Assembly (NCBI GenBank): GCA_021154885.1
Contig: JAJKHS010000143.1
Location: 124,001-188,000 of the forward strand
Source: Thermoanaerobaculum sp.
Lineage (GTDB): Bacteria; Acidobacteriota; Thermoanaerobaculia; Multivoradales; UBA5704
Direction of reading: 5' to 3'
Length of the DNA: 64,000 nt
Position 1 is the first letter of the stretch; every line of letters starts with the position of its first letter. This document shows, piece by piece, positions 1 to 64,000 of this stretch. Both the position numbers and the translations under genes were made by a program. The notes under the pieces are model-generated. The model had not been told where the DNA came from. It saw nothing but the letters and a program-made list of their open reading frames with translations, and made no database searches.

Positions 1-2
1 CC

Positions 3-140
3 AAGAAGCTCACGCTGGCCAAAGAGACGCTCCGTAACCTGGAAGGTAAGGATGCCAAGCTCGTGAACGGCGGCATCAGCGGCAGCGCCTGCACGAATCC
101 CACCTGCATCAAGCTCTGTCCGGTTACCAAGGACTGCTAG
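3..140 (+). CDS. Lanthipeptide-type precursor peptide, 5' end missing
   Basis: The reading frame enters from the left edge and ends at TAG 138-140, giving 45 visible residues. The leader contains KKLTLAKETLRNLEGK, which matches the KLTLxKETLRNL leader of class I lanthipeptide-like precursors known from Bacteroidota and Acidobacteriota. A GG pair (VNGGISGS) separates it from a 20-odd residue core with four Cys and several Ser/Thr (CTNPTCIKLC). The core shares the pattern C-x-N-P-T-C-I-x-x-C with the next gene, so the two are paralogues. In the class, Ser/Thr are dehydrated and joined to Cys; no modification enzyme is visible inside the window, and would have to lie to the left. The function of the product is unknown. 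Confidence 0.7.
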   Translation, partial: KKLTLAKETLRNLEGKDAKLVNGGISGSACTNPTCIKLCPVTKDC

Positions 141-156
141 ACCAGAAGCCTCGTAA

Positions 157-185
157 CGGGTGGGCGGTCCGAGGCCGCCCACCCG
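157..185 (+). terminator. Hairpin after first precursor gene
   Basis: A perfect 11-bp inverted repeat, CGGGTGGGCGG paired with CCGCCCACCCG around a 7-nt loop, begins 16 nt after the stop codon. No U-run follows, so it could be a terminator lacking a U-tract, or a 3' stability or processing element. A nearly identical hairpin follows the second precursor. Confidence 0.55.
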
Positions 186-190
186 AACCC

Positions 191-219
191 TGGCCATGAG
201 CAACTTTCTCTATTATACT
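191..219 (+). promoter_or_regulatory. Candidate promoter of second precursor
   Basis: TATACT at 214-219 is a good -10 hexamer. With 17-bp spacing the -35 would be TGGCCA at 191-196, which matches TTGACA at only four of six positions. It lies between the first hairpin and the second precursor gene, 50 bp upstream of its start codon, so the second gene may have its own transcript. Confidence 0.4.
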
Positions 220-269
220 CCTGATCCGGCCAATCCAGGCCGCTCGTCGTGGATTAGGAGAGCCCATCC

Positions 270-419
270 GTGAAAAAGCAAATCAAGAAGCTCGTGCTGG
301 CCAAGGAAACCCTCCGCAACCTGGAAGATAAGGACGTCAAGTACGTGAACGGCGGCCAGAGCGGCAGCAGGTGCGGCAACCCCACCTGCATTCAGGACTG
401 CGGGACCACGACCTGCTAG
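270..419 (+). CDS. Lanthipeptide-type precursor peptide, complete
   Basis: This gene encodes 49 residues starting at GTG 270; AGGAG at 256-260 sits 9 nt upstream and supports that start. The leader (MKKQIKKLVLAKETLRNLED) carries the KETLRNL signature of class I lanthipeptide-like precursors. It is followed by KDVKYVNGG and a 20-residue core with three Cys spaced like the paralogue just upstream (CGNPTC, IQDC) plus a fourth at the C-terminus (GTTTC). Likely role: ribosomally made peptide modified by a LanB/LanC-type machinery and trimmed near the GG. The machinery is not in the window. The gene is short, so annotation pipelines would often miss it. Confidence 0.72.
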   Translation: MKKQIKKLVLAKETLRNLEDKDVKYVNGGQSGSRCGNPTCIQDCGTTTC

Positions 420-432
420 CAGGTGTGTGATC

Positions 433-461
433 CGGGTGGGCGGCCCCGAGCCGCCCACCCG
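433..461 (+). terminator. Hairpin after second precursor gene
   Basis: The same 11-bp stem as at 157-185 (CGGGTGGGCGG / CCGCCCACCCG) recurs with a different 7-nt loop, 13 nt after the stop codon and 37 nt before the next gene. The duplicated gene-plus-hairpin unit suggests that the precursor duplicated together with its 3' structure. Confidence 0.55.
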
Positions 462-498
462 CTCCTGAAGTCTCCTGACACCACAGCCCGGAGGCGAC

Positions 499-1593
499 AT
501 GACGCTGCGTTCCCGGATCTTCCCTGTCCTCTTCGTGCTGGGTCTCGCCGCCGGCTGGTCGACTCTGCCGGCAGGCGGCGCGTCCTATCCTGATCCAGTC
601 GAGGGGGACTTCGTCCTCCACGATTTTCGTTTCGCATCCGGCGAGACGCTGCCGGCGCTGAAGCTCCACTACCGGACGATCGGTCATCCGGTGCGGGACG
701 CTCAGGGCGTCACGCGCAATGCCGTGCTCGTCCTCCACGGCACCACCGGCGCCGGCAGCAATTTCATTTCGGACACTTTCGCCGGCCGGCTCTTCGGTCC
801 CGGCCAGCTCCTCGACGCCGCGCGCTACTTCATCGTGCTGCCGGACGGTATCGGCCACGGCCAATCGAGCAAGCCGAGCGACGGATTGCACATGCGTTTT
901 CCCCGCTACACCTACGACGACATGGTGACCGCTCAGTACCGGCTGCTGACCGAGGGACTGAAGGTCAACCACCTCTTCCTCGTCATGGGCACGTCCATGG
1001 GGGGCATGCACACCTGGGTCTGGGGGGAGAGGTACCCCGGCTTCATGGACGGGCTCGTGCCGCTGGCGAGCGTGCCGACCCAGATCGCCGGCCGCAACCG
1101 CGTGATGCGCAGGATGGCCATGGATGCGATCAAGAGCGATCCCGAGTGGCGCCACGGCGAGTATCAGGCGCAGCCGCGCCAGGGGCTGACGGGAGCCTTG
1201 AACATCCTCCTGATGATGACGAGCAGCCCCCTGCAGTGGCAGAAGACGGCGCCCACCCGCGATCAGGCCGATGCCTTCCTCGCCGAGCAGATCCAGCGCC
1301 GGCTGGCCGCGAACGACGCCAACGACATGCTCTACGCCTTCGACGCCTCGCGGGAGTACGACCCCTCGAAGGAGCTGGAGAAGATCGCGGCCCCCGTCCT
1401 CGCCATCAACTCGGCCGACGACCAGGTCAATCCGCCCGAGCTGGGGCTGATGGAGAAGCTGATGCCGCGGGTCAGGAAGGGACGCTACGTGCTGATCCCC
1501 ATCAGCGACGAGACCCGGGGGCATGGGACGCACTCGCTGCCGGCGGTGTGGGGATCGCATCTGGAGGCGTTCCTCAAGGAGCTCAAAAAATGA
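499..1593 (+). CDS. Secreted alpha/beta hydrolase, MetX-like
   Basis: The 364-residue product begins with a signal peptide (about residues 1-28, hydrophobic FPVLFVLGLAAGW then AGGA). The rest is an alpha/beta-hydrolase fold of the homoserine O-acetyltransferase-like group. The nucleophile elbow is GTSMGG with Ser166; the oxyanion region is HGTTGAG near residue 80; an acid residue is likely in SADDQVNPP near 313; the catalytic His is in RGHGTHS near 349. The export signal argues against methionine biosynthesis and for a periplasmic esterase, acyltransferase or peptidase-like enzyme. It begins 38 nt after the second precursor hairpin, so it could belong to the peptide locus, but that is only positional. 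It converges with the RES toxin gene. Confidence 0.85.
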   Translation: MTLRSRIFPVLFVLGLAAGWSTLPAGGASYPDPVEGDFVLHDFRFASGETLPALKLHYRTIGHPVRDAQGVTRNAVLVLHGTTGAGSNFISDTFAGRLFGPGQLLDAARYFIVLPDGIGHGQSSKPSDGLHMRFPRYTYDDMVTAQYRLLTEGLKVNHLFLVMGTSMGGMHTWVWGERYPGFMDGLVPLASVPTQIAGRNRVMRRMAMDAIKSDPEWRHGEYQAQPRQGLTGALNILLMMTSSPLQWQKTAPTRDQADAFLAEQIQRRLAANDANDMLYAFDASREYDPSKELEKIAAPVLAINSADDQVNPPELGLMEKLMPRVRKGRYVLIPISDETRGHGTHSLPAVWGSHLEAFLKELKK

Positions 1594-1598
1594 CATCC

Positions 1599-2228
1599 TT
1601 AAGAGCTTCTCGGCCCGATCGACTCTTCCTTACCGGTCAGCGGGTTGAACCAGGAGATCCGGCTTCTACGCCGCAGCTTCTGGGGAAAGATGGTAAGGAT
1701 GTGGTGGTATGGCGCTTTCGAAGAGAGCGACTTGAAGGCCTCCAGCTTCGGCACCCTGAAGAGCGCAGATCCAAGGTCCTGTGTGGGAGCCGATCCCGTC
1801 GGGCTCTTGATCGTCGTGCCTGAACCCCGTAAATGATATCCACGCCAGTCGCCAGTCAGCTCCTGAGCCGTGACCTCCAGAAGGCTCTGGGAAGCGAGAT
1901 CTGTGAGATCCGCGACGTGCTGGAGTGAAACCTGGATGTTGAGGGTTGTCCAGGTGCTGTGAGGGGAGGGTACCAAGCTTCCTGGAGTGGTCGGAGAGCC
2001 CAGAAGGGCCTGCGCCTCAAGGAGAGCGACGAGATGATTCTCCGCCAGATACAGGATTTCGAATCCCGGAGACGCAGGGCTTGCATCGCCGAAGCGACTG
2101 GGAACGGTCGACGTATGGCGGGTCGAGAGAGCGGTCGGGAGGAAATGGGTCGGGAGAGCCCGATACCAAGTCCCACTCTCCGGAGCCAGGGCAACGCCAC
2201 CGGCTACGGCAGAGAATGGCCTCCTCAC
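1599..2228 (-). CDS. RES-domain toxin (NAD+ phosphorylase type)
   Basis: The 209-residue protein shows RES-domain features: an early Arg-containing stretch (WYRAL), SRFGDASPASPGFEILYLAE, which is the hallmark RFxxA...LYLAE segment, and a late SWFNPLTG tail. RES toxins degrade NAD+ and arrest growth until bound by their antitoxin. The start overlaps the antitoxin stop by 4 nt (ATGA at 2225-2228), giving the usual antitoxin-first, translationally coupled order. The long frame that extends uvrC upstream on the opposite strand is an artefact of this gene. The assignment rests on motifs and gene order. Confidence 0.75.
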   Translation of the reverse strand: MRRPFSAVAGGVALAPESGTWYRALPTHFLPTALSTRHTSTVPSRFGDASPASPGFEILYLAENHLVALLEAQALLGSPTTPGSLVPSPHSTWTTLNIQVSLQHVADLTDLASQSLLEVTAQELTGDWRGYHLRGSGTTIKSPTGSAPTQDLGSALFRVPKLEAFKSLSSKAPYHHILTIFPQKLRRRSRISWFNPLTGKEESIGPRSS

Positions 2229-2434
2229 GTTATCATGCCGTGCTTGACGGCCTCAACCAGATTGTGGAGGACCTTACGGCCATTCTCTGTCTGGAGAAGG
2301 TCCCGCGGTCGTTGTCCTCCGAGGCTGTAGTTCGGGCTATCCAGCCAAGCATCAGTATCCAGGACCATCTTCGCGATATCTGCCAACAGGGCGTCGCTCT
2401 CATCCAGGGTCTGTGCTCGGGCGTGTCGTGCCAT
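2225..2434 (-). CDS. Xre/MbcA/ParS-type antitoxin of RES pair
   Basis: This is a 69-residue protein from ATG 2434 whose C-terminal half (WLDSPNYSLGGQRPRDLL, then a helix with NLVEAVKHG) matches the MbcA/ParS/Xre toxin-binding domain (DUF2384) that neutralises RES toxins. An alternative GTG start at 2470 would add 12 residues, but that codon falls within the -35 element of the only good promoter, so the shorter form is preferred. It is smaller than typical Xre-ParS antitoxins and has little room for an N-terminal helix-turn-helix. Confidence 0.72.
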   Translation of the reverse strand: MARHARAQTLDESDALLADIAKMVLDTDAWLDSPNYSLGGQRPRDLLQTENGRKVLHNLVEAVKHGMIT

Positions 2435-2441
2435 GACATAA

Positions 2442-2470
2442 AGAATAGCAGATCCCGGAGTCGTTGTCAC
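2442..2470 (-). promoter_or_regulatory. Promoter of RES antitoxin-toxin operon
   Basis: Reading the minus strand, GTGACA (2470-2465) and TATTCT (2447-2442) are separated by exactly 17 bp. The predicted transcription start falls about one base before the ATG at 2434, so the antitoxin message would be leaderless or nearly so. No Shine-Dalgarno is visible before that ATG. Confidence 0.55.
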
Positions 2471-2560
2471 GGGGTCAAGCCAGGGTTGAGCGAGCCCGCG
2501 AGACAGGGGGCTCCCCGGGCATTCTCGTTCCAGCTATCCTGTTGTCCCTTCGGGGACGCC

Positions 2561-4393
2561 ATGCCTGACCACGAGTACCTCGCCCACCGAATTCGCGAGC
2601 TTCCTGACAAGCCCGGCATCTATATCTTCAAGGATGCCGCGGGGAAGGTCCTGTACGTCGGCAAGGCGAAGTCGCTGCGCAAACGGGCTTCGTCGTACCT
2701 GGCCCGGGACCATGAGCCGCGCCTGGCCGCCATGGTGGCCGAGGCCGTGGACCTGGAGTTCGTGGTCACCGATTCCGAGTCCGAGGCGCTCCTTCTCGAA
2801 AACAACTGGATCAAGAGGAAGAAGCCGCGCTACAACGTCCTGCTGCGCGACGACAAGACCTACCCGTATCTACGGATCACCCTCCAGGACGAGTACCCGC
2901 GCATCGCCTTCACCCGCCGCATCCGCGACGACAGCGCCGAATACTACGGGCCGTTCCTGCCGGGCGGGCTGGCACGCAAGGCCATCAAGCTGGTCCAGAA
3001 GCTGTTCCAGATTCGCGTCTGCCGCATCGAGATCGACGGCTCCCTGGCGCGGCCATGTCTGTACTACGACATGCACCGCTGCCTCGGCCCCTGCGTCGCC
3101 GGGTTGACCACGAAGCAGGCGTATGACGAGGCGGTGGAGCAGGCCCGGCTGTTCCTCGCCGGCCGCAACGATCAGCTCGCCAAGCGGCTCAAGCGCGAGA
3201 TGTGGGAGGCGGCCGAGGCCGAGGACTACGAGCGGGCGGCCCAGCTCCGCGACACGCTGGGCGAGGTGGAGGCGATCAGCCAGCGGCGCAAGCTCTCGTC
3301 GGTGGAGGACGAGGACCTGGACGTCTACGGCTTCCACGTCTCCAGCGGCAACGCGACCGTTGCCTCCCTGGTGATGCGGGGCGGCCAGGTGCTGGACCGC
3401 CGCGAGCTGTTCTGGGAGGGGGTGGGGCACATCACCCCCGAGCTCCTCCTCTCCCAGGTGCTGCCTCAGGTCTATGACCGCACGACCTTCATCCCCAAGG
3501 AGATCCACCTGCCGGTGGCGATCGACGGCGAGGAGGCGCTGATGGAGTGGCTCTCCGAGAAGAAGGGGGAGAGGGTCTATCTGCGCATGCCCTCGCGCGG
3601 GCCCAAGGCCGAGCGGGTGGCCCTTGCCATGCACAACGCGGAGCTGGCCCACAAGCGGCGCTTCCGGGGCCTCAAGGTGGCGCCGGGCGCCTCGGCCCTG
3701 GAGCGCCACCTGGGGCTGGAGGAGCCGCCGCGGCGCATCGAAGGGTTCGACATCTCTCACTTCCAGGGGGGCGAGACAGTCGCCTCGATGGTGGTCTGGG
3801 AGGAGGGGCGGATGCGCAAGAGCGACTACCGGAGCTTCAACGTCCGCGACCTCACGCAGCCGGACGACTTCGCCTCCATGCGCCAGGCCGTCGAGCGGCG
3901 CTACCGGCGGGTGCTGGAGGAGACCGGAGCGATGCCCGACCTGATCCTCATCGACGGCGGCCGCGGCCAGCTCAACGCCGCCCTCGCCGCCCTGGCCGAG
4001 CTGGGGGTGGAGGAGACGTCCATCGTCTCGCTGGCCAAGCGGGAGGAGGAGGTCTATCTCCCCGAGCTGCCGGAGCCCCTCCGCCTGGGACGGGACGACG
4101 CGGGCCTGCGGCTACTCCAGGAGGTCCGCGACGAGGCCCACCGCTTCGCCGTCTCCCGTCACCGCGCCCGCCGCTCCGCCCGCACCCTGCACAGCCGGCT
4201 GGACGAGCTGGCCGGCGTCGGCCCGCGCCGCCGCAAGCTGCTGATCCTTGCGTTCGGCAGCGTTCAAGGGGTGAAGGAGGCGAGCCTGGAAGACCTGCAG
4301 AAGGCCGTGGGACCCGCCATGGGGCGGCGGATCTTCTCGCAGCTCCACGCGGCGGAGGAGACGGCGGCAGTCAGCCCGGTCGAGAGCGTCTAG
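2561..4393 (+). CDS. uvrC: UvrABC excinuclease subunit C
   Basis: The 610-residue product is full length for UvrC. An N-terminal GIY-YIG nuclease (PGIYIFKDAAGKVLYVGKAK, residues about 18-37) makes the 3' incision. A UVR motif around residues 205-240 (AEAEDYERAAQLRD) contacts UvrB. A central RNase H-like endonuclease (ISHFQGGETVASMVV, LILIDGGRGQL) makes the 5' incision, and C-terminal helix-hairpin-helix motifs (ELAGVGPRRRKLL) bind DNA. The ATG at 2561 directly precedes the conserved start of the GIY-YIG domain; the open frame extends upstream to 1946 but overlaps the toxin-antitoxin genes. It acts in nucleotide excision repair in the cytoplasm. Its stop overlaps the convergent glycosyltransferase stop by 4 nt. 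Confidence 0.95.
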   Translation: MPDHEYLAHRIRELPDKPGIYIFKDAAGKVLYVGKAKSLRKRASSYLARDHEPRLAAMVAEAVDLEFVVTDSESEALLLENNWIKRKKPRYNVLLRDDKTYPYLRITLQDEYPRIAFTRRIRDDSAEYYGPFLPGGLARKAIKLVQKLFQIRVCRIEIDGSLARPCLYYDMHRCLGPCVAGLTTKQAYDEAVEQARLFLAGRNDQLAKRLKREMWEAAEAEDYERAAQLRDTLGEVEAISQRRKLSSVEDEDLDVYGFHVSSGNATVASLVMRGGQVLDRRELFWEGVGHITPELLLSQVLPQVYDRTTFIPKEIHLPVAIDGEEALMEWLSEKKGERVYLRMPSRGPKAERVALAMHNAELAHKRRFRGLKVAPGASALERHLGLEEPPRRIEGFDISHFQGGETVASMVVWEEGRMRKSDYRSFNVRDLTQPDDFASMRQAVERRYRRVLEETGAMPDLILIDGGRGQLNAALAALAELGVEETSIVSLAKREEEVYLPELPEPLRLGRDDAGLRLLQEVRDEAHRFAVSRHRARRSARTLHSRLDELAGVGPRRRKLLILAFGSVQGVKEASLEDLQKAVGPAMGRRIFSQLHAAEETAAVSPVESV

Positions 4394-5958
4394 AGCTGCC
4401 GGGGCACCCGTCTCAGGATGTAGATCCTCTGCCCATTGCCCTTGAGGTCTCCCGGATAGGGGTCGCTGGGCGCGGAGCCGAAGGTCGCCTCGAGCCGGTA
4501 GTTCTTCACGATCCACTCGCGCATGTCCGGCAGGATCCATGGACTGCCGTCAGGAGCGACGATGTCGCCCACCACGAGGTAGTTGAAACGCCGGCCCCAG
4601 ATGCGCTTCCAGGCCTGGTTCCAGGACCGCACCGTCGTCTCGCCGGGGAGCCGGGCGACGCGGCCCGGCAGGAAGGCGAGCTCCTCGACGAACAGGATGC
4701 GGTCCTCGGGCCGGGTGTGGGCGGCGAGCCAGTGGAGCGACTTTTCCCGCGTGTCCTCGAGCCCGAGCTGGAAGGTGACGTACTGGTGGAGCGCTGGAGC
4801 GAAGAGGAGGACCGGCAGGGCCGCGGCGGCCAGGTCCAGCCACCACTGCCGGGAGGGCCGGGAGAGCCGGCGGCGGATAGCGGCGTAGAGCAGGGCGACG
4901 AGCAGGCAGCCCAGGGGGACGAGGGCCAGGAGGTTGCGAAAGGCCCGGAACTTGTACGGTGACACGAGGCAGCCCGTGGCGGCCGCGAACAGCAGCCAGC
5001 CCCACACGGACCGCGACCAGCGGCGGTCCCGCAGGCCGACGGCCAGCCCCGCCGCCGCCAGGACGAGAAAGACGATCCCGAGCTCGGGATGTTCCAGCGG
5101 CAGGTCCCACTCCGCCCGGTGGACGGCCTGGTCCCAGTACGACCCCAGCTCCTGCGCGCCATAGACCTGCGACATCTCGTGCGCCGCCGCCAGCACGCTC
5201 GCGGTCCGCAGGGCGACGGCCGGCATGGCCACGACGACGGTCACGACGGCGGCGCCGCCGGCGAGGAGGAGGCGCCGGAGCTTTTCGCTCCATGCCGTCT
5301 GGGCGAGGAGGATGGCGAGGGCCACCGGCAGGCAGACCAGGAGGCCCGGGTACTTGGTCGCCGCGGCCAGGCCGGTCATCGCCCCGGCCAGGGCGGCGTC
5401 GCGCCGCGGCCGGCGGCCGTCCCGGGCGCCCTCGGCGAAGAGCAGAGCCGCCAGGACGAAGAACGCCACCAGGGGGTTGATGTTGACGATGCTGCTGCGG
5501 GCCACGAGGGCCGGAACCAGAGCGGCGAGCCAGGCCGCGAAGAGACCGGCGGCGGGACCGGCGAGGCGCCGGGCCAGCAGGCCGGTCAGCGCTACGACGC
5601 CGAGGGAGAAGACCAGCGTCACCAGCCGGCCGATGACCAGGATATCCACCGGCTCCACGATGTCGTAATACTGGGACGGGTTGGGTGAGAGGTCGTCCGC
5701 CAAGGGGTGACCATGGGTGGCGGCGTAGAGGGGCGACCAGGCCAGGGCCGTCCCGGCCATCAGATAAAAGGTGAGGGAGCCGTAGCTGTAGTTGTCCGGC
5801 TCCCAGGTCCGTCGCTCCAGGAGATGGAGCACGTGGTGGAGGACGTGCCCCTCGTCCACGTAGGTCATGTAGGGGAGGCCGGCCGGGAGCGCTGGCAGCC
5901 GCACGGCGGCTGCCACGATCAGGAGGGTGATGCCGGCGGCAAGGGTCTTCCAGCGCAT
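4390..5958 (-). CDS. Membrane glycosyltransferase, GT39/ArnT-like
   Basis: This is a 522-residue polytopic membrane protein. After a first membrane helix (TLAAGITLLIVAAAVRLPAL) comes a YVDEG loop, the Asp/Glu-containing first periplasmic loop characteristic of GT-C (PMT/ArnT-like) transferases that use polyprenyl-phosphate sugar donors. About ten further hydrophobic helices follow, and a soluble C-terminal domain (about 410-522) holds an ILFVEELAFLP segment. It probably transfers a sugar to protein or lipid on the periplasmic side; acceptor and sugar cannot be told. It is convergent with uvrC and not in an obvious operon. Confidence 0.78.
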   Translation of the reverse strand: MRWKTLAAGITLLIVAAAVRLPALPAGLPYMTYVDEGHVLHHVLHLLERRTWEPDNYSYGSLTFYLMAGTALAWSPLYAATHGHPLADDLSPNPSQYYDIVEPVDILVIGRLVTLVFSLGVVALTGLLARRLAGPAAGLFAAWLAALVPALVARSSIVNINPLVAFFVLAALLFAEGARDGRRPRRDAALAGAMTGLAAATKYPGLLVCLPVALAILLAQTAWSEKLRRLLLAGGAAVVTVVVAMPAVALRTASVLAAAHEMSQVYGAQELGSYWDQAVHRAEWDLPLEHPELGIVFLVLAAAGLAVGLRDRRWSRSVWGWLLFAAATGCLVSPYKFRAFRNLLALVPLGCLLVALLYAAIRRRLSRPSRQWWLDLAAAALPVLLFAPALHQYVTFQLGLEDTREKSLHWLAAHTRPEDRILFVEELAFLPGRVARLPGETTVRSWNQAWKRIWGRRFNYLVVGDIVAPDGSPWILPDMREWIVKNYRLEATFGSAPSDPYPGDLKGNGQRIYILRRVPRQL

Positions 5959-6040
5959 TCTGCGGATAGTACGAAAATCGCGGGATTTTCGCTGGCTCGG
6001 GTGCGCGTTGCCGCTTTACGCGATACAATGAAGGCACCTG

Positions 6041-6895
6041 ATGGAGAGCCCCATTGCTGTGCAGCGCCCGACGGACGAAGAGCTCCGCCTTTTCCTGGAC
6101 AGGATCGGCCGGCGGCTGGCGGACCGCCTGCCGGACCTGGACCCCGTGGCCCACCGGGAGCAGGTGGCGGGCCTGCTGCGCCAGGCCGGAGAGGCCAACT
6201 TCTACCAGCTCCTGGACATCTCCTCCACGGCCAGGGCGCAGGAGGTGCACGAGGCCTACGACCAGATCGCCCGGCTGGTCCATCCCGCCAACGCCGGCCG
6301 CCTGGGGCTGATCGGGCGGGAGGGGGTGCTGGAGATGCTTTTCGAGCGACTCACCCTGGCCTACCTGACTCTCTTCCAGACCGACCGGCGCAAGGCCTAC
6401 GACCGGGAGCTCGATCCGGGAGCCTGGGGCGCCACCGCCTGGGGAGCCGCCCCGGACCGCCGCCGGGAGGAGGCCCGCGGCGTGGCCCAGGGCTATTACC
6501 AACGGGCGGTGGGGCTGGCCGCCGAGAGCGATTTCCACTTCGCCATCGAGCTGCTCCAGCAGGCCGTGCGGGTCGACGACAGCCGGCCGGAATACCATTT
6601 CCTGCTGGGCAAGCTGCAGGCGAAGAACTCCCGCTGGCTGCGCGTCGCCGCGGAGAACCTGGAGCATGCCGGGGCCATGGGATCGCGCGATCCGGAGCTG
6701 CCGGCGCTGCTGGCGCAGGTGCGGGAGCGCCTGACCGCCGGCGAGGCGCTGCGCCGGCCCTCCACGGACGGTTCTTCCCCTTCGCCGGCCGGCCGGCGAA
6801 AGGGCCGGGAGGTGCCGGAGGTGGAGGTCCTGAACCCCGACGGCGAAGAAATCGACGTGCCCTGGCCCGTGCCGGACAAGCGGGACCGGTGGTAG
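6041..6895 (+). CDS. Degenerate J-domain protein with TPR-like C-terminus
   Basis: This is a 284-residue soluble protein. Residues about 52-115 resemble a DnaJ J-domain (NFYQLLDISSTARAQEVHEA, later RKAYDREL), but the invariant HPD loop that stimulates DnaK is HPA (residues 81-83). A TPR-like helical region follows (about 155-235, YYQRAVGLAAESDFHFAIEL), then a Pro/Lys-rich linker. Loss of the Asp suggests it does not stimulate an Hsp70 and instead serves as a scaffold. No operon partner: a palindromic repeat lies downstream. The alternative start at ATG 6041 is favoured because it opens the longest frame. Confidence 0.65.
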   Translation: MESPIAVQRPTDEELRLFLDRIGRRLADRLPDLDPVAHREQVAGLLRQAGEANFYQLLDISSTARAQEVHEAYDQIARLVHPANAGRLGLIGREGVLEMLFERLTLAYLTLFQTDRRKAYDRELDPGAWGATAWGAAPDRRREEARGVAQGYYQRAVGLAAESDFHFAIELLQQAVRVDDSRPEYHFLLGKLQAKNSRWLRVAAENLEHAGAMGSRDPELPALLAQVRERLTAGEALRRPSTDGSSPSPAGRRKGREVPEVEVLNPDGEEIDVPWPVPDKRDRW

Positions 6896-6902
6896 GGGCG
6901 CC

Positions 6903-7069
6903 CATACACGCTAACTTTGCTTAGGGTAGGGGCGGGTCTGGACGGGTGGGAGGGGGCGCGACCCGCCCTGCAACGGCGAGATCGACCTCCCCAGGGCGGG
7001 TCGAGCCCCCAACCTGCCCGCCCAGACCCGCCCCTACCCTAGGCAGCGAGGCCAAAGTTAGCGCCTATG
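6903..7069 (+). repeat. Long palindromic repeat R1, copy 1
   Basis: This is a 167-bp near-perfect palindrome. The outer arms pair CGCTAACTTTGC with GGCCAAAGTTAGCG and then TTAGGGTAGGGGCGGGTCTG with its complement; the inner arms GGGGGCGCGACCCGCCCTG and CAGGGCGGGTCGAGCCCCC also pair. Related copies occur at 46461 and 54835. It has no coding capacity; it looks like a MITE- or REP-like nonautonomous element and would form a very long hairpin if transcribed. Confidence 0.8.
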
Positions 7070-7150
7070 GTAGGCGCGCATCCTCCCAACCTGCGTAGCG
7101 TCTCTGGCAGACCCACCGGGCTTTATGGTAGAGTCCGGGCAGAACAAATT

Positions 7151-8086
7151 ATGGGTCAACACGATCTCAGTTATCGCCTTTTCTTCTCCCACCGGCACAT
7201 GACCCAGGATCTCCTGCAAGAGATCGTGGCCGAGCGATGGGTGGAGCGGATCGACTTCGACTCCGGCGAGTTGGCCGACCCTTCCTACGTTTCCGACAAG
7301 CACGAGAACCGCGAAAGCGACCTCGTCTGGAAGTTCCGGCGCCAGGATGGAGAAGAGCCGGTCTACGTGCTCCTGGAGTTCCAGTCGCGGCCCGATCCCT
7401 CCATGCCGGTCCGTTTCATGGGCTACGAGAGCCTCTTCTACCAGAAGCTGTTGGCCGACAAGCCCGTAGCCGCCTGGAGAAAGCTGCCGCCGGTCATCGC
7501 TGTCCTGGTCTACAATGGATGGGAGCCGTGGCACGTGGCGACGGACCTCGGTTCTTTGATCGGAGAACTGGACGTCTCGGCGGCGACCTACCGGCCGCAG
7601 TTGCGGTACCGGCTGGTGGACGAGTCGGCCTATCGGCGGGAGGATCTGGCATCGCTGAACAGTCCGGTGGCTGCCCTGTTCCTCATCGAGATGAGCCGCG
7701 ACGGGCAGGAGGTCTGCGCGAGCCTTCGTCGCCTATGGCAGACGATTCCGCCGGATGAGGTTTCCCTGCGGCGGGCTTTCGAGACCTGGCTGCGGAAGGT
7801 CATCCTGCCGCGTCTCGGAGTGTCTTGGGAGGAAACCGCAGAACTCACTATGGAGGAGGTGGAAACCATGCTGGCTGAAAGCATCGACCGTTGGAACCGT
7901 GAGCTCCTAGAAAAGGGCCGCCAGGAGGGGGAGGCCCAAGTAGTGCTTCGGTTACTCCGATTGAAGTTCGGTCCTCTGGAGCCGGAGACCGAGGAGCGGG
8001 TGCGATCTGCCGATACGGACCGCCTCCTGGAGTGGGGCGAGCGAGTTTTGACCGCCCAAAGTCTCCAGGACGTCTTCCGGGATTGA
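7151..8086 (+). CDS. Rpn-family nuclease (recombination-promoting nuclease/putative transposase)
   Basis: The 311-residue protein has an N-terminal PD-(D/E)XK domain of the Rpn type: Asp57 in ESDLVWK, then Glu76-x-Gln78 in VLLEFQS, followed by the conserved MPVRFMGYESLFYQ. The C-terminal 70 residues are a DUF4351-like module with one KGRQEG repeat and the signature SLQDVFRD. ATG 7151 is preferred because earlier starts fall in repeat R1. Rpn proteins are toxic DNases; in E. coli they are antagonised by a small protein translated from within the same gene and act against phage. Here the C-terminal module has its own ribosome site (see 7868) and is followed by further copies. Confidence 0.8.
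   Translation: MGQHDLSYRLFFSHRHMTQDLLQEIVAERWVERIDFDSGELADPSYVSDKHENRESDLVWKFRRQDGEEPVYVLLEFQSRPDPSMPVRFMGYESLFYQKLLADKPVAAWRKLPPVIAVLVYNGWEPWHVATDLGSLIGELDVSAATYRPQLRYRLVDESAYRREDLASLNSPVAALFLIEMSRDGQEVCASLRRLWQTIPPDEVSLRRAFETWLRKVILPRLGVSWEETAELTMEEVETMLAESIDRWNRELLEKGRQEGEAQVVLRLLRLKFGPLEPETEERVRSADTDRLLEWGERVLTAQSLQDVFRD
7868..8086 (+). CDS. Internal C-terminal product of Rpn gene (RpnS-like)
   Basis: Within the nuclease gene, AGGAGGTGG at 7854-7862 lies 5 nt before ATG 7868, which is in frame with the nuclease. This site would yield a 72-residue protein beginning MLAESIDRWNRELLEKGRQE. The same Shine-Dalgarno-ATG pair heads each stand-alone copy downstream, where it must be the start. 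By analogy with RpnS it could bind and inhibit the nuclease. Internal initiation is inferred from sequence only. Confidence 0.6.
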   Translation: MLAESIDRWNRELLEKGRQEGEAQVVLRLLRLKFGPLEPETEERVRSADTDRLLEWGERVLTAQSLQDVFRD

Positions 8087-8139
8087 TCCAGCTCAAGGGG
8101 GATGAAGCCGCAGCCCTCACTATGGAGGAGGTGGGAACC

Positions 8140-8394
8140 ATGCTGGCTGAAAGCATCGACCGTTGGAACCGTGAGCTCCTGGAAAAGGGCCGTCAGGAAG
8201 GTCTTCAAGAAGGCCGCCAGGAAGGTCGTCAGGAGGGGGAGGCCCAGGTAGTGCTTCGGCAACTCCGATTGAAGTTCGGTCCTCTGGAGCCGGAGACCGT
8301 GTATCGGGTGCGATCTTCCGATCCGGACCGCCTTCTGGAGTGGGGCGAGCGAGTTTTGACGGCCCAAAGTCTCCAGGATGTCTTCCGGGATTGA
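8140..8394 (+). CDS. Stand-alone Rpn C-terminal module, copy 2
   Basis: An 84-residue protein starts at ATG 8140, preceded by AGGAGG at 8126-8131. It is a diverged duplicate of the last 72 residues of the nuclease, beginning MLAESIDRWNRELLEKGRQE and ending AQSLQDVFRD. It differs mainly in having about four tetrapeptide (E-G-R/L-Q) repeats where the nuclease has one. It carries no nuclease domain. It lies 53 bp after the nuclease stop, in a different frame. Candidate inhibitor or dimerisation partner of the nuclease; alternatively a decaying duplication, although the frame and start signals are intact. Confidence 0.65.
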   Translation: MLAESIDRWNRELLEKGRQEGLQEGRQEGRQEGEAQVVLRQLRLKFGPLEPETVYRVRSSDPDRLLEWGERVLTAQSLQDVFRD

Positions 8395-8418
8395 TCCACT
8401 CTGGAGGAGGTGGACACC

Positions 8419-8931
8419 ATGCTGACTGAAAATATCAACCGTTGGACTCGCGAGATCCGAGAAGAAGGCCGGCAGGAGGGGGAGGCCCAAGTGGTGCTTC
8501 GGCTACTCCAATTGAAGTTCGGACGTCTGGAGCCCGAGACCGTGTATCGGGTGCGATCTGCCGATCCGGACCGCCTCCTGAAGTGGGGCGAGCGAGTCTT
8601 GACGGCCCAAAGTCTGCAGGATGTCTTCCCACCTCATGAGGAACCCGCCACACTGACTCTGGAGGAGATGGAAACCATGCTGGCTGAAAACATCGACCGT
8701 TGGAACCGTGAGCTCCTAGAGAAGGGCCGCCAAAAAGGCCGCCAGGAAGGTCGCCAGCAGGGCCGCCAGGAGGGGGAGGCCCGGCTGGTGCTTCGGCAAC
8801 TCCAATTGAAGTTCGGGCCTCTGGAGCCCGCGATCGAGGATCGGGTGCGATCTGCCGATCCGGACCGCCTCTTGGAGTTGGGCGAGCGAGTTTTGACGGC
8901 CCAAAGTCTCCAGGATGTCTTCCGGGACTGA
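8419..8931 (+). CDS. Fused tandem Rpn C-terminal modules, copies 3 and 4
   Basis: A 170-residue protein starts at ATG 8419 behind AGGAGG (8405-8410). It contains two more modules in one frame: residues 1-73 (one EGRQEG repeat, ending SLQDVF) and about 87-170 (about four repeats, ending AQSLQDVFRD), joined by a PPHEEPATL linker. Module 4 retains its own site, AGGAG at 8663-8667 before ATG 8677, so an 84-residue product could also be made. The linker may have arisen by loss of the stop of module 3, since the other modules end RD-stop. No catalytic domain is present. Confidence 0.62.
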   Translation: MLTENINRWTREIREEGRQEGEAQVVLRLLQLKFGRLEPETVYRVRSADPDRLLKWGERVLTAQSLQDVFPPHEEPATLTLEEMETMLAENIDRWNRELLEKGRQKGRQEGRQQGRQEGEARLVLRQLQLKFGPLEPAIEDRVRSADPDRLLELGERVLTAQSLQDVFRD

Positions 8932-9600
8932 TCAGCACAAAGCAGAACGTTGACCTGCTCGCCTGTCACCTCCGGCACGACCGAAGCCGCCGAAGACCGA
9001 TAGGCGCGATCAACTCCAGAGTCTCACCGGTATCGATCCTCTATGCGGTGTGAGGTCTGCGGTCAGAAGGCTCTGCGCCTAGTCGGTGAAGTGGCACCTG
9101 CCCGAGCGCCGAGGGCTCCGCCGCGGTGATCCCATCGTTCATAGCTCGATGTCAATATTATCTGCTCAGCCGTGGAGGCAGGGAAGTTGTGTATCCCACT
9201 CGGGTCCTGCTGTATAATCATCGACGTGAAATCGCGGTTGCGGAGCCTGGGCATGCGGCCGATCCCTTCGCTGGACGGTCCTCGGACAGCCACACGGCGG
9301 CTGTCGGGGGTGGTGTGGAGGTCGGCAGGGCGTCGCGCGAAGCGTCTGCCAGGGATTGAATCCCATAGGACCGCCTCGGACTCGCCCGCGGCTTCGTTCA
9401 ACCTGCGTCTATCCGAAATCCTCCCGGGACCCGTTGAGGACTCCGGGACGATTTCTTGGGGAGGATCTCGGATAGACGCTTAAAGGTTGGGCGTCTCTGT
9501 GCTGCGTGCTGTCCGAGCTACGTGTAAAAAAGGTTTGAGAGAGCGCCGCGCGCATCCCGCATCAAACAGGAGCCGGCGCCTATTGAAAGGGAGCATCTAA
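8932..9600. other. Non-coding stretch with a large inverted repeat
   Basis: I see no convincing gene here. At 9396-9492 there is an imperfect 97-bp palindrome: GCGTCTATCCGA pairs with TCGGATAGACGC, nested CCGGG arms lie inside, and CAACC/GGTTG arms lie outside. Its ends read GTTCAAC and GTTGGGC, loosely fitting the R'' and R' boxes of an integron attC, but the spacers are not canonical. A TATAAT-like hexamer occurs near 9215 without a good -35. A minus-strand open frame at 9063-9401 has no recognisable features. Confidence 0.4.
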
Positions 9601-9879
9601 ATGTCTAAATCACGAGGATCAGGGATATTTGCAGCTTCGGTGGGTGCCCTGTTTGCGCTAGCGGTTTGGAATCCCACCGGCATAAATTTCACACGTCTCG
9701 ACCGCATTGAAGTGATAAACGGCTGGTTCGTATTTGCTGCGGCAGTTCTCATCTTTTGGGGAAGCTATCGGGCAATCAGGCCACATGTGGAAAATCCACC
9801 AATAGGCCAAGATACACTCAACTTCGTGGTAGCTATCGTGGGCGCTACATTCGCAATCTTGGGCTTCTTGGCCAAATGA
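9601..9879 (+). CDS. Small membrane protein, unknown
   Basis: This 92-residue protein starts at ATG 9601 with GGGAG about 8 nt upstream. Three hydrophobic segments are visible (IFAASVGALFALAVW; WFVFAAAVLIFWGSY; LNFVVAIVGATFAILGFLA), so it should span the inner membrane two or three times. Codon choice is visibly more AT-rich than in the housekeeping genes nearby, consistent with recent acquisition. It is upstream of a putative integron cassette and might share it. I do not recognise the family. Confidence 0.6.
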   Translation: MSKSRGSGIFAASVGALFALAVWNPTGINFTRLDRIEVINGWFVFAAAVLIFWGSYRAIRPHVENPPIGQDTLNFVVAIVGATFAILGFLAK

Positions 9880-9935
9880 AGGTGTCGCTTAGTCATCGTT
9901 ACTCAAGAGGCTGAGAGGGAGGAGGCTCTGTGGTG

Positions 9936-10160
9936 ATGGTTAAGGAATCTGAGCACGTCCTGGTAAATAGGTGTCCCTGTGGCAAGCCGATGCAGGGTGG
10001 CGCCCATCATCAGCAATCATGGAACTGCGCCGGAGGCCATCAGTTTCTTGTAACGAGTCCTGATCCTCCGATAACAGCGAGAGTACTGGTGGGTTATGGT
10101 GAGGCGGGCATCAAGGCAGGCTCAGTATACACTTGGAATTCGAGGGAGAACCAGCCCTGA
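9936..10160 (+). CDS. Small Cys/His-rich protein in a cassette-like setting
   Basis: The open frame codes for 74-76 residues; GTG 9930 and ATG 9936 are both possible after the strong GGGAGGAGG at 9917-9925. The N-terminal half has RCPCGKPM, HH and WNCAGGH, a Cys/His pattern that could bind one zinc ion. The second half (ARVLVGYGEAGIKAGSVYTW) has no known motif. The stop codon lies 22 bp before an attC-like site in the same orientation, the normal geometry of an integron gene cassette. Function unknown. Confidence 0.5.
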   Translation: MVKESEHVLVNRCPCGKPMQGGAHHQQSWNCAGGHQFLVTSPDPPITARVLVGYGEAGIKAGSVYTWNSRENQP

Positions 10161-10182
10161 AACGGTGACTAAAATTAAACTC

Positions 10183-10254
10183 GCCCAACTCCGGGGGCCT
10201 CAACCGGACGCCACCGCTACGCGGTGCCGCGCGGTTAGGCCCGAAGCGTTAGGC
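10183..10254 (+). other. Integron attC-like recombination site
   Basis: This 72-bp site has all the parts of an attC. R'' is GCCCAAC (10183-10189, fits RYYYAAC) and R' is GTTAGGC (10248-10254, fits GTTRRRY). Each is followed or preceded by a 5-nt spacer (TCCGG, GAAGC). The stem GGGCCT-C-AACCG pairs with CGGTTAGGCCC leaving one extrahelical base, and a CACCGC/GCGGTG terminal hairpin closes it. No integron integrase is in the window, so it would be an orphan attC or part of a cluster lacking an integrase. Confidence 0.65.
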
Positions 10255-10372
10255 GCGCTGTGTAAGTCCCGAAGTGCGCCCGGCGCGATGTCATGGGAAA
10301 ACAATGAAAAAGCTTAGACCCTTCCACATGCGCGCGTCGGGCGAACAATCTGGCAAAAGCAGAGTGTTTCTT

Positions 10373-10475
10373 AGGGAGCGTCACAGAATAACTGTCTCAT
10401 ATGTCAAAATTTGCGCCCTTGCAGGATCTAGATTGAGAAATCTTGACATGGGACAGTTATTTCGTGACAGGTCCT
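10373..10475. repeat. MITE-like inverted repeat
   Basis: Two roughly 38-bp arms are inverted around a 25-bp centre. The arms share GTCACxxAATAACTGTCyCA followed by TGTCAAxATTT with a few mismatches. The arrangement looks like two insertion-sequence ends brought together or a very short nonautonomous element. No target duplication was found at its edges. It separates the attC-like site from the next gene. Confidence 0.55.
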
Positions 10476-10514
10476 TAGTCCTCTGGTCACGCCTCGTCCT
10501 GCGAGCGTTCAGTG

Positions 10515-11366
10515 ATGCGCAGATTCTATCCTCGCAAAACGCCTGATCGGGTCATGTTCTGGGCCTGCGTAGCCTTCCTCCTATGGATCATCTGGGAGGC
10601 GACGAGCCGGCGTGCCGATCTTCTTGGCGTAGCACTGGATGGGCTTCTCTTGGCCGTCGGTATCTTCGGACTGTACAACCTACAGGACAGACGGCCGCCA
10701 AGTTCAGTGACTGAGCGCGTTCCGCTTGAGAAACGGTTCCTGGTGTTCTCCCGAGAACGTTATCTGCTGCTTGCAGGAGGGAGCCCTGACGTCGCGCGAA
10801 GCCTGTTTTCTCTGGATTCCATAGCGCAGTTCCTTATCCTCTCAGCCGGCGCTACAGTACTCTTCCTCGATAGCCATCTGAGCATGTTATCAGGTTTGTC
10901 GGGTTCAATCATTGCTGGCGGCCTATTAGCAGTAGTCATCAGCCGCTTGTATTGCGCCGGGATAGCTGTCTGCAGTATGTTCGGGGTGTCACTCGGGGAG
11001 GACCGCATTTTTGGCGCGGTAGTTCTCAACTTCCTGACTAATGTTCTGAGTTCAACGCTGTTAGTCATACTATGTTTGTTCCACTTCGGAGCGGTGGATG
11101 GCCTCGCAGATATCTTTATAACATATTGGCCCCGTCTTACTCAAGGTGTCGGCTCCGCCTTGGCCCAATTGATTGCATGGAGTCTCTCTGCGGCTACTGT
11201 TTCTGCGATCTCCAGTGGAGTTCTTAGTAATGCCGTCTATGGCGTTCTCAAGGAGTTCTGCATGAGGCGGAGGAGAAGAGGCAACGCGCTGGGTGCTCCT
11301 TCCCTTCCGAAGGTGCAACGGCGCCGGGAGGGGAGCAAACGCCGTGTTCGGCGCCGCATTCACTGA
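10515..11366 (+). CDS. Polytopic membrane protein, unknown
   Basis: This protein of about 283 residues starts at ATG 10515; GTG 10512 directly before it is an alternative. Hydrophobic segments occur at about residues 13-28, 38-56, 102-120, 130-155, 165-190 and 215-240, predicting five or six membrane helices. The C-terminal tail is strongly basic (RRRRRG, RRREGSKRRVRRRIH) and would face the cytoplasm. Base composition is more AT-rich than the flanking rnpB-ldcA region, suggesting acquisition. No family recognised. Confidence 0.55.
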   Translation: MRRFYPRKTPDRVMFWACVAFLLWIIWEATSRRADLLGVALDGLLLAVGIFGLYNLQDRRPPSSVTERVPLEKRFLVFSRERYLLLAGGSPDVARSLFSLDSIAQFLILSAGATVLFLDSHLSMLSGLSGSIIAGGLLAVVISRLYCAGIAVCSMFGVSLGEDRIFGAVVLNFLTNVLSSTLLVILCLFHFGAVDGLADIFITYWPRLTQGVGSALAQLIAWSLSAATVSAISSGVLSNAVYGVLKEFCMRRRRRGNALGAPSLPKVQRRREGSKRRVRRRIH

Positions 11367-11562
11367 ACCGCGCTCCGCGCAGTCGCCACCGGTGAGCTTC
11401 AGTTACGTTGACCGTGTGGTACCCGCGGGGGATTCTCCAGGGCCCTCTCGGATCTCGCCGGTCGCGTCGATGCGATCGCTCGTGGTCCCCCGTCATTCCG
11501 CCAGAGCGCAGAGGAAGATCGGGGAGGGAAGAGACGGCGAGGTCTTTGGGGTATACTGGCGT

Positions 11563-11982
<420 letters not shown>

Positions 11983-11983
11983 C

Positions 11984-12895
11984 TTGATCTCCCCTGCACA
12001 GCTTCCCCCTCCGGCCGGTCCCGGCGACCGGGTGGGGGTGGCCGCTCTCTCCGGTCCCGTAGATCCCGGCCGGCTGGAGACGGGCCTCTCCGCCCTGCGC
12101 CGCCTGGGCTTCGAGCCGGTGCTGGCGGACAACCTCCTGAGCCGGCACGGCCTGTTCGCGGGCTGCGACGCCGACCGCCTCGCCGCTTTCCACCGCCTGG
12201 CGGCCGACCCCAATCTCCGGGCCATCCTCTTCGCCCGCGGCGGCCACGGCGTGCTGCGGCTCCTGCCCGGCCTCGACTGGGACCTCCTCGCCCGCCACCC
12301 CAGAGCCTACATGGGCTACTCCGACCTCACCCCCTTCCTCCTGGAGGTGGTGCGCCGGCTGGGCTTGGTCGCGTTCCACGGTCCCATGGTGGCGGCCGAT
12401 CTGGCCCGGGGGATGTCGCCCGGCGACGAGGCGTCATTTCTCGATGCGCTCGCCGGCCGCTATCCGGCCGAGCTGCCGTTCACGGCCGTGCTCCGTCCGG
12501 GGGAGGCTCGCGGGCCGCTGCTCGGCGGCTGCCTCAGCCTGCTGACGGCCACCCTGGGCACACCTTGGGCCCCCGACCTCGTGGGCGCCGTCGTCTTCTG
12601 GGAGGACATCAACGAGCCCCCCTACCGCATCGACCGCATGTTGACCCACCTGGGGCTCTCGGGTAATCTCGCCAACATCGCGGGCATGATCGTCGGCCAT
12701 CTCGGTGAACCCCAGGAACCGGGCCGGGATGCGGTGGACTGGCCGTCGCAGATCGCCGACAGCCTCGCCCGCTATTCCTGGCCGCTCGCCTGGGGCTTGG
12801 AGAGCGGCCACGTGCCGCCCAACCGGACGCTCCCCCTGGGGATGATGGCGCGGTTGGACGCAGAAGCAGGTCGGCTCGTACTCGGTGAGGGATAG
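11984..12895 (+). CDS. ldcA: LD-carboxypeptidase, peptidase S66 family
   Basis: The 303-residue enzyme trims the terminal D-Ala from tetrapeptide stems in recycled murein. The catalytic Ser is in GYSDLT (about residue 113), the Glu is in WEDINEPPYRIDRM (about 205), and the His is in GHVPPNRTLPLG near the C-terminus; FARGGHG marks the conserved N-lobe turn. The best start is TTG 11984, two bases beyond the rnpB 3' end, so the only ribosome site candidate (GGAG 11968-11971) lies inside the RNase P P1 helix. The family N-terminus (GDRVGVAALSGP) follows 14 residues later, so little sequence could be missing. Confidence 0.88.
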   Translation: MISPAQLPPPAGPGDRVGVAALSGPVDPGRLETGLSALRRLGFEPVLADNLLSRHGLFAGCDADRLAAFHRLAADPNLRAILFARGGHGVLRLLPGLDWDLLARHPRAYMGYSDLTPFLLEVVRRLGLVAFHGPMVAADLARGMSPGDEASFLDALAGRYPAELPFTAVLRPGEARGPLLGGCLSLLTATLGTPWAPDLVGAVVFWEDINEPPYRIDRMLTHLGLSGNLANIAGMIVGHLGEPQEPGRDAVDWPSQIADSLARYSWPLAWGLESGHVPPNRTLPLGMMARLDAEAGRLVLGEG

Positions 12896-12901
12896 GGTCC
12901 A

Positions 12902-13690
12902 ATGGTCAACCCAGTTTTCAAGACCACCAGCAACAGCGGCACCGCGACCACCAGGAGGGGCTACGCCCTCGAATTCAAGGCGGGAGAGTACGTCTTTCGC
13001 GAGGGCGAGCTGGGGCTGGAGATGTACATCATCAACGAAGGGAAGGTGGAGATCCTCAACCACGTCGGCGACGAGGAGCAGATCCTCGCCGTGCTGGAGA
13101 AAGGGGACTTCTTCGGCGAGATGTCGGTGCTGGAGGACCTCCCCCGGGCGGCCTCGGCACGGGCGGCCACGGACGTCCGCCTGCTGCAGATCAACGGCTC
13201 CACCTTCGACCAGCTCCTCCAGGGCAATCCCGAGATCGCCGTGCGCATGATGCGCAAGCTCTCCCGCCGCCTGCGCGAGACGGACGAGATGCTGAAGTCG
13301 CTCCTCGGCACCAAGGTCACGGCCTCCCGCGAGATGCCCCGGCCGGTGGTGCAGGCCGTGGCGGAGGGGCCGGAGAAGCTGGTGCACGTCCCGTCGGGGA
13401 TGGAGTTCCCGCTCTCCAACGGCCCCGAGACGACCATCGGCCGCAAGGACCCGGTGACCGGCATCTACCCCGACATCGACCTCACGCCGGTGGACAACCA
13501 GCGCTCGGTGAGCCGCCGTCACTCCAAGATCTATCGCCGTGGCAGCAAGTTTTTTTTCGGCGAGGAGATCGGCACCATGAACAGCACCTTCCTGAACGGC
13601 AAGCGTCTGGAGACCGGAGTCCCCTCCGAGATCCGCCCCGGCGACGAGGTGCGCTTCGGCGTCGTCGTCCTGCGTTTCGAGGGCGCGTAG
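12902..13690 (+). CDS. Cyclic-nucleotide-binding plus FHA domain protein
   Basis: The 262-residue protein has two signalling domains. Residues about 20-125 form a cNMP-binding fold (EFKAGEYVFREGELGLEMYI, GDFFGEMSVLEDLPRAASAR, where the FGE and PRxA motifs form the phosphate-binding cassette). Residues about 165-260 form an FHA domain (TTIGRKD, SVSRRHSKI, STFLNGKRL) that binds phosphothreonine. There is no DNA-binding or catalytic domain, so it is likely an adaptor linking a nucleotide signal to a Ser/Thr kinase partner. It begins 6 nt after the ldcA stop and is followed by recG. Confidence 0.85.
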   Translation: MVNPVFKTTSNSGTATTRRGYALEFKAGEYVFREGELGLEMYIINEGKVEILNHVGDEEQILAVLEKGDFFGEMSVLEDLPRAASARAATDVRLLQINGSTFDQLLQGNPEIAVRMMRKLSRRLRETDEMLKSLLGTKVTASREMPRPVVQAVAEGPEKLVHVPSGMEFPLSNGPETTIGRKDPVTGIYPDIDLTPVDNQRSVSRRHSKIYRRGSKFFFGEEIGTMNSTFLNGKRLETGVPSEIRPGDEVRFGVVVLRFEGA

Positions 13691-13721
13691 GGTCCTGGAC
13701 CTCGACACGCCTCTCCGCCAG

Positions 13722-15731
13722 GTGCGCGGCGTGGGTCCCGCGCGCGCCCGGACCCTCGCCGGGGCGGGGTGCCATACGGCCGGCGATCTCCTTCTCCGTC
13801 ATCTCCCTTTTCGCTATGAGGATCGGCGCGCGGTGACGCCCGTGGCGGCGGCTGCCGCCGGCGTCGCGCTCACCTTTCGGGGGCGGCTTTCGGGATTGCG
13901 CCGCATCCGCACCCGGCGACGCGGCTTCAGCCTGGTGCGGGGGTTCGTGGAGGACGCGACGGGCCGGCTCGCCGTGGTCTGGTTCAATCGTCCCTACCTG
14001 GCGGACCAGGCGACGGCGGAGGAGTACCTGCTCCACGGCCCGGTGCGCGAGGCGAAGGGGGGAGGCCTGGAGTTGCTGAACCCGTCGTGCGAGCCGGCGG
14101 CGGGGGCCGTCCACGGCGCGCGCATCGCGCCCGTCTATCCGGCAATGGGGAAGCTCGGCGCGCCGTTCCTGCGGCGGCTGATCGACTCCCTCCTGACCGA
14201 GGTGGACCTCCGGCAGGTTCCGGAGACGCTGCCGGCGGAGCTGCTCGCACGTCACGGCCTGCCCGCGTTGGGGGAGGCGCTCGATACCCTCCACCGACCG
14301 CGGGAGGAGGACGTGGAGGCCCTGAACGTCCGGGAGACTCCGGCGCACCACCGCCTCGTCTACGGCGAGCTGCTGGAGATGCAGGTGGTCCTCGCCCTGC
14401 GGCGGGAGCGGGAGGCGCGCGAGCCCCGGTCGCGGCACTATCGTCTTGATTTCTCGGCGGTGCGGGAGGCCCTGCCCTTCCCGCTGACCGGCGCTCAGGA
14501 GCGGGTGCTCGGCGAGATCGTCGCCGACCTCCGCGCCCCGCACCCCATGCACCGCCTCCTCCAAGGGGACGTGGGGAGCGGCAAGACGGCGGTGGCCGCC
14601 CTGGCCCTGGCGCTGGCCCTGGAGAGCGGCTACCAGGGCGCCTTCATGGCCCCCACCGAGTTGCTGGCCGAGCAGCACTTTGCGAGCCTTGAACGCTTGC
14701 TGGGAGGCCGCTACTCCGCCGTCCTGCTGACCGGTGGCACGGCGGACGCGCGCCTGCGGGCGCGGATCGCCTCCGGCGAAGCGCAGCTCGTGGTGGGCAC
14801 CCACGCCCTCATCCAGGAGGGGGTGGAGCTCCCGGACCTGGGCCTCGCGGTGATCGACGAGCAGCACCGCTTCGGCGTTGCCCAGCGCGAGCTGCTGCGG
14901 CGTAAAGGAGAACGCCCGGATGTCCTGGTGATGACGGCGACGCCCATCCCCCGCTCTCTGGCCCTCACGGCTTATGGCGACCTCCCGGTCTCCACCCTGG
15001 ACGAGATGCCCCCCGGCCGCTCGCCCGTGCGGACCGAGGTGGTGTCCGCCCGTGGCCGGCCAGAGGTCTATCGCAGGCTGCGGGCGGCGATCTCGGCCGG
15101 GGCGCAGGCCTACGTGGTGGCGCCTCTCATCGAGGAGAGCGGCAATATCGCTGGGGCGGGACCCGCGTCCCTGGCCGAGGTCGAGGGGCGGGTGCGGGAG
15201 GCGCTGGCGGGATTCCCGGTGGCCCTCCTCCACGGCCGCATGCCGGCCGCGGAGCGCGAGCGGACGATGCGGGCCTTCGCCGCCGGCGAGGTGCGAGCCC
15301 TGGTGGCCACGACCGTGATCGAGGTTGGAGTCGACGTGTCGGCCGCGACCTGGATGGTGATCGAGAGCGCCGAGCGCTTCGGCCTCGCCCAGCTCCACCA
15401 GCTCCGCGGCCGGGTGGGGCGGGGGAGCGGGGCGTCCACCTGTGTGGCCATCCACGGTCGCTTGACGGTGGTAGGGCGGGAGCGGCTGGCGGTGTTCGCG
15501 TCCACGCAGGACGGCTTCGAGATCGCTGAGCGGGATCTCCTGCTGCGCGGGCCGGGCGACGTGTTGGGCACGCGCCAGGCCGGCCTGCCGCCGCTGCGCC
15601 TGGCGCGGTTGCCGGAAGACTGGGACTGGCTGGTCAAAGCCCGGGACGACGCCCGGGAGCTCCTCGGCCGGTTGGACGAGCCCGCGCGCCGAGCGCTCGA
15701 AGAGAAGGTCATGCCATGCGCGTCCTCCTGA
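13722..15731 (+). CDS. recG: ATP-dependent DNA helicase RecG
   Basis: This 669-residue helicase remodels stalled forks and Holliday junctions. After an N-terminal wedge/OB domain come the superfamily 2 motifs: Walker A GDVGSGKTAVAA, the DEQH box VIDEQHRFG, TATPIPRSLAL, the QGxxR-like helicase C region VATTVIEVGVDV, and QLRGRVGRG. GTG 13722 is the first standard start in frame, but the homologous N-terminus LDTPLRQVRGVGP begins ten codons earlier, at 13692-13721, where only CTG is available. Translation may therefore begin at a non-standard codon. The gene overlaps the next by 16 nt. Confidence 0.93.
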   Translation: MRGVGPARARTLAGAGCHTAGDLLLRHLPFRYEDRRAVTPVAAAAAGVALTFRGRLSGLRRIRTRRRGFSLVRGFVEDATGRLAVVWFNRPYLADQATAEEYLLHGPVREAKGGGLELLNPSCEPAAGAVHGARIAPVYPAMGKLGAPFLRRLIDSLLTEVDLRQVPETLPAELLARHGLPALGEALDTLHRPREEDVEALNVRETPAHHRLVYGELLEMQVVLALRREREAREPRSRHYRLDFSAVREALPFPLTGAQERVLGEIVADLRAPHPMHRLLQGDVGSGKTAVAALALALALESGYQGAFMAPTELLAEQHFASLERLLGGRYSAVLLTGGTADARLRARIASGEAQLVVGTHALIQEGVELPDLGLAVIDEQHRFGVAQRELLRRKGERPDVLVMTATPIPRSLALTAYGDLPVSTLDEMPPGRSPVRTEVVSARGRPEVYRRLRAAISAGAQAYVVAPLIEESGNIAGAGPASLAEVEGRVREALAGFPVALLHGRMPAAERERTMRAFAAGEVRALVATTVIEVGVDVSAATWMVIESAERFGLAQLHQLRGRVGRGSGASTCVAIHGRLTVVGRERLAVFASTQDGFEIAERDLLLRGPGDVLGTRQAGLPPLRLARLPEDWDWLVKARDDARELLGRLDEPARRALEEKVMPCASS

Positions 15732-16897
15732 TCGCGAACACCCTGCCGCCGCGCGACGTTTCCGGCGTCGGCGAACAGGTGCTACAGTTGGCCGCCGGCC
15801 TGCGGGAACTCGGGGACCAGCCCGGGGATCAAGTGGAGGTGCTGGGTCGCGGAGCCGGTGGGGCCGCGGGTCCTAAGGTGTTCTTTCCCCTGCTGGTGCT
15901 GCCGGCGGTCTGGCGGGCGCTGCGCCGCTTCCGGCCCCACGTGGTGCAGGTGCATGAGTCGGACGGAGCACTGGCGGCCCTGCTGGTGGCCGTCGTGAGA
16001 GCGCTCCTCGCGCCGCGTCCTCTCCTGGTGGCCCTGCTTCAGGTGAGCTACGTCGAGGAGCGGAGAGCGGTCCGCCCGCTGATCGCCGAGGGGCGGGTGC
16101 TGGGCCGGCCGGGAGCGGCCGAGTGGCGCTTCCGCTGGTTCAAGGCGCCGCTGCAGATCCTCCTGGGCATGCTCACCGCCTGGGCTGCCGACCTGGTCTT
16201 GGCGCCCAGCGCGGCCACCGCCGCCGAGATCCGCCGCGATTACCGGGTCGAGGGCGTGGGGGTGATCCCCAACGTCACGGGCGGGCTGACGGTCGAGCCT
16301 GTGGCGGGCAGGGAAGGAGAGTCGGGATACCTGCTCTTCGTCGGCCGGCTGCGCATCCGTAAAGGCGTCGAGGTGCTGCTGGAGGCTTTGAAAGATCTTC
16401 GCTCCCGGCATCCAGGGGCCACCCTGCGGATCGCGGGCGATGGCGAGCACCGGGGCCGGCTGGAGCACCGGGCGGCCGAGCTGGAGCTGGGAGAGGTCGT
16501 GAGCTTCCTCGGCACCTGCGACGCCGGGCGGGTGCGGCGCCTGCTGGCCGGCGCCGCGGCGCTGGTGGTGCCCTCGATTTACGAGGGGATGCCGCTGGTG
16601 GTGCTGGAGGCCATGGCGGCCGGCGTGCCGGTCGTGGCGAGCGCCGTCTCCGGCATCCCCGAGGTGGTGGTGGACGGGGAGACCGGCTGGCTGGTGCCGC
16701 CGGAAGACCCCCGGGCCCTTGAGCAGGCCCTGGAAGACGTGCTGGCCCGGCCGCAGGAGGCGCGGCGCCGGGGCGAGGCCGGACGCCGTCGCGTGGACGA
16801 GCGCTTCCGCCCGTCCGCGGCGGCGGCCCGCTGGCGGGAGGCGGTCCTGGCCTCTCTCGCGGGCCGCGCGAGCGAAGACTTTGGAGGACGGTCTTAA
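15716..16897 (+). CDS. Glycosyltransferase family 4
   Basis: A 393-residue GT-B enzyme. The N-terminal domain starts MRVLLIANTLPPRDVSGVGE, whose glycine-rich turn binds acceptor or donor phosphate. The C-terminal domain has VGRLRIRKGVEVLLEAL and the E-x7-E donor site in PSIYEGMPLVVLEAMAAGVP. It probably adds a sugar from an NDP donor during polysaccharide or lipid-linked glycan synthesis at the inner face of the membrane. It overlaps the recG end and abuts the next gene with no gap, so it is translated in this operon; substrate cannot be inferred. Confidence 0.88.
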   Translation: MRVLLIANTLPPRDVSGVGEQVLQLAAGLRELGDQPGDQVEVLGRGAGGAAGPKVFFPLLVLPAVWRALRRFRPHVVQVHESDGALAALLVAVVRALLAPRPLLVALLQVSYVEERRAVRPLIAEGRVLGRPGAAEWRFRWFKAPLQILLGMLTAWAADLVLAPSAATAAEIRRDYRVEGVGVIPNVTGGLTVEPVAGREGESGYLLFVGRLRIRKGVEVLLEALKDLRSRHPGATLRIAGDGEHRGRLEHRAAELELGEVVSFLGTCDAGRVRRLLAGAAALVVPSIYEGMPLVVLEAMAAGVPVVASAVSGIPEVVVDGETGWLVPPEDPRALEQALEDVLARPQEARRRGEAGRRRVDERFRPSAAAARWREAVLASLAGRASEDFGGRS

Positions 16898-17395
16898 ATG
16901 ATGGGACGAGCCCTGCTGATCGTCGGCGCCATGGCGACCCTCGGCGTCATCGCCGCCGCCGTGGTGGGCTACACGCTGCACGGCGCCACCGACACCAACA
17001 TGCCGCTCCACGTGCTCATCGGGCTTGCTTCGAGCCTGCTGCTGCTGTTCTCCCACTGCTGGATCATGTTCTACCTGATCGGCACCGGCAAGGCGATCAA
17101 GGACGCGGTGCGGGAGAACGCCCTCGATGCCGCTATCGTCGAGGAGACCAAGCGCTTCAAGAACGCCTCCTACCCGTGGCTGATGCTGGCCATGGCGCTG
17201 GTGATGGCGACCTTCATCCTGGGCGGCGGCGTGGCCACGGGCTCCGTCCCCACCTGGGTCCATCACGTCCTCTTCTATCTGGCGGTGGCGGCTCAAGGCT
17301 ACGCCCTGCGCATCGAGTGGCGGGTGCTGACCGAGAACGAGCGCCTGATGGGCGACGTCGACCGCCGCCTGGCCGCGGCGCCCGCCACGAGATGA
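16898..17395 (+). CDS. Four-helix membrane protein, unknown
   Basis: The 165-residue protein begins immediately at the stop of the glycosyltransferase. Four hydrophobic stretches are visible (ALLIVGAMATLGVIAAAVVG; LHVLIGLASSLLLLFSHCWI; YPWLMLAMALVMATFILGGG; HHVLFYLAVAAQGYAL), with a charged cytoplasmic loop between helices 2 and 3. A His in helix 2 (FSHCW) and paired His near helix 4 (WVHHV) could be functional. Family not recognised. It precedes the degenerate M50 protein by only 7 nt, suggesting a common membrane role. Confidence 0.7.
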   Translation: MMGRALLIVGAMATLGVIAAAVVGYTLHGATDTNMPLHVLIGLASSLLLLFSHCWIMFYLIGTGKAIKDAVRENALDAAIVEETKRFKNASYPWLMLAMALVMATFILGGGVATGSVPTWVHHVLFYLAVAAQGYALRIEWRVLTENERLMGDVDRRLAAAPATR

Positions 17396-17402
17396 TTGTG
17401 AA

Positions 17403-18098
17403 ATGACCGCGAATCTCGTCTTCACCGCCGCGGTGCAGCTCCTCCTGCTGCTGCTGGCGATCTCCGTCCATGGCGCCGCCCAGGCCTGGACGGCGGAGCT
17501 GTGCGGCGATCCCACCGCCAGCCAGCTCGGAGCCGCCAGCCTCAACCCGCTGCGCCACTTCGACCTCCTGGGGTCGCTGCTGTTCCCCGCACTCCTCCTG
17601 GCCTTCGGCTTCCCGGTCCCGGTCTTCGGCTGGGGCCGCCCGATCCCGGTGATGGACGCGAACCTCCATCGGCCCGGGTGGGACGCCATCCTCGTCGCCG
17701 CCGCCGGACCGGCGGCGAACCTCCTGCTGACCGGCGGCGCCATCCTGGCGCTGATCGTCGGCGTTCACCTGCTGGGGGCGGAGGGGCGGCAGGCGGCCAT
17801 CGTCGCGTTGACCTATCCGGCGGGGGCGGAGAAGCTGTCCCCGGTTTTCCCGGTGATGTTCACCCTGGTGCGGATGGCCGCGATCAACGCCTGCGTCGCC
17901 GCGTTCCAGCTCATGCCGCTGCCGCCCCTGGACGGCGGGCAGATCGCGCTGCGCCTGCTGCCGCCCGACTGGGCCGGCCGGCTTGCCGCCATGCGCCCCT
18001 ATGGCTTTATCATCGGGGTACCGGCTGGACTGGCCCTGACGGTGCTGCTCCTCCTGCCGCTCTACGGCATCCTGGCCGTGGTGATCAATCTCTCCTGA
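17403..18098 (+). CDS. Degenerate site-2 protease-like (M50) membrane protein
   Basis: The 231-residue protein aligns by eye with the compact M50B (YwhC-type) rhomboid-like metalloproteases: first helix with the HExxH site, then GDPTASQLGAASLNPLRHFD, then a last motif LMPLPPLDGGQ. The active site is altered. HExxH reads H23-G-A-A-Q27, losing the catalytic Glu and the second zinc His, while the third ligand Asp in LDGG remains. It is therefore likely a pseudoprotease that binds membrane proteins without cleaving them, or a damaged enzyme. Five or six membrane segments. It lies 16 nt before trpS. Confidence 0.8.
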   Translation: MTANLVFTAAVQLLLLLLAISVHGAAQAWTAELCGDPTASQLGAASLNPLRHFDLLGSLLFPALLLAFGFPVPVFGWGRPIPVMDANLHRPGWDAILVAAAGPAANLLLTGGAILALIVGVHLLGAEGRQAAIVALTYPAGAEKLSPVFPVMFTLVRMAAINACVAAFQLMPLPPLDGGQIALRLLPPDWAGRLAAMRPYGFIIGVPAGLALTVLLLLPLYGILAVVINLS

Positions 18099-18114
18099 CG
18101 AAAGGGGACCTGGA

Positions 18115-19134
18115 GTGACCGAACAGAAGATTGTGCTCTCGGGCATGCGCTCGACGGGCAAGATCCACCTGGGCAACTACTTCGGGGCCCTCAAGAACTG
18201 GGTCGGCCTGCAGGACGCCTACCGCTGCTACTACTTCGCGGCCGACTGGCACGCGCTGACCAGCGACTACGCCGATCCTTCGCAGATCGCCGTCAACACC
18301 CTGGAGATGGTGGTCGACTGGATCGCCGCCGGGCTCGATCCCGCCAAGTCGACGATCTTCGTCCAGTCCATGGTGCCGGATCACGCCGAGCTCCACCTGC
18401 TGTTCTCGATGATCACGCCGCTCGGCTGGCTGGAACGCGTGCCCACCTACAAGGAGCAGATGCAGCAGATCGAGAGCAAGGACCTCTCCACCTACGGCTT
18501 CCTCGGCTACCCGGTGCTGCAGACGGTGGACATCGCCATCTACCGCGCTCACTTCGTGCCGGTGGGCGAGGACCAGGCGAGCCACCTCGAGATCAGCCGC
18601 GAGATCGTGCGCCGCTTCAACCACCTCTACCAGCGCGAAGTCTTCCCCGAGCCGCAAGGTCTGTTCACGCCCACGGCCAAGGTGCCAGGCATCGACGGCC
18701 GCAAGATGTCCAAGTCCTACGGCAACGCCATCAACCTCTCGGACTCCCCCGACGTCATCCGCCAGAAGTGCATGCAGATGTTCACCGATCCGCAGCGCCT
18801 GCGGCGGACCGACCCGGGCCGCCCCGAGGTCTGCAACCTCTATGACTTCCACAAGCTGGTGTCGCCCCCCGAGGTGCAGGAGCGGGTGGCCCGCGAGTGC
18901 CGGGCCGCCACCATCGGCTGCGTCGACGACAAGAAGCTGCTGGCCCAGATCCTCATCGACTACCTGGAGCCCTTCCGCCGCCGCCGCGAGGAGCTGGAGC
19001 GCGACCGCGACACGGTGTATGACATCCTGGTGGAGGGATCGAAGAAGGCGCGGGAGCGCACCGCCGAGACCCTGGAGCAGGTGCGCGAGGTCATAGGGCT
19101 CGATTATCGCAAGGCCCTGGCGGAGAAGGTATGA
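18115..19134 (+). CDS. trpS: Tryptophanyl-tRNA synthetase
   Basis: The 339-residue class I synthetase charges tRNA-Trp. The HIGH-like signature is TGKIHLGNY (residues 14-22) and the KMSKS loop is GRKMSKSYGN around residue 197. GTG 18115 is preceded by GGGGACCTGGAG, an adequate ribosome site. Length is normal for bacterial TrpS. The stop overlaps the scpA start by 4 nt (ATGA), so trpS, scpA and scpB are translationally coupled. Confidence 0.95.
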   Translation: MTEQKIVLSGMRSTGKIHLGNYFGALKNWVGLQDAYRCYYFAADWHALTSDYADPSQIAVNTLEMVVDWIAAGLDPAKSTIFVQSMVPDHAELHLLFSMITPLGWLERVPTYKEQMQQIESKDLSTYGFLGYPVLQTVDIAIYRAHFVPVGEDQASHLEISREIVRRFNHLYQREVFPEPQGLFTPTAKVPGIDGRKMSKSYGNAINLSDSPDVIRQKCMQMFTDPQRLRRTDPGRPEVCNLYDFHKLVSPPEVQERVARECRAATIGCVDDKKLLAQILIDYLEPFRRRREELERDRDTVYDILVEGSKKARERTAETLEQVREVIGLDYRKALAEKV

Positions 19135-20006
19135 GCGACGAGACGCCGGGCCTTCAGGATCTGACGGATCCGTCTGATCGATCGGATCCGTCGGAGCTGC
19201 CGCCGCTTGACGCCGCGGATGAGGAGTCCGATTCCGCGCTGCCCGCGGCGTGGCGGGTCCACCTGCCGATCTTCGAGGGGCCGCTCGACCTGCTGCTGCA
19301 CCTCGTCAAGCTCAACCGGGTGGAGATCACCGACATCCCGGTGGCGACGATCTGCGACCAGTTCCACGCCTACATGGCGCTGATGGAGGAGCTGAACCTC
19401 GACATCGCCGGCGAGTACATCTACGAGGCGGCGCTGCTGATACATCTCAAGTCGAAGATGCTGCTTCCCCGGCCGCCGGGGACTCAGGGCGAGCCCGAGG
19501 AGGACCCGCGCCAGGAGCTGGTGGAGCGGCTCCTCGAATACCGCCGGCTCAAGGAGGTGGCGCAGTCGTTCGCCGAGGTGGACCGCTTGCGGCTGGGCAT
19601 CTGGACGCGCCGGCCGCAACCGCTGCCGGCGGCGCCCGAGGACGAGGAGCAGCAGGTGGATCTCGGCGAGGTCTCGCTGTTCGACCTCATGGGGGCCTTG
19701 AAGCAGGCGCTCCAGCGCTATGAGAAGGAGCATCCGCCGCCGCTCCAGCTCTCCCTCGAGGAATACTCGGTGCGCGGGCAGTTCGACCGGCTGCTGAGCG
19801 TCCTGGGCGCCGGCCACCCCTTCGACCTGGTGTCCGACCTCAAGAGCCGTTCCTGCCGGGCCGAGGCCATCGCCGTGTTCTTGGCGGTGCTGGAGCTGGC
19901 GCGCCTCAACCTGGTACGCATCCATCAGACGGAAGCCGGCGACATCCTCCTCTATCGCACCACGCGCGATCTGGCGGACGCCGAGCGGGAGGCCATCGGT
20001 TCATGA
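19131..20006 (+). CDS. scpA: Segregation and condensation protein A
   Basis: The 291-residue kleisin joins SMC heads with ScpB in chromosome condensation. The N-terminal signature is FEGPLDLLLHLVKLNRVEI (about residues 46-64) followed by ITDIPVATICDQF; the C-terminal winged helix includes EAIAVFLAVLELARLNLVRI. A longer than usual acidic N-terminal tail (residues 1-40, DPSDRSDPSELPPLDAADEE) precedes the conserved part. It is coupled to trpS upstream and scpB downstream by ATGA overlaps, the order expected for this pair. Confidence 0.93.
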   Translation: MSDETPGLQDLTDPSDRSDPSELPPLDAADEESDSALPAAWRVHLPIFEGPLDLLLHLVKLNRVEITDIPVATICDQFHAYMALMEELNLDIAGEYIYEAALLIHLKSKMLLPRPPGTQGEPEEDPRQELVERLLEYRRLKEVAQSFAEVDRLRLGIWTRRPQPLPAAPEDEEQQVDLGEVSLFDLMGALKQALQRYEKEHPPPLQLSLEEYSVRGQFDRLLSVLGAGHPFDLVSDLKSRSCRAEAIAVFLAVLELARLNLVRIHQTEAGDILLYRTTRDLADAEREAIGS

Positions 20007-20707
20007 CGGAGCGCAGCGACATGGAGGCGGCCATCGAGGCCGTCCTCTTCGTCTCCTCCGAGCCCGTGCCGCGCACGAAGCTCCTGGAGCTGTTCGAGGA
20101 GGGCGAGCGGGAGCAGGCTGCGGAGGCTTTGGAGACCGTGCTGGCCCGCTACAGTCCTTCCGAGGGTGCCGAGGGCCGGGGCGTCCTGGTGGAAGACGTG
20201 GGCGGCGGGGTGCGCCTCGCCACCCGTCCCGAGGTGGTGGGCTGGCTGCGCCGCTTCTTCGACGTCTCCGGCGGCAACAAGCTCTCCATGGCCGCTCTGG
20301 AGACCCTGGCGATCATCGCCTACCGCCAGCCGATCACCGGCCCGGAGATCCAGGAGCTGCGGGGCGTCAACCCCGCGGGCGTGGTGAAGACGCTGCTCGA
20401 GCGCCGCATGGTGCGCATCGTCGGCCGCAAGGAGGTGGTGGGCAAGCCGTTCCTCTACGGCACCACCCGCGAGTTCCTCGTTCACTTCGGGCTCAACAGT
20501 CTGAAGGACCTGCCGCCCCTGGAGGAGTTCGAGGAGACCTTCGGCAGCGGCGACGCCTCGGCCGTGGCGGGCCTCGCCGAGTTGGCGGGAGGGCCCCAGG
20601 ACGAGTCGTCCCTGAACGCCGCGGACGCCGACAGCGAGGAGCGATTCCTGCGCGAGGTGGCCGAGCTCGAAGAGCAGCAGGACGCTCTGCCGGTGGAGGA
20701 GCCATGA
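20003..20707 (+). CDS. scpB: Segregation and condensation protein B
   Basis: This 234-residue protein has two winged-helix domains: EAAIEAVLFVSSEPVPRTKL at the start, and LSMAALETLAIIAYRQPITG with ELRGVNPAGVVKTLLERRMV in the second. That central stretch is the hallmark of ScpB. It binds the ScpA kleisin in the SMC complex. The C-terminal 60 residues are acidic and low-complexity. It directly precedes repeat R2 copy 1, whose first base lies two bases after the stop. Confidence 0.93.
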   Translation: MTERSDMEAAIEAVLFVSSEPVPRTKLLELFEEGEREQAAEALETVLARYSPSEGAEGRGVLVEDVGGGVRLATRPEVVGWLRRFFDVSGGNKLSMAALETLAIIAYRQPITGPEIQELRGVNPAGVVKTLLERRMVRIVGRKEVVGKPFLYGTTREFLVHFGLNSLKDLPPLEEFEETFGSGDASAVAGLAELAGGPQDESSLNAADADSEERFLREVAELEEQQDALPVEEP

Positions 20708-20708
20708 G

Positions 20709-20844
20709 CCCTCACCCCTGTCCCCTCTCCCACCGCCCTCCCTCCGACCGGGAGAGGGGGACCCGGCTGAATGGTCTTGCCTTTCTCCCTCTTCTCCCAG
20801 TTGGGGGGAGTGCGGTGGGAGAAGAGGGTCGGGGTGATGAGGGG
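20709..20844. repeat. Palindromic repeat R2, copy 1
   Basis: About 136 bp run from CCCTCACCCC to GGGGTGATGAGGG, with inner arms CCCTCTCCCAC and GTGGGAGAAGAGGG and a second nested CCGGGAGAGGGGG hairpin. A second copy lies at 51020-51172. Both copies sit between genes that are otherwise tightly packed, so the element is transcribed within operons and should fold in the RNA. Confidence 0.75.
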
Positions 20845-20903
20845 TCCGGCGGCGCAGGAAACGGCCCGAGTCGGCAGGCCGAGGGGAGCGGAGGAATCGC
20901 CTC

Positions 20904-21827
20904 ATGAGCGAAGAGCGCCTGCAGAAGATCCTGGCCCGGGCCGGCGTCGCCACCTCCCGCCGCAAGGCCGAGGAGCTGATCCAGGAGGGGCGCGTCACCA
21001 TCAACGGCAAGGTGGCCGAGGTGGGGGAGAAGGCCGATCCCGAGCGCGACGCCATCAAGGTCGACTCCCGGCGCATCCAGCCGATTCAGGAGCATCACTA
21101 CTTCCTGCTCAACAAGCCCAAGGGGGTGATGTCCACTGTCACCGACCCCGAGGGACGGCGCACGGTGATCGACCTCGTGCCGCCCGGAATGCGCAAGGCC
21201 CTGGTGCCGGTGGGGCGCCTCGACTTCAACACCGAGGGGCTGCTGCTGCTCACCGACGACGGCGAGTTCGCCCAACGCGTGGCCCATCCGCGCTACGGCA
21301 GCGTCAAGACCTACGAGGTCAAGGTGAAGGGGACCCCCACCGAAGCCCAGCTCGAGCGGCTGCGCGCCGGCGTCGTCATCGACGGCAAGCGCACGGCGCC
21401 GGCGCGGATCACCTCGCGCGCCCCCTTCAAGCCGGCCGGGGCTCGTCGCCGGGGAGAGCCCGAAAGCGAGAACTCCTGGTGGATCGTCGAGCTGACCGAA
21501 GGGCGCACCCGCCAGATCCGCGAGATGTTCTTCCACATCGGCCACTCGGTGCAGAAGCTGCGGCGGATTGCCATCGGCCCCCTGCGCGACCGCGACCTGC
21601 CGGTCGGCGCCCTGCGCGAGCTGACGGAGAAAGAGGTCCAGCGCCTCCTTAAGTCGGCCGGCCGGCCGGCCGAGAAAAAGAAGCCGGTGGCGAAGAAAAA
21701 GACCGCAGCGAAAAAGACCCCCGCGAAGCCGGCCGGGTCCCCCAGGCGGGCCGCGGCGAGGAAACCGGCGACGGGCGTCAAGCGGGCCGGAGCCCGGAAG
21801 GTGGCGCCGAAGTCGGGGCGGCGATGA
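20904..21827 (+). CDS. RluB/RsuA-type pseudouridine synthase with basic tail
   Basis: The 307-residue enzyme has an N-terminal S4 RNA-binding domain (LQKILARAGVATSRRKAEEL) and a synthase domain with catalytic Asp in GRLDFNTEGLLLLT, plus GRTRQIREMF near its end. The most likely target is 23S rRNA (RluB-like). After about residue 250 there is a tail rich in Lys, Ala and Pro (KKKPVAKKKTAAKKTPAKPA), which resembles histone H1-like tails and should add RNA affinity. ATG 20904 follows the R2 repeat. The stop overlaps cmk by 4 nt. Confidence 0.9.
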   Translation: MSEERLQKILARAGVATSRRKAEELIQEGRVTINGKVAEVGEKADPERDAIKVDSRRIQPIQEHHYFLLNKPKGVMSTVTDPEGRRTVIDLVPPGMRKALVPVGRLDFNTEGLLLLTDDGEFAQRVAHPRYGSVKTYEVKVKGTPTEAQLERLRAGVVIDGKRTAPARITSRAPFKPAGARRRGEPESENSWWIVELTEGRTRQIREMFFHIGHSVQKLRRIAIGPLRDRDLPVGALRELTEKEVQRLLKSAGRPAEKKKPVAKKKTAAKKTPAKPAGSPRRAAARKPATGVKRAGARKVAPKSGRR

Positions 21828-22507
21828 CGGCCGGGGAGAGCCACCCTCTGATCGTCGCCATCGACGGTCCCTCCGGTGTGGGTAAGAGCACCGTCGCCCG
21901 GCGTCTGGCCGAGCGGCTGCGGGTGCCCTTCCTGGACACCGGCGCCATGTACCGGGCGATCGGCCTCAAGGTGCTGGAGAGCGGCGCCGATCCCCACGAC
22001 CGGAAAATGGTGGTGGCCCTCTCCGACGCCGCCGACGTGCGCCTGGGCCGGCGCCCGGACGGCAGCTTCGAGGTGCTCCTGGACGGCGAGCCGGTGGAGT
22101 CGCGCATCCGCACGCCGGAGGTGGGGGAGGCGACCTCGGCCATCTCCACCTACCCCGAGGTACGCCAGCGCATGGTGCGCCTGCAGCGCGAGGCCGCCAC
22201 CCACTTCGGGGCGGTCCTCGAAGGGCGGGACATCGGCACCCGCGTCTTCCCGGACACGCCGTACAAGTTCTTCCTCGACGCCCGCTCCGACGTCCGCTTC
22301 CGCCGCCGCTTCGAAGAGCTCCAGGCCACGGGCCAGCCCGTCACCTACGCCGACGTCGAAGAAGACATCCGTCGCCGCGACCTGCGCGACAGCACCCGGA
22401 TCGATTCTCCTTTGACGAGAGACGACTCCTACGTTTTCATCGACGCTTCGGACCTCTCCGTCGAGGAGGTGGTGGAGCGGATGGCGCGGGAGATCGAGGG
22501 GGAGTGA
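21824..22507 (+). CDS. cmk: Cytidylate kinase
   Basis: This 227-residue enzyme phosphorylates CMP and dCMP using ATP. The P-loop is DGPSGVGKSTVARRLA near residue 14, followed by LDTGAMYRAIG (CMP-binding region) and EGRDIGTRVFPDTPYKFFLD, with RRFEELQATG as the lid. The start overlaps the pseudouridine synthase stop. In many bacteria cmk precedes rpsA; here rpsA is 10 kb away, so that linkage is broken. A palindromic repeat follows about 100 bp downstream. Confidence 0.94.
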   Translation: MTAGESHPLIVAIDGPSGVGKSTVARRLAERLRVPFLDTGAMYRAIGLKVLESGADPHDRKMVVALSDAADVRLGRRPDGSFEVLLDGEPVESRIRTPEVGEATSAISTYPEVRQRMVRLQREAATHFGAVLEGRDIGTRVFPDTPYKFFLDARSDVRFRRRFEELQATGQPVTYADVEEDIRRRDLRDSTRIDSPLTRDDSYVFIDASDLSVEEVVERMAREIEGE

Positions 22508-22614
22508 TGGCCAAGCGGAAGACAGAGGATCCAATCGTAAAGGTGATTTTGCCGCAAGTGACACATCGATCCTGCTCCCTACCTGCACCCACTTATAAAC
22601 AACTCACGATTCTG

Positions 22615-22836
22615 CCCCGAAGGGGCTCAGGCATGTAGCCTGGGGCTGGCGCTTTTTGCCAGCCCCAGGTAGCCGTGGCCCCACAAAACCTTTCAAACCC
22701 CGAAGGGGTGGCGGCAACTCGCCTCAACGATGAACTGCCGTCGCCCCTTGCGGGGCTATGGGAAATTTTGGGGGCGCGGTTTCCTGGGGCTGGCAAAAAG
22801 CGCCAGCCCCAGGCTACATGCCGCTGCCCCTTCGGG
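22615..22836. repeat. Palindromic repeat R3
   Basis: A 222-bp inverted repeat: the left arm CCCCGAAGGGG...GCATGTAGCCTGGGGCTGGC and the right arm GCCAGCCCCAGGCTACATGC...GCCCCTTCGGG are complementary. Each arm contains its own small hairpin (GGCTGGCGC TTTTT GCCAGCC type). The centre holds another CCCCGAAGGGG-like pair. The rest of 22508-23037 has no gene that I can support; the frame after cmk is short and featureless. Confidence 0.75.
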
Positions 22837-23037
22837 ACAGGAAACCCGGGTTGGCAGTCATCCAGCGATCTAAGGAATGTAGCCCTTATCTCTTGACGAT
22901 AAAATCTGGACGTGGCGGTCTATCGCAGTTTCATGGCATCTTCACCTCGGCAGCCATCTTGCAAAGCCCGCCCCTGGAGGCGCCCATCGGCGGCCTCCTC
23001 CCAAGACCAACCGCTCGAACCGCGAAAGGAGTACAGC

Positions 23038-23604
23038 ATGGGTCTGATCGATTTCATCAAAGACGTGGGACACAAGCTCAACGTCGGGGGGCATGACGAG
23101 CCCAAGGCGGCGCAGCAGGCGCAGGGGCAGCACCCGCAGGTGCCGGCCCAGGCGGCTCCCCAGGCCGCCCAGGGACCGTCGCAGCAGGATCTGAAGGCGC
23201 TCGAGAATCGCAAGAAAGCCACCGCTCTCACCAACCTCGTCCAGCAGTTGGGGCTCAAGGCCGAGAACCTCAACGTCCAGGTGGACGGCGACAAGGCCAC
23301 GCTCACCGGCAAGGTGGACAGCCAGGAGCAGCGGGAGAAGATCGTCCTGCTCGTCGGCAACTCCCAGGGAATCGCCAAGGTCGACGATCAGCTCCAGGTC
23401 GCGCGTCCGGAGCCGGAGGCCCAGTTCTACGACGTCAAGCCCGGCGACAACCTGTCCAAGATCTCCAAGCAGTTCTATGGCGACGCCAACCAGTACAACC
23501 GGATCTTCGAGGCCAATCGGCCGATGCTCAAGAACGCCGACGACATCTACCCCGGTCAGAAGCTGCGCATCCCGGCTCTCGCCACGGCGGGCGCCCGGGC
23601 CTGA
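23038..23604 (+). CDS. BON and LysM domain protein
   Basis: The 188-residue protein begins at ATG 23038, with GAAAGGAG about 6 nt upstream. A linker rich in Gln, Ala and Pro (about 20-58) leads to a BON domain (about 62-125, LKAENLNVQVDGDKATLTGK) and a C-terminal LysM domain (about 130-182, YDVKPGDNLSKISKQFYGDA). The layout matches the YgaU/potassium-binding LysM family, usually a small cell-envelope or cytoplasmic stress protein. No signal peptide is seen. It is flanked by repeats on both sides and seems to be a single-gene unit. Confidence 0.88.
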   Translation: MGLIDFIKDVGHKLNVGGHDEPKAAQQAQGQHPQVPAQAAPQAAQGPSQQDLKALENRKKATALTNLVQQLGLKAENLNVQVDGDKATLTGKVDSQEQREKIVLLVGNSQGIAKVDDQLQVARPEPEAQFYDVKPGDNLSKISKQFYGDANQYNRIFEANRPMLKNADDIYPGQKLRIPALATAGARA

Positions 23605-23649
23605 TCCCATGAGCCTGCGCGGCAGAGGCCAGCCTTGATGGCCCGGCTC

Positions 23650-23763
23650 TGAGATAGCAGGGATAACAGGGACGGCAGGGACAACAGGGACGAAGAAAAA
23701 GGACCGGGACTGGAGCTTGGCTCGTCCCTGCTGTCTCTGAAGTCCCTGCTGTCCCTGTCGCAG
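23650..23763. repeat. GGGACA-type short repeats and hairpin
   Basis: Short direct copies of GGGAyrrCA (GGGATAACA, GGGACGGCA, GGGACAACA) are followed by the inverted set (TGTCCCTG, TGTCTCTG, AGTCCCTGCTGTCCCTG). The two halves can pair into a bidirectional hairpin between the convergent LysM gene and the minus-strand gene that follows, so it may act as a two-way terminator. Confidence 0.5.
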
Positions 23764-23769
23764 GCTCCT

Positions 23770-24912
23770 CTACGGCGCCGGCCCCGCCGCCTTCAGCGCC
23801 AGGAACTTCGCCGCCGACATGGCCTTGCCGTCGAACACGCGGAGCACCAGGCCGGAGCCCTCGGCCGTGGCGGCGCAGCCCGAGAGGAGGAGCCAGGTAT
23901 CCCCCTGGGGGACGAGCACCTGCGTGACCGGCAGGTGCTCGTCGTTCTTCGTCTTCACCTCGGCCGGCGACTCGGTGAGGCGGAGCCACTCTCCGGCCGT
24001 GCCCAGACGAGTGAGGACGAGCACCTCGTCCGACGGCCGCCGGCGATCGAACCAGGCGAGCCGGAGGGCGGCCCGGTGATCGCCGGAGGGGAGGTCGACC
24101 CAGTAGTCCGTCCCCTGCCGCCAGATGCCCACCGTGTCCTTCGCGCCCCAGGGAGTCCAGGTGGAGCGGCGCCACGCCTTGCCCGAATCGTCCGAAAGGT
24201 ACACCACGCCGTCGCCCGAGACGTAGGCCGCGGACCGGCCGGTGAGCGCGACGAGTTGGCCGCGGCGGGCGGCCGGCAGGCTGGGGAGGCCCACCACCCA
24301 GGCTTCCGGCGGCCCGGAGGCGGAGAAGAGGCCGGTGCCGGTGAGGACGCCGTCTTTCCGCTGCGGCGCCGGGAGAGCCTGGGGCTCGCCCACCGCGGTG
24401 ACGTCGGCGGAGCCCCGGCTCTGCCAGACCCGGTTGTCCAGGCGGTAGGCCCAGGCCTTGAGCTGACCGGCGGTGGCGCCGTGGGCGTAGAGCAGGAGCC
24501 AGGGCGCTCCTGTGTGGTCATAGGTCGCGGCGACGGTGGCCGCCGCCGGGGCCACCACGGTATCCCCCAGCGGCTCCCAGGAGCCGTCCTTCCAGCGCAC
24601 CGGCTGGAGACAGGCGGCGCCGCAAGGATGGGCAGCCACCACCGGACCGGGACCCACCGATCCTCCGAAGCGCCCCTTCGGATCGTCCGGATAGACCCGT
24701 GCCTCGCGCCCCTCGCCGTCGAGCTCCACGATCCACGCGGCCTGGCTCGTGCCGGTGGGCAGGATGGAGAACAGCGTCCGGCCGGCCGTGGTATCCATCC
24801 CGATCAGCGTCAGGGGCGTCGAGCCGTCGCAGATGGGCGGGGCGGCGGCGGCCGGGACCGCCGCGAGGGCGAGAGCCAGGGCGGCGGCGGGGAATCGGGT
24901 CCGGATCGTCAT
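23770..24912 (-). CDS. Secreted protein, unknown
   Basis: The 380-residue product starts at ATG 24912 with a clear signal peptide (FPAAALALALAAVPAAAA). The mature part has repeating beta-type segments with Trp and Asp-Gly turns (WKDGSW, YVSGDGVVYLSDDSGKAW, WFDRRRPSD), suggesting a beta-propeller or sandwich as in BNR-type proteins. Two Cys pairs could form disulfides. Upstream, the ribosome-site region is duplicated: AGGAGGACAGCC occurs twice in a row. A longer frame through the dehydrogenase gene upstream is an artefact. Confidence 0.65.
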   Translation of the reverse strand: MTIRTRFPAAALALALAAVPAAAAPPICDGSTPLTLIGMDTTAGRTLFSILPTGTSQAAWIVELDGEGREARVYPDDPKGRFGGSVGPGPVVAAHPCGAACLQPVRWKDGSWEPLGDTVVAPAAATVAATYDHTGAPWLLLYAHGATAGQLKAWAYRLDNRVWQSRGSADVTAVGEPQALPAPQRKDGVLTGTGLFSASGPPEAWVVGLPSLPAARRGQLVALTGRSAAYVSGDGVVYLSDDSGKAWRRSTWTPWGAKDTVGIWRQGTDYWVDLPSGDHRAALRLAWFDRRRPSDEVLVLTRLGTAGEWLRLTESPAEVKTKNDEHLPVTQVLVPQGDTWLLLSGCAATAEGSGLVLRVFDGKAMSAAKFLALKAAGPAP

Positions 24913-24956
24913 GGCTGTCCTCCTGGCTGTCCTCTTGATTGGTGCCGGGGCCGCTC

Positions 24957-26057
24957 CTAGATCTCGGCCGCGCGCCGCCGCACCGACCGCACCCAGTGCC
25001 GGCCGCCGAGGGCCTTCACCCGGGCGATGCGGTCCTCGGCCAGCCGGTCGGCGGCGAGGGCGGTGGGGATCGCCTGGGCGCGCGAGATCTCGAAGACGCG
25101 AGCCATGTTGGCGTGGATCCCCCGCGCCATGCGCATGGCGGTGTCGCGATTGTAGCCGACGATCTCGTTGTAGACGTTGATCAGGCCGCCGGCATTGCCC
25201 ACGAAGTCGGGAGCGTAGAGGATGCCCCGGTCGTGCAACTCCTGGCCGTGCCGCCTCTCGTCCGCGAGCTGGTTGTTCGCCGCCCCGGCCACGATGCGGC
25301 AGCGCAGACGGGGAATCGACTCGTCGTTGAGCACGGCTCCCAGGGCGCAGGGGGCCACGACGTCGCACGGCACCTCCAGGATCTCGGCCGTGGGTACGAC
25401 CTCGACGCCGAGCTCGTCGCGGGCGCGACCGGTGGCGTTGGCGTCGATGTCGGCCGCGAACACCTTGGCCCCCGCTTCGCGCAGGAACCGCGCGAGGTTG
25501 TAGCCGACGCTGCCGAGACCCTGCACGGCCACCGAGCGGCCGGCGAGCGCGCCGTCGCCGAAGTGGCAGGCCACGGCGGCCAGGATGCCCTGGAGGACGC
25601 CGAAGGCGGTGACCGGCGACGGATCGCCGCCGCCCCCGTGCTCGGGCGAGACGCCGGTGACCCAGCGCGTCTCGTGCTGGATGACCTCCATGTCCTCGAT
25701 GTCGGTGCCCACGTCCTCGGCCGTGATGTAGAGGCCGTTCAGAGAGTCGACGTAGCGGCCGAAGGCGCGCAGGAGGGCCTCGGTCTTCTCCTTCTTGGGA
25801 TCGCCGACGATCACCGCCTTGCCGCCGCCGAGGTTGAGCCCCGCGGCCGCCGCCTTGTAGGTCATGCCGCGCGAGAGGCGGAGGACGTCGGTGATTGCCT
25901 CCTCCATGCTGCCGTACGGCCACATCCGCACTCCGCCCAACCCCGGACCCAGGACGGTCGAATGAACGGCGATGATGGCCTTGAGCCCCACGTCGGGGTT
26001 CGAGCAGACGAGGACCCGCTCGTGACCCATCTCCACCATCTGCTGGAACAGTTCCAT
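24957..26057 (-). CDS. Leu/Glu/Phe/Val-type amino acid dehydrogenase
   Basis: The 366-residue NAD-dependent enzyme deaminates an amino acid to its 2-oxo acid. The dimerisation/catalytic domain has GPGLGGVRMWPYGS, then GGGKAVIVGDP, containing the substrate Lys. The nucleotide domain has VAVQGLGSVGYNLARFL (GxGxxG) and DIDANATGRAR as the NAD-discriminating Asp. VGNAGGLINVYNE near the C-terminus resembles leucine dehydrogenase more than glutamate dehydrogenase. Start ATG 26057 follows AAAGGAA; the frame upstream to 26144 has no homology. Likely role: branched-chain amino acid catabolism. Confidence 0.88.
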   Translation of the reverse strand: MELFQQMVEMGHERVLVCSNPDVGLKAIIAVHSTVLGPGLGGVRMWPYGSMEEAITDVLRLSRGMTYKAAAAGLNLGGGKAVIVGDPKKEKTEALLRAFGRYVDSLNGLYITAEDVGTDIEDMEVIQHETRWVTGVSPEHGGGGDPSPVTAFGVLQGILAAVACHFGDGALAGRSVAVQGLGSVGYNLARFLREAGAKVFAADIDANATGRARDELGVEVVPTAEILEVPCDVVAPCALGAVLNDESIPRLRCRIVAGAANNQLADERRHGQELHDRGILYAPDFVGNAGGLINVYNEIVGYNRDTAMRMARGIHANMARVFEISRAQAIPTALAADRLAEDRIARVKALGGRHWVRSVRRRAAEI

Positions 26058-26151
26058 CGCATTCCTTTCTCGCGAACGCTCTGTGGAGCCGGGGAAGTCT
26101 AGCCGAAGGGAGGGCGGGCCCGCGAGGGACCCGCGCCGAGTCACAACCGGA

Positions 26152-26622
<471 letters not shown>

Positions 26623-26703
26623 CGTGTTCTTCTCCTCTGGAAGTGAAAAGTCGCGGCGCGGTGGAACGGCCGCGGGAGGGAGAGTCTATCCCAGGTCCCG
26701 TGA

Positions 26704-27654
26704 CTACTTCCGCATCCGGAATGCAACACCATCCCAAAACTTGAACAACTGCGCGCCCGCCACCACCACGGTGAAACCGGCGGCGCGGGCCAGACGGTGG
26801 ACGTCCCGGCGGTCCCCCGTGAGGTCGTCGCGATAGGAGTAGTTGAAGAGCACAAAGTCGCCGCCGGGGCGCAGCACCCGGGCGGCCTCGTGGAAGTGGG
26901 CCTCGGCCAGTGCCGGACCTGCCTGAAAGATGTAGGGGAAGGAGTCCACGGCGAGGACGAGGTCCAGGCTCTCGGCGTCGAAGCCGGCCAGGTCGCGCCC
27001 CGAGCTGACGGCGAGGTGGACGTTGGGGAGGTCGGCGCAGCGCCTGCGGGCCGCCTCGATCATCCGCGGCGAGATGTCGATGCCGTGCGCCTCGGCCACC
27101 CTGGGAGCCAGGGCCGCCTGCATGCGGCCGATGCCGCAGCCGATCTCCAGGGTCCTGCGGTCCGCCCCGAGGATCTCCCAGCGTTCGAGGAGGTCCACGA
27201 CCTCCCGGGTCGCCCTGGCGAGGAGCTCCGGATCGCCCAGGGAGTAGGCGGCCACGCTCGCCGTCTCGTGGCGTTCCACGGAGCGGTCGAAGAAGGAGCG
27301 GCAGGCGGCGATCACGTCCTCCGCCGGCGAGGTCGAGACGTCAGGGTCCGGGTGCTCGCGCAGCATCGTCGCCACCCGTTCGCACCCCTCGCGATGATCC
27401 TGGAGGAGCCGCGCCACTTCGTGGAGGGACGGATGAAGCGGCCGTCCCCAATTCTGCGCGACCTCGGCAAGGACCTCGTCGACTTCGGAAGGCCACCCCA
27501 GAGCGAGAAGCAGGCGTGACAGGGTGATCACCGGCGAGATCTCGCCGGCGAGGAGGTCGAGGAGCACCTCCCGCGCAACGGGCGGATCGATCTCCCCCAG
27601 CCGCGCGTCGATCTCCTTCCGATCCAGGGCCTCACGACCCTTGTCCACTGCCAC
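26704..27654 (-). CDS. Class I SAM-dependent methyltransferase
   Basis: A 316-residue protein. Residues about 1-150 are a helical domain of unknown type (LDLLAGEISPVITLSRLLLA). Residues about 160-300 form a methyltransferase: motif I TLEIGCGIGRMQAAL, the acidic loop HGIDISPRMI, motif II/III LDLVLAVDSFPYI, and EAARVLRPGGDFVLFNYS. The substrate cannot be inferred. It starts directly beyond the 21-bp tandem array, which lies upstream of it. Confidence 0.8.
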   Translation of the reverse strand: MAVDKGREALDRKEIDARLGEIDPPVAREVLLDLLAGEISPVITLSRLLLALGWPSEVDEVLAEVAQNWGRPLHPSLHEVARLLQDHREGCERVATMLREHPDPDVSTSPAEDVIAACRSFFDRSVERHETASVAAYSLGDPELLARATREVVDLLERWEILGADRRTLEIGCGIGRMQAALAPRVAEAHGIDISPRMIEAARRRCADLPNVHLAVSSGRDLAGFDAESLDLVLAVDSFPYIFQAGPALAEAHFHEAARVLRPGGDFVLFNYSYRDDLTGDRRDVHRLARAAGFTVVVAGAQLFKFWDGVAFRMRK

Positions 27655-27677
27655 CTCCTTCGGGGCGCCGATCTCCC

Positions 27678-28184
27678 AGCTTCATTGTCCCCGATTTCAA
27701 GCTTGAGCCGGCTGGTCTTCCGCCTGCGGCGCTTCAAGTCGAGCTTGAGACGGGCTGAATCGAGCCCCACCAGGCTTCGCCAGGCTTGGACCGCCCTCCT
27801 CCAGGCTCGCCACGGGATGGCGCAACCTTACGCCGGGTCGAGCCAGGCTCGCGGCGCCTTCCGACAAGCTTCCCGCGGCACGGCCCAAGCTTGAAGGGCT
27901 CCGTGGAGACCTTGAGGAGCGCCACGCGAGCCTTGGAATGGGGAGAGACAGGCTTGCAACGGGCCGCGCCGAGCTTTGAGCGGGAGGCCGCGAGCTTGAA
28001 ACGCCTCGTCGCAATTTTCGGTGAGGGCATCCCAGGCTGGAGCGAGGATCGCCAAGCTTGGCGCGAGGCGCCGCAGGCTCGCGACGGCTCGCCTCAAGCT
28101 CGGCCGCTTCTTCGCAAACCTGACGAGAGTCGCCGCAACCTTGCCGCGAGGGATCTCAAGGCCGCTTCGCGCCGCCTTGAAGCT
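27678..28184. repeat. Degenerate 21-bp-period tandem array
   Basis: Hexamers of the type rGCTTG/rGCTCG/ACCTTG recur with a 21-bp period for about 500 bp. From 27783 through 28035 they fall at 27783, 27804, 27825, 27846, 27867, 27888, 27909, 27930, 27951, 27972, 27993, 28014 and 28035 without a slip; elsewhere the register shifts by 1-2 bp. The other 15 positions vary freely. Because 21 is seven codons, long frames stay open in several frames on both strands (for example 27786-28322 plus, heptads with Leu at position 4), so those frames are not evidence for a gene. The array starts right after the ptuB stop. Confidence 0.8.
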
Positions 28185-28909
28185 TCAGGCCCATGTGACG
28201 ATCTCCGAATGAGCTCGCAGAGCCTTGAGGCATTCCTCATCGACGAGGAGATCTGCCTCCGGTCCTGCGGCGATCCTGAGAAGAGCCGCGAAGACTCCCG
28301 CGAACGGATGGTTCCGGACTAACTTCTCGATCTCCTCCGCCTTCGTATCCTTTCCCGCCACCCTTAATTCGGCATAGCGGATCAGGAGCTGCTCGAGGCC
28401 TGTCCAAGCAAAAGCTCGCCCTTGGTCAGTGTAGTACGGTTGAGGCCGAAGACGTCAATCGAGGGATCTCCCTTGGGAGACCTGGGCTCGAACCGGCCGG
28501 TCGACGGAGAGAAGGAGAGATGATCCAGAGGCTCCTCCTCGCTCGGGTTCACCAGGAGCGGGGCGCCGGCTGCGTCGAGGGGGAACTGGTCGCGTTTGAA
28601 ATTGCTGTTGCACCGCGAGCAGGCGATCAGGTAGTTGAGCCAGTCGAAGGCTCGCTCCGGGTAGACCGACTTGGGCCAGAAGTGCTCGATGGCGGTGCCC
28701 TCGCTGTCCTCGCAATACATGCAGCGTTCGAGGCCGGAGGCCATCTTGCCCAGAGTCTCCCGGAGCTCTTGAAATGCTTTGTTGGACTGCTGGCGCCAGA
28801 GTCTCGCTGCCTCGGCTCGTGGATCAGGCGAGACAGCAACCCCGTCCGAGCGGTCGCGGAGAAAGGTGAGAGTCTCAGTGCTGAGATCCAGCCGCTTCAG
28901 GCGCTTCAT
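28185..28909 (-). pseudogene. ptuB: Septu HNH nuclease PtuB, frameshifted
   Basis: The first 160 or so residues read as an HNH nuclease of the PtuB type: CMYCEDSEGTAIEHFWPK (Cys-x2-Cys and the catalytic His region) and ACSRCNSNFKRD. The frame ends prematurely at 28382. In the alternative frame, from about 28420 to the stop at 28185, homology-like sequence continues (GRAFAWTGLEQLLIRYAELR, HPFAGVFAALLRIA). Restoring one G in the run at 28419-28421 joins the two into about 240 residues. Either the gene is inactivated, or this is a sequencing error or slippage site. The start overlaps the ptuA stop by 4 nt. Confidence 0.75.
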
Positions 28910-30231
28910 TCGTTGATCGCTAGCGTACGCAGCGCCTGCTCCATGTCCGCACTCAAAGTCTGAGGAAGGCGCGATCGGAGCTCCTTGAGCTCTTCCCGCT
29001 CCTTGTCGCTGACTTTTCCCGACTGCAGAAGGGCTTCCAATTGAGCGACGCGCTCGCGCAGCCGCTCGGATTCACCGGAGTAGGGGGTATCGAGGCCGAA
29101 GAGCTCCGTCAGGACTGCGTCGTCGGCACCGCCGTTGACCACCGTATTGTAGAGAGCTTCAGACACGTGCTCGGCGGAACGGTTCTCGCCTGGAGCCGGC
29201 AGGCGGATCAGCCCTCTCGGGTCGGCGGCCTGGCAGACGAAGGGGCTATGGGTGGTGACAATGAATTGGATGTTGGGGAAATGACGCTTCAGCCAGAAGC
29301 CGATCCCTTTCTGCCAGGAGACGTGAAGATGGAGGTCGACCTCATCGATTAAGACCACGCCCGAGTAGCCGATTTGTTGACAGGTACCAGAGGCCTCTAC
29401 TATCGTGTTTATATCCAGTAAATCGGCATGCCGGTCGAGTTGGCGCACGATATCCATGATGAGAGCGGCGGTGGTTCGGTATCCATCGCTCAATTCGGTC
29501 AGCGGTAGCCTTATCCCGCGTTGGCGTACCCATAAACCTTCAGAGTCTATGTTCTCGACAATGACATCATCTGGAAGAAGACCATCGTTAAGTAGAGAAA
29601 GGACGGTTTTCTCGAGATGGTCAGCCCCGAGCTTCTTCTCAAGCCGACGTAGGTAAATTTCGCGAAGCCAGCTCACGGATTCCACTAAGGAGGCGTCCTC
29701 ACGGAAGAGAGTAACGAGGCCTGCAACTCTTCTTGGGCCTGCCATCAGACGTTGCGCTTCGCTGGCATGTCCAGTGAGGCGGCGATAGGGGCCATAGCCA
29801 GCGATAAACCATCCGAAGGGATCTCCTGACCAGGGCCCTTCGTGGTGATCACGCTCCAACTCTGCGAATTCGTGGCCCATCACTCCAGTAAGGCGTGGCT
29901 CGGCCCCGTTTGGGGTTGATGCCCATCGCAAAGCAATCGTGCTGGAGGTGGTTAGATAGTCCGTGTCCTCTTCCGTCGGCTCAACGAGGAGCTCAGTCTC
30001 CGCAATATCCCCACCAAGGGAAACCCAATTGGCGAAGCTGGGTACTAGAGCCTTGGCCTCTGGAGGCCCTGCCAGGGAGAGCGCAATAGCCTTGAGCAGA
30101 GTCGACTTGCCGGCTCCATTCCGCCCTGCAAGGACTGTCCAGCCAGCCAAGCTCCCATCAGGCCGGCTGAAGTCCAGGTCCACCTCTCGGAAGCCCCGGA
30201 CGTTTTTGATCTTCACCCTTCGGACATGCAC
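28906..30231 (-). CDS. ptuA: Septu defence ATPase PtuA
   Basis: The 441-residue ABC/SMC-like ATPase has Walker A GRNGAGKS (residues 36-43), an ABC signature-like LTELSDGYRT, Walker B VVLIDEVDLHLH and the TTHSPF switch. The C-terminal 60 residues form a charged coiled coil (RLRERVAQLEALLQ, KEREELKELRSRL). Paired with a downstream TIGR02646-like HNH protein it forms the Septu anti-phage system, where PtuA assembles a ring that licenses PtuB nuclease. Because ptuB is frameshifted here, the pair may be inactive. It is divergent from queG across about 75 bp. Confidence 0.82.
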   Translation of the reverse strand: MHVRRVKIKNVRGFREVDLDFSRPDGSLAGWTVLAGRNGAGKSTLLKAIALSLAGPPEAKALVPSFANWVSLGGDIAETELLVEPTEEDTDYLTTSSTIALRWASTPNGAEPRLTGVMGHEFAELERDHHEGPWSGDPFGWFIAGYGPYRRLTGHASEAQRLMAGPRRVAGLVTLFREDASLVESVSWLREIYLRRLEKKLGADHLEKTVLSLLNDGLLPDDVIVENIDSEGLWVRQRGIRLPLTELSDGYRTTAALIMDIVRQLDRHADLLDINTIVEASGTCQQIGYSGVVLIDEVDLHLHVSWQKGIGFWLKRHFPNIQFIVTTHSPFVCQAADPRGLIRLPAPGENRSAEHVSEALYNTVVNGGADDAVLTELFGLDTPYSGESERLRERVAQLEALLQSGKVSDKEREELKELRSRLPQTLSADMEQALRTLAINE

Positions 30232-30308
30232 CAGGAAATCCCCTTGAGCTAGCCTGCGTTCTAGTCAGCACACGGCCAGACGACTCTAGCCAACAGTATC
30301 CTACCCCC

Positions 30309-31460
30309 ATGGACCCCCGCGCCACCGCCGCCCTTCTCAAATCCTGGGCCCTGGAATCCGGGTTCGACCGCGCCGGGGTGGCGGAGCTCGGTCCGCTGGA
30401 CCATGGGGATGTGCTGGTGCGGTGGCTGGAGCGCGGGGACCAGGCGGGGATGGAGTACCTGGGCCGCCGGCTGGAGGCGCGGCTCGATCCCTGGCAGATC
30501 TTTCCGGGGGCGCGGAGCGTCGTCTGCATGGCCCTCCAGTATCACCCTCTGTATGGAGAGGATGGGGAGCGGCAGCCGGAGCCCCGGGGGGACCTCTGGC
30601 GGCGGGTGGCCCGCTATGCCCGCGGGCAGGACTATCACGAGGTGATGGGCGAGCGGCTGCGCGTCCTGGAGGCCCGGGTCCGCGAGGCGTTCCCCGCCTG
30701 CGAGACCCGGTGTTACGTGGACACCGGCCCGGTGTTGGAGAGGGAGCTCGCGGCGCGGGCCGGCCTGGGGGCAGTGGGCAAGAACACGATGCTCCTCCAT
30801 CCGGAGGGCGGCTCGTGGTTCCTCCTCGGCGAGCTGTTCCTCTCCTTGGACCTGGCACCGGATCAGCCGCTCGCGGACCTCTGCGGGAGTTGTACTCTCT
30901 GCCTCGACGCCTGCCCCACGGGGGCGCTCCCCGAGCCCTACCGCCTGGACAGCAACCGGTGCATCTCCTACTGGACGATCGAGCACCGCGGGCCGCTCCC
31001 GCCCGCGGCGCGGCGGATGGTGGGGGGATGGGTCTTCGGCTGCGACGTCTGCCAGGAGGTCTGTCCCTGGAACGCGGCGCCGGCCGGGGCGGTCCACCCG
31101 GAGATGGAGCTACCGCAAGAGCGCGGCGAGCTCACCCTGGAGCGGCTCCTGCGCCTCCCACGCGAGGAGTACGTCGAACGTTTCCGGGGGAGCCCCATGA
31201 AGCGGGCGAAGCTCGCGGGTCTGCAAAGGAACGCCGCGGTGGCGATGGGGAACCGGCTGGAGTCGCGCCACGTGGGGCCGCTCGCCGCGGCGCTGCGGGA
31301 GGGGGAGCCCCTGGTGCGCGTTCACGCCGCCTGGGCGCTGGGACGGATCGGGGGGACGGAGGCGTGGCGGTTTCTGGAGGAGGCGTTGGCAGAAGAAGAG
31401 GATGGGGGGGTGCGGGCCGAGATCGAGTCGTCGCTCGGGGCCTCGCGCCCCCCTGTCTGA
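30309..31460 (+). CDS. queG: Epoxyqueuosine reductase
   Basis: This 383-residue cobalamin/iron-sulfur enzyme performs the last step of queuosine synthesis in tRNA. Two 4Fe-4S sites are visible: CGSCTLCLDACPTGA, and CDVCQEVCPWN with a preceding Cys in NRCISYWTIEHRG. The N-terminal catalytic segment has YHPLYGED and ARYARGQDYHEVM, and a GAVGKNTMLLHP stretch with the conserved catalytic Asp upstream (YVDTGPVLERE). HEAT-like repeats close the protein (VHAAWALGRIGG). ATG 30309 gives a normal length. Confidence 0.94.
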   Translation: MDPRATAALLKSWALESGFDRAGVAELGPLDHGDVLVRWLERGDQAGMEYLGRRLEARLDPWQIFPGARSVVCMALQYHPLYGEDGERQPEPRGDLWRRVARYARGQDYHEVMGERLRVLEARVREAFPACETRCYVDTGPVLERELAARAGLGAVGKNTMLLHPEGGSWFLLGELFLSLDLAPDQPLADLCGSCTLCLDACPTGALPEPYRLDSNRCISYWTIEHRGPLPPAARRMVGGWVFGCDVCQEVCPWNAAPAGAVHPEMELPQERGELTLERLLRLPREEYVERFRGSPMKRAKLAGLQRNAAVAMGNRLESRHVGPLAAALREGEPLVRVHAAWALGRIGGTEAWRFLEEALAEEEDGGVRAEIESSLGASRPPV

Positions 31461-31467
31461 CGCCGTT

Positions 31468-32175
31468 TCAGCGGCTGGCCCGCAGGCCGAGGGCGCCCGC
31501 CAGCGACAGCGCGCCGATGAGGCCGAGGAGCGGCAGGTCGCTCGCCGTGTTCGGCATGTGCCGGCTGCCCGTGCTGGTGCCGGTCGTGGTGGTGTCGTCC
31601 GTGGTCGTGGTGGCGCCGCCGTAGGAACCCGTGGAGGTGCCGGTGGTGCTGCCATTGTAGGAACCGGTCGTGCCCGTCGTGGTCCCGGTCGCGGTGGCTC
31701 CGGTGGTCCCGGAGTAGGCGCCGGTGGTACCGGTCGTGGTCCCGGTGGTCGTTCCGGTCGTGGTTCCGGTGGTGGTGCCGGTCGTTCCGGTCGCGGAGCC
31801 GGCCGTGCCGGTGGTCGTGCCCGTGCCGGTGGTCGTGCCGGTCACGGTGCCGTTGCGGCGGTCGGTGTTGGTGGTCGGATTGAGCGTCGGGTTGGTCTGG
31901 GGGTCGGTGGGGGCGGTGTTGTTCATGGTGCCCGTCGTGTCGGGCGAGCCGGTGGTTCCGGTCGTGCCGGTGGCCGTGCCCGTGGTGCCGTTGGCGCTGC
32001 TGCCGGTCGCGCTGGAGCCCATGGTGCCGCTGGTGCCGGTGCCAGAGCCCGTCGCGGTGCCGGTGCCGGTCGTGCCGGTGCCGGTCGTGCCGCTGGTGCC
32101 GCCGGTCTGGGCCAGGAGGCCGGTGGCCGTGGCGAGGACGAGAACCATGAGGAGCGTGAAGATCTGCCGTTTCAT
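31468..32175 (-). CDS. Thr/Gly-rich surface protein with C-terminal anchor signal
   Basis: The 235-residue protein starts at ATG 32175 behind AGGAGGG; a longer frame to 32280 lacks support. It has a signal peptide (MKRQIFTLLMVLVLATATG), about 170 residues of T/G/S low complexity (TGTTTGTTTGTTTGTT), and a C-terminal tripartite signal: MPNTAS motif, hydrophobic helix LPLLGLIGALSLAGALGL, and basic RASR. This resembles sortase-type (LPxTA-like) anchoring tails. It is probably exported, glycosylated on Thr and anchored at the surface. No sortase is in the window. Confidence 0.7.
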   Translation of the reverse strand: MKRQIFTLLMVLVLATATGLLAQTGGTSGTTGTGTTGTGTATGSGTGTSGTMGSSATGSSANGTTGTATGTTGTTGSPDTTGTMNNTAPTDPQTNPTLNPTTNTDRRNGTVTGTTTGTGTTTGTAGSATGTTGTTTGTTTGTTTGTTTGTTGAYSGTTGATATGTTTGTTGSYNGSTTGTSTGSYGGATTTTDDTTTTGTSTGSRHMPNTASDLPLLGLIGALSLAGALGLRASR

Positions 32176-32342
32176 TTTTACCCTCCTGCTGTCCTTCCTG
32201 TGGGCGATCCCGGAGAGGACCTGCTCGCGGGGACCATCCCCGCCGATCTCATTCAGGATCTTCTGCAATGAGGGTGCCATCCTCGTGGCGGCAGGGCTCC
32301 GGGAGGCGAGAAGGCCCGTGGAGCGGGCGTTTCAGCGGCGGA

Positions 32343-32371
32343 TTGACACCGGCCATGCCGCCCCCTATACT
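32343..32371 (+). promoter_or_regulatory. Consensus promoter upstream of rpsA
   Basis: TTGACA at 32343-32348 and TATACT at 32366-32371 are spaced by exactly 17 bp, the best sigma-70-type promoter in the window. Transcription would start near 32378, giving an rpsA leader of about 100 nt. That leader contains the hairpin GCCCCCACGG/CCGTGGGGG at 32411-32429, which could serve autoregulation of S1. Confidence 0.75.
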
Positions 32372-32477
32372 CGAAGGCCCGAGTTCTCAATGACTTAAGT
32401 AGAGCTCGATGCCCCCACGGCCGTGGGGGAACAGGCCCGAGAGCCTGAATCCAAGCCCAAGGAGGAAAGTTTTCATT

Positions 32478-34241
32478 ATGCCGGCCAGTGAAGAACTCGA
32501 GGACCAGTCGTTGATGACGGCTGAGTCCGAGGATGAGCGGGACTCCGAGGAGTACCGCAAGCTCCTCGAGCTGTACGACGAGAGCATGCGCAATCTCACC
32601 GAGGGTGAGATCGTGACGGGACGCATCATCGGCGTCACGTCCAATGCCGTGATCGTCGACGTGGGGTACAAGTCCGAGGGCCTGATCCCCATCGAGGAGT
32701 TCACCGACCGCGGCGGCGAGCTGTCCGTCAAGGTCGGTGAAGAGGTCGACGTCCTGCTCGAGAAGACCGAGGACCTCGAGGGGCACGTGCTGCTCTCGTA
32801 CTCCAAGGCGCTGCGCATGCGCCGCTGGACCGAGGTGGAGCGGGCCTACAAGGATGGGCGAATCATCAAGGGCCGCATCACCGACCGCATCAAGGGCGGC
32901 CTGACGGTGGACGTGGGCCTGCGCGCCTTCCTGCCCGGGTCCCTGGTCGACATCAAGCCGGTCAAGAACCTGGAGTCGCTGCGCGGCCAGGAGCTGGAGT
33001 TCAAGGTGATCAGCCTGGACCGCCGGCGCAACAACATCGTGCTGTCGCGCAAGGCCGTGCTCGAGACCGAGCTGGTGAAGAAGAAGGCCGAGACGCTGAA
33101 GCGGCTGGAGGAGGGGGCGCGACTCCGAGGGACGGTGAAGAACATCACCGACTACGGGGTGTTCATCGACCTCGGCGGCATCGACGGCCTGCTGCACATC
33201 ACCGACATCTCTTGGGGGCGGGTCAACCACCCCTCGGAGCATTTCTCGGTGGGCGACGAGGTCGAGGTGGTGGTGCTCAAGTTCGACCCCGAGACCGAGC
33301 GCGTCTCCCTGGGCTACAAGCAGCGCAGCGACGACCCCTGGACGCTGGTGGACAAGAAGTACCCCATCGGCTCCCGCGTCAAGGGCCGGGTGGTCTCCAT
33401 CGTCGACTACGGCGCCTTCGTGGAGATCGAGGAGGGCGTCGAGGGCCTCATCCACGTCAGCGAGATGTCGTGGACCAAGAAGGTCGTCAACCCTGCCAAG
33501 ATCCTGGAGGTGGGCGACGAGGTGGAGGCGATCGTCTCCGAGCTCGACATGGACCAGCGGCGCATCAGCCTGTCGCTGCGCCAGACCGAGCGCAACCCGT
33601 GGGAGGAGCTGGAGGACACCCACCCCGAGGGCAGCGTCATCGAGGGCAAGGTGCGCAACCTCACGGAGTTCGGCGCCTTCGTCGAGATCACCGAGGGCAT
33701 CGACGGCCTGATCCACGTCTCCGACATGAGCTGGACCAAACGGGTGAAGCACCCCAGCGAGGTGCTCAAGAAGGGCGACACGGTCAAGGCGCGGATCACC
33801 AACATCGACGTCGAGAACCAGCGGGTCTCCCTCTCGATCAAGGAGTTCATGCCCAACGAGTGGGAGGATTTCGCCGAGCGCCACCGCCCCGGCGACACGC
33901 TCGACGGCCGGGTGGTCAACGTCACCGACTTCGGCCTCTTCATCGACATCTACAACGGTCTCGAGGGTCTGGCCCACGTCAGCGAGATCGACGTGCCGGC
34001 CGGCGCCAAGCTGGAAGACCACTTCAAGGTCGGCGACTGGGTGCGCACACGCATCCTGCGCATCGAGGAGGAGGAGAAGAAGGTCGGCCTCTCGATGCGG
34101 GGGGTGTCGCAGCCGTCCGAGGAGGAGCTCGCGGAGCTGCAGGCCGCGGCTGCGAAGAAGGGCGGTGAGGAAGGCGAGCCCCGCGGCAGGAAGCGCGAGG
34201 CTGATCACGAAGCTGACAAGGAGTCCGAGGAAGCGGAGTAG
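32478..34241 (+). CDS. rpsA: 30S ribosomal protein S1
   Basis: The 587-residue protein has six S1 RNA-binding repeats, recognisable by recurring GxVxxITDYGxFVDL-type strands (VKNITDYGVFIDLGGIDGLL, VVSIVDYGAFVEIEEGVEGL, VRNLTEFGAFVEITEGIDGL, VVNVTDFGLFIDIYNGLEGL). S1 binds mRNA leaders on the small subunit and unwinds them for initiation. ATG 32478 follows AAGGAGGAAAG; the in-frame ATG at 32409 lies before it in the leader hairpin. The acidic/basic C-terminal tail (GEPRGRKREADHEADKESEE) is extra to the family core. Confidence 0.95.
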   Translation: MPASEELEDQSLMTAESEDERDSEEYRKLLELYDESMRNLTEGEIVTGRIIGVTSNAVIVDVGYKSEGLIPIEEFTDRGGELSVKVGEEVDVLLEKTEDLEGHVLLSYSKALRMRRWTEVERAYKDGRIIKGRITDRIKGGLTVDVGLRAFLPGSLVDIKPVKNLESLRGQELEFKVISLDRRRNNIVLSRKAVLETELVKKKAETLKRLEEGARLRGTVKNITDYGVFIDLGGIDGLLHITDISWGRVNHPSEHFSVGDEVEVVVLKFDPETERVSLGYKQRSDDPWTLVDKKYPIGSRVKGRVVSIVDYGAFVEIEEGVEGLIHVSEMSWTKKVVNPAKILEVGDEVEAIVSELDMDQRRISLSLRQTERNPWEELEDTHPEGSVIEGKVRNLTEFGAFVEITEGIDGLIHVSDMSWTKRVKHPSEVLKKGDTVKARITNIDVENQRVSLSIKEFMPNEWEDFAERHRPGDTLDGRVVNVTDFGLFIDIYNGLEGLAHVSEIDVPAGAKLEDHFKVGDWVRTRILRIEEEEKKVGLSMRGVSQPSEEELAELQAAAAKKGGEEGEPRGRKREADHEADKESEEAE

Positions 34242-34257
34242 GTCTTGGGACCCGGAC

Positions 34258-34297
34258 CGGCGGGGCCCTCCTTGCGAGGAGGCGGAGGCCCCGCCGT
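34258..34297 (+). terminator. Hairpin between rpsA and the IHF/HU gene
   Basis: CGGCGGGGCC pairs with GGCCCCGCCG, enclosing a second CCTCC/GGAGG hairpin. No T-run follows, so termination may be partial or the structure may protect the rpsA 3' end. It is followed within 26 nt by the next start codon. Confidence 0.5.
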
Positions 34298-34322
34298 GGC
34301 CATGAGAGAAAAGGGGTGGGAG

Positions 34323-34628
34323 ATGACGGTGCCCTTGAAAGACGGGATGACCAAGGCCGAGCTGGTCGAAGAGGTCGCCCGCACCACTCAACTCACCAAG
34401 AAGCACGCGGAGATCATCGTCAACACGGTATTCGACAGCATCGTCGATTCGCTCAAGGACGGGGAGAAGATCGAGCTCCGGGGTTTCGGCAGCTTCCGCA
34501 TCCGCCATCGTGGCGCACGCACGGGCCGCAATCCCAAGACCGGCGACAAGGTGAAGGTTCCGCCCAAGCGGATCCCCTACTTCAAACCGGGCAAAGAGCT
34601 CAGGGAGCTCCTCAACGACGAGTGCTGA
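34323..34628 (+). CDS. IHF/HU-family nucleoid protein
   Basis: A 101-residue histone-like protein with the family core MTKAELVEEVARTTQLTKKH and the DNA-contact arm region RGFGSFRIRHRGARTGRNPKTG, followed by VPPKRIPYFKPGKELRELL. The location after rpsA matches the position of IHF-beta (himD) in many Proteobacteria. ATG 34323 is chosen; ATG 34302 or 34347 are alternatives because the conserved region begins MTKAEL at 34347. The protein bends DNA and shapes the nucleoid. Confidence 0.9.
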   Translation: MTVPLKDGMTKAELVEEVARTTQLTKKHAEIIVNTVFDSIVDSLKDGEKIELRGFGSFRIRHRGARTGRNPKTGDKVKVPPKRIPYFKPGKELRELLNDEC

Positions 34629-34678
34629 AGCGGCCGGGCGTCCCTCACGCGGGCGCCCGCCGTTTCCCCAGGCCCCGG

Positions 34679-35170
34679 ATGCAACAGCTCTTCACTCCCT
34701 GGAGGTACTCCTACATCACCGCGAATCCGCAGGATTCCGACTGCTTCTTTTGTGCCGCGGGGCGTCAGCCCGACCATCCGGAGGGCCTGGTGGTCCACAA
34801 GGCGCGGCATCACCTGGTCATGCTCAACCTCCACCCCTACTCGAACGGCCATCTGATGGTGGCCCCCCTGGACCACCTGGCCTCGCCGCAGGAGAGCGGC
34901 CCGGAGGCCCAGGCCGAGCTCTGGCCGCTGGTGCTGAAAACTCAGCGCATCCTGGACGCGGCCTACCAGCCCCACGGCTTCAACCTGGGGATGAACCTGG
35001 GCAAGCCGGCCGGAGCGGGAGTGCCCGGACATTTTCATTTCCATCTCGTCCCCCGCTGGAATGGGGACACGAACTTCATGACGGTGCTGGCGGAGGTCCG
35101 GCTCGTGCCCGAGGACCTGCGCCATTCCCGCGAGCGCCTGCGGGCGCTCTTCGCGCGAGAGGAGGACTGA
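34679..35170 (+). CDS. HIT-family nucleotide hydrolase or phosphorylase
   Basis: A 163-residue HIT protein. The catalytic triad is GHFHFHLVPRW (His-x-His-x-His, about residues 117-122). CFFCAAG near residue 23 is the zinc-binding Cys-x2-Cys seen in bacterial Ap4A-type HIT enzymes. It likely hydrolyses dinucleoside polyphosphates or AMP-linked compounds. It begins 50 nt after the IHF gene stop and is followed with no gap by a membrane protein gene using a TTG start. Confidence 0.88.
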   Translation: MQQLFTPWRYSYITANPQDSDCFFCAAGRQPDHPEGLVVHKARHHLVMLNLHPYSNGHLMVAPLDHLASPQESGPEAQAELWPLVLKTQRILDAAYQPHGFNLGMNLGKPAGAGVPGHFHFHLVPRWNGDTNFMTVLAEVRLVPEDLRHSRERLRALFAREED

Positions 35171-35596
35171 TTGGCCGAATCCGGTAGCACACCCGCCGCG
35201 GCGCAACCGGTGCCGCAGGCCGCCCGGCCGCGGGGAAACCCGGTCGTGGCGGTGCTCTCGGCCTGGCTGGTGCCGGGGCTGGGCCACGTCTATCTGAAGC
35301 GGCACCTGCGCGGGCTGGCCTTTTTCGTGCTGGTGATCGCCTCGCTGCTCATCGGCTGCAAGCTGGAGGGCAATCTCTACAAGGTCGTCCCCGGCGAGCC
35401 GCTCACCATCCTGGCGACGCTCGGCTCCATGGGCATGGGCTTCCCCTACTTCCTCCTCCGCTACGGCCTCCACTACGAGGGGAACGTGATGGGGGCAGGA
35501 TACGAGTACGGCACCGCCTTCCTGCTCACGGCGGGGCTGATGAACCTGCTGCTGGTGCTCGACGCCTGGGACATCGTCCGCGGCAAGAAGGAGTGA
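35171..35596 (+). CDS. TM2/DUF6677-like membrane protein
   Basis: The 141-residue protein starts at TTG 35171, immediately after the HIT stop. A Pro/Ala-rich cytoplasmic N-terminus precedes AVLSAWLVPGLGHVYLKRH, a motif (PGLGhxYLxR) shared with TM2-like and DUF6677 proteins, then three further hydrophobic segments. Role unknown, possibly a small envelope protein linked to the following lipid A genes. The call rests on the PGLGH motif. Confidence 0.6.
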   Translation: MAESGSTPAAAQPVPQAARPRGNPVVAVLSAWLVPGLGHVYLKRHLRGLAFFVLVIASLLIGCKLEGNLYKVVPGEPLTILATLGSMGMGFPYFLLRYGLHYEGNVMGAGYEYGTAFLLTAGLMNLLLVLDAWDIVRGKKE

Positions 35597-35600
35597 CCCC

Positions 35601-35795
35601 GTGCTCAGCCATTTCCTCCTGATGGTGGTCTACGCGTTGATCGTGAGCCTGTTCTTCACCCTCCTCTGGCGCCGCGAGCGCAAGGAGCAGGTCAAGCTCT
35701 TCCTCCAGATCTTTCTCGGCATGGTGGGAGGCGGTCTGCTGGTGGCGTGGCTGATGTATCCGTTCCCTTCGGGTCCGCCGGCTCCGATCCCCTGA
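35601..35795 (+). CDS. Small membrane protein, unknown
   Basis: A 64-residue product starts at GTG 35601, 4 nt after the previous stop. Two hydrophobic helices (FLLMVVYALIVSLFFTLLW; LFLQIFLGMVGGGLLVAWLM) flank a short basic loop (RRERKEQ), with a Pro-rich tail. It is one of a chain of genes separated by under 12 nt that leads into lpxB, so it is likely co-expressed with lipid A synthesis. Not recognised as a family. Confidence 0.6.
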   Translation: MLSHFLLMVVYALIVSLFFTLLWRRERKEQVKLFLQIFLGMVGGGLLVAWLMYPFPSGPPAPIP

Positions 35796-35805
35796 GCCTT
35801 CAGGC

Positions 35806-36957
35806 ATGCGATCGAATCCCCGCGAGCTGCTGGTCGTCGCCGGCGAAGCCTCGGGCGACCTCCACGGCGCGCGGCTGATCTCCGAGCTGCGGCAGCGGGT
35901 GCCGGGGCTCTCGACTTTCGGCCTCGGCGGCGACGAGATGCGGGCCGCGGGCCTCGTGTCCGTGGCCCACAGCTCCGAGGTCGCGGTGGTGGGCATCACC
36001 GAGGTCCTCAGGGTGCTGCCGCGCATCCGCGAGGTCTTCGCCGACCTCCTCCGCGAGGTGGACCGCCGGCGGCCGGCCCTCGCCGTGCTCATCGACTTCC
36101 CGGACTTCAACCTCCGCCTGGCCCGCCGGCTCAAGCAGCGCGGCCTCCCGGTCGTCTACTACATCAGCCCCCAGGTGTGGGCCTGGCGGCGGGGCCGGGT
36201 GAAGACCATCGCCCGCCTGGTGGACCGCATGCTGGTGCTCTTCCCCTTCGAGGTGGGCTTCTACCGCGCTCACGGAGTGGACGTCGTCCACGTCGGCCAC
36301 CCGCTGGTGGACGAGGTGCCATCCCTCCCGCAGGCCTGGGAACGCACCGTGGAGATCGGGGAGGACGGCCCGTTCCGCGTTGCCCTCCTGCCCGGCTCGC
36401 GGGTGAGCGAGGTCGAGGCCCTGCTGCCGGCGCTGCTGGCGGCGGCTGGGCGGCTGGCGGCCGAGCTGCCCGTCGAGGTGCGGATCATCCGTGCGCCCAC
36501 CGTCCCCCGCGAGCTCCTGGACGAGGCCGTGGAGCTGTCCGGCCTGACGGTGGAGATCGTGGAGAGCGATCGCTTCGCCGCCGTGGCCGATTCCCACGTG
36601 GCGCTCTGCGCCTCGGGCACGGCGACCCTGGAGGTGGGTCTGCTGGGCACTCCCATGGTCATGGTCTACCGCTTGGGGGCCTGGACCTACGTCCTCGCCC
36701 GTCTGCTGGTGCGGCTGCCCAACGTCGCCCTGGTCAACCTGGTGCTGGGGAGGCGGGTGGTGCCCGAGCTGATCCAGGGAGAGGCCAATCCCGAGCGCAT
36801 CGCCGCCGAGGCCGCCCGCCTGCTGACCGACGCCGGGGCGCGCAACGCGATGCGGACCGCCCTGGCCGAGGTGCGCGGCCGCCTGGGCGCGGGCGGCGCC
36901 AGCGGCCGGGCGGCGGGCGAGGTGGCGGAGATGCTCGCGGAGGCGTCGCGGAATTGA
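35806..36957 (+). CDS. lpxB: Lipid-A-disaccharide synthase
   Basis: This 383-residue GT-B enzyme joins UDP-diacylglucosamine and lipid X into the lipid A disaccharide at the inner membrane. The N-terminal signature VVAGEASGDLHGARLISEL is diagnostic. YYISPQVWAWRRGRVKTI and LLPGSRVSEVEALLPALLAA define the substrate sites, and SGTATLEVGLLGTPMVMVYR closes the donor site. It shows that the organism makes LPS-type lipid A. It precedes msbA by 12 nt. Confidence 0.95.
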   Translation: MRSNPRELLVVAGEASGDLHGARLISELRQRVPGLSTFGLGGDEMRAAGLVSVAHSSEVAVVGITEVLRVLPRIREVFADLLREVDRRRPALAVLIDFPDFNLRLARRLKQRGLPVVYYISPQVWAWRRGRVKTIARLVDRMLVLFPFEVGFYRAHGVDVVHVGHPLVDEVPSLPQAWERTVEIGEDGPFRVALLPGSRVSEVEALLPALLAAAGRLAAELPVEVRIIRAPTVPRELLDEAVELSGLTVEIVESDRFAAVADSHVALCASGTATLEVGLLGTPMVMVYRLGAWTYVLARLLVRLPNVALVNLVLGRRVVPELIQGEANPERIAAEAARLLTDAGARNAMRTALAEVRGRLGAGGASGRAAGEVAEMLAEASRN

Positions 36958-36969
36958 AACGGAATTGAA

Positions 36970-38859
36970 ATGGAATTGAAGATGTCCTCTTTCTTCTGGC
37001 GCTATTTGCGCGGCTACACCGGCTGGGCGATCCTGGCCGCCGCCGGCATCCTCGTCTACGCCGCCGCCACCGCGGGCACCGCCGCCCTGATCAAGCCCAT
37101 CTTCGGCGAGGTGCTCCTCGCCGGCGACAGCATGCCCGGGCCGCTGGGCGCGATCACCTCGACCCCGGCGCCGCAGAGCCAGGGGAAGCGGCCGGAGAGC
37201 GGCGTCCTCGGAGATCTCAAGAAGCGGCTCAACCTGGCGCGGCAGATCGACAGCAGCTACGAATCGCTGAAGCGGCACCTCGGGGTGAACCGCGACAACG
37301 TCGTCTACTTCGTCCCCCTCCTCTTCGTGCTGGTCTTCCTGCTGCGGTCGCTCGCCGACTTCGCCTCGGGCTACGCCTTCCAGCACATCGGCCTGGGGGT
37401 GACGACGGACGTCCGCAACGACCTCTACCGGCGGATCCTCCAGCAGTCGAGCCGCTTCCACGCCGAGCACCCGTCGGGGGAACTGGTGGCGCGCGTCATC
37501 AACGACGTGGCGCTGATGCAGAACGCGGTCGCCAACCGCCTGCTCGACCTCTTCCAGCAGTCCTTCACCCTGGTCGCGCTGCTGGCGCTGCTGCTGTCCA
37601 CCCACTTCAAGCTGGCGCTGATCTCGCTGATCGCGGCGCCGCTGCTCCTCTATCCCATCATCCGCTTCGGCAAGGGGATGCGCCGCACGAGCCACCGCAG
37701 CCAGGAGCGCATGGCCGACCTCGCCAGCCTGATGGCCGAGGGGGTGCGCGGCCACCGGGTGGTGAAGGCCTTCGGCATGGAGGAGTTCGAGATGAGCCGC
37801 TTCCGCGAGGCCACCCGGCGGCACCTGCGGGTGAACCTCTGGGCCCAGATGCTGGCCAACTCGTCCGGCCCCGTGGTCGAGTCGCTCGCCGTGCTGGGGG
37901 CCGCGGGCCTGCTCATCTATGCCGGCAAGTCGATCCGCGCCGGCGACCTCTCGGCGCCCGAGCTGGTGCAGTTCCTCACCACGCTGCTGATGCTCTACGA
38001 CCCGATCCGCAAGCTCAACAAGGTGAACCTCATCCTGCAGGAGGCCGTGGCCTCGGGGCAGCGGGTGTCGCGGCTGATGGAGATCCCGGACGACATCCAG
38101 GAGCGGCCCGGGGCGCGCGACGTCGCGACGGTCCGCGAGGCCATCGCCTACGAGCGGGTCTCCTTCTCCTACGAGGAGCGGCCGGTGCTGCGCGAGGTCT
38201 CGCTCGCCATCCAGGCCGGCGAGATCGTGGCGCTGGTGGGGCCGTCCGGAGCGGGCAAGTCGACGCTGGTCAACCTCCTGCCGCGCTTCTTCGATCCGGG
38301 CTCGGGGCGGCTGACCATCGACGGCGTGGACATCCGCGACCTCAAGCTCAAGAGCCTGCGCGCGCTCATCGGCATCGTCACCCAGGAGACGGTGCTGTTC
38401 AACGACTCGATCCGCAACAACATCGCCTATGGCCGCTTCGACCTGCCGCTGGAGCGGGTGCGGGAGGCGGCGGCGGCGGCCTACGCCGACGAGTTCATCA
38501 TGCAGCTCCCCAAGGGGTATGACACGGTGATCGGCGAGTCGGGCGTGCGCCTCTCGGGCGGCCAGCGGCAGCGGCTGGCCATCGCCCGGGCGCTGCTCAA
38601 GAACGCGCCCATCCTGATCCTCGACGAGGCCACCTCGCACCTCGACAGCCAGTCCGAGGCCCTGGTGCAGAAGGCCCTCTACAACCTGATGCAGGGGCGG
38701 TCGACGCTGGTCATCGCCCATCGCCTGTCGACCGTCACCCGGGCGGACCGCATCGTGGTCGTCGAGGCCGGGCGCATCGTGGAGGAGGGCTCCCATCGCG
38801 AGCTGCTGGCGCTCGGCGGCTCGTACAAGCGATTGTTCGACCTCCAGTTCCGGGTGTGA
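36970..38859 (+). CDS. msbA: Lipid A export ABC transporter MsbA-like
   Basis: A 629-residue half-transporter: six membrane helices in residues about 1-330, then an ATPase domain with Walker A GPSGAGKST, signature LSGGQRQR, Walker B ILILDEATSHLD and the switch His in IAHRLST. It flips lipid A or phospholipid across the inner membrane. A longer than usual periplasmic loop (about 50-110, STPAPQSQGKRPESG) lies between helices 1 and 2. Position between lpxB and an acyltransferase supports the lipid A role. Confidence 0.93.
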   Translation: MELKMSSFFWRYLRGYTGWAILAAAGILVYAAATAGTAALIKPIFGEVLLAGDSMPGPLGAITSTPAPQSQGKRPESGVLGDLKKRLNLARQIDSSYESLKRHLGVNRDNVVYFVPLLFVLVFLLRSLADFASGYAFQHIGLGVTTDVRNDLYRRILQQSSRFHAEHPSGELVARVINDVALMQNAVANRLLDLFQQSFTLVALLALLLSTHFKLALISLIAAPLLLYPIIRFGKGMRRTSHRSQERMADLASLMAEGVRGHRVVKAFGMEEFEMSRFREATRRHLRVNLWAQMLANSSGPVVESLAVLGAAGLLIYAGKSIRAGDLSAPELVQFLTTLLMLYDPIRKLNKVNLILQEAVASGQRVSRLMEIPDDIQERPGARDVATVREAIAYERVSFSYEERPVLREVSLAIQAGEIVALVGPSGAGKSTLVNLLPRFFDPGSGRLTIDGVDIRDLKLKSLRALIGIVTQETVLFNDSIRNNIAYGRFDLPLERVREAAAAAYADEFIMQLPKGYDTVIGESGVRLSGGQRQRLAIARALLKNAPILILDEATSHLDSQSEALVQKALYNLMQGRSTLVIAHRLSTVTRADRIVVVEAGRIVEEGSHRELLALGGSYKRLFDLQFRV

Positions 38860-39497
38860 GCCCGCCGGCCGGGATCGTCTCGTGGCTCGCGGCCTGGTTC
38901 ATCCGGGCCCTGCGGGCGACCGTGCGGCTGCGGCATCATGGCGACGAGCGGTTGCGCCAGTGGGAGCAGGGGGAGCAGCGGTTCATCCTCGCCTTCTGGC
39001 ACCGCCACCTGCTGCTGATGCCCTATGCGTATCGAGGACGGCGGATCTCGGTGCTGGTGAGCCAGAGCGGCGACGGCGAGCTGATCGCCCGCACCGTGGC
39101 CCGGCTGGGGATCGACTCCGCGCGCGGCTCGAGCAGCCGGGGTGGCATCGCGGGCCTGCGCTCGCTGCTGCGCCAGGCGGCCGAGGGCTGGGACATCGCC
39201 TTCACGCCCGACGGTCCCAAGGGGCCGGCGAGCGAGGTGCAGCCGGGGGTCATCCTGGCGGCGGCGTCGACCGGGCTGCCCATCGTGCCGGTGGCGGTGG
39301 CGGCGAGCCGGGCGAAGCGGCTCCGCTCCTGGGACCGCTTCCTCGTCCCTCTGCCGCTCGCGACCGTGCACTTCGTCTACGGCGAGCCCCTCGCCGTCGC
39401 GCGGCGGGGTGATTTAGGCGCGGCGGCGGCCGAGCTGAAGCGGCGGCTGGAGGGGGCGGAGGAGGAGGCGGAGGGATGGGTGAAGGGATCAGCCTGA
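38856..39497 (+). CDS. Lysophospholipid acyltransferase, DUF374 type
   Basis: The 213-residue membrane-associated protein shows the DUF374 pattern: ILAFWHRHLLLMPY (the acyltransferase HxxxH-like segment), VSQSGDGELIARTVARLGI, RGSSSRGG, and FTPDGPKGPASEVQPG. This family probably acylates a lipid A or phospholipid precursor. It starts at GTG 38856, overlapping the msbA stop by 4 nt. Its last bases form the target duplication of the MITE-like element immediately downstream. Confidence 0.85.
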   Translation: MSPPAGIVSWLAAWFIRALRATVRLRHHGDERLRQWEQGEQRFILAFWHRHLLLMPYAYRGRRISVLVSQSGDGELIARTVARLGIDSARGSSSRGGIAGLRSLLRQAAEGWDIAFTPDGPKGPASEVQPGVILAAASTGLPIVPVAVAASRAKRLRSWDRFLVPLPLATVHFVYGEPLAVARRGDLGAAAAELKRRLEGAEEEAEGWVKGSA

Positions 39498-39498
39498 G

Positions 39499-39722
39499 AG
39501 GGTGTCTCGAAAGGGTTCCCCCCCACTGTAGAGACGCCCACGGGGAACCCCGTGGGGCGTCTCGGGGGGCGGCGATTGTCGGCTGTCCTCTCCTCGTCGC
39601 CCCGCGGACACACCGTGGCAGGTTGGAACGTCCTTTCCGCCCCGGAGACGCCCCGCGGGGTTCCCCACGGGGCGTCTCTACAGAGGGGGCTGCCAGACAG
39701 GTCACCCCTTTCGAGACACCCT
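39499..39722. mobile_element. MITE-like element with target duplication
   Basis: A 224-bp element has inverted ends AGGGTGTCTCGAAAGGGT and CACCCCTTTCGAGACACCCT (one mismatch over 17 bp). It is flanked by CTGAG on both sides (39494-39498 and 39723-39727), a 5-bp target duplication. Inside are further inverted arms (GAGACGCCCACGGGGAACCC and its mate near 39640-39680). No transposase is encoded, so it is a nonautonomous element. The left duplication includes the acyltransferase stop codon. Confidence 0.72.
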
Positions 39723-39758
39723 CTGAGAGCGTGATAGGATTTTGGAGCGGAGGTTCTC

Positions 39759-40025
39759 ATGGAAGTGCAGCTCACGGTTCCTGACGACATCATCGAGAGA
39801 CTCCAAGTCAGCTCGGAGGATCTCTCACGCCATGCCCTGGAGGCTCTAGCTGCGGACTTCTATCGCGCCGGATTGCTGTCCACGGCCGAGGTCCAGCGGA
39901 TGCTAGATTTCGAGACCCGATGGCAGACCGACGCATTCCTCAAGCAGAAAGAGGCTTACTTGCACTACTCCGTTGAGGATTTCAACAAGGATATCGAGAC
40001 AAATCGCAGGCTTTTCGGACGGTGA
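39759..40025 (+). CDS. UPF0175-type antitoxin-like protein
   Basis: An 88-residue protein preceded by GGAGGTTCTC before ATG 39759. It matches the UPF0175 pattern: a beta strand (VQLTVPDDI), a long helical segment with LEALAADFYRAGLLSTAEVQ, then MLDFETRWQTDAFLKQ. These proteins act as DNA-binding antitoxins usually partnered with PIN-domain (DUF3368) toxins. The following reading frame is only a stub, so the antitoxin may be orphaned. It lies just beyond the MITE-like element. Confidence 0.68.
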   Translation: MEVQLTVPDDIIERLQVSSEDLSRHALEALAADFYRAGLLSTAEVQRMLDFETRWQTDAFLKQKEAYLHYSVEDFNKDIETNRRLFGR

Positions 40026-40126
40026 AGGTATTCTCCTCCGGCACGCCTCCGATCCCTATCTGCTCGCTGATCGAAGAGGGCTATGATCGATCTGGACCGC
40101 ATTACCTTCGCTTGGTTGGCATCTGA
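40022..40126 (+). pseudogene. Stub resembling start of a PIN toxin
   Basis: GTG 40022 overlaps the antitoxin stop (GTGA), the arrangement of a coupled toxin gene, but the frame ends after 34 residues. Its start, MKVFSSGTPPIPICSLIEEG, loosely resembles the VVSDTSPI opening of DUF3368 PIN toxins, without the catalytic Asp. The rest of 40127-40206 shows nothing recognisable. It may be a remnant or chance. Confidence 0.3.
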
Positions 40127-40206
40127 CGAACGCCTCGTACGGACTGCTTGAACACGCGAGGCGGTTCCGATCAAGCCATAGTACCCAGCCCCTTGAGGAC
40201 TCATCC

Positions 40207-41085
40207 ATGCGCAGCATGACCGGTTACGGTGAAGCGTCGGGGGAGAACGCACGGCATGGTGTGACGGTGAGCCTGCGGGCGGTGAACCACCGGTTCCTCG
40301 ACCTTCAGCTCCGGCTGGCCGAGGACCTGCGAGGGAGCGAGGCGGCGTTGCGCGACCTCATCAGCCGGGAGGTCACCCGCGGCCGGCTGGAGGTGCGGGT
40401 GGAGGTGCGCTCGGTGGCGGAGCGCAAGGCCTCCGTCCAGGTCCACATGGGGGTGATCCGGGAGGCTCATGCCGCGATCCACGAGCTGTTCGAGGCGGGC
40501 CTGGTGGAGCGCGGCCTCTCGGCCGGCGACCTGCTGCGCCTGCCTGAGGCGTTCCGGGTGGACCTGGAGAGGGAGGAGTGGAGCGAAGCGGACGAGGAGC
40601 TGCTGCTGACGGTGGCCCGCGAGGCCGTGGCACAGCTCGTGGCCAGCCGCGAGACCGAGGGCGCCAGCCTCGCCGTCGCCATGGAGGAGAAGCTGCAGGG
40701 CATCCAGGAGGCGGTGGACCGGCTCGACGCCCTGCGGGGGTCGGTGCGCGAAGAGATCGCGGCATCGCTGCGCCGGCGCCTGGCCGAGCTGCTGGGCGCG
40801 CAGCCCCTGGACGAGGCGCGCCTCGCCCAGGAGGTGGCCCTGCTGGTGGACCGCAGCGACGTCAGCGAGGAGATCGACCGTCTGCGCTCGCACCTGGAGC
40901 ACTTCCGCGGCGTCACCCGCGAGCCGGGCGCCGCCGGCAAGCGCCTCGACTTCCTCACCCAGGAGATCTTCCGCGAGCTCAACACCCTGGGCGCCAAGTG
41001 CCGCAACGCCGAGATGACCCGGGCCGTGCTCGACGCCAAGGTCCTCTGCGAGCAGATCCGCGAGCAGGTGCAGAACGTGGAATAG
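40207..41085 (+). CDS. yicC: YicC-family endoribonuclease
   Basis: The 292-residue protein has the family start MRSMTGYGEASGE and the N-terminal VSLRAVNHRFLDLQLRL; the C-terminal domain has KRLDFLTQEIFRELNTLGAKC, the most conserved stretch, which holds the proposed catalytic residues. YicC proteins are metal-dependent RNases implicated in small RNA turnover. The order yicC-gmk-rpoZ-coaBC is conserved across many bacteria, and is intact here. Confidence 0.92.
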   Translation: MRSMTGYGEASGENARHGVTVSLRAVNHRFLDLQLRLAEDLRGSEAALRDLISREVTRGRLEVRVEVRSVAERKASVQVHMGVIREAHAAIHELFEAGLVERGLSAGDLLRLPEAFRVDLEREEWSEADEELLLTVAREAVAQLVASRETEGASLAVAMEEKLQGIQEAVDRLDALRGSVREEIAASLRRRLAELLGAQPLDEARLAQEVALLVDRSDVSEEIDRLRSHLEHFRGVTREPGAAGKRLDFLTQEIFRELNTLGAKCRNAEMTRAVLDAKVLCEQIREQVQNVE

Positions 41086-41139
41086 TGGTACGATACGGCG
41101 GGCGCAGCACCCTCCTTTCGACAACTTTTGAAGGAATCG

Positions 41140-41784
41140 ATGCATCCCGGCGAGCTCTTCATCCTCTCCGCTCCTTCGGGAACGGGTAAGACGACCCTCA
41201 TCCAGAGCCTCATGGCGGGAGGCCTCAACGGCTTCGGCGGCCTGGCGTTCTCGGTGAGCCACACCACGCGCAAACCCCGCCCGGGGGAGATGGACGGCAA
41301 GGACTACCACTTCGTGGACCAGGCCACCTTCCAGTCGATGATCGCCGCCGATGCCTTTCTCGAATGGGCGCAGGTGCACGACAACTACTACGGCACCTCG
41401 CGCGATGAGGTCTTCCCCCGGCTGGAGAAGGGGATCGACGTGGTGCTGGACATCGACGTCCAGGGCGCCGAGCGGGTGCTCGCTCGCTATCCTCAGGCGT
41501 ATGGCATCTTCATCATGCCCCCCAGCTACGAGGACCTGGAGAGCCGGCTGCGCCGCCGCGGCAAGGACGACGCCCAGGCCATCGCCCGGCGTCTGGCCGT
41601 ATCCCTCTGGGAAATCAGGCGCTACGATCGGTATCACTATGTTATCATCAATGATGACGCCCGCCGGGCGAGCGAGGTGCTCGCGGCCATCATCCTCGAG
41701 AAGCGTCACCGGCGAGAGCGCATGCAGGCCCGGGTGCAGGAGATCCTGCGGGACTTCCAGGACCGGGGCTCCCCTCCGAGCTGA
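41140..41784 (+). CDS. gmk: Guanylate kinase
   Basis: This 214-residue enzyme converts GMP to GDP. It begins at ATG 41140 with AAGGA six nt upstream; TTG 41128 would add four residues and is less likely. The P-loop is LSAPSGTGKTTLIQ, followed by VSHTTRKPRPGEMDGKDY, the GMP-binding region, and VVLDIDVQGAERV. Length is typical. Part of the yicC-rpoZ operon. Confidence 0.95.
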   Translation: MHPGELFILSAPSGTGKTTLIQSLMAGGLNGFGGLAFSVSHTTRKPRPGEMDGKDYHFVDQATFQSMIAADAFLEWAQVHDNYYGTSRDEVFPRLEKGIDVVLDIDVQGAERVLARYPQAYGIFIMPPSYEDLESRLRRRGKDDAQAIARRLAVSLWEIRRYDRYHYVIINDDARRASEVLAAIILEKRHRRERMQARVQEILRDFQDRGSPPS

Positions 41785-41858
41785 GAAGAAAAATTCGACC
41801 GGCGTTGATCCGAGGTTGATCCCGAGCGATCCCGGACGCCGCCAAGGAGAGATTATCG

Positions 41859-42098
41859 ATGGAAGAGAAGCCGACGATGGATAGCAAGTTCCGTCGGGTG
41901 CTCGTGGCCGCCAGCCGGGCCGAGCAGCTCATGCGGGGCGCCCGCCCCAAGGTCGAGGCCGGCAAGCGCAAGCCCACCCGGGTGGCGCTGGAGGAGCTCG
42001 ACAACAAGCTTGTCGACTGGGGCTACGGCCCGCCGCCGCAGCCGCAGCCGGAGGAGGCGCCGGCCGCCGAGGAGCCACAGCCGGCGGAAGTCCACTAG
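41859..42098 (+). CDS. rpoZ: RNA polymerase omega subunit
   Basis: A 79-residue product containing the omega core SKFRRVLVAASRAEQLMRGA and PTRVALEEL, followed by a Pro/Glu/Ala-rich tail. Omega supports assembly of beta' and response to ppGpp. ATG 41859 begins MEEKPTMDSKF; a second ATG at residue 7 is an alternative. The position after gmk supports the call despite the short length. Confidence 0.85.
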   Translation: MEEKPTMDSKFRRVLVAASRAEQLMRGARPKVEAGKRKPTRVALEELDNKLVDWGYGPPPQPQPEEAPAAEEPQPAEVH

Positions 42099-42138
42099 AT
42101 CCTCGTTTCCCTTGTCGCCGCCGCGCGCCGAGCGTTCC

Positions 42139-43392
42139 ATGAGCCGACCTTTGAGAGTCCTGCTCGGCGTCAGCGGCGGCATCGCCGCCTACAAGTCCGC
42201 CGAGCTGGTGCGCCGCCTCCGGGCGCGCGGGCACGAGGTGCGGTGCGCCCTCACCCGCAGCGCCGTCGCCTTCGTGGCACCCCTCACCCTGGAGGTGCTC
42301 TCGGGCCGGCCGGTCGACCAGGAGGAATACCTGGTCCCTGGAGTCGCCCATGGCCCGGAGATCGAGGAGGCGCACATCGCCGCCGCCGCTTGGGCGGAGG
42401 TGCTGTGCGTGGCCCCGGCGACCGCGCACGTGCTGGCGCGGCTGGCCCTGGGACTGGCGGACGACTTCCTCACCACCACCGCCCTCGCCTTCACCGGTCC
42501 GGTGGTGGTGGCCCCGGCCATGCACTCGGCGATGTGGGAGAAGCCCGCGACACAGCAGCACGCCGGGACTCTGAAGGGGCGCGGCGTGTGGTTCGCCGGT
42601 CCGGTCGAGGGTCCCCTGGCCTCGGGCGAGGTGGGCATGGGACGGATGGCCGAGCCGGAGACGATCGTGGCGGCGGTGGAGGCCGCCGCCGGCTCGGGGC
42701 CGCTCGCGGGCCGCACGGTGCTGGTCACCGCCGGCCCCACCCATGAGCCGCTCGATCCCGTCCGCTTCCTGGGCAACCGGTCGAGCGGCAGGATGGGCTT
42801 CGCCCTCGCCGCCGAGGCCGCCCGGCGGGGCGCCCGGGTGGTGCTGATCGCCGGCCCGGTGGCGCTTGCCACGCCCTCGGGCGTGACCCGCATCGACGTG
42901 GTCACCGCCCGCGAGATGGAGCGGGCGGTCCACGAGCACGCCCCGGCCGCGGACCTCGTGGTGATGGCGGCGGCGGTGGCGGATTTCCGGCCGCGGCGGG
43001 TCGCCGCCGGCAAGATCAAGAAGGAGGAGGGACTCCCCCCCGCTGACATTGAGATGGAGGAGAACCCGGACATCCTCGCCGGCCTGCGGGCAGTGGCGCC
43101 GCGGGCGGTCCTGGTGGGCTTCGCCGCGGAGACGGAGGACCTCGACCGCCACGCCCGCGCCAAGCTGGAGCGCAAGGACGCCGACTTCCTGGTGGCCAAC
43201 GACGTCTCCCGCCGCGATATCGCCTTCGAGAGCGGGGACAACGAGGTCACCGTCTTTCGCCGTCAGGGCGAGCCCGTCTTCTTCTCCCGCCGGCCCAAGC
43301 CGGAGCTGGCGGCCTCGCTCTTCGACCTGTTCACAGCTACACTCTCGGATCGTGCGGACCGTGAGACCTCCCCTGCAGCCGGCCCTCGCTGA
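42139..43392 (+). CDS. coaBC: Phosphopantothenoylcysteine synthetase/decarboxylase
   Basis: This 417-residue bifunctional enzyme makes 4'-phosphopantetheine in CoA synthesis. The N-terminal flavin decarboxylase has GVSGGIAAYKSAELVRRL, the active-site region APAMHSAMW and GEVGMGRMAEPE. The C-terminal synthetase has VLVTAGPTHEPLDPVRFLGN and RSSGRMGFALA, then the Lys-rich loop GKIKKEEG. ATG 42139 is chosen at the conserved N-terminus; the frame is open further upstream. The 3' end overlaps the UDG gene by about 40 nt. Confidence 0.94.
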   Translation: MSRPLRVLLGVSGGIAAYKSAELVRRLRARGHEVRCALTRSAVAFVAPLTLEVLSGRPVDQEEYLVPGVAHGPEIEEAHIAAAAWAEVLCVAPATAHVLARLALGLADDFLTTTALAFTGPVVVAPAMHSAMWEKPATQQHAGTLKGRGVWFAGPVEGPLASGEVGMGRMAEPETIVAAVEAAAGSGPLAGRTVLVTAGPTHEPLDPVRFLGNRSSGRMGFALAAEAARRGARVVLIAGPVALATPSGVTRIDVVTAREMERAVHEHAPAADLVVMAAAVADFRPRRVAAGKIKKEEGLPPADIEMEENPDILAGLRAVAPRAVLVGFAAETEDLDRHARAKLERKDADFLVANDVSRRDIAFESGDNEVTVFRRQGEPVFFSRRPKPELAASLFDLFTATLSDRADRETSPAAGPR

Positions 43393-44104
43393 CCTCCTCG
43401 CCTATCTGGGCGAGATGGGTTATGGCGATCTCTACGTCGACGCGCCCCGGGCTGCGGCGCGCCCCCAGGCCCCGGCACCCCCGCAGGAGCCGGTCGCCGC
43501 TGTTGCCGCGGCCACCGCGGTCGCCCCCTTGAGCGGCGAGGCGGTGGCGCGGGCCTCCGAGCTGGCCACCCTGGCCGGCGCGGCGGCGGGCTGCACCCGC
43601 TGCCGGCTGAGCGAGGGGCGGACCCATGTGGTCTTCGGCACCGGCAACCCCGCCGCCGAGCTGATGTTCGTCGGCGAGGGCCCGGGGGCCGAGGAGGATC
43701 GGCAGGGGCTGCCGTTCGTCGGCGCCGCCGGCGAGCTGCTCAATCGCATCATCCAGGCGATCGAGAAGACCCGCGACGAGGTCTACATCGCCAACGTCGT
43801 GAAGTGCCGGCCGCCGGGCAACCGCGACCCCCAGCCCGACGAGGTGACCGCCTGCCGCGGCTACCTGGACAGGCAGATCGCCCTCGTCCGCCCCCGGGTC
43901 CTCGTCGCCCTCGGGCGCGTCGCGGCCCAGACCCTGCTGGGCAACGACTCGCCCATCGGCAGGATGCGCGGCCAGTGGTTCCGAGTGCAGGGCATCCCCA
44001 CCATGGTCACCTACCACCCGGCGGCCCTGCTGCGCAACCCCGCCCTGAAGCGCCCCACCTGGGAGGACATGCAGCAGGTCCGCGACTTCCTGCGGTCCTG
44101 CTGA
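43352..44104 (+). CDS. Uracil-DNA glycosylase, family 4 (4Fe-4S)
   Basis: This enzyme of about 250 residues removes uracil from DNA. The iron-sulfur Cys are in [20 protein letters not shown] and [20 protein letters not shown]; the active-site loop is [17 protein letters not shown], and the uracil-binding loop is [11 protein letters not shown] near the end. The N-terminal 80 residues ([20 protein letters not shown]) form a low-complexity linker. GTG 43352 or 43361 is the start; both lie within the coaBC end, so the genes are coupled. Confidence 0.9.
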
Positions 44105-44199
44105 GCGTCTGCAATTTAATGTAGAGGCGGCTATAAGCTGGACGGCTCTGGGGAAGAGTGTTAATTTGAATTTGACATCTATCTTTTTCCCTGGCCTGA

Positions 44200-44757
44200 A
44201 TGTTCAGCCCGGCCCTCACCGAGAACGCCCCCCCCTTCGAGGATTTCTTGAAGGCGGTCGAGCCCAAGCTGAAACGGCTCCTCGCCAGCTACAACATCCC
44301 CACCGAGGACGCGGAGGACGTCCTCCAGCAGTCGCTCCTCGCCCTGCTCTACCAGTGGGAGCGGGTGCGGGACCCCGAGCGCTGGCTGTTCGGCACGGTG
44401 AAGCGAAACTGTCTGATGTACTGGCGGACGACCCGGCGGAAGATCTACTCGGCGGTGGACATGACGATCCTGGAGTGGCTCTCGGAACCGGTCGCGCCGA
44501 CGCAGGAGCGGTTGGACCTGATCTGTGATCTGGAGAACCTCATCGACCGTCTCCCCAAGCGCTGCCGGCGGGTGCTCCGGCTTCGCTTCCGGCTGGGCTA
44601 TGAGCCGCCGGAGGTGGCGGCCAAGCTGGGCTACCGGACGTCGAGCATCGGCAAGATCACGAACCGTTGCCTCCACGCCCTGGTGCAGGAGCTGCTGGCC
44701 TCCGACCTGGCCGACAAGCTGCCGGTGTGCAAGTCGACGGATCGCCGGCACCGTTGA
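44200..44757 (+). CDS. ECF-type RNA polymerase sigma factor
   Basis: A 185-residue sigma factor. Region 2 includes IPTEDAEDVLQQSLLALLYQ and WLFGTVKRNCLMYWR; region 4 includes LIDRLPKRCRRVLRLRFRLG and YEPPEVAAKLGYRTSSIGKI, a helix-turn-helix. No anti-sigma gene is adjacent; instead a BTAD regulator follows by 30 nt. A TTGACA hexamer at 44172-44177 may be a -35 but no matching -10 is evident. Targets unknown. Confidence 0.85.
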   Translation: MFSPALTENAPPFEDFLKAVEPKLKRLLASYNIPTEDAEDVLQQSLLALLYQWERVRDPERWLFGTVKRNCLMYWRTTRRKIYSAVDMTILEWLSEPVAPTQERLDLICDLENLIDRLPKRCRRVLRLRFRLGYEPPEVAAKLGYRTSSIGKITNRCLHALVQELLASDLADKLPVCKSTDRRHR

Positions 44758-44787
44758 CTTAAGCCCGCCTCCGGGCGACGTAGCGCC

Positions 44788-46422
44788 ATGAGCTCTGAGC
44801 CGTACCACCTCTTCCCCCAGGTCGAGCGGTTGCTGCGCGGGATCGAATCCCGCGAATCCCCCCTCGTCCAGCTCTGGGGGTGGCCGGGCAGCGGCGGCAT
44901 GGCCGTTCTCGAGGCGCTCCTCGCTCGCCAGGGCCGGCGGGCGCTGGGGCTGCCCCTGGCGACGGTGGGCGACGAGGCGGCGCTGCGAGAGGCTCTGGAG
45001 GCGGCCCGTGACGTCGGGGTCCGCTGGCTGGTGGCCCTGGGGGAGCCGCCGGCCGCGCGGCTGGCCACGGCCGAGCGCTGGCTGCTTCCCGGGCAGCGCC
45101 TGGTCTTCGCCGCCGCCCGGCGCTGGCCTGCGGCGATCCCGCTGGACGTGGTGCCCCCCCAGGAGCTGCTCCTCGAGCCGGCGGAGGTCTCCTCCCTCTG
45201 CCTCCTCCTGACCGGCGAAGAGCCGTCGCCGCCGGCCGCCCACACGCTGTGGGAGGCGACGGACGGCTGGCATCGGCCGCTACGGCTCGCCCTGGAGGCC
45301 GCGGGAGGGCCGGGGCTCGAGGGCGTCGGGCCGGACGCCCTGCTGGACCTGCCGGCCGTGCGCCTCTTCCTCCGGCAGGAGCTGCTGGAGGCCCTGCCGC
45401 AGAAGGAGCGTGACCTCCTGCTCGACGCTCCGGAGGAGAGGCCGGACGCCGGCGGTGCCGGGGAGGAGGGCTGGCGAGTGATCGACGCGCTCGGCCTCTG
45501 GCTGGAGGGCCCGGAGCGCGACCGGCTGCCACGGCTCTTCGCCGCCCTGCTGGCGCGCGAGCGTCGCCGTCGCCGGCCGCGCTCCGCCCTCCCGGCGCTG
45601 CCGCGGCCCCCGGCCGTCGCCGCGAGCGCAGGGGACGGGCCGGCGGCCGGCCGCCTCCCCGTCTACATCCTCGGTCTGCTGGGGAGCCCGCTCGCCCGGC
45701 AGCGGGACGAGGAGGGGGAGCGCGACCTCGACTGCCGCCTGCGGCGCTCGTTCCAGGTCCTGGCCTATCTCGCCTCCTCCCCCGGACTGCAGGCGGGCCG
45801 CGAAGAGCTCGTGGAGGCCGTCTGGCCGACCGAGGGAGAGCGCACCATCGAGCGCAACTTCCATCCCACCCTCAGCCATCTCCGGCGGGCCCTGGAGGGC
45901 GGGCGCAAGGGCAAGGACCTCCCCGCCCCTCTGCTGTTCCGCGGCGGCTTCTACCGGCTCAACTCCGATGTCTCCTGGCAAGTGGACGTCATCGACTTCA
46001 GCCGTCTGGTCGAGGAGGGGAAAGAGCGGGAGCGCCGCGGCGAGCTGGAGGCCGCGGCCGACTCCTGGCAGCGGGCCTGGAAGCTCTACCGCGGCCCCTT
46101 CCTTCAGGGGTACTACGAGGCCTGGGTCACCGCCCGCCGGGAGTCCTTCCAGCGCCTCTACCTGGAGCTGCTGCGCGAGTTGGGCGACCTGTACGTCCGG
46201 CTGCAGAAGCCCGGCGAGGCGCTCGACGCCTATCGCACGGTGCTCATGGAGGACCCGCTCAACGAGCGGGTCCACCTCGCGGTGATGCGCCTCTACGCCG
46301 AGCAGGGGAGGCGCGACCTGGTGCGCCGCCAGTACGACAAGCTCTGTGCCATCCTGCTCGACGAGCTCGGGGTGCCGCCCATGCCGGATACGACGCAGGG
46401 CTATCACCAGTTGATGGAATAG
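44788..46422 (+). CDS. BTAD-domain transcription regulator with NTPase-like N-terminus
   Basis: A 544-residue protein. Residues about 25-260 look like a degenerate STAND/MalT-type NTPase: QLWGWPGSGGMAVLEALLAR is a P-loop lacking the GKT/S Lys. After a basic Pro/Ala linker, residues about 310-400 form a winged-helix (RRSFQVLAYLASSPGLQAGR, ERNFHPTLSHLRRAL). Residues about 405-540 are a bacterial transcriptional activator (BTAD) TPR-like domain (YYEAWVTARRESFQRLYLEL). The arrangement resembles SARP-type regulators, with the NTPase placed in front. It likely acts with the sigma factor upstream. Confidence 0.75.
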   Translation: MSSEPYHLFPQVERLLRGIESRESPLVQLWGWPGSGGMAVLEALLARQGRRALGLPLATVGDEAALREALEAARDVGVRWLVALGEPPAARLATAERWLLPGQRLVFAAARRWPAAIPLDVVPPQELLLEPAEVSSLCLLLTGEEPSPPAAHTLWEATDGWHRPLRLALEAAGGPGLEGVGPDALLDLPAVRLFLRQELLEALPQKERDLLLDAPEERPDAGGAGEEGWRVIDALGLWLEGPERDRLPRLFAALLARERRRRRPRSALPALPRPPAVAASAGDGPAAGRLPVYILGLLGSPLARQRDEEGERDLDCRLRRSFQVLAYLASSPGLQAGREELVEAVWPTEGERTIERNFHPTLSHLRRALEGGRKGKDLPAPLLFRGGFYRLNSDVSWQVDVIDFSRLVEEGKERERRGELEAAADSWQRAWKLYRGPFLQGYYEAWVTARRESFQRLYLELLRELGDLYVRLQKPGEALDAYRTVLMEDPLNERVHLAVMRLYAEQGRRDLVRRQYDKLCAILLDELGVPPMPDTTQGYHQLME

Positions 46423-46460
46423 GTTCCATCTGCTAGGTTCTGGCGGACCCCGGAGGCGCA

Positions 46461-46627
46461 CAGGCGTTGACCTGGTTTAGGGTAGGGGCGGGTCTGGACG
46501 GGCGGGAGGGGGCGCGACCCGCCCTGCAACGCCGAGATCATCCGTATCAGGGCGCCGCACCAGGGCGGGTCGAGCCCCCAACCTGCCGTCCAGACCCGCC
46601 CCTACCCTAAGCATCAAGGCATCAGGC
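46461..46627 (+). repeat. Palindromic repeat R1, copy 2 (diverged)
   Basis: The inner 120 bp match the other R1 copies (TTAGGGTAGGGGCGGGTCTG and its mate CAGACCCGCCCCTACCCTAA), but the outer ends have drifted (AGGCGTTGACCTGG rather than AGGCGCTAACTTTG; CAAGGCATCAGGCAT at the right). It fills the gap between the BTAD gene and the next start codon. Confidence 0.75.
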
Positions 46628-48397
46628 ATGAGACTCAGAGCCCTGCGCGACGCCTGCATCGGCGGCTTCCTCTATGGCGCGGTCGTCTACGGCGCCTCGC
46701 TGTCGCTCCTGCACGTCGTCCACAACCGGCTGGGATCGAGCCGCGATGCCCTGATCGCCCTGATCTTCTTCAGCCTGCTCTACGGCCTTTGGAGCGCCGC
46801 GTTTTTTCTGGGGGCCACCCTGGCGGTCTGGCCGTTCTCGCGGCCGGAGGCCCGCGAACGGCGCGGGCTCGGGGTGGGCCTCTTCGTCTACAACCTTTTT
46901 TTCTGGGAGGTCGCCCTTCTCTATGGGCTGACCTACGACGAGGCGCCGTTCCATCCCGCCGGCGTCTGGGGGATGGCGGCCGTGCTGGCCCTCCTGGCCG
47001 CGGGGATCGCCGTCCTCGTCGCCGGCGTCTCCTGGGCGGAGCTCCGGGGGCTCGCGGCCCTGCACCGCCAGGGCTGGCTGGGGCGTGCGGCCGCCGCCCT
47101 GGCCCTCCTCGCCGTGGGGGTGCACGCCGCGGCTCCCCTCTACACGGGACGCGGGCGCCATCGGGCCGCGCCGCCGCCGAAGATCGCGGTGGCGGACACC
47201 GGCCTCAAGGTCGTGCTCGTGGGGCTGGACGGCGCCGACTGGCGGGTCCTCCAGCCGATGATGGACAAGGGGACGCTTCCCGCCTTCGCCGGCATGGTGC
47301 GCGACGGCTCGACGGCCGACCTCGCCACCCTCCACCACTCCAATTCGGCCGTGATCTGGGCCTCGATCTACACCGGCGATACGCCCGGCCGGCACGGGGT
47401 GCTGGACTTCTACCGCATCCGCTTCCCGGGCATGGCCTCGGCGGGGCTCTTCCCCCTCCACCGCACCTTCTTCAAGGAGCTGTCGGACCTGGTGGCGCCC
47501 CTGGGTCTGGCGGACCAGATGGCCGTGGACCGCTTCTCCCTCCACGCCTCGCCGCCGCTCTGGGAGATCGCCGACCGGGCGGGGCTCTCGATCGGCGTGG
47601 CGGACGGCTATTTCTACTCCTTCCCGGCTTTGCACCCGTCGCGGCCGGAGAGCTGGTTCTTCTCCTACGGGCTGGACGAATTCTCGACCCACCCGTCGGA
47701 CCACGTGGAGCGATTCGTCCAGCCGAAGGACGTGAAGCTCTACCGCTCGCTGACCTCCGTCCTTGCGGGCGGCGACTTCAAGTGGCAGTCCGGCGTCCTG
47801 ATGGGGCAACTCACCGGCAAGACCCAGCCGCGCTTCGTCAACCTCTACAGCCACCAGCCGGACAGCTTCCAGCACTGGTACTGGAAGTGGTTCCAGCCCG
47901 ACCACTACTTCGGCGCGGGTGAGCGCCTGGCGGAGAATCACGACCGCATTCCGGGGCTCTACCGGGACTTCGACGCCTTCCTCGCCCGCCTCCTCCCCCG
48001 GATGGGGCCGGACACGGTAGTGATCGTCGCCTCGGACCACGGCCACAGCCCTACGATCGTCGACCGGCTCTACTCCCAGCACTGGCACGGGCCGCCGGGC
48101 ATCCTGCTCATGCAGGGCGGACCGGTGAAGCGGGGCGAAGCCCTCCAGGGGGCCAACGTCTACGACCTGTATCCCACGGTGCTCTACCTTCTCGGTCTGC
48201 CCGTGCCCCAGGATGCCGAAGGCAAGGTCCTGCTCGAGGCGCTCGATCCCGCCTTCGTCCGCGCCCATCCCGTGCGCACGGTGCCGTCCTACGGGGGCCT
48301 GGGCTTCTCCCCCGGCCTGCCCGGGGCGCGCCGCGACAGCACCCAGAACGAGCGGGAGATCGAGAAGCTGCGGAGCCTCGGCTACATCGGATTGTAG
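46628..48397 (+). CDS. Membrane-anchored type I phosphodiesterase/alkaline phosphatase superfamily
   Basis: A 589-residue protein with about four N-terminal membrane helices (residues about 1-165), then a large catalytic domain of the phosphodiesterase/nucleotide pyrophosphatase superfamily. VVLVGLDGADWRVLQPMM holds the first metal ligand, HHSNSAVIWASIYTG the nucleophile Ser/Thr region, and VIVASDHGHSPT and HWHGPPG the later metal ligands. The substrate may be a lipid head group or nucleotide sugar; relatives act in glycan or phosphonate transfer. It directly precedes the sugar operon by 33 nt. Confidence 0.8.
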   Translation: MRLRALRDACIGGFLYGAVVYGASLSLLHVVHNRLGSSRDALIALIFFSLLYGLWSAAFFLGATLAVWPFSRPEARERRGLGVGLFVYNLFFWEVALLYGLTYDEAPFHPAGVWGMAAVLALLAAGIAVLVAGVSWAELRGLAALHRQGWLGRAAAALALLAVGVHAAAPLYTGRGRHRAAPPPKIAVADTGLKVVLVGLDGADWRVLQPMMDKGTLPAFAGMVRDGSTADLATLHHSNSAVIWASIYTGDTPGRHGVLDFYRIRFPGMASAGLFPLHRTFFKELSDLVAPLGLADQMAVDRFSLHASPPLWEIADRAGLSIGVADGYFYSFPALHPSRPESWFFSYGLDEFSTHPSDHVERFVQPKDVKLYRSLTSVLAGGDFKWQSGVLMGQLTGKTQPRFVNLYSHQPDSFQHWYWKWFQPDHYFGAGERLAENHDRIPGLYRDFDAFLARLLPRMGPDTVVIVASDHGHSPTIVDRLYSQHWHGPPGILLMQGGPVKRGEALQGANVYDLYPTVLYLLGLPVPQDAEGKVLLEALDPAFVRAHPVRTVPSYGGLGFSPGLPGARRDSTQNEREIEKLRSLGYIGL

Positions 48398-48430
48398 GTA
48401 GAATCGGCCGGCAGCCACGAAGGAGTCTCC

Positions 48431-49228
48431 ATGAGCAGGCCCGCGAAGCACGACATGCCGGTGGTGATCCTCTGCGGAGGCAAGGGCACCCGTCTGCGCG
48501 AGGAGACCGAGTACCGCCCGAAGCCCATGGTGGAGATCGGCCCCCAGCCGATCCTCTGGCACATCATGAAGTCCTACGGCGTTCATGGCCTCGACCGCTT
48601 CGTCCTCTGCCTGGGCTACAAGGGGTGGGAGATCAAGCAGTACTTCCTGCGCTACAAGGAGATGCACTGCGACTTCACGGTCGCCATGGACGGCAGCCGG
48701 CCGCTCGAAGTCCACAACCAGGACGGTTACGAGAGCTGGCGGGTGACCTGCGCCGAGACCGGCGCCGAGACCGCCACCGGCGCCCGCCTCTGGAAGGTGC
48801 GCCAATACGTCGACGCCGAAACCTTCTGCTTCACCTATGGCGACGCGGTGAGCGACGTGGACGTCGACGCCCTGCTGGCGTTCCACTGGGCGCAGGGGCG
48901 GATCGCCACCGTCACCGGCGTCCGCCCCACCTCGCGCTACGGCGAGCTGCGGGTCGACGGCACCAAGGCCCTGGAGTTCGCCGAGAAGCCCACGGCCGAG
49001 GGGGTGGTCAGCGGCGGTTTCTTCGTCTTCCAGCGCGAGGTCTTCGACTATCTGGACGACGATCCGGACCTCTTCCTGGAGCAGCGGCCGCTGCGCAACC
49101 TGGCCCGCGACGGTCAGCTCTCGGTCTACCTGCACGAGGGCTTCTGGCACCCCATGGACACCTACCGCGACTACCTCCACCTGAACGACCTGTGGAAGCG
49201 GGGCGAGACGCCGTGGAAAAAATGGTGA
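48431..49228 (+). CDS. rfbF: Glucose-1-phosphate cytidylyltransferase
   Basis: The 265-residue enzyme makes CDP-glucose from CTP and glucose 1-phosphate, the first step to CDP-linked deoxysugars. The nucleotide-binding signature LCGGGKGTRLREETEYRPKP (with GGKGTRL) is followed by KPMVEIGPQPILWHIMK, and FCFTYGDAVSDVDVDALLAF contains the metal-binding Asp. VVSGGFFVFQREVFDYLDDD is typical of the family. It overlaps the next gene by 7 nt. Confidence 0.9.
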   Translation: MSRPAKHDMPVVILCGGKGTRLREETEYRPKPMVEIGPQPILWHIMKSYGVHGLDRFVLCLGYKGWEIKQYFLRYKEMHCDFTVAMDGSRPLEVHNQDGYESWRVTCAETGAETATGARLWKVRQYVDAETFCFTYGDAVSDVDVDALLAFHWAQGRIATVTGVRPTSRYGELRVDGTKALEFAEKPTAEGVVSGGFFVFQREVFDYLDDDPDLFLEQRPLRNLARDGQLSVYLHEGFWHPMDTYRDYLHLNDLWKRGETPWKKW

Positions 49229-50469
49229 ATCGCCTCGCGTGCCGTTTCTGCGGCGCGCCGCTCTCCCACGTCTTCGTGGACCTGGGCTCCCAGCCTCTCG
49301 CCAATTCCTACCTGGAGCCGGAGGACCTGGGGAAGGCGGAGACGTTCCTGCCGCTCTGCGTCTACGTCTGCGGCGAGTGCTTCCTGGTGCAGCTTCCGGA
49401 GGAGGAGAGGCCGGAGGCCATCTTCTCCGACTACGCCTACTTCTCCTCCTACTCCGAGAGCTGGCTGCGCCACGCCGAAGCCTACGCCACGGCCATGGTC
49501 GAGCGCTTCGGCCTCGGGGCCGGCCACCAGGTGATCGAAGTGGCCAGCAACGACGGCTACCTGCTGCGCTGGTTTGCGGAGCGCGGGATCCCCGCCTTAG
49601 GGATCGAGCCGGCGGCGAACGTGGCCGCGGCGGCCGAGGCGGCGGGCATTCCGACCCTGGTGAAGTTCTTCGGCGCGGCCACGGCCCGCGAGCTGGCGGC
49701 GGCCGGCACGCGGGCCGACCTGCTGGTGGGCAACAACGTCCTCGCCCACGTGCCGGACCTGAACGACTTCGTCGCCGGGTTGAAAATCCTCCTCGCTCCC
49801 ACGGGCGTGCTGACGATGGAGTTCCCTCACCTCCTGCGATTGATGGCGGAAGATCAGTTCGACACCATCTACCACGAGCACTACTCCTACTTCTCCCTCT
49901 CCACCGTGCGCCGGGTCTTCGCCGCCCACGGCCTGACGCTCTTCGACGTCGAGGAGCTGCCCACCCACGGGGGGTCGCTGCGCGTTTATTGCCGGCATGC
50001 TTGTCACGCGGAGGATGCATCGAAACGGATCGGGGAGCGGGTGGTGGACCTCCTGGCCCGGGAGGCGGCGGATGGGTTTTCGCGCCTGGAGACCTACCGC
50101 TCGTTCGACGAGCGGGTGCGCCGGGTCAAGCGCGGGCTCCTGCGCTTCCTGATCGAGGCCCGGGAGGAGGGACGATCGATCGCCGGCTACGGCGCGCCGG
50201 CCAAGGGGAACACGCTGCTCAACTATTGCGGCGTGCGCACCGACTTCCTCGACTTCACCGTGGACCGCAGCCCCCACAAGCAGGGGCGCTTCCTGCCCGG
50301 CACCCGCATCCCCATCCACGGGCCGGACCGCCTGCGCGAGGCGCGGCCGGACTACGTCCTCATCCTGCCGTGGAACCTCAAGGAGGAGATCATGGAGCAG
50401 ATGGCGGACGTCCGCTCCTGGGGCGGCCGCTTCGTGGTGGCCATCCCGGAGGTGAAGGTCCTCGCATGA
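49222..50469 (+). CDS. Sugar C-methyltransferase, zinc-containing
   Basis: A 415-residue enzyme like NDP-hexose C-methyltransferases (TylCIII/NovU type). The N-terminal zinc domain has CRFCGAPLSHVFVDLG and YVCGECFLVQLP; the SAM domain has HQVIEVASNDGYLLRW; the catalytic stretch is DTIYHEHYSYFSLSTV with adjacent HYSY residues; the C-terminal domain has GYGAPAKGNTLLNYCG. It probably adds a branching methyl to C3 of a keto-sugar made by neighbouring enzymes. ATG 49222 begins at the zinc motif; the frame further upstream overlaps rfbF. Confidence 0.88.
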   Translation: MVNRLACRFCGAPLSHVFVDLGSQPLANSYLEPEDLGKAETFLPLCVYVCGECFLVQLPEEERPEAIFSDYAYFSSYSESWLRHAEAYATAMVERFGLGAGHQVIEVASNDGYLLRWFAERGIPALGIEPAANVAAAAEAAGIPTLVKFFGAATARELAAAGTRADLLVGNNVLAHVPDLNDFVAGLKILLAPTGVLTMEFPHLLRLMAEDQFDTIYHEHYSYFSLSTVRRVFAAHGLTLFDVEELPTHGGSLRVYCRHACHAEDASKRIGERVVDLLAREAADGFSRLETYRSFDERVRRVKRGLLRFLIEAREEGRSIAGYGAPAKGNTLLNYCGVRTDFLDFTVDRSPHKQGRFLPGTRIPIHGPDRLREARPDYVLILPWNLKEEIMEQMADVRSWGGRFVVAIPEVKVLA

Positions 50470-51194
50470 TCTTCCGCGAGACGCCGCTGCCGGGCGCCTG
50501 GGTCCTGGAGCCGGAGCGCTTCGCGGACGAGCGCGGTTTCTTCGCCCGCACCTTCTGCCGCCGCGACTTCGCGGCGCGGGGGCTGGAGACGGCCGTGGAC
50601 CAGTGCAGCGTCTCGTACAACCACCGGCGGGGGACCCTGCGCGGGCTCCATTTTCAGATCGCTCCTCATGAAGAGGTCAAGCTCGTGCGAGTCAATCGCG
50701 GCGTCCTCTGGGACGTGATCGTGGACCTGCGGCCCGGCTCGCCCACCTTGAGAAAGCATTTCGCGATCGTCCTGTCCGCGGATCTCGGCAATCAGCTTTA
50801 CATTCCGAAGGGGATGGCCCACGGTTTTCAAACCCTGGAGGATGGCACAGAGGTTTTCTACCAGATTTCCGAGCCCTACGCCCCCGAGGCCGCCCGCGGC
50901 TATCGCTGGGACGATCCCGCGTTCGCCATCCCCTGGCCGGAGCCGGCGACGGTGATCTCGGAGAAGGATCGGAGCCTGCCGTTCTTCTCGGCCGACTCGT
51001 CGCAGCCCCCCGCCCAGGGCCCTCACCCCCCGGCCCCCTCTCCCGCCCCCTCCCAACCCCCCTCACCGGGAGAGGGGGAGAGGAGACCCGAGACTTCATC
51101 CGGCTGTTCTCCCTCTTCTCCCGGTGAGGGGGGTTGGGAGGGGGCGGGAGAAGAGGGCCGGGGTGATGAGGGTCTTCGGGAGGAGGCACGATGA
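50466..51194 (+). CDS. rfbC: dTDP-4-dehydrorhamnose 3,5-epimerase-like, repeat-derived tail
   Basis: A 242-residue product; the first 180 residues are a standard RmlC cupin: ERGFFARTFCRRDFAARGLE, catalytic His in TLRGLHFQIAPHEEVKLVRV, YIPKGMAHGFQTLEDGTEVF and EPYAPEAARGYRWDDPAFAI. After SLPFFSADS come about 58 residues of Pro/Ser/Gly/Glu low complexity (PAPSPAPSQPPSPGEGE). These are encoded by palindromic repeat R2 copy 2, which appears to have inserted at or before the original stop. The start overlaps the methyltransferase stop by 4 nt, and the stop overlaps the DUF4910 start. Confidence 0.88.
   Translation: MIFRETPLPGAWVLEPERFADERGFFARTFCRRDFAARGLETAVDQCSVSYNHRRGTLRGLHFQIAPHEEVKLVRVNRGVLWDVIVDLRPGSPTLRKHFAIVLSADLGNQLYIPKGMAHGFQTLEDGTEVFYQISEPYAPEAARGYRWDDPAFAIPWPEPATVISEKDRSLPFFSADSSQPPAQGPHPPAPSPAPSQPPSPGEGERRPETSSGCSPSSPGEGGWEGAGEEGRGDEGLREEAR
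51020..51172. repeat. Palindromic repeat R2, copy 2 (inside rfbC frame)
   Basis: It begins CCCTCACCCCCCGGCCCCCT and ends GGGGTGATGAGGG, like the copy at 20709-20844, with inner arms CCCTCCCAACCCCCCTCACC and GGTGAGGGGGGTTGGGAGGG. The whole repeat is translated as the C-terminal tail of the epimerase, and its length keeps the frame open to an ATGA overlap with the next gene. Confidence 0.78.
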
Positions 51195-52492
51195 CCCCCG
51201 AAGCCTTGGAGAAGGCCGGCGGCGCCATGCATGCTTTCATCGCCGAGGCCTTCCCCCTCTGCCGCAGCATCACGGGCGACGGCGTGCGCCGCACCCTGGC
51301 GATGATCGCCGGGCGCATCCCGCTCGACGTTCACGAGGTCCCCTCGGGCACCCAGGTCTTCGACTGGACGGTGCCGAAAGAATGGAACATCCGGGACGCC
51401 TGGATCAAGGACCCGTCGGGCCGCAAGGTCGTGGACTTCCAGGAATCGAACCTCCACATCCTCAACTACAGCGTTCCCGTCCACGCGCGGATGCAACTCG
51501 CCGAGTTGCAGTCGCACCTGTTCACACTGCCTTTCAAGCCGGAACTGATTCCCTACCGCACCTCGTATTACAAGGAGGCGTGGGGCTTCTGCCTCTCCCA
51601 CCGCCAGCTCGAAGCTCTGCCCGAAGGCGAGTACGAGGTCTGCGTCGATTCGACCCTGGCGGACGGCTCGCTCACCTACGGCGAATGCCTGCTGCCGGGG
51701 GAGACCGAGCGGGAGGTGCTCCTCTCGACCCACGTCTGCCATCCGTCGCTCGCCAACGACAACCTCTCGGGTATCGCCGTCATGACCTGGCTGGCCCGGG
51801 AGATCTCGGCCCGCCCCCGGCGGCGCTACTCGTATCGATTCCTTTTCATTCCCGGCACCATCGGCTCCATCACCTGGCTCGCCCGCAACGAAGCGCGCGC
51901 CTCGCGGATCGCCCACGGCCTGGTGGCGGCCAACCTGGGAGACCCGGGAGCGTTCCACTACAAGCGGAGCCGGCGGGGGATCGCGGAGATCGATCGCGTG
52001 GTGACGGCCGTGCTGAAGGCCGCAGGGGAGCCGTTGGGCGTCGAAGAGTTCGTCCCCTTCGGCTACGACGAGCGGCAGTACTGCTCTCCCGGCTTCGACC
52101 TGCCCGTGGGCTCCCTCACCCGCACGCCCTGGGGACGCTATCCCGAGTACCACACCTCGGCGGACGACCTCGCCTTCGTCCGGCCCGACGCGCTGGCCGG
52201 GTCGCTGCGCACCTATCTGAACGTGGTGAAAGTTCTCGAAGGAAACCGCCGCTACCTCAACCTGAACCCCAAGTGCGAGCCCCAACTCGGCCGCCGGGGG
52301 CTGTACCGGACGATCGGCGGCGACGAATCCGGCCGTGCTCGCGAGCTGGCCCTCCTCTGGGTGCTCAATCAATCCGACGGCTACTACTCCCTGCTCGACA
52401 TCGCCGAGCGCGCGCGTCTGAGCTTTGCGGCCATTCGCGAAGCGGCCGACGCGCTGCTGGAGGCGGGTCTGCTGCGGGAGGTCGAAGGATGA
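51191..52492 (+). CDS. DUF4910 aminopeptidase-like protein
   Basis: The 433-residue protein matches DUF4910/DUF2172 proteins found in polysaccharide clusters: RSITGDGVRRTLAMI near the N-terminus, YGECLLPGETEREVLLSTHV, then STHVCHPSLANDNLSGIAVM, an M28 aminopeptidase-like metal site, and PEYHTSADDL. The last 70 residues form a winged helix (YYSLLDIAERARLSFAAIRE). It may deacylate or hydrolyse an amide in a sugar precursor. It overlaps rfbC upstream and the SDR gene downstream by 4 nt each. Confidence 0.82.
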   Translation: MTPEALEKAGGAMHAFIAEAFPLCRSITGDGVRRTLAMIAGRIPLDVHEVPSGTQVFDWTVPKEWNIRDAWIKDPSGRKVVDFQESNLHILNYSVPVHARMQLAELQSHLFTLPFKPELIPYRTSYYKEAWGFCLSHRQLEALPEGEYEVCVDSTLADGSLTYGECLLPGETEREVLLSTHVCHPSLANDNLSGIAVMTWLAREISARPRRRYSYRFLFIPGTIGSITWLARNEARASRIAHGLVAANLGDPGAFHYKRSRRGIAEIDRVVTAVLKAAGEPLGVEEFVPFGYDERQYCSPGFDLPVGSLTRTPWGRYPEYHTSADDLAFVRPDALAGSLRTYLNVVKVLEGNRRYLNLNPKCEPQLGRRGLYRTIGGDESGRARELALLWVLNQSDGYYSLLDIAERARLSFAAIREAADALLEAGLLREVEG

Positions 52493-53238
52493 GCTCCGAA
52501 TTCACGGCCGGAGGCCTCGCGTTTCGCGGCAAGGTCGCGGTGATCACCGGCGCCAGCGGCGGCATTGGCGAGGCCATCGCAGTGGCCCTGGCGCGGGAGG
52601 GCGCCCGTCTGGTCCTGGCGGGGCGGAACGCCGAGCGGCTCGATCGGGTCGCCGAGCGGGCTCGGGACTTCTCCCCGGGCGTCGAGACCTTCGCCGCCGA
52701 TCTCACCGACGACGAACGGAGTCACGCCCTGGCAGCGCGGGCGGTCGGGGCCTTCGGCGGCGTCGACGTCCTGGTCCACAGCATCGGCTACTTCGCGGGC
52801 GGCCTCGTGGCCACGGCGCCGGTGGACGACCTCGACCGTCTCTACCGGGTCAACGCCCGCTCGCCCTACGTCCTCACCCAGGCTCTGCTGCCGTCCCTCA
52901 TCGCCCGCCAGGGGCAGGTGGTGTTCGTCAACTCCGGCTCCGGTTTCCAACCCGCCCGTGCCGGCTGGGCCGCCTACGCCGCCTCCAAGCACGCTCTGCG
53001 AGCCTTGGCCGACGGCCTGCGGGACGAGGTCCATCCGCAGGGCGTGAGGGTGATTACCGTCTTCCCGGGCCGCACGGCCACGGCCATGCAGGAGGAGGTT
53101 CACCGCTATGAGGGTCGCCCCTACGATCCCAACCGCTTCCTCCAGTCCCGGGACGTGGCCGCCGTGGTCGTGAACGCCCTGGCCCTGCCGCGCACCGCCG
53201 AGGTGACGGAGGTGCGGGTCCGGCCGGGACAGGGGTAG
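52489..53238 (+). CDS. Short-chain dehydrogenase/reductase
   Basis: The 249-residue Rossmann enzyme has the nucleotide motif VITGASGGIGEAIAVAL, VNSGSGFQ with the catalytic Ser, and the Tyr-x3-Lys pair in YAASKHALRAL. A following Arg (LAGRNAERLD) suggests NADP preference. Given the operon it may reduce a keto-sugar, but generic SDR function cannot be excluded. It is the last gene of the nucleotide-sugar operon. Confidence 0.85.
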   Translation: MSSEFTAGGLAFRGKVAVITGASGGIGEAIAVALAREGARLVLAGRNAERLDRVAERARDFSPGVETFAADLTDDERSHALAARAVGAFGGVDVLVHSIGYFAGGLVATAPVDDLDRLYRVNARSPYVLTQALLPSLIARQGQVVFVNSGSGFQPARAGWAAYAASKHALRALADGLRDEVHPQGVRVITVFPGRTATAMQEEVHRYEGRPYDPNRFLQSRDVAAVVVNALALPRTAEVTEVRVRPGQG

Positions 53239-53257
53239 AAGGCTCGAAGCTAGCCGC

Positions 53258-53659
53258 TCACCGGGGCCGCCCCTCCGCGAGACGGCGGAGGAAGGAGTCC
53301 CTCATCCGCTCCCAGCCGGGCCGGTCCGTCTCGGCCTGGAGGAGGGCGCGGGTGCGCCAGGACGCTGCGGCATAACGCTCTGCCTCATGGAGCACGATGC
53401 CGTCCCGGAGCAAGGCGTTGAGCAGGGGGAAGCCGGGGTCGTCGAGGCTCACGACGTCGACCTCCACTCTGGCGGCGTCGCTGAGGTCCGCCGCCAGCTC
53501 CAGCAGGTCGAGATCGTCGCCCAGGACGGCCACGTCCGCATCGGATCCAGAGCGGGCCCTGCCCCGTGCCCGGGAACCGAAGAGCATAGCGAGACGGACG
53601 TCCTTCCGCCCGTTCAGCGCTTTCTTCAGAGACTCGATGACCCGATCTTCCGTGCTCAC
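53258..53659 (-). CDS. MNT-type nucleotidyltransferase, orphan
   Basis: The 133-residue protein has the nucleotidyltransferase signature MLFGSRARGRARSGSDADVA, that is GSxARG followed by SDxD, of minimal nucleotidyltransferases. In HEPN-MNT systems this domain AMPylates and silences the HEPN ribonuclease. No HEPN partner is adjacent on this strand, so the gene may act alone or be a remnant. It converges on the SDR gene with a 19-bp gap. Confidence 0.75.
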   Translation of the reverse strand: MSTEDRVIESLKKALNGRKDVRLAMLFGSRARGRARSGSDADVAVLGDDLDLLELAADLSDAARVEVDVVSLDDPGFPLLNALLRDGIVLHEAERYAAASWRTRALLQAETDRPGWERMRDSFLRRLAEGRPR

Positions 53660-53773
53660 GGAAGTGAGTTTACGCCGGAGCCCCGCTGTCTCAAAATGCG
53701 CGGGCCATGGCAGGTCAGAGCGCCGAGCGGCTCGACTGGGTCACCGAGCGGGTAGTCACGTATACTGGAGCTC

Positions 53774-54124
53774 ATGGCGAAGGCGATCCTGAAGCAGGAG
53801 ACGGAGCCCGTTGCCGCAAGAGAGATCCGGAGGATGGTGCGCGAGATCGTGAGCCGCTTTGATCCGGAGAGAATCATCCTCTTCGGTTCGCATGCCCGGG
53901 GCGACGCGGGTCCTGGCAGCGATGTCGACCTGCTCGTCGTGATGCCGTTCTTCGGGTCCAAGCTGGAGAAACAGCTCGAGATCCGGCTCGCCCTGAAAAA
54001 TATTCAGATTGCGAAAGACATCGTGGTCACGACGCCCGAAGACTTCCACTGGCGAAAGGAGATTCCCGGTACCATTGAGCGGCCGGCAGCGCGGGGGGGG
54101 AAAGTCTTGTATGCCCGACCGTGA
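53774..54124 (+). CDS. MNT-type nucleotidyltransferase antitoxin
   Basis: A 116-residue product with ILFGSHARGDAGPGSDVDLL, the GSxxRG...SDxD minimal nucleotidyltransferase motif. A HEPN gene overlaps its 3' end by 14 nt, giving the MntA/HepT-like type VII toxin-antitoxin order. MntA-like proteins inactivate HEPN RNases by tri-AMPylation. Since the HEPN gene is broken, this member may persist without a target. Confidence 0.8.
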   Translation: MAKAILKQETEPVAAREIRRMVREIVSRFDPERIILFGSHARGDAGPGSDVDLLVVMPFFGSKLEKQLEIRLALKNIQIAKDIVVTTPEDFHWRKEIPGTIERPAARGGKVLYARP

Positions 54125-54541
54125 GGAGCTGTTCGTCGTATGCAAGGAGTGGTTGTTCAAGGCTGACAATGATCTTGCGAACGCAGCCCACACCCTCAAG
54201 CTCGGAGCGAGTTGTCCGACGGACACAGTCTGTTTCCACGCACAACAATGCGTCGAAAAATACTTGAAGGCGGTCCTCGTCCTGTAAGGAATCGACTTTC
54301 CCAAGACGCACGATCTCGAAAGATTGTTGTCGCTTATCCCCGCTGACTCACGGCCGGATCTCAGCGATGAGGAGCAAGCGCGCTGACCGAATATGCGACG
54401 GGTGCCCGGTATCCCGGCTGGGAGGAGATCTCGCTTGCCGCAGTGCGTCGCGCAGTGGCGGTAGCACGCAGGGTCCGTAGATCCGTTCGGCGTGGACTCC
54501 CCAGAAAAGCTCTGCTCGGGACCACAAGGAAGCTCACGTGA
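54111..54541 (+). pseudogene. HEPN-domain toxin, broken
   Basis: From ATG 54111 the frame encodes MPDREELFVVCKEWLFKADN and VCFHAQQCVEKYLKAVLVL, the start of a HEPN domain, then stops at TAA 54285-54287. In the same frame beyond the stop, GIDFPKTHDLERLLSLIPAD continues the domain up to another stop at 54372-54374. A one-base shift there restores LTEYATGARYPGWEEISLAA and AVARRVRRSVRRGLP to TGA 54539. So the gene carries a nonsense mutation and a single-base deletion and is inactive. Confidence 0.78.
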
Positions 54542-54588
54542 TCGCCACAAGGCGATGACCCGCGCGAGGCGCGCTGAGTCGCCCCCAC

Positions 54589-54828
54589 TCGGGAGGACCT
54601 CCCTCACGAGTTGGTACAGGGCCCGCCCCTCTCGGGAGGAGCTCTCCCCCGAGCAGGTACGGGCCTCTCCCCACCCGGGAGGAGCTCCAAACGGGCGGGT
54701 ACGGGCCTCTCCCCGCTCGGGAGGGAGATCCAAACGAACGGGTACGGGCTCTCCCCGCTCGGAGGGAGCTCCGTACGAGCGGGTACGGGCCTCTCCCCAC
54801 TGAGGAAACTTCCCGGACGAGTGGGGGA
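54589..54828. repeat. Minisatellite of about 42 bp
   Basis: About five and a half direct copies with 41-43-bp spacing, each containing CGGGAGGAGCTCC-like and GCGGGTACGGGCCTCTCCCC segments. Because 42 bp is 14 codons, several frames stay open with 14-residue periodicity (RAGTGLSPLG), but the spacing of 41-43 would shift any frame, so coding is unlikely. It lies between the broken HEPN gene and repeat R1 copy 3. Confidence 0.7.
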
Positions 54829-54834
54829 AAGCCT

Positions 54835-54991
54835 CATAGGCGCTAACTTTGCTTAGGGTAGGGGCGGGTCTGGACGGGCGGGAGGAGGCGCGACCCGCCC
54901 TGCAACGGCGAGATCGTCCACCCAGGGCGGGTCGAGCCCCCAACCTGCCGTCCAGACCCGCCCCTACCCTAGGCATCGAGGCCAAAGTTAG
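54835..54991 (+). repeat. Palindromic repeat R1, copy 3 (split by insertion)
   Basis: It starts CATAGGCGCTAACTTTGC and matches copy 1 along its length, but the palindrome is interrupted after AAAGTTAG; the last 8 bp (CGCCTATG) reappear at 58631-58638, beyond the 3.6-kb transposon. Rejoining the two parts restores a complete 165-bp R1. Confidence 0.85.
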
Positions 54992-55026
54992 GGTAACAAT
55001 ATACTTGACTCAGTAGCGCCTGCCAC

Positions 55027-55323
55027 CTAGTGTATGCGCGCTTTCTTCACTTCTCCCCAATGCCGCACAAGCTCGGCTTGGGTGACGACAGCCGCCCGCT
55101 TGAGTCTGGCAATCATGGGCCGCAAATCGTCATTCAACGAACAGCGGATGTCCCCCTCAACTTCCAACATTATATCATAGGGAACGCGGTATTCCAACAT
55201 ATCTGCCGGGGAATCAGGCATAATACTGGCAAGAAATTCAAGTAGATCTTCCACTTCCTGTAAGGTGCTCACGGCACCCCAAAGCATCCGCTGGGCGCGG
55301 GCTGCACACTCTTCCCGAGTCAT
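55027..55323 (-). CDS. Transposon passenger protein, unknown
   Basis: A 98-residue, mainly helical acidic protein (WGAVSTLQEVEDLLEFLASI; LRPMIARLKRAAVVTQAELV). It has no membrane segment and no recognised motif. The stop lies 10 bp inside the left inverted repeat. A candidate promoter lies at 55441-55468 on the same strand, about 120 bp upstream of ATG 55323. The gene may be regulated by the divergent ribbon-helix-helix protein. It is intact and carried by the element. Confidence 0.55.
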   Translation of the reverse strand: MTREECAARAQRMLWGAVSTLQEVEDLLEFLASIMPDSPADMLEYRVPYDIMLEVEGDIRCSLNDDLRPMIARLKRAAVVTQAELVRHWGEVKKARIH

Positions 55324-55440
55324 AGAGTCCCCTCTCTGAATTGAAATTGCCGGGACCGCTCATAACGGTCCCGACTCCCCTTTCCGTGTCTTTCCAGATC
55401 CGCGTCCCTCGGCGCCACCTCCTCTCCGGTTCGGGACCAC

Positions 55441-55468
55441 GATATACATAGATACGTACCTACGTCAA
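55441..55468 (-). promoter_or_regulatory. Promoter between passenger genes
   Basis: On the minus strand TTGACG (55468-55463) and TATATC (55446-55441) are 16 bp apart. The spacer carries the repeated words TACGTA and TAGGTACG, a possible operator for the divergent ribbon-helix-helix protein. It would drive the gene at 55027-55323. Confidence 0.45.
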
Positions 55469-55491
55469 GCGCACCTATGTACTTTGTCGCC

Positions 55492-55686
55492 ATGGCTACC
55501 AAGAAGACGCTCAAGGGACCTCGGGGAGGGGAGACGACTGTCTCTAAGTCCGGGATGGTACGGAAGACGCTATGGCTACATGGTGATGAGGCAGAAGCGT
55601 TACGACAACGCGCCTTCAAGGATAGGCGAGCTGAATCAGAGATTGTCCGCGAAGCTTTGCGGTCGTATCTCGGGATAGAGGACTAA
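55492..55686 (+). CDS. Ribbon-helix-helix (CopG-like) protein
   Basis: A 64-residue protein starting at ATG 55492 (ATG 55477 is an alternative). VSKSGMVRKTLWLHGDEAEA has the strand-helix pattern of a ribbon-helix-helix DNA-binding fold, and SEIVREALRSYLGIED completes the second helix. Such proteins often repress their own promoter and act as antitoxins; the divergent gene or the one at 55683 might be a partner. The stop overlaps the convergent small gene by 3 nt. Confidence 0.65.
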   Translation: MATKKTLKGPRGGETTVSKSGMVRKTLWLHGDEAEALRQRAFKDRRAESEIVREALRSYLGIED

Positions 55687-55853
55687 GCTTTCTTCTTTCT
55701 GTTTCGCTCCAATTCGTCAATCTCACTTTTTGGAACAGAGATAACCCGTCGCGCTAGGTTGACAAAGTTTTGGAATGCTTCGTCACCTTCGACGTATTCA
55801 ATTTTTCTTTCTTCTTTTTGTGCTTGTAGCTTACTCACTTTGGGTTTTGCCAT
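55683..55853 (-). CDS. Small basic/acidic protein of transposon, unknown
   Basis: A 56-residue gene too short for many gene callers. TAGGAG lies 6-7 nt before ATG 55853. The protein begins MAKPKVSKLQAQKEERKIEY and contains EAFQNFVNLARRVISVPKSE, then a Lys-rich end (ERNRKKKA). The central segment with RRVISVPKSEI looks like short antitoxin-type peptides that end in a PxSE motif, but this is weak. It lies 16 bp downstream of the membrane protein gene and could be co-transcribed. Confidence 0.55.
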   Translation of the reverse strand: MAKPKVSKLQAQKEERKIEYVEGDEAFQNFVNLARRVISVPKSEIDELERNRKKKA

Positions 55854-55869
55854 TTACATCTCCTATGCT

Positions 55870-56517
55870 TTAGTCTACATCAACCCACTGGTGCGAATGA
55901 TGAAGGAATTCTTGACGAACCACTCTCCTTACCTGAACCGGATCATTGGCGGCCAGCTCAGCATGAAGAATGCCAGGGCTGACAGCTTGGGCAGGAGAAA
56001 AGCTAACGTTTATAGACTTTGAATCAGTGCCCGGAGACACCATGCTAACCAGCTTGAAGTCTCCATTATCTTGAAATGCAAACTTGCAAGCGCCAATGCA
56101 GAGCGGAACATCACACTCGAAGCGGAGCCTTTGCTGAGCTAATCCATGATCTACATTAAAAAAGATTTTGGCTACATTAACGGAAGCACCCTCGTATTGC
56201 CGCCTGTCTACTGAAGACATCCTAACAGTGAATCCTTTGGGGAGTATAATAATACTACTGCTATCTACTGCCGCTGGATTAGGGGCCGCGTAGTTACCGG
56301 CATAGACGGGGTGACGTTTCATTCTTAGTACCACTAAGAACAAAATAATCCCAAAGAGTAGGAGGAAAGTAGGAATCGAATAAAGGGCCGGAGTCATAAG
56401 ACGCTCTTCAAGTTTCTTCCAAGAAAGCCCAGCGAGAATAGCTCCACCGGCTGTTAGAAAAGAAAGTTCCTTCAGCTTATCGTATAACCACTCTATAACC
56501 TTTGCTGAAGAAGGCAT
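55870..56517 (-). CDS. Two-helix membrane protein of transposon, unknown
   Basis: The 215-residue protein has two N-terminal hydrophobic segments (LSFLTAGGAILAGLSW; LYSIPTFLLLFGIILFLVVL), then a soluble domain of about 140 residues rich in beta-forming residues (VSPGTDSKSINVSFSPAQAV) with two Cys. It ends FLHHSHQWVDVD. No family recognised. The AT-rich codon use matches the rest of the element and differs from the chromosome around it. A membrane effector role beside a nuclease-like gene is possible but unproven. Confidence 0.55.
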   Translation of the reverse strand: MPSSAKVIEWLYDKLKELSFLTAGGAILAGLSWKKLEERLMTPALYSIPTFLLLFGIILFLVVLRMKRHPVYAGNYAAPNPAAVDSSSIIILPKGFTVRMSSVDRRQYEGASVNVAKIFFNVDHGLAQQRLRFECDVPLCIGACKFAFQDNGDFKLVSMVSPGTDSKSINVSFSPAQAVSPGILHAELAANDPVQVRRVVRQEFLHHSHQWVDVD

Positions 56518-56622
56518 GAAATCCCCCCTCTACAAATCTATCTCGCCAATGGTGGTTATCTGCCATAATGGCACTATCATACTGAATCTCCTACCTTGCC
56601 GTCAAGTGATGCATAATAAGCC

Positions 56623-57570
56623 TTATTCCGCTTCTGCCGCCGTGAGTTGAGCATAGGTCAGACGACGGCCAATGATCGACAAGGCAACCGCTAGGAAACG
56701 CTCGGCATCGTCGGCCTTCCGGCTGTTGAATCTAAAGCTTTGTTCGTCCAGATAGCGGAAGAGATGGAAGGGGGCGGTACTAACATAGGTTCCCTTAATT
56801 GTTCGCTTCAGGAGACTCCAGAAATTCTCTAGCCCATTGGTATGAATGCGACCATTAACGTAGGCTTCCGCATGGTCGATTACCCCATGGACGTATTCAG
56901 GCGACAATCCGAGATAGGAAGCCAGGGCATCGGTGTAAACCTTTGAACCCGGTTCAACATTCTCCCGGACTTTGCCTTGTACTTCTTTCCGCTTCGTGCT
57001 AGGTACGATAAACGTTCTCACCTCACCATGCCGCTCTAGCACTCCCATTACAACCGACTTACCTACGGCTCCGCGTCCCTTGACCTTGCGCTTTCCAGGA
57101 TGCATGTTGCGAGCCTTGCCGCCAATGAAAGTTTCATCCGCCTCTACTTCTCCGGAGAGCTTCTTATCAAAGCTTCCCGCTTGCATGGCAAGGCGGATGC
57201 GATGGAGCATGAACCATGCCGTCTTCTGAGTCACCCCGAGATCGCGAGCCACTTCGTAGGAGGAGATTCCATTCTTACAGTTGGCAATCATCCAAAGGGT
57301 AGGCAACCACTTGTCCAGCCCGAGCGGGGAGTCCTCAAAGATGGTTCCAACCTTGACGGAGAACTGACGCTTGGGGTGTTTCGTCTTGCACTCCCAGAGT
57401 CGCCGTGTCGAGAGGAACCGGACATCCTTGCTACCGCAGGTTGGGCACGTCACCCCCTCGGGCCACCGTAGGCTAACCATAAAGGAAAGACAGGCATCAG
57501 GGTCAGTAAAGTACCGAACCGCTTGAATGAGCGTCTTAGGAGTCTGGGGCTGCTGTGTCTTGGCGTCCAT
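56623..57570 (-). CDS. IS1595-family transposase
   Basis: A 315-residue DDE transposase. An N-terminal zinc-ribbon (VTCPTCGSKDVRFLSTRRLW, then ECKTKHP) is followed by a helix-turn-helix (GISSYEVARDLGVTQKTAWF). The catalytic triad is Asp in VEADETFIGGKARNM, Asp in VYTDALASYLGL and Glu in HTNGLENFWSLLKRT, with the ISXO2-like HTNGxExxW context. It is complete, with 1.6 kb of element on its left and 1.1 kb on its right. Confidence 0.92.
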   Translation of the reverse strand: MDAKTQQPQTPKTLIQAVRYFTDPDACLSFMVSLRWPEGVTCPTCGSKDVRFLSTRRLWECKTKHPKRQFSVKVGTIFEDSPLGLDKWLPTLWMIANCKNGISSYEVARDLGVTQKTAWFMLHRIRLAMQAGSFDKKLSGEVEADETFIGGKARNMHPGKRKVKGRGAVGKSVVMGVLERHGEVRTFIVPSTKRKEVQGKVRENVEPGSKVYTDALASYLGLSPEYVHGVIDHAEAYVNGRIHTNGLENFWSLLKRTIKGTYVSTAPFHLFRYLDEQSFRFNSRKADDAERFLAVALSIIGRRLTYAQLTAAEAE

Positions 57571-57628
57571 AGAGGTAGACTAGCAGAAAGTGGCCGCTGA
57601 GTCAAGTGCCTTGTTAATAGTTCGTCGG

Positions 57629-58474
57629 CTATATCTTGGTGCCGTCCGCCCTCTCTCCACCCCCCTCGAAGAGGCCATAGAACACGGCCTTTGTCTCTTT
57701 GATTGCGGCGTAATCAAAATAGATGGGGCGTGCTACGTGTGCCTTCCCTATAAAGTCTGCCAGAATGCAGTAGAACAAGAGCAAGAGATCTGGCGTCTCG
57801 CTTTCCTCGGTGCAATATAGATACTTGGCCTCCATTGGTGCGGGAGACAAAGCATTACTCGTCGTTTCATAGGAAATAATGTGGCGGTGCCAGTCACAAT
57901 AAAGGTTGGGCCAGACTTTTGGCTCGTGACTCTTGAGATAGGCTTGAATCTGAGATATCAAGTTATCCTGGCTTAGAGAGCCGCTGGTAAAGATGAACCC
58001 CAGTATCTGGTCGCGATGAAAGAGTTCTGGGTCAAAGGCAATGCCGGGGATTGAGATTCCCGGTCCTGTAATCAGCTCGTTCTTCTTGCGATTACTCCGG
58101 TCCAGAGCCTTGACGGAACTGATTTTTTCTAAAGCATCCGCCAATTTTTCCGAAGAAGCGATATCCGACTTAACTTCTCCTACTGCAATCACGCTCTCGC
58201 AGGGAAAGAACTTGACTTCAGCAACCTCGAAGATCGTGCCGACAGTTTTGTCATAAATCACCACGTCGATTTGCTTGCTCTCTCCTCCCAAAGCATCTAT
58301 GACGAAACCGGAATCAATCCCCATTCTGGAAGGTAGATATTTCTTAAGTAAGGTGATGAGGACTCTTTCCCTTGCCTCCCCGGAGGTCAGATTATGGCTA
58401 ATCTCTCGCGTAAGTTCATCGAATTCGGCAGCGAATGCCTTTGAGATTTTGCGGAATGTTGAATTCAGGTTCAT
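57629..58474 (-). CDS. DUF6602-like putative nuclease carried by transposon
   Basis: The 281-residue protein (starting ATG 58474 behind GGAGG; ATG 58558 is an alternative giving 309 residues) has a PD-(D/E)XK-like core: GESKQIDVVIYDKTVGTIFE provides the Asp, and VIAVGEVKSDI the Glu-x-Lys. The N-terminus (LTSGEARERVLITLLKKYLP) is typical of DUF6602 proteins, which occur in defence-rich regions. The C-terminal half has two hydrophobic stretches (LLLLFYCILADFIG). A restriction-like nuclease role is inferred. It sits between the transposase and the right inverted repeat. Confidence 0.65.
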   Translation of the reverse strand: MNLNSTFRKISKAFAAEFDELTREISHNLTSGEARERVLITLLKKYLPSRMGIDSGFVIDALGGESKQIDVVIYDKTVGTIFEVAEVKFFPCESVIAVGEVKSDIASSEKLADALEKISSVKALDRSNRKKNELITGPGISIPGIAFDPELFHRDQILGFIFTSGSLSQDNLISQIQAYLKSHEPKVWPNLYCDWHRHIISYETTSNALSPAPMEAKYLYCTEESETPDLLLLFYCILADFIGKAHVARPIYFDYAAIKETKAVFYGLFEGGGERADGTKI

Positions 58475-58697
58475 GTCTACGTGACCTCCACAGTTGGCAG
58501 CACCGAGCTTGCCAGGGTGGTAGTCTACGCTGAGCGGGGTAGATCTAAGTTCGTGCATATAAGAATTCCTGTTAATGTGCTGCCGTCTATGGCTCGGCTA
58601 CTGAGTCAAGTATGTTGTTACCAAAGTTAGCGCCTATGGGGGAAAACCCTCGCCCCCGGTCTTCGTAATCGCCGCCTTCCGCGCTACACTCCGCCCC

Positions 58698-60206
58698 ATG
58701 TCCCCACTCTCCCGTCGTGACTTCCTGAACGCCACCGCCGTGTCCGCGGCCGCGCTCGCTTTTCCACAAATCCTGCGCTCCGACGACGGCCTCGACGCGA
58801 TCCAGGCCGAGATCGTGAAGCGTCATGCCGAAGGCATCGCGCGCCTTCAGGAATGGGTGCGGCAGCCTTCGATCGCCGCCGAGAACCGGGGGATGGCGGA
58901 AGGGTGCGAGCTCATGATGCGCTTCGCGCGGGAGGCCGGCTTTCAGCAGGTCACCCGCGTTCCCACCGACGGCCAGCCTGGCGTCTTCGCCACGCTGGAC
59001 GCCGGCGCGGCGCGGACCGTCGGCCTGTACTTCATGTACGACGTCAAGCAGGTCGATCCCGCTGAGTGGTCCTCGCCGCCATGGGCGGCGGCGCTCGTCG
59101 ACAAGCCCGGCTTCGGCAAGGTCCTGGTCGGCCGCGGCGCGGTGAACCAGAAGGGCCCGGAGGCCGCGTTCCTGGCCGCTCTCCACGCCATCCACGGCGC
59201 CGGCCGGAAGTGCCCCGTCAACCTCGTCCTCGTCGCCGAAGGGGAGGAGGAGATCGGCTCGCCGCATTTCCGGCAGGTGGTGCGGCGGCCCGAGGTCGCC
59301 GCCGCTCTCAAGCGCTGCACGAGCGTCTTCATGCCCGCGGCGTCGCAGGACCCGGACGGCACCGTGACGGTATCGCTCGGCGCCAAGGGCGTCGTCGAGC
59401 TGGAGCTGGTGGCGAGCGGCGAGAAGTGGGGACGGGGTCCCAAGAAGGACGTCCACTCGAGCAACCGGGCGCGGCTCGACAGCCCGGCGTTCCATCTCGT
59501 GCAGGCGCTCGCCACGCTGGTCAACGCCGACGGCGATCCGGCGATCGACGGCTTTGCCGACGCCGTTCGCCCACCGTCGGCCGCGCAGCGCGCCATGCTC
59601 GACGCGGCGGGACAGCGGCTGAGCGAGGACACCGCGAAGCGCCTGCTGTCCGCGGACCGCTGGGCCCACGACCTGCCCTGGCGCGCCTCGCTCGATCGCT
59701 TCCTGTTCACGCCCACGGTGAACATCGAGGGCCTGGTCGCCGGCTACACCGGTCCGGGGGGCAAGACCGTGCTGCCGCATCGCGCCGTCGCCAAGCTCGA
59801 CCTCCGCCTCGTGCCCGACATGACCTACGAAGGCGCCGTGGCCGCGCTCAAGGCGCACCTGCAGAAGCGCGGCTTCGGCGATGTCGAGGTCAACCCGAGC
59901 GGCGGTTACGATCCGACCAGCACGGACGCGGACGCGCCCGTGATCCGCGCCGCGATGTCGGTCTACCGCCGCGCGCACCTCGATCCGATCCTCTGGCCGC
60001 GCAACGCGGGCTCCTATCCCGGGTACGTGTTCACCGCCGAGCCGCTCAAGCTGCCCGCCGGCCACTTCGGCCTCGGCCACGGCAGCGGCGCCCACGCTCC
60101 CGACGAATACCTCGTGATCGAATCGTCCAATCCGAAAGTGATGGGTTGGGATGGCGCCGTGCGCTCGTTCGTCGACTACCTCTACGAGTTGGCCACCGTG
60201 GCTTGA
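58698..60206 (+). CDS. Tat-exported M20-family peptidase, altered metal ligand
   Basis: A 502-residue product with a twin-arginine signal (SRRDFLNATAVSAAALAF). The M20 fold is recognisable from GRGAVNQKGPEAAFL and LVAEGEEEIGSPH, and the dimerisation domain follows. In the usual HxD metal motif the His is Met (YFMYDVKQ, residues 113-115), and the bridging Asp position in GRGxxDxKG is Asn150. Either it belongs to a subgroup with different metal ligation, or it is a pseudoenzyme. It starts just after the right end of the transposon, 60 bp away. Confidence 0.8.
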   Translation: MSPLSRRDFLNATAVSAAALAFPQILRSDDGLDAIQAEIVKRHAEGIARLQEWVRQPSIAAENRGMAEGCELMMRFAREAGFQQVTRVPTDGQPGVFATLDAGAARTVGLYFMYDVKQVDPAEWSSPPWAAALVDKPGFGKVLVGRGAVNQKGPEAAFLAALHAIHGAGRKCPVNLVLVAEGEEEIGSPHFRQVVRRPEVAAALKRCTSVFMPAASQDPDGTVTVSLGAKGVVELELVASGEKWGRGPKKDVHSSNRARLDSPAFHLVQALATLVNADGDPAIDGFADAVRPPSAAQRAMLDAAGQRLSEDTAKRLLSADRWAHDLPWRASLDRFLFTPTVNIEGLVAGYTGPGGKTVLPHRAVAKLDLRLVPDMTYEGAVAALKAHLQKRGFGDVEVNPSGGYDPTSTDADAPVIRAAMSVYRRAHLDPILWPRNAGSYPGYVFTAEPLKLPAGHFGLGHGSGAHAPDEYLVIESSNPKVMGWDGAVRSFVDYLYELATVA

Positions 60207-60249
60207 TCGGTTCGCTGGCTCCTATTGATCATTTCCTGAGCTACCGATC

Positions 60250-63200
60250 TCAATCGCATTTCTCAGGTCCGGGCAACGCCTCGCAGGTCTTCCGGTAGGG
60301 CTTGCCGGCGCCAATATAGTTTCGCCATTCGTCACAGGTCAGATTTCGGTTGGCTCTGCGGCAAGCCTCAGCTCTGAGGACGTCCAAGTCCAAGGCATCA
60401 CCCAAGTCCCACAGAATGACGGTGTGGTTCTCGCTCGCCAAGGCCAGTCGTTTCCCGTCCGGGCTGAAGGCGACGCTGAAAACCCTACCTTTGTCTCCCG
60501 CCAGCGTGGCCAGCGGCTTGCGGCTATTCATGTCCCACAGGATGGCGGTCCCGTCCCAACTCGCCGAAGCCAGCCGTTTCCCGTCCGGACTGAAGGCCAC
60601 GCTCTGCACCAAACCCTTGTGATCCCGCAATGTGGCCAGCGGCTTGCGGCTGTCCACGTCCCACAGGATCACGGTCTTGTCAAAGCTCGCCGAGGCCAGC
60701 CGCTTCCCGTCCGGGCTGAAGGCAACGCTTATAACCCCGTCCTTGTGTCCCACCAGCGTGGCCAGCGGCTTGCGGCTGCCCACATCCCACAGGATCACAG
60801 TATTGATCTTGTCCCGGCCCGTTGAGGCCAGCCGCTTCCCGTCCGGACTGAAGGCGACGTCTTGGACCCTTGCCCCGTGCCCCTCCAGCGTGGCAAGTGG
60901 CCTGCCGCTGTCCAGATCCCACAGAATCACGGTCCAGTCCTCGCTCGCCGAAGCCAGCCGTCTCCCGTCTGGGATGAAGGCCACGCCAAGGACCGGTGCC
61001 TTGTGCCCTTCCAGCGTGGCCAGTGGTTGCCGGCTATTCATGTCCCACAAAATCAGGGTCCCGGCGTCGCCTGCCGAAGCCAGACGCTTCCCGTCCGGGC
61101 TGAAGGCGACGGCCAAGACCCGGCCGTTGTGCCCCTCCAGCGTGACCAGCGGCCTGCGGCTGTCTACGTCCCACAGGATCACGGTCCCGTCCCGGCTCGC
61201 CGAGGCCAGCCGTTTCCCGTCCGGGCTGAAGGCAACGCTGCAGACCACGCTCTGATGCCTCTCCAGAATGGCCAGCGGCTTGAGGCTGTCCAAATCCCAC
61301 AGGATCACGGTCTGGTCCACACTCGCCGCGGCCAGCCGCTTCCCGTCCGGGCTGAAGGCGACGTCAAAGATCGCGCCCTTGTGCTCTAGAGTGGCCAACG
61401 GTTTGCGGCTGTCCACGTCCCACAGGATTACTTCGTCACTCGCGGAGGCCAGCCGCTTGCCGTCAGGGCTGAAGGCGACGCTATTGACCCAATCCTTGTG
61501 CCCCTCCAGCCGAGCCAGCGGCTTGCGGCTGTCCACGTCCCACAGGATCACGGTCTTGTCCCGACTCGCTGAGGCCAGCCGCTTGCCGTCAGGGCTGAAG
61601 GCCACACTATAGACCTCGTCCTTGTGCCCCTTCAGCGTAGCCAGCGGCTTGCGGCTGTCCACGTCCCACAGGATCACGGTCTTGTCCAGACTCGCCGAGG
61701 CCAGCCGCTTGCCGTCCGGGCTGAAGGCCACGCTATAGACCTCGTCCTTGTGCCCCTTCAGCGTGGCCAGCGGCTTGCGGCTGTCCACGTCCCACAGGAT
61801 CACCGTATCGTCCGCACTCGCCGAGGCCAGCCGCTTGCCGTCTGGGCTGAAGGCGACGCCATAGACCGCGTCTGTGTGCCCCGGCAGAAACGCAGATAGA
61901 TGTGGGTGGCTCACGAAGCGCCGCAGCAACCCAGCCGACGCCTCGAGTGTCGGAGCGGCCCGAACGGTTTCCAGGTTGAGCAGAAGGGATAGGTCGTATT
62001 TGACATCCTGAACCCGATCTGCGTTAGCCATCAATTGCGTGATCTCAGCCTCTTTCAGCAACTTGGTGGCTTTCCACGTGGACCACCCGGCAAGCCCTGC
62101 GAGAACGATCACGACGAGCGCTCCTGCCAGCACGAGCGCCGCATTGCGCCGGTTGCGCCGCTGCTGCGCGAGGGCCGCCTCTTCGGCCTCGCGGGCGCGG
62201 CGGTTGTCGCGGCTCTCCTTAACCACGCGGGTCAGCACGTCGTGGGTCAGCTCCAGCCGGCGCACGCTCTGCCGCTCGTCCACCCGCAGCAGGCGGCTGC
62301 GGATCAGCGCGTCGAGCGCCTCGGAGGTGACGCCGGGCAGGGCCAGCGCGTCCTCCAGGGCGTGGCTGTCGCGATAGCCGCGCTCGGTGATGAGCTCGTC
62401 TTCGACGAACGTCCGCACGGCTGGATCGAGGCCGGCCATGCCGCGCTCGTAGAAGCCCGAGAGGATCTCGCGATCGGCGCCCTCCAGCAGCGCGGGTGTG
62501 ATGCGGTCTAAGGGTGGCTCCGCCTGCTGGCGCTTGTGGTTCAGCTCGCTGCACACCACGCTGAGCAGCGCCGGATCGATTTCGATCCTGGGGGAAATCG
62601 CACGGATCGACGAATCGTTTTTCCAGGCGAGCCTGATGATCCGCAGCGCGACGTCGTCGTCGACCAGCGCTCCGCCCGCGCGGGTGATCACTTCGTAGGC
62701 TTGGTCGCCGCTCATCAGAAGCAGGCGAAAGCGGTTGTACATGAGGGAGGGCATCTGCCCCTTGAGCCCCTCCATCTCGGCTAAGAAATCTTCACGGAAG
62801 CTCAGCACCAGCTTGACCGTCGAGCGCTTGAAGTCGAAGCCTCTCGCCGCCGTGGAATCGGCTTCCAGCGCCTGCTGGACCGCGTCAGGCGGCCGGTTCT
62901 CCGCCAGGTCGCCCAACTCGGCGAGGAAGGCCGCCGACCGCGACCGGGCCGCCGTGGTCTCCTGGCCGGAGGTGAAGATCTCCTCGAATTGATCGAAGAC
63001 GATCACGGGCGTCACCGGGCGGTTTTTCGCGCTCCAGAATTCCGCGTCGCGCCGGTGGAAGAACGACCACAGGCTCTCCTCCTGGGTGGGCTGGGAAGCT
63101 TGGACCCGCTCGGCCTCGCACGCCGCCTGCAGCCCGCGAAAGACCTGCTCGCGCAGCGGCGGAGCCCCTTCGGCATGGTCGAGGCGCACGTAGACCGGCA

Positions 63201-63432
63201 GGTAGTCCTCGGCGCGCAGCAGCGGGAACAACCCGGCTTTGAGCAGCGATGTCTTGCCCAGCCCCGAGCGCCCGAAAACCACTGTCAGCGGCTCGCGGCG
63301 GACCAGGCGCAGCAGCTCGGCCGACTCGACCGTTCGGCCATGGAAATATTCGCGGTCCGCTTCGTCGAAGGGATCGAGCCCGGGCCAGGGATTGTCGCGG
63401 TTCAGGGCGGCGTGACGTTCGAGATCGATCAT
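60250..63432 (-). CDS. nSTAND ATPase with twelve WD40 repeats
   Basis: A 1060-residue protein. Residues 1-60 lead to a STAND-type P-loop, VVFGRSGLGKTSLLK (Walker A 54-61), then Walker B VIVFDQFEEIF near 150. A helical arm domain ends near 445 (LTHDVLTRVVKESRDNRRAR), and one membrane helix (NAALVLAGALVVIVLAGLAG) is followed by twelve WD40 repeats of the consensus VAFSPDGKRLASASxDxTVI, LWDVDSRKPLA. It starts 1 nt after the TIR gene stop, so the two are co-translated. The pair resembles NLR-like sensors with a separate TIR effector. Confidence 0.85.
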   Translation of the reverse strand: MIDLERHAALNRDNPWPGLDPFDEADREYFHGRTVESAELLRLVRREPLTVVFGRSGLGKTSLLKAGLFPLLRAEDYLPVYVRLDHAEGAPPLREQVFRGLQAACEAERVQASQPTQEESLWSFFHRRDAEFWSAKNRPVTPVIVFDQFEEIFTSGQETTAARSRSAAFLAELGDLAENRPPDAVQQALEADSTAARGFDFKRSTVKLVLSFREDFLAEMEGLKGQMPSLMYNRFRLLLMSGDQAYEVITRAGGALVDDDVALRIIRLAWKNDSSIRAISPRIEIDPALLSVVCSELNHKRQQAEPPLDRITPALLEGADREILSGFYERGMAGLDPAVRTFVEDELITERGYRDSHALEDALALPGVTSEALDALIRSRLLRVDERQSVRRLELTHDVLTRVVKESRDNRRAREAEEAALAQQRRNRRNAALVLAGALVVIVLAGLAGWSTWKATKLLKEAEITQLMANADRVQDVKYDLSLLLNLETVRAAPTLEASAGLLRRFVSHPHLSAFLPGHTDAVYGVAFSPDGKRLASASADDTVILWDVDSRKPLATLKGHKDEVYSVAFSPDGKRLASASLDKTVILWDVDSRKPLATLKGHKDEVYSVAFSPDGKRLASASRDKTVILWDVDSRKPLARLEGHKDWVNSVAFSPDGKRLASASDEVILWDVDSRKPLATLEHKGAIFDVAFSPDGKRLAAASVDQTVILWDLDSLKPLAILERHQSVVCSVAFSPDGKRLASASRDGTVILWDVDSRRPLVTLEGHNGRVLAVAFSPDGKRLASAGDAGTLILWDMNSRQPLATLEGHKAPVLGVAFIPDGRRLASASEDWTVILWDLDSGRPLATLEGHGARVQDVAFSPDGKRLASTGRDKINTVILWDVGSRKPLATLVGHKDGVISVAFSPDGKRLASASFDKTVILWDVDSRKPLATLRDHKGLVQSVAFSPDGKRLASASWDGTAILWDMNSRKPLATLAGDKGRVFSVAFSPDGKRLALASENHTVILWDLGDALDLDVLRAEACRRANRNLTCDEWRNYIGAGKPYRKTCEALPGPEKCD
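60400..61892 (-). repeat. 126-bp tandem repeats encoding WD40 blades
   Basis: The WD40 section consists of tandem units near 126 bp that are almost identical in DNA as well as protein (for example three consecutive GGCAAGCGGCTGGCCTCGGC-type segments). Some units lack 2-3 codons (the fourth blade reads SDEVILWD). Near identity at synonymous sites indicates recent amplification or gene conversion. Confidence 0.8.
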
Positions 63433-63433
63433 C

Positions 63434-64000
63434 TCAGGCCGCCCGTTGCCGGCGGTGGAAGGCGCGCACGAGCTCTTTGAGCAGCTCGGCGACGTCGGCT
63501 GTGATCTTTCCGTCCAGCAAGGTTTTGCCCTGCGCTCGGGTGAAGGCATCCGGCAGCGGGGCGCGATCGATGCGCGTGTCGTCGACCGCCATGGGGACGA
63601 TGAAGACCTCGTCCGGTGCCATGCCGCGAGCGAGGTCGGCCGCCTCGTTCCATTCCCACCAGAAGAAGCGACGCCGGTTCTCCTCGCTCAGGGCCTGGCG
63701 GGAGATCACCGGCAGGAACAGCGAGCAGCGCTCGATGCCGCGCCGGATGCTGCGTTTCCAATCCTCTCCCATTTGCAGGGCATACTTGTCGAACCATACC
63801 TCCAGGCCGGCCGCGCGCAGACCCTCGACCAAACGGCCGGCGGCTTCGACGTCTTCATTGGCGTAGCTGACGAAGACCGCCCCGGTTGGAATGTTCCGCG
63901 CGTCCCCGCCCGCCTCCCGAACCTCAGGATTCGCGATCGGTGCTGCCGCCGGATGGCTGTCCTGCCAGCGCCTCGCCAGCTCCGCGACGAACTGTGCCGC
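63434..64000 (-). CDS. TIR-domain protein, 5' end beyond the window
   Basis: 188 visible residues from the window edge to TGA at 63434. The TIR domain starts GAVFVSYANEDVEAAGRLVE, continues GLEVWFDKYALQMGEDWKRS and CSLFLPVISRQAL, and has the catalytic-Glu region FFWWEWNEAADLA. Before it, AAQFVAELARRWQDSHPAA is a helical linker of an upstream domain that lies outside the window. Bacterial TIR domains cleave NAD+ to signal or kill. Directly coupled to the nSTAND-WD40 gene, it may be the effector of a sensor-effector defence pair. Confidence 0.8.
   Translation of the reverse strand, partial: AAQFVAELARRWQDSHPAAAPIANPEVREAGGDARNIPTGAVFVSYANEDVEAAGRLVEGLRAAGLEVWFDKYALQMGEDWKRSIRRGIERCSLFLPVISRQALSEENRRRFFWWEWNEAADLARGMAPDEVFIVPMAVDDTRIDRAPLPDAFTRAQGKTLLDGKITADVAELLKELVRAFHRRQRAA

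Follow-up and report, generated by a model that had tools for sequence, protein, structure and literature searches.

A probable RpnL/RpnS toxin-antitoxin locus with tandem copies of the antitoxin module in an acidobacterial genome

In the window, the 64,000-nucleotide stretch of a Thermoanaerobaculum sp. contig that was analyzed here, an rpn gene is followed on the same strand by two open reading frames composed of three further copies of its own C-terminal module. We consider this to be probably a gene-within-gene RpnL/RpnS toxin-antitoxin locus of the phage-defence type, in which the antitoxin module has been multiplied in tandem together with its start. In E. coli, RpnS is produced from internal starts, has an antitoxin role and shows a specificity that depends on repeats, and RpnP2 protects against phage (Zhong et al. 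2023, PMC10327210). Neutralization and the specificity of repeat number (the register) were measured in E. coli.

The initial annotation proposed that an RpnS-like inhibitor had been multiplied into separate genes. The stand-alone origin is borne out by the copied Shine-Dalgarno (SD)/ATG signals, the intact frames and a second array elsewhere in the genome (contig C52), but the idea itself had already been published (PMC10327210). In E. coli, stand-alone RpnS genes, annotated as DUF4351, are known 3' of both rpnE and rpnC, in single copy (PMC10327210), and a description of arrays of several RpnS copies was not found in the literature searched (open-licence papers). Since this arrangement behind rpn is on record, only number, fusion and registers are new: the locus has three extra copies, a fused double module and two registers, in another phylum, and further copies lie in the second array (C52) and, singly, in a congener.

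The rpn gene and its module array

The rpn gene (7151..8086, forward strand) encodes a protein of 311 residues, in which Pfam finds a PD-(D/E)XK-type Rpn nuclease domain (Transposase_31, PF04754; E 3.8e-23, 82.6 bits against a cut-off of 21) and a C-terminal DUF4351 module (E 8.7e-10). The start at ATG 7151 was picked by means of the conserved MGQHDLSYR, and an in-frame ATG at 7067 is also possible. D57 and E76-F-Q78 are invariant in three orthologues, and both congeneric ones keep them unchanged. By analogy with the family, D57 and E76-x-Q78 would be the catalytic acidic residues of PD-(D/E)XK nucleases. With PF04754 present and these residues kept, the product was assigned as RpnL. The PADLOC defence models gave no match to RpnL, and its AlphaFold model was set aside because a pLDDT of 54 was too poor.

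Immediately 5' of rpn lies a long imperfect palindrome (6902-7070), a member of a MITE- or REP-like interspersed family with about 40 places in the genome (80 matches on both strands). Elsewhere in the window, we noted about twelve tandem repeats of 126 nt (60402-61882), which on the reverse strand look WD40-type, and five tandem units of 43 nt (54583-54801).

The intragenic RpnS module, M1, spans 7868..8086 (DUF4351 E 6.3e-11; alignment). Downstream on the same strand, the frame 8140-8394 holds one module, M2 (8124..8394 with its SD at 8124-8132 and ATG at 8140), and the frame 8419-8931 holds two. The first of these, M3 (8403..8631; SD 8403-8411, ATG 8419), has lost its stop codon and continues through a linker (8632..8676) into M4 (8677..8931), for which ATG 8677 is a possible start of its own. 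Pfam shows DUF4351 once in 8122-8394 (E 2.4e-9) and twice in 8410-8931 (E 1e-18), and no nuclease domain in either downstream frame. A repeat finder, unprompted, returned four direct-repeat copies with a unit of about 296 nt. The coordinates that had been given for the module and the two downstream frames were confirmed exactly, and the DUF4351-only matches confirm three extra modules without a nuclease domain, two of them fused in one frame. The mutual identity of M1 to M4 is 86-94% in DNA (ungapped core) and 75-93% in protein, far beyond chance, and the extra modules are 79-93% identical to the parent module M1.

The linker, PHEEPATLTLEEMET, corresponds to the connecting stretch between nuclease and module in RpnL (PEEVSAALTLEELET and LEEVSAELTLEEMET in the nearest orthologues, L019 and L020, respectively) and contains a second SD, GGAGGAGAT, at 8661-8669. 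In the AlphaFold model of the fused M3-M4 protein, each module forms a long helix and then shorter helices, with a pLDDT of about 80-88 in the cores and 70 overall; the model is of moderate quality, and the mutual placement of the modules is not confident (pTM 0.38). For an RpnS, a compact bundle of three helices with a long first one would be expected. A fold search of the PDB with this model gave no significant match and missed the RpnAS crystal structure, and a sequence search gave no match. Within the array, we found no terminators or sigma-70 promoters above chance and no Rfam families. The viral contigs searched held no relative of the module, and the plasmids searched gave one weak match. 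From sequence, frames and start signals, we infer that the array copies would be RpnS-like proteins.

Copied start signals and relatives of the locus

The strength of a start was taken as its pairing energy with the 16S tail and was compared over all in-frame ATG, GTG and TTG codons of the gene. The internal RpnS start (7852..7870, forward strand), which consists of GGAGGAGGT, a 7-nt spacer and ATG, has a duplex energy of -15.9 kcal/mol. It is the strongest in-frame start of rpn and belongs to the top 0.24% of the 1249 ATGs in the window. Since RpnL has a weak start of its own (-3.6 kcal/mol), the antitoxin is predicted to be in excess. The repeated unit begins 5' of the module and takes in GGAGGAGGT-N7-ATG, so that each copy would gain a gene start. 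The SD/ATG signals of M2 and M3 equal that of M1 at -15.9 kcal/mol, and that of M4 is weaker (-9.3 kcal/mol). The frames 8140-8394 and 8419-8931 are thus module frames 3' of rpn with start signals of their own, as stand-alone RpnS genes are. In a set of about 20 Rpn genes from the Thermoanaerobaculia, the majority carry an ATG or GTG at the first module residues with an energy of -9.3 kcal/mol or better; judged by this signal, the internal RpnS start is conserved among relatives in the class.

In the reading that we prefer, the antitoxin module and its internal ribosome-binding site would have been duplicated three times in tandem once the lineage had separated from its nearest sequenced congener, and the copied SD/ATG would let each module be made as a small, helical, RpnS-like protein. 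The predicted products are M2 alone, the M3-M4 covalent pair and perhaps M4 alone as well.

The genome of the window (8.2 Mb, 161 contigs) carries the array within a 216-kb contig. The nearest orthologues, L019 and L020, are two genes of a congeneric Thermoanaerobaculia MAG, 71% identical. In a tree, M1 to M4 cluster apart from L019 and L020 with a support of 0.995, so that the copies arose in the window lineage. The initial annotation had called for a search of relatives for orphan modules. L019 and L020 have no extra modules beside them; two other loci, one in the same genome and one in a congener, do have such modules. On contig C52, an Rpn gene is followed by an open module of 94 residues with an SD and then by a more diverged module of 128 residues with its own SD and a GTG start. 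The C52 parent and first orphan are 64% identical in amino acids (dN/dS 0.33, Fisher p 1.3e-4) and differ in repeat number. In the congener G002, a 72-residue module lies 29 nt past the stop of an Rpn gene, and a run of N crosses that Rpn frame.

Among 396 genomes of the phylum, DUF4351 was matched in 23, and several consecutive stand-alone modules were found above the cut-off only at the window locus; diverged arrays such as C52 fall below this screen, so that the count is a lower bound. Other orphan modules of the class with no adjoining nuclease (e.g., L031 and L155) were rejected as stand-alone RpnS, since they also match the Rpn part just before the module and look like N-truncated rpn genes.

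Several other features of these loci were observed. In L049 (G000:C52, 1480-3770), the stop of the last module coincides with the start of a ribbon-helix-helix-like ORF, and what looks by eye like a leftover of the 3' end of this ORF lies just past the rpn stop. In L044 (G003:C58), rpn is broken by TGA and the C-terminal 206 residues are intact, the antitoxin end outliving the nuclease end. Two full-length rpn genes stand in tandem in L009 (G000:C63:12496-14423), each with an SD-preceded GTG/ATG at the module start. Such whole-rpn arrays (PMC10327210; G000:C63) share tandem duplication with the window locus, but they duplicate the entire gene, whereas the window locus duplicates only the antitoxin module.

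Repeat registers and the comparison with E. coli

M1, M2, M3 and M4 have 72, 84, 72 and 84 residues, respectively (M3: 71 to the fusion point), and the length difference is exactly three four-residue (12-nt) units of the GRQE type in the first helix. M2 contains a 12-nt array of four units (8187..8234, forward strand; TRF period 12 at 8188-8234, protein alignment), M4 contains a similar array (8723-8774, forward strand; TRF period 12), and M1 and M3 contain one unit each. The repeats begin at about residue 17 of the module, within the 8-20 residues expected after an RpnS start. The orthologous modules in L019 and L020 are 88 and 92 residues long, and the rpn genes of the congener vary in repeat number. 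The alternation short-long-short-long may reflect a doubled short-long pair, but the site patterns among M1 to M4 are mixed, as expected under gene conversion.

In E. coli, the RpnS repeats sit in the dimerization helix, and RpnC-S with one extra repeat no longer counteracted RpnC, and the counteraction was restored once both partners had the repeat (PMC10327210). If the E. coli rule holds here, the resident toxin should be matched by M3 but not by M2 or M4, whose register differs from that of RpnL. The suggestion in the initial annotation that the copies could tune the control of one nuclease conflicts with this rule, which predicts no inhibition of the resident RpnL by M2 or M4. As we infer from Zhong et al. 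2023, RpnS would bind RpnL through the repeat-bearing first helix when the repeat numbers match. M3 and the RpnS from M1 would then restrain the present short-register toxin, and the longer register of M2 and M4 may represent an older state of the rpn gene or a fit to other Rpn toxins.

Many E. coli strains carry the known copy ypaA downstream of rpnE, and the RpnE-S product was detected by Zhong et al. (PMC10327210). The pairs rpnE with ypaA (rpnE-S) and rpnC with a second rpnC-S resemble the window locus in their internal RpnS start, in the stand-alone copy of the C-terminal module (PMC10327210) and in their four-residue repeat variation, with independent origins; they have one unfused extra copy, whereas the window locus, in the Acidobacteriota, has three in two frames, one of which is a double module. 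Intragenic RpnL/RpnS genes (e.g., RpnA, PDB 7TH0) share the domain order, the internal SD-ATG at the module start and the first-helix repeats, but the window locus also has the antitoxin multiplied as separate genes.

The register of the downstream rpnE copy equaled that of its parent in none of 21 E. coli strains (L102, L104-L123; 10 distinct length pairs), and none of three rpnC parent/copy pairs matched. Clearly, the E. coli rpnE copies show no tight register matching to their neighbors. Avoidance of matching was also considered and rejected: shuffling gave 1.2 expected matches in the 19 countable rpnE pairs against 0 observed (p 0.22), so that the zero is no evidence of avoidance. Most of the strains fetched annotate the stand-alone rpnE copies as incomplete or as pseudogenes. 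None of 5,359 E. coli genomes has more than two places with the 111-nt end of ypaA, which is the rpnE module end, and up to six rpnC-like places were found in one E. coli genome, which may be a multi-copy precedent.

Selection on the copies and competing explanations

The pairwise dN/dS among M1 to M4 is 0.2-0.5. For M2 and M4, both orphans, it is 0.21 (Fisher p 4.5e-5), part of which is perhaps inherited from the parent. The private changes of M3 (6 nonsynonymous, 3 synonymous) and M4 (2 and 1) are indistinguishable from neutrality, and several of those in M3 hit otherwise fixed residues. The check for purifying selection that had been proposed gives low pairwise values, but selection on the orphan branches alone was rejected as a claim because the branch-specific counts are too small. 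Chance alone would leave frames of such low divergence open in 50-80% of cases. A function of the window copies is therefore argued from retained start signals, frames and parallel loci rather than from a selection test.

It is possible, though in our view doubtful, that the copies are neutral by-products: an unstable gene end, subject to tandem duplication and slippage by 12 nt, would have yielded extra modules whose translation is accidental and whose sequences drift. The private changes of M3, the nearest orthologues without copies and the E. coli rpnE copies, with their register mismatches and pseudogene annotations, would agree with such an origin. However, the start signals of M2 and M3 are at full strength, the dN/dS between M2 and M4 is low, the C52 copies are still open at 64% and 42-48% identity, and an RpnE-S product exists in E. 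coli.

We regard it as unlikely that stand-alone RpnS protects against Rpn proteins of another repeat length (other alleles or horizontally acquired rpn) and not against its neighbor. The two registers of the array, the C52 first orphan that differs from its parent, the absence of matches in E. coli (0/21 rpnE, 0/3 rpnC), the change of specificity by a single repeat (PMC10327210) and the variable rpn genes of the congener favor such a role, but independent drift also gives mismatch, as the shuffling showed, and M3 is in the register of its parent. It is quite unlikely that stand-alone RpnS forms a repertoire of registers that guards against Rpn toxins of other lengths or records former registers of its own toxin, with the fused pair as a natural two-register antitoxin. 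A pure dosage effect, in which the extra copies just supply more antitoxin against the resident toxin, also appears improbable: the very strong SDs on M1 to M3 against the weak RpnL start would suit such dosing, but M2 and M4 are out of register by the published rule. An assembly artefact, conceivable in a perhaps metagenome-derived genome of 161 contigs (the congener is a MAG), is hardly credible, since the copies differ at 6-14% of core sites, the array lies inside a large contig, the genome contains another, independent array and the congener has one extra copy.

In the proposed RpnL/RpnS locus with a multiplied antitoxin, several RpnS-like proteins would be made, which may dose the resident toxin, guard against other registers, or drift. 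The two registers and the E. coli mismatches cast doubt on the idea that such copies simply neutralize the adjacent toxin, and their role is directly testable. The locus points to a route by which an antitoxin born within a toxin gene may become a separate gene: the ribosome-binding site moves along, and a module duplicated with it would be a ready-made gene.

What the first reader, a model, noticed from the sequence alone, without database searches (positions are those of the whole stretch)
27678..28184. Half-kilobase array with a strict 21-bp rhythm next to a defence pair
A short core (rGCTTG and variants) recurs every 21 bp at thirteen successive positions from 27783 to 28035, with the remaining bases unconserved. 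That is about two helical turns, so cores face the same side of DNA. It is not a normal minisatellite, since only the core is kept. Possibilities: an array of binding sites for a nucleoid or defence protein, or a repeat gene with heptads. It abuts ptuB.
Basis: partly seen in the sequence, partly recalled or inferred. Interest (0 to 1): 0.62.

Follow-up and report, generated by a model that had tools for sequence, protein, structure and literature searches.

The report
Helically phased palindrome array beside defence genes
About two dozen loosely similar, mirror-symmetric DNA motifs sit every two turns of the helix between two genes, and this soil bacterium and its close relatives carry many such arrays, each family with its own motif and often beside antiviral or toxin genes; they look like landing strips for an unknown paired DNA-binding protein.

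Summary
The array is real and was under-described. It has about 22-26 units (27698 to about 28190), spaced 21 bp with occasional 20-bp steps. The unit is strand-symmetric, CGtnnCAAGCTTGnnaCG (profile versus its reverse complement r=0.98). Shuffles do not reproduce it (z=9.8). It is not coding, not an RNA hairpin array and not a recent tandem duplication.

The same genome (Acidobacteriota, Thermoanaerobaculia-like) holds five more arrays with this core. It also holds further families with other palindromic cores at 20-21 bp: AACAWTGTT and GTCTRYAGAY (8 arrays, absent from relatives), among others. At least 24 arrays are known, roughly one per 100 kb sampled. Two same-genus genomes carry an array at the orthologous site, but with the AACAWTGTT core at exactly 20 bp. 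There the cores are protected (3/72 changes against 25/88 in spacers). Arrays within a genome are homologous as wholes. Array neighbourhoods are enriched in defence proteins.

Best explanation: multivalent binding platforms for symmetric DNA-binding dimers on one helix face, spread as whole arrays with fast turnover of the core. The binding protein is unidentified. The CAAGCTTG family itself shows no excess constraint on its cores, so it may be partly relic. I found no described equivalent in a limited literature search.

The parts
27698..28190 (.). Phased palindrome array, family A: about 22-26 degenerate units CGtnnCAAGCTTGnnaCG at 21 (occasionally 20) bp
   Evidence: lag-21 z = 9.8; six-array profile equals its reverse complement (r = 0.98); this array alone 0.81
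27783..28035 (.). Best-phased stretch, 13 successive cores at exactly 21 bp
26704..27654 (-). Methyltransferase gene starting next to the array; anchors the orthologous locus in relatives (68% aa identity to the G002 orthologue)
28382..28909 (-). ptuB (HNH nuclease of a Septu-like pair), main part
   Evidence: PADLOC PtuB E = 1e-59; HNH (below curated cut-off)
28185..28361 (-). Carboxy-terminal part of ptuB in another reading frame; its stop abuts the array
   Evidence: aligns to the C-terminus of the intact G002 PtuB (56% over 57 aa), so the window copy is frameshifted or misassembled
28906..30231 (-). ptuA (AAA ATPase of the Septu-like pair)
   Evidence: PADLOC PtuA E = 5e-155
30309..31460 (+). 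queG-like gene (family named from sequence motifs, not searched); next to the array in G001, where ptuAB is absent

Best explanation
The feature is a non-coding array of about two dozen degenerate, dyad-symmetric sites whose centres lie two helical turns apart. It is one member of a large, lineage-specific repertoire of such arrays. Shown: the symmetry, the spacing, the independence of the units, the copying of whole arrays, the family-specific cores, the swapped core at an orthologous site, and the protection of cores in family B. Inferred: each array is a multivalent platform on which copies of a symmetric (dimeric) sequence-specific DNA-binding protein line up on one face of the helix and bind cooperatively. 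That would make a local nucleoprotein filament that could silence, insulate or regulate the flanking genes. Also inferred: each array family has its own protein or protein variant, and arrays spread to new intergenic sites as intact units, often into or beside defence and toxin-antitoxin islands.
For: Strand-symmetric consensus in families A and B (r = 0.98 each) and in most other arrays (0.55-0.94), against 0.14-0.49 for six control 21-bp periodicities. Spacing 20-21 bp in every family found. No complementarity between neighbouring units beyond baseline, no within-unit covariation, and family A units hardly more alike within an array than between arrays, as expected of independent protein sites. 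Core protection in family B: orthologues 3/72 against 25/88 changes (p = 3e-5), paralogues 4/72 against 32/88 (p = 1e-6). Orthologous site with a different core but the same architecture. Family B absent from 146 other genomes of the class, with zero hits for the reversed control pattern.
Against: No binding protein was identified and no binding shown. Two paralogous family A arrays (L011, L012) diverge equally in core and spacer (26/112 against 41/180), so the finding's own family shows no current excess constraint. A few young arrays in G003 and G002 are near-identical repeats with weak symmetry (L058 0.29, L073 0.30, L060 0.49), which suits a repeat-expansion origin. About 24 sites per array is far more than an ordinary operator needs.
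Confidence: 0.5

Rival explanations
1. Selfish or mobile non-coding repeat: whole arrays are non-autonomous elements moved by some transposase-like activity that recognises the palindromic units, with no function for the host; families rise and decay.
For: Arrays are homologous as wholes within a genome, and homology ends at or near the array ends for families A and C. Family C has at least 8 copies in one species and none in three relatives. Some family B copies lie inside an element with inverted repeats of about 133 bp. Family A paralogues show no core protection. mutS is followed by such an element only in G000.
Against: Cores of family B are protected in orthologous and paralogous arrays. 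Two-turn spacing is kept over the whole array, not only at the ends. No target-site duplication was recognised and no associated transposase found.
Confidence: 0.25
2. Ordinary degenerate minisatellite: a 21-bp tandem repeat that expanded long ago and drifted.
For: Near-identical 20-21-bp repeats exist among relatives (L058, L060, L073).
Against: Drift would not leave conserved cores in unconserved spacers, nor a consensus equal to its own reverse complement. Units within an array are hardly more alike than units of different arrays in family A. Independent families with unrelated cores all have 20-21 bp and mostly dyad symmetry.
Confidence: 0.12
3. Transcribed array acting as RNA (hairpins or self-complementary sticky RNA).
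For: Arrays fold better than shuffles (z -2.8 to -7.4). One repeated family B element has sigma70-like promoter sequences beside the array.
Against: The extra folding follows from palindromy alone. Neighbouring units show no compensatory pairing, predicted structures differ between arrays, the consensus has no preferred strand, and no Rfam family reaches its gathering score at an array.
Confidence: 0.06
4. Repeat protein with heptads.
For: 21 bp is seven codons, and open frames overlap the array.
Against: 20-bp steps break the frame; stops occur in all six frames over the array; the sister family has an exact 20-bp period; the overlapping frame has no PADLOC match.
Confidence: 0.02

Closest known systems
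Plasmid and chromosome partition sites and iterons (parS clusters, sopC, parC, the heptad arrays of pSM19035; PMC9499535 for the latter)
   Same: Tandem, helically phased sites for dimeric DNA-binding proteins that form large nucleoprotein complexes (my own knowledge plus the PMC9499535 abstract).
   Different: Here dozens of dispersed chromosomal arrays in several unrelated core families, no ParA/ParB or Rep gene seen next to them, cores far more degenerate, whole-array copying.
REP / BIME repeats (PMC3733652)
   Same: Dispersed, palindromic, intergenic, species-specific.
   Different: REPs are 20-40-bp palindromes tagged GTAG or CGTC (title and abstract); here 8-16-bp dyads in strictly spaced arrays of 7-30, with no such tag in the consensus.
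MITEs (non-autonomous DNA transposons)
   Same: Short non-coding copies spread as units; some family B copies carry inverted repeats.
   Different: Families A and C have no element beyond the array itself and no recognised target-site duplication.
CRISPR arrays
   Same: Palindromic repeat alternating with unconserved spacer.
   Different: Period 20-21 bp instead of about 60-70, very degenerate repeats, symmetric on both strands, unit order stable between two sister species.
Cyanobacterial STRR heptanucleotide repeats (recalled, not tested)
   Same: Intergenic tandem repeats with a 7-bp-related period.
   Different: STRR units are directional heptamers; these are dyad-symmetric and two turns apart.

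Membership tests
Partition or iteron array (parS, sopC-like) | Tandem sites with dyad or direct-repeat symmetry in helical phase | tested here: met
Partition or iteron array (parS, sopC-like) | Adjacent or cognate ParA/ParB, RHH centromere protein or Rep gene | tested here: inconclusive
   none among the Pfam matches shown for array neighbours, but only the 25 commonest families are listed; the window flanks are a methyltransferase and ptuAB
Partition or iteron array (parS, sopC-like) | Site is bound by the partition protein and confers stability | not testable with these tools
   needs binding and plasmid-stability assays
REP / BIME | 20-40-bp palindrome with a GTAG or CGTC end | tested here: not met
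   unit consensus has neither tag; definition from PMC3733652
REP / BIME | Associated RAYT/TnpA(REP) Y1 transposase | tested here: inconclusive
   one Y1_Tnp among 78 array neighbours and one among 67 control proteins
MITE | Terminal inverted repeats | tested here: inconclusive
   about 133-bp inverted repeats in two family B copies; none outside the array for families A and C
MITE | Target-site duplication | tested here: inconclusive
   no duplication visible at the ends of two family B elements; no clean empty site available
CRISPR array | Near-identical repeats of roughly 23-50 bp with unique spacers of similar length | tested here: not met
   degenerate cores, 20-21-bp period
Minisatellite | Unit conserved along its whole length; units within an array more alike than between arrays | tested here: not met
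Septu (ptuAB) accessory element | Array co-occurs with ptuAB | tested here: not met
   G001 has the orthologous array without ptuAB; the other family A arrays have other neighbours
Protein-coding heptad repeat | Frame-preserving periodicity and codon bias | tested here: not met
   20-bp steps, stops in all frames, 20-bp sister family

The most novel reading that the evidence does not exclude
A previously undescribed class of chromosomal element: phased palindrome arrays. They are whole-array-mobile, fast-evolving platforms for a diversified family of array-specific DNA-binding proteins that mark, silence or insulate defence islands, with protein and core co-evolving so that orthologous sites keep the architecture while swapping the motif.
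Probability: 0.25. Interest if true: 0.88.

Novelty: new variant of a known kind. Interest (0 to 1): 0.7.

Why it matters
If the platform reading is right, a group of soil bacteria has evolved many parallel sets of long, helix-phased operators whose recognition motif changes between sister species, which resembles satellite DNA and its binding proteins in eukaryotes. The frequent position beside defence and toxin-antitoxin genes would give a testable handle on how such islands are kept quiet, insulated or targeted by new insertions. Even if the arrays are selfish, whole-array movement of a pure binding-site array with no other element sequence would be unusual.

Tried and rejected
A first family B pattern with the wrong spacing (21) found nothing and was corrected to 20. 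BLAST with the array as DNA query finds almost nothing, because only the core is shared. RNA-hairpin and cruciform readings were tested by covariation and rejected. Rfam hits to animal and plant microRNAs in L086/L087 lie below the gathering scores and are chance hits to palindromes. Viral-contig matches to the core patterns are ordinary near-identical 21-bp repeats or chance matches (L137, L138, L144, L146 inspected). A simulation of core decay was discarded because its null is unfair: it adds changes on top of already diverged copies. The PIN-domain test for toxin-antitoxin enrichment was not significant (2 observed, 0.81 expected). Weak order-wide model hits outside the family (L062, L064, L067-L071) were not accepted as arrays of this kind. 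Literature searches found no description; the library is open-access only.

Full report
WHAT IS THERE. Window 27698 to about 28190 holds a degenerate 21-bp array. Thirteen successive cores from 27783 to 28035 are exactly 21 bp apart. Lag-21 identity is 0.476 against 0.276 +/- 0.020 for 2000 dinucleotide shuffles, z = 9.8. A position-specific decoder extends the array to 22-26 units with a few 20-bp steps. It fills the gap between the start of a methyltransferase gene (26704-27654, minus strand) and the end of ptuB (minus strand). PADLOC identifies ptuA (E = 5e-155) and ptuB (E = 1e-59).

NOT UNIQUE IN THE GENOME. A search with three spaced cores found further arrays in the same genome: C23, C80, C81, C106 and a shorter one on C131. 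Decoding six arrays jointly gives CGtnnCAAGCTTGnnaCG. The profile equals its own reverse complement (r = 0.98), and the offsets neighbouring the best dyad show no correlation. The conserved unit is therefore a palindrome repeated every two helical turns, and the array has no direction.

AN ORTHOLOGOUS SITE WITH ANOTHER CORE. The genome belongs with Acidobacteriota/Thermoanaerobaculia MAGs: the closest named contigs are a Thermoanaerobaculia MAG and an 'Acidobacteria gp7 AA5' MAG. In the two same-genus genomes G001 and G002 the same methyltransferase gene is preceded by an array of 8 units with core AACAWTGTT at exactly 20 bp. G002 also has ptuB there, about as similar to the window's (77% and 56% over two segments) as the methyltransferase is (68%), which points to vertical descent. 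G001 has no ptuAB; its queG-like gene is next to the array. The array is therefore not part of the Septu system, and ptuAB was most simply lost in G001.

FAMILY B. The AACAWTGTT core occurs in at least ten arrays of 7-10 units in G000, G001 and G002, with a strand-symmetric profile (r = 0.98). The pattern is absent from the other 146 genomes of the class, and the reversed control pattern never matches.

MORE FAMILIES. A sequence-only covariance-type model of family A over 72 genomes of the order, followed by inspection, showed arrays with other cores in G001, G002 and G003. A de novo lag scan of about 400 kb of this genome and about 316 kb of G003 found yet more: GTCTRYAGAY (20.5 bp on average), CGCCGG-type, GAACC-type, TGCACCC-type and TGCGCC-type. 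About 126 kb of G001 and G002 gave one clear further 20-bp array (L182) and a short near-identical 20-bp repeat (L185). About 335 kb plus 65 kb of other families of the order gave none of this kind. GTCTRYAGAY has at least 8 arrays in this genome and none in G001-G003. Fitted arrays have dyad symmetry 0.55-0.94 in most cases; six control periodicities from coding and low-complexity DNA give 0.14-0.49; four near-identical arrays (L058, L060, L061, L073) give 0.29-0.49.

INDEPENDENT UNITS. In family A, neighbouring units are no more complementary than units of different arrays (0.448 against 0.461), a unit is no more complementary to itself than to others (0.458), and direct similarity to neighbours is barely raised (0.478 against 0.461). 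Family B gives no neighbour-pairing signal beyond a slightly raised general similarity at distances 1-2. This argues against RNA or DNA hairpins and against recent tandem duplication. It fits independent sites for a symmetric protein. Better-than-shuffled folding follows from palindromy.

SELECTION. At the orthologous family B array the cores differ at 3 of 72 positions and the spacers at 25 of 88 (p = 3e-5); the flanking methyltransferase gene is 92.7% identical. Two family B arrays within G002 differ at 4 of 72 and 32 of 88 (p = 1e-6). But two family A arrays (L011, L012) differ at 26 of 112 and 41 of 180, which is no difference, and the G000 variants of family B show at most weak protection. 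So function is supported for family B. For the finding's own family it is inferred from architecture only, and decay cannot be excluded.

SPREAD. Arrays in one genome are homologous as wholes, often inverted: L011 and L012 share spacers at 0.77 over 14 units, L041 and L042 at 0.85 over 9. For families A and C the similarity ends at or near the array ends. Some family B arrays of this genome lie inside a larger element with inverted repeats of about 133 bp and sigma70-like promoter sequences. mutS is followed by such an element in this genome and not in relatives.

NEIGHBOURHOOD. Toxin-antitoxin-like families occur near many arrays: MazE-type, DUF2442/DUF4160, PIN, DUF433/DUF5615, HTH+Gp49, DUF3368 and others. 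In a matched comparison of 95 larger proteins near 37 arrays with 95 near random intergenic spots (E <= 1e-25), PADLOC lists PtuA, HEC-06/Orf5, SoFic, a type I methyltransferase and HEC-01A among the families shown for the array set (67 families matched, 25 shown). The individual search adds a Gabija-like helicase and a TIR effector, the latter only just past that cut-off. The control matched five families, all either also found in the array set (RtcR-type activators) or cysteine-desulfurase look-alikes (SspA, DndA). PADLOC names here are family resemblances; the SoFic and methyltransferase matches were not checked one by one. PIN domains alone are not significantly enriched (2 against 0.81 expected). 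The defence association looks real but its cause is open: hotspot, shared tolerance of intergenic DNA, or function.

CONCLUSION. The most likely mechanism is cooperative binding of a symmetric DNA-binding protein along one face of the DNA. The strongest rival is that the arrays are selfish units. Neither the protein nor the mover was found.

Noticed in passing
window 54583-54801: Another degenerate tandem array, period 42-43 bp (about 2 x 21), dyad symmetry 0.76 when folded at 21 bp; possibly a further array family in the same window.
   Followed up: partly
window 28185-28909: ptuB is split over two reading frames relative to the intact gene in G002: a frameshift or an assembly error.
   Followed up: partly
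L086 8783-9545; L087; L041 about 6918-7520: Repeated element of about 760 bp with 133-bp inverted repeats carrying a boxA-like TTCTTTGACAATTGAG, strong hairpins and promoter-like boxes around a family B array; could be a divergent pair of small RNA genes.
   Followed up: partly
L041 about 7170-7310 and copies: Short open frame MHTxKEKALRDxLAxIE...PPET... just before the family B array in two intact copies (C16, C100), broken in the others.
   Followed up: no
L043 and L044: A family B array directly follows a gas vesicle gene cluster in both G000 and G002; in G000 an HTH/Gp49 toxin-antitoxin pair lies on its other side.
   Followed up: partly
window 60402-61882: About 12 copies of a 126-bp repeat, probably a WD40-type repeat protein on the minus strand.
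   Followed up: no
L157 1-190: 10-bp repeat (TCTACTCGGT/TCTACACCGT) at a contig end in G007, another family of the order.
   Followed up: no
L042 6323-6367, L103 18901-18945, L044 1859-1905: Acido-Lenti-1 RNA matches above the Rfam gathering score.
   Followed up: no
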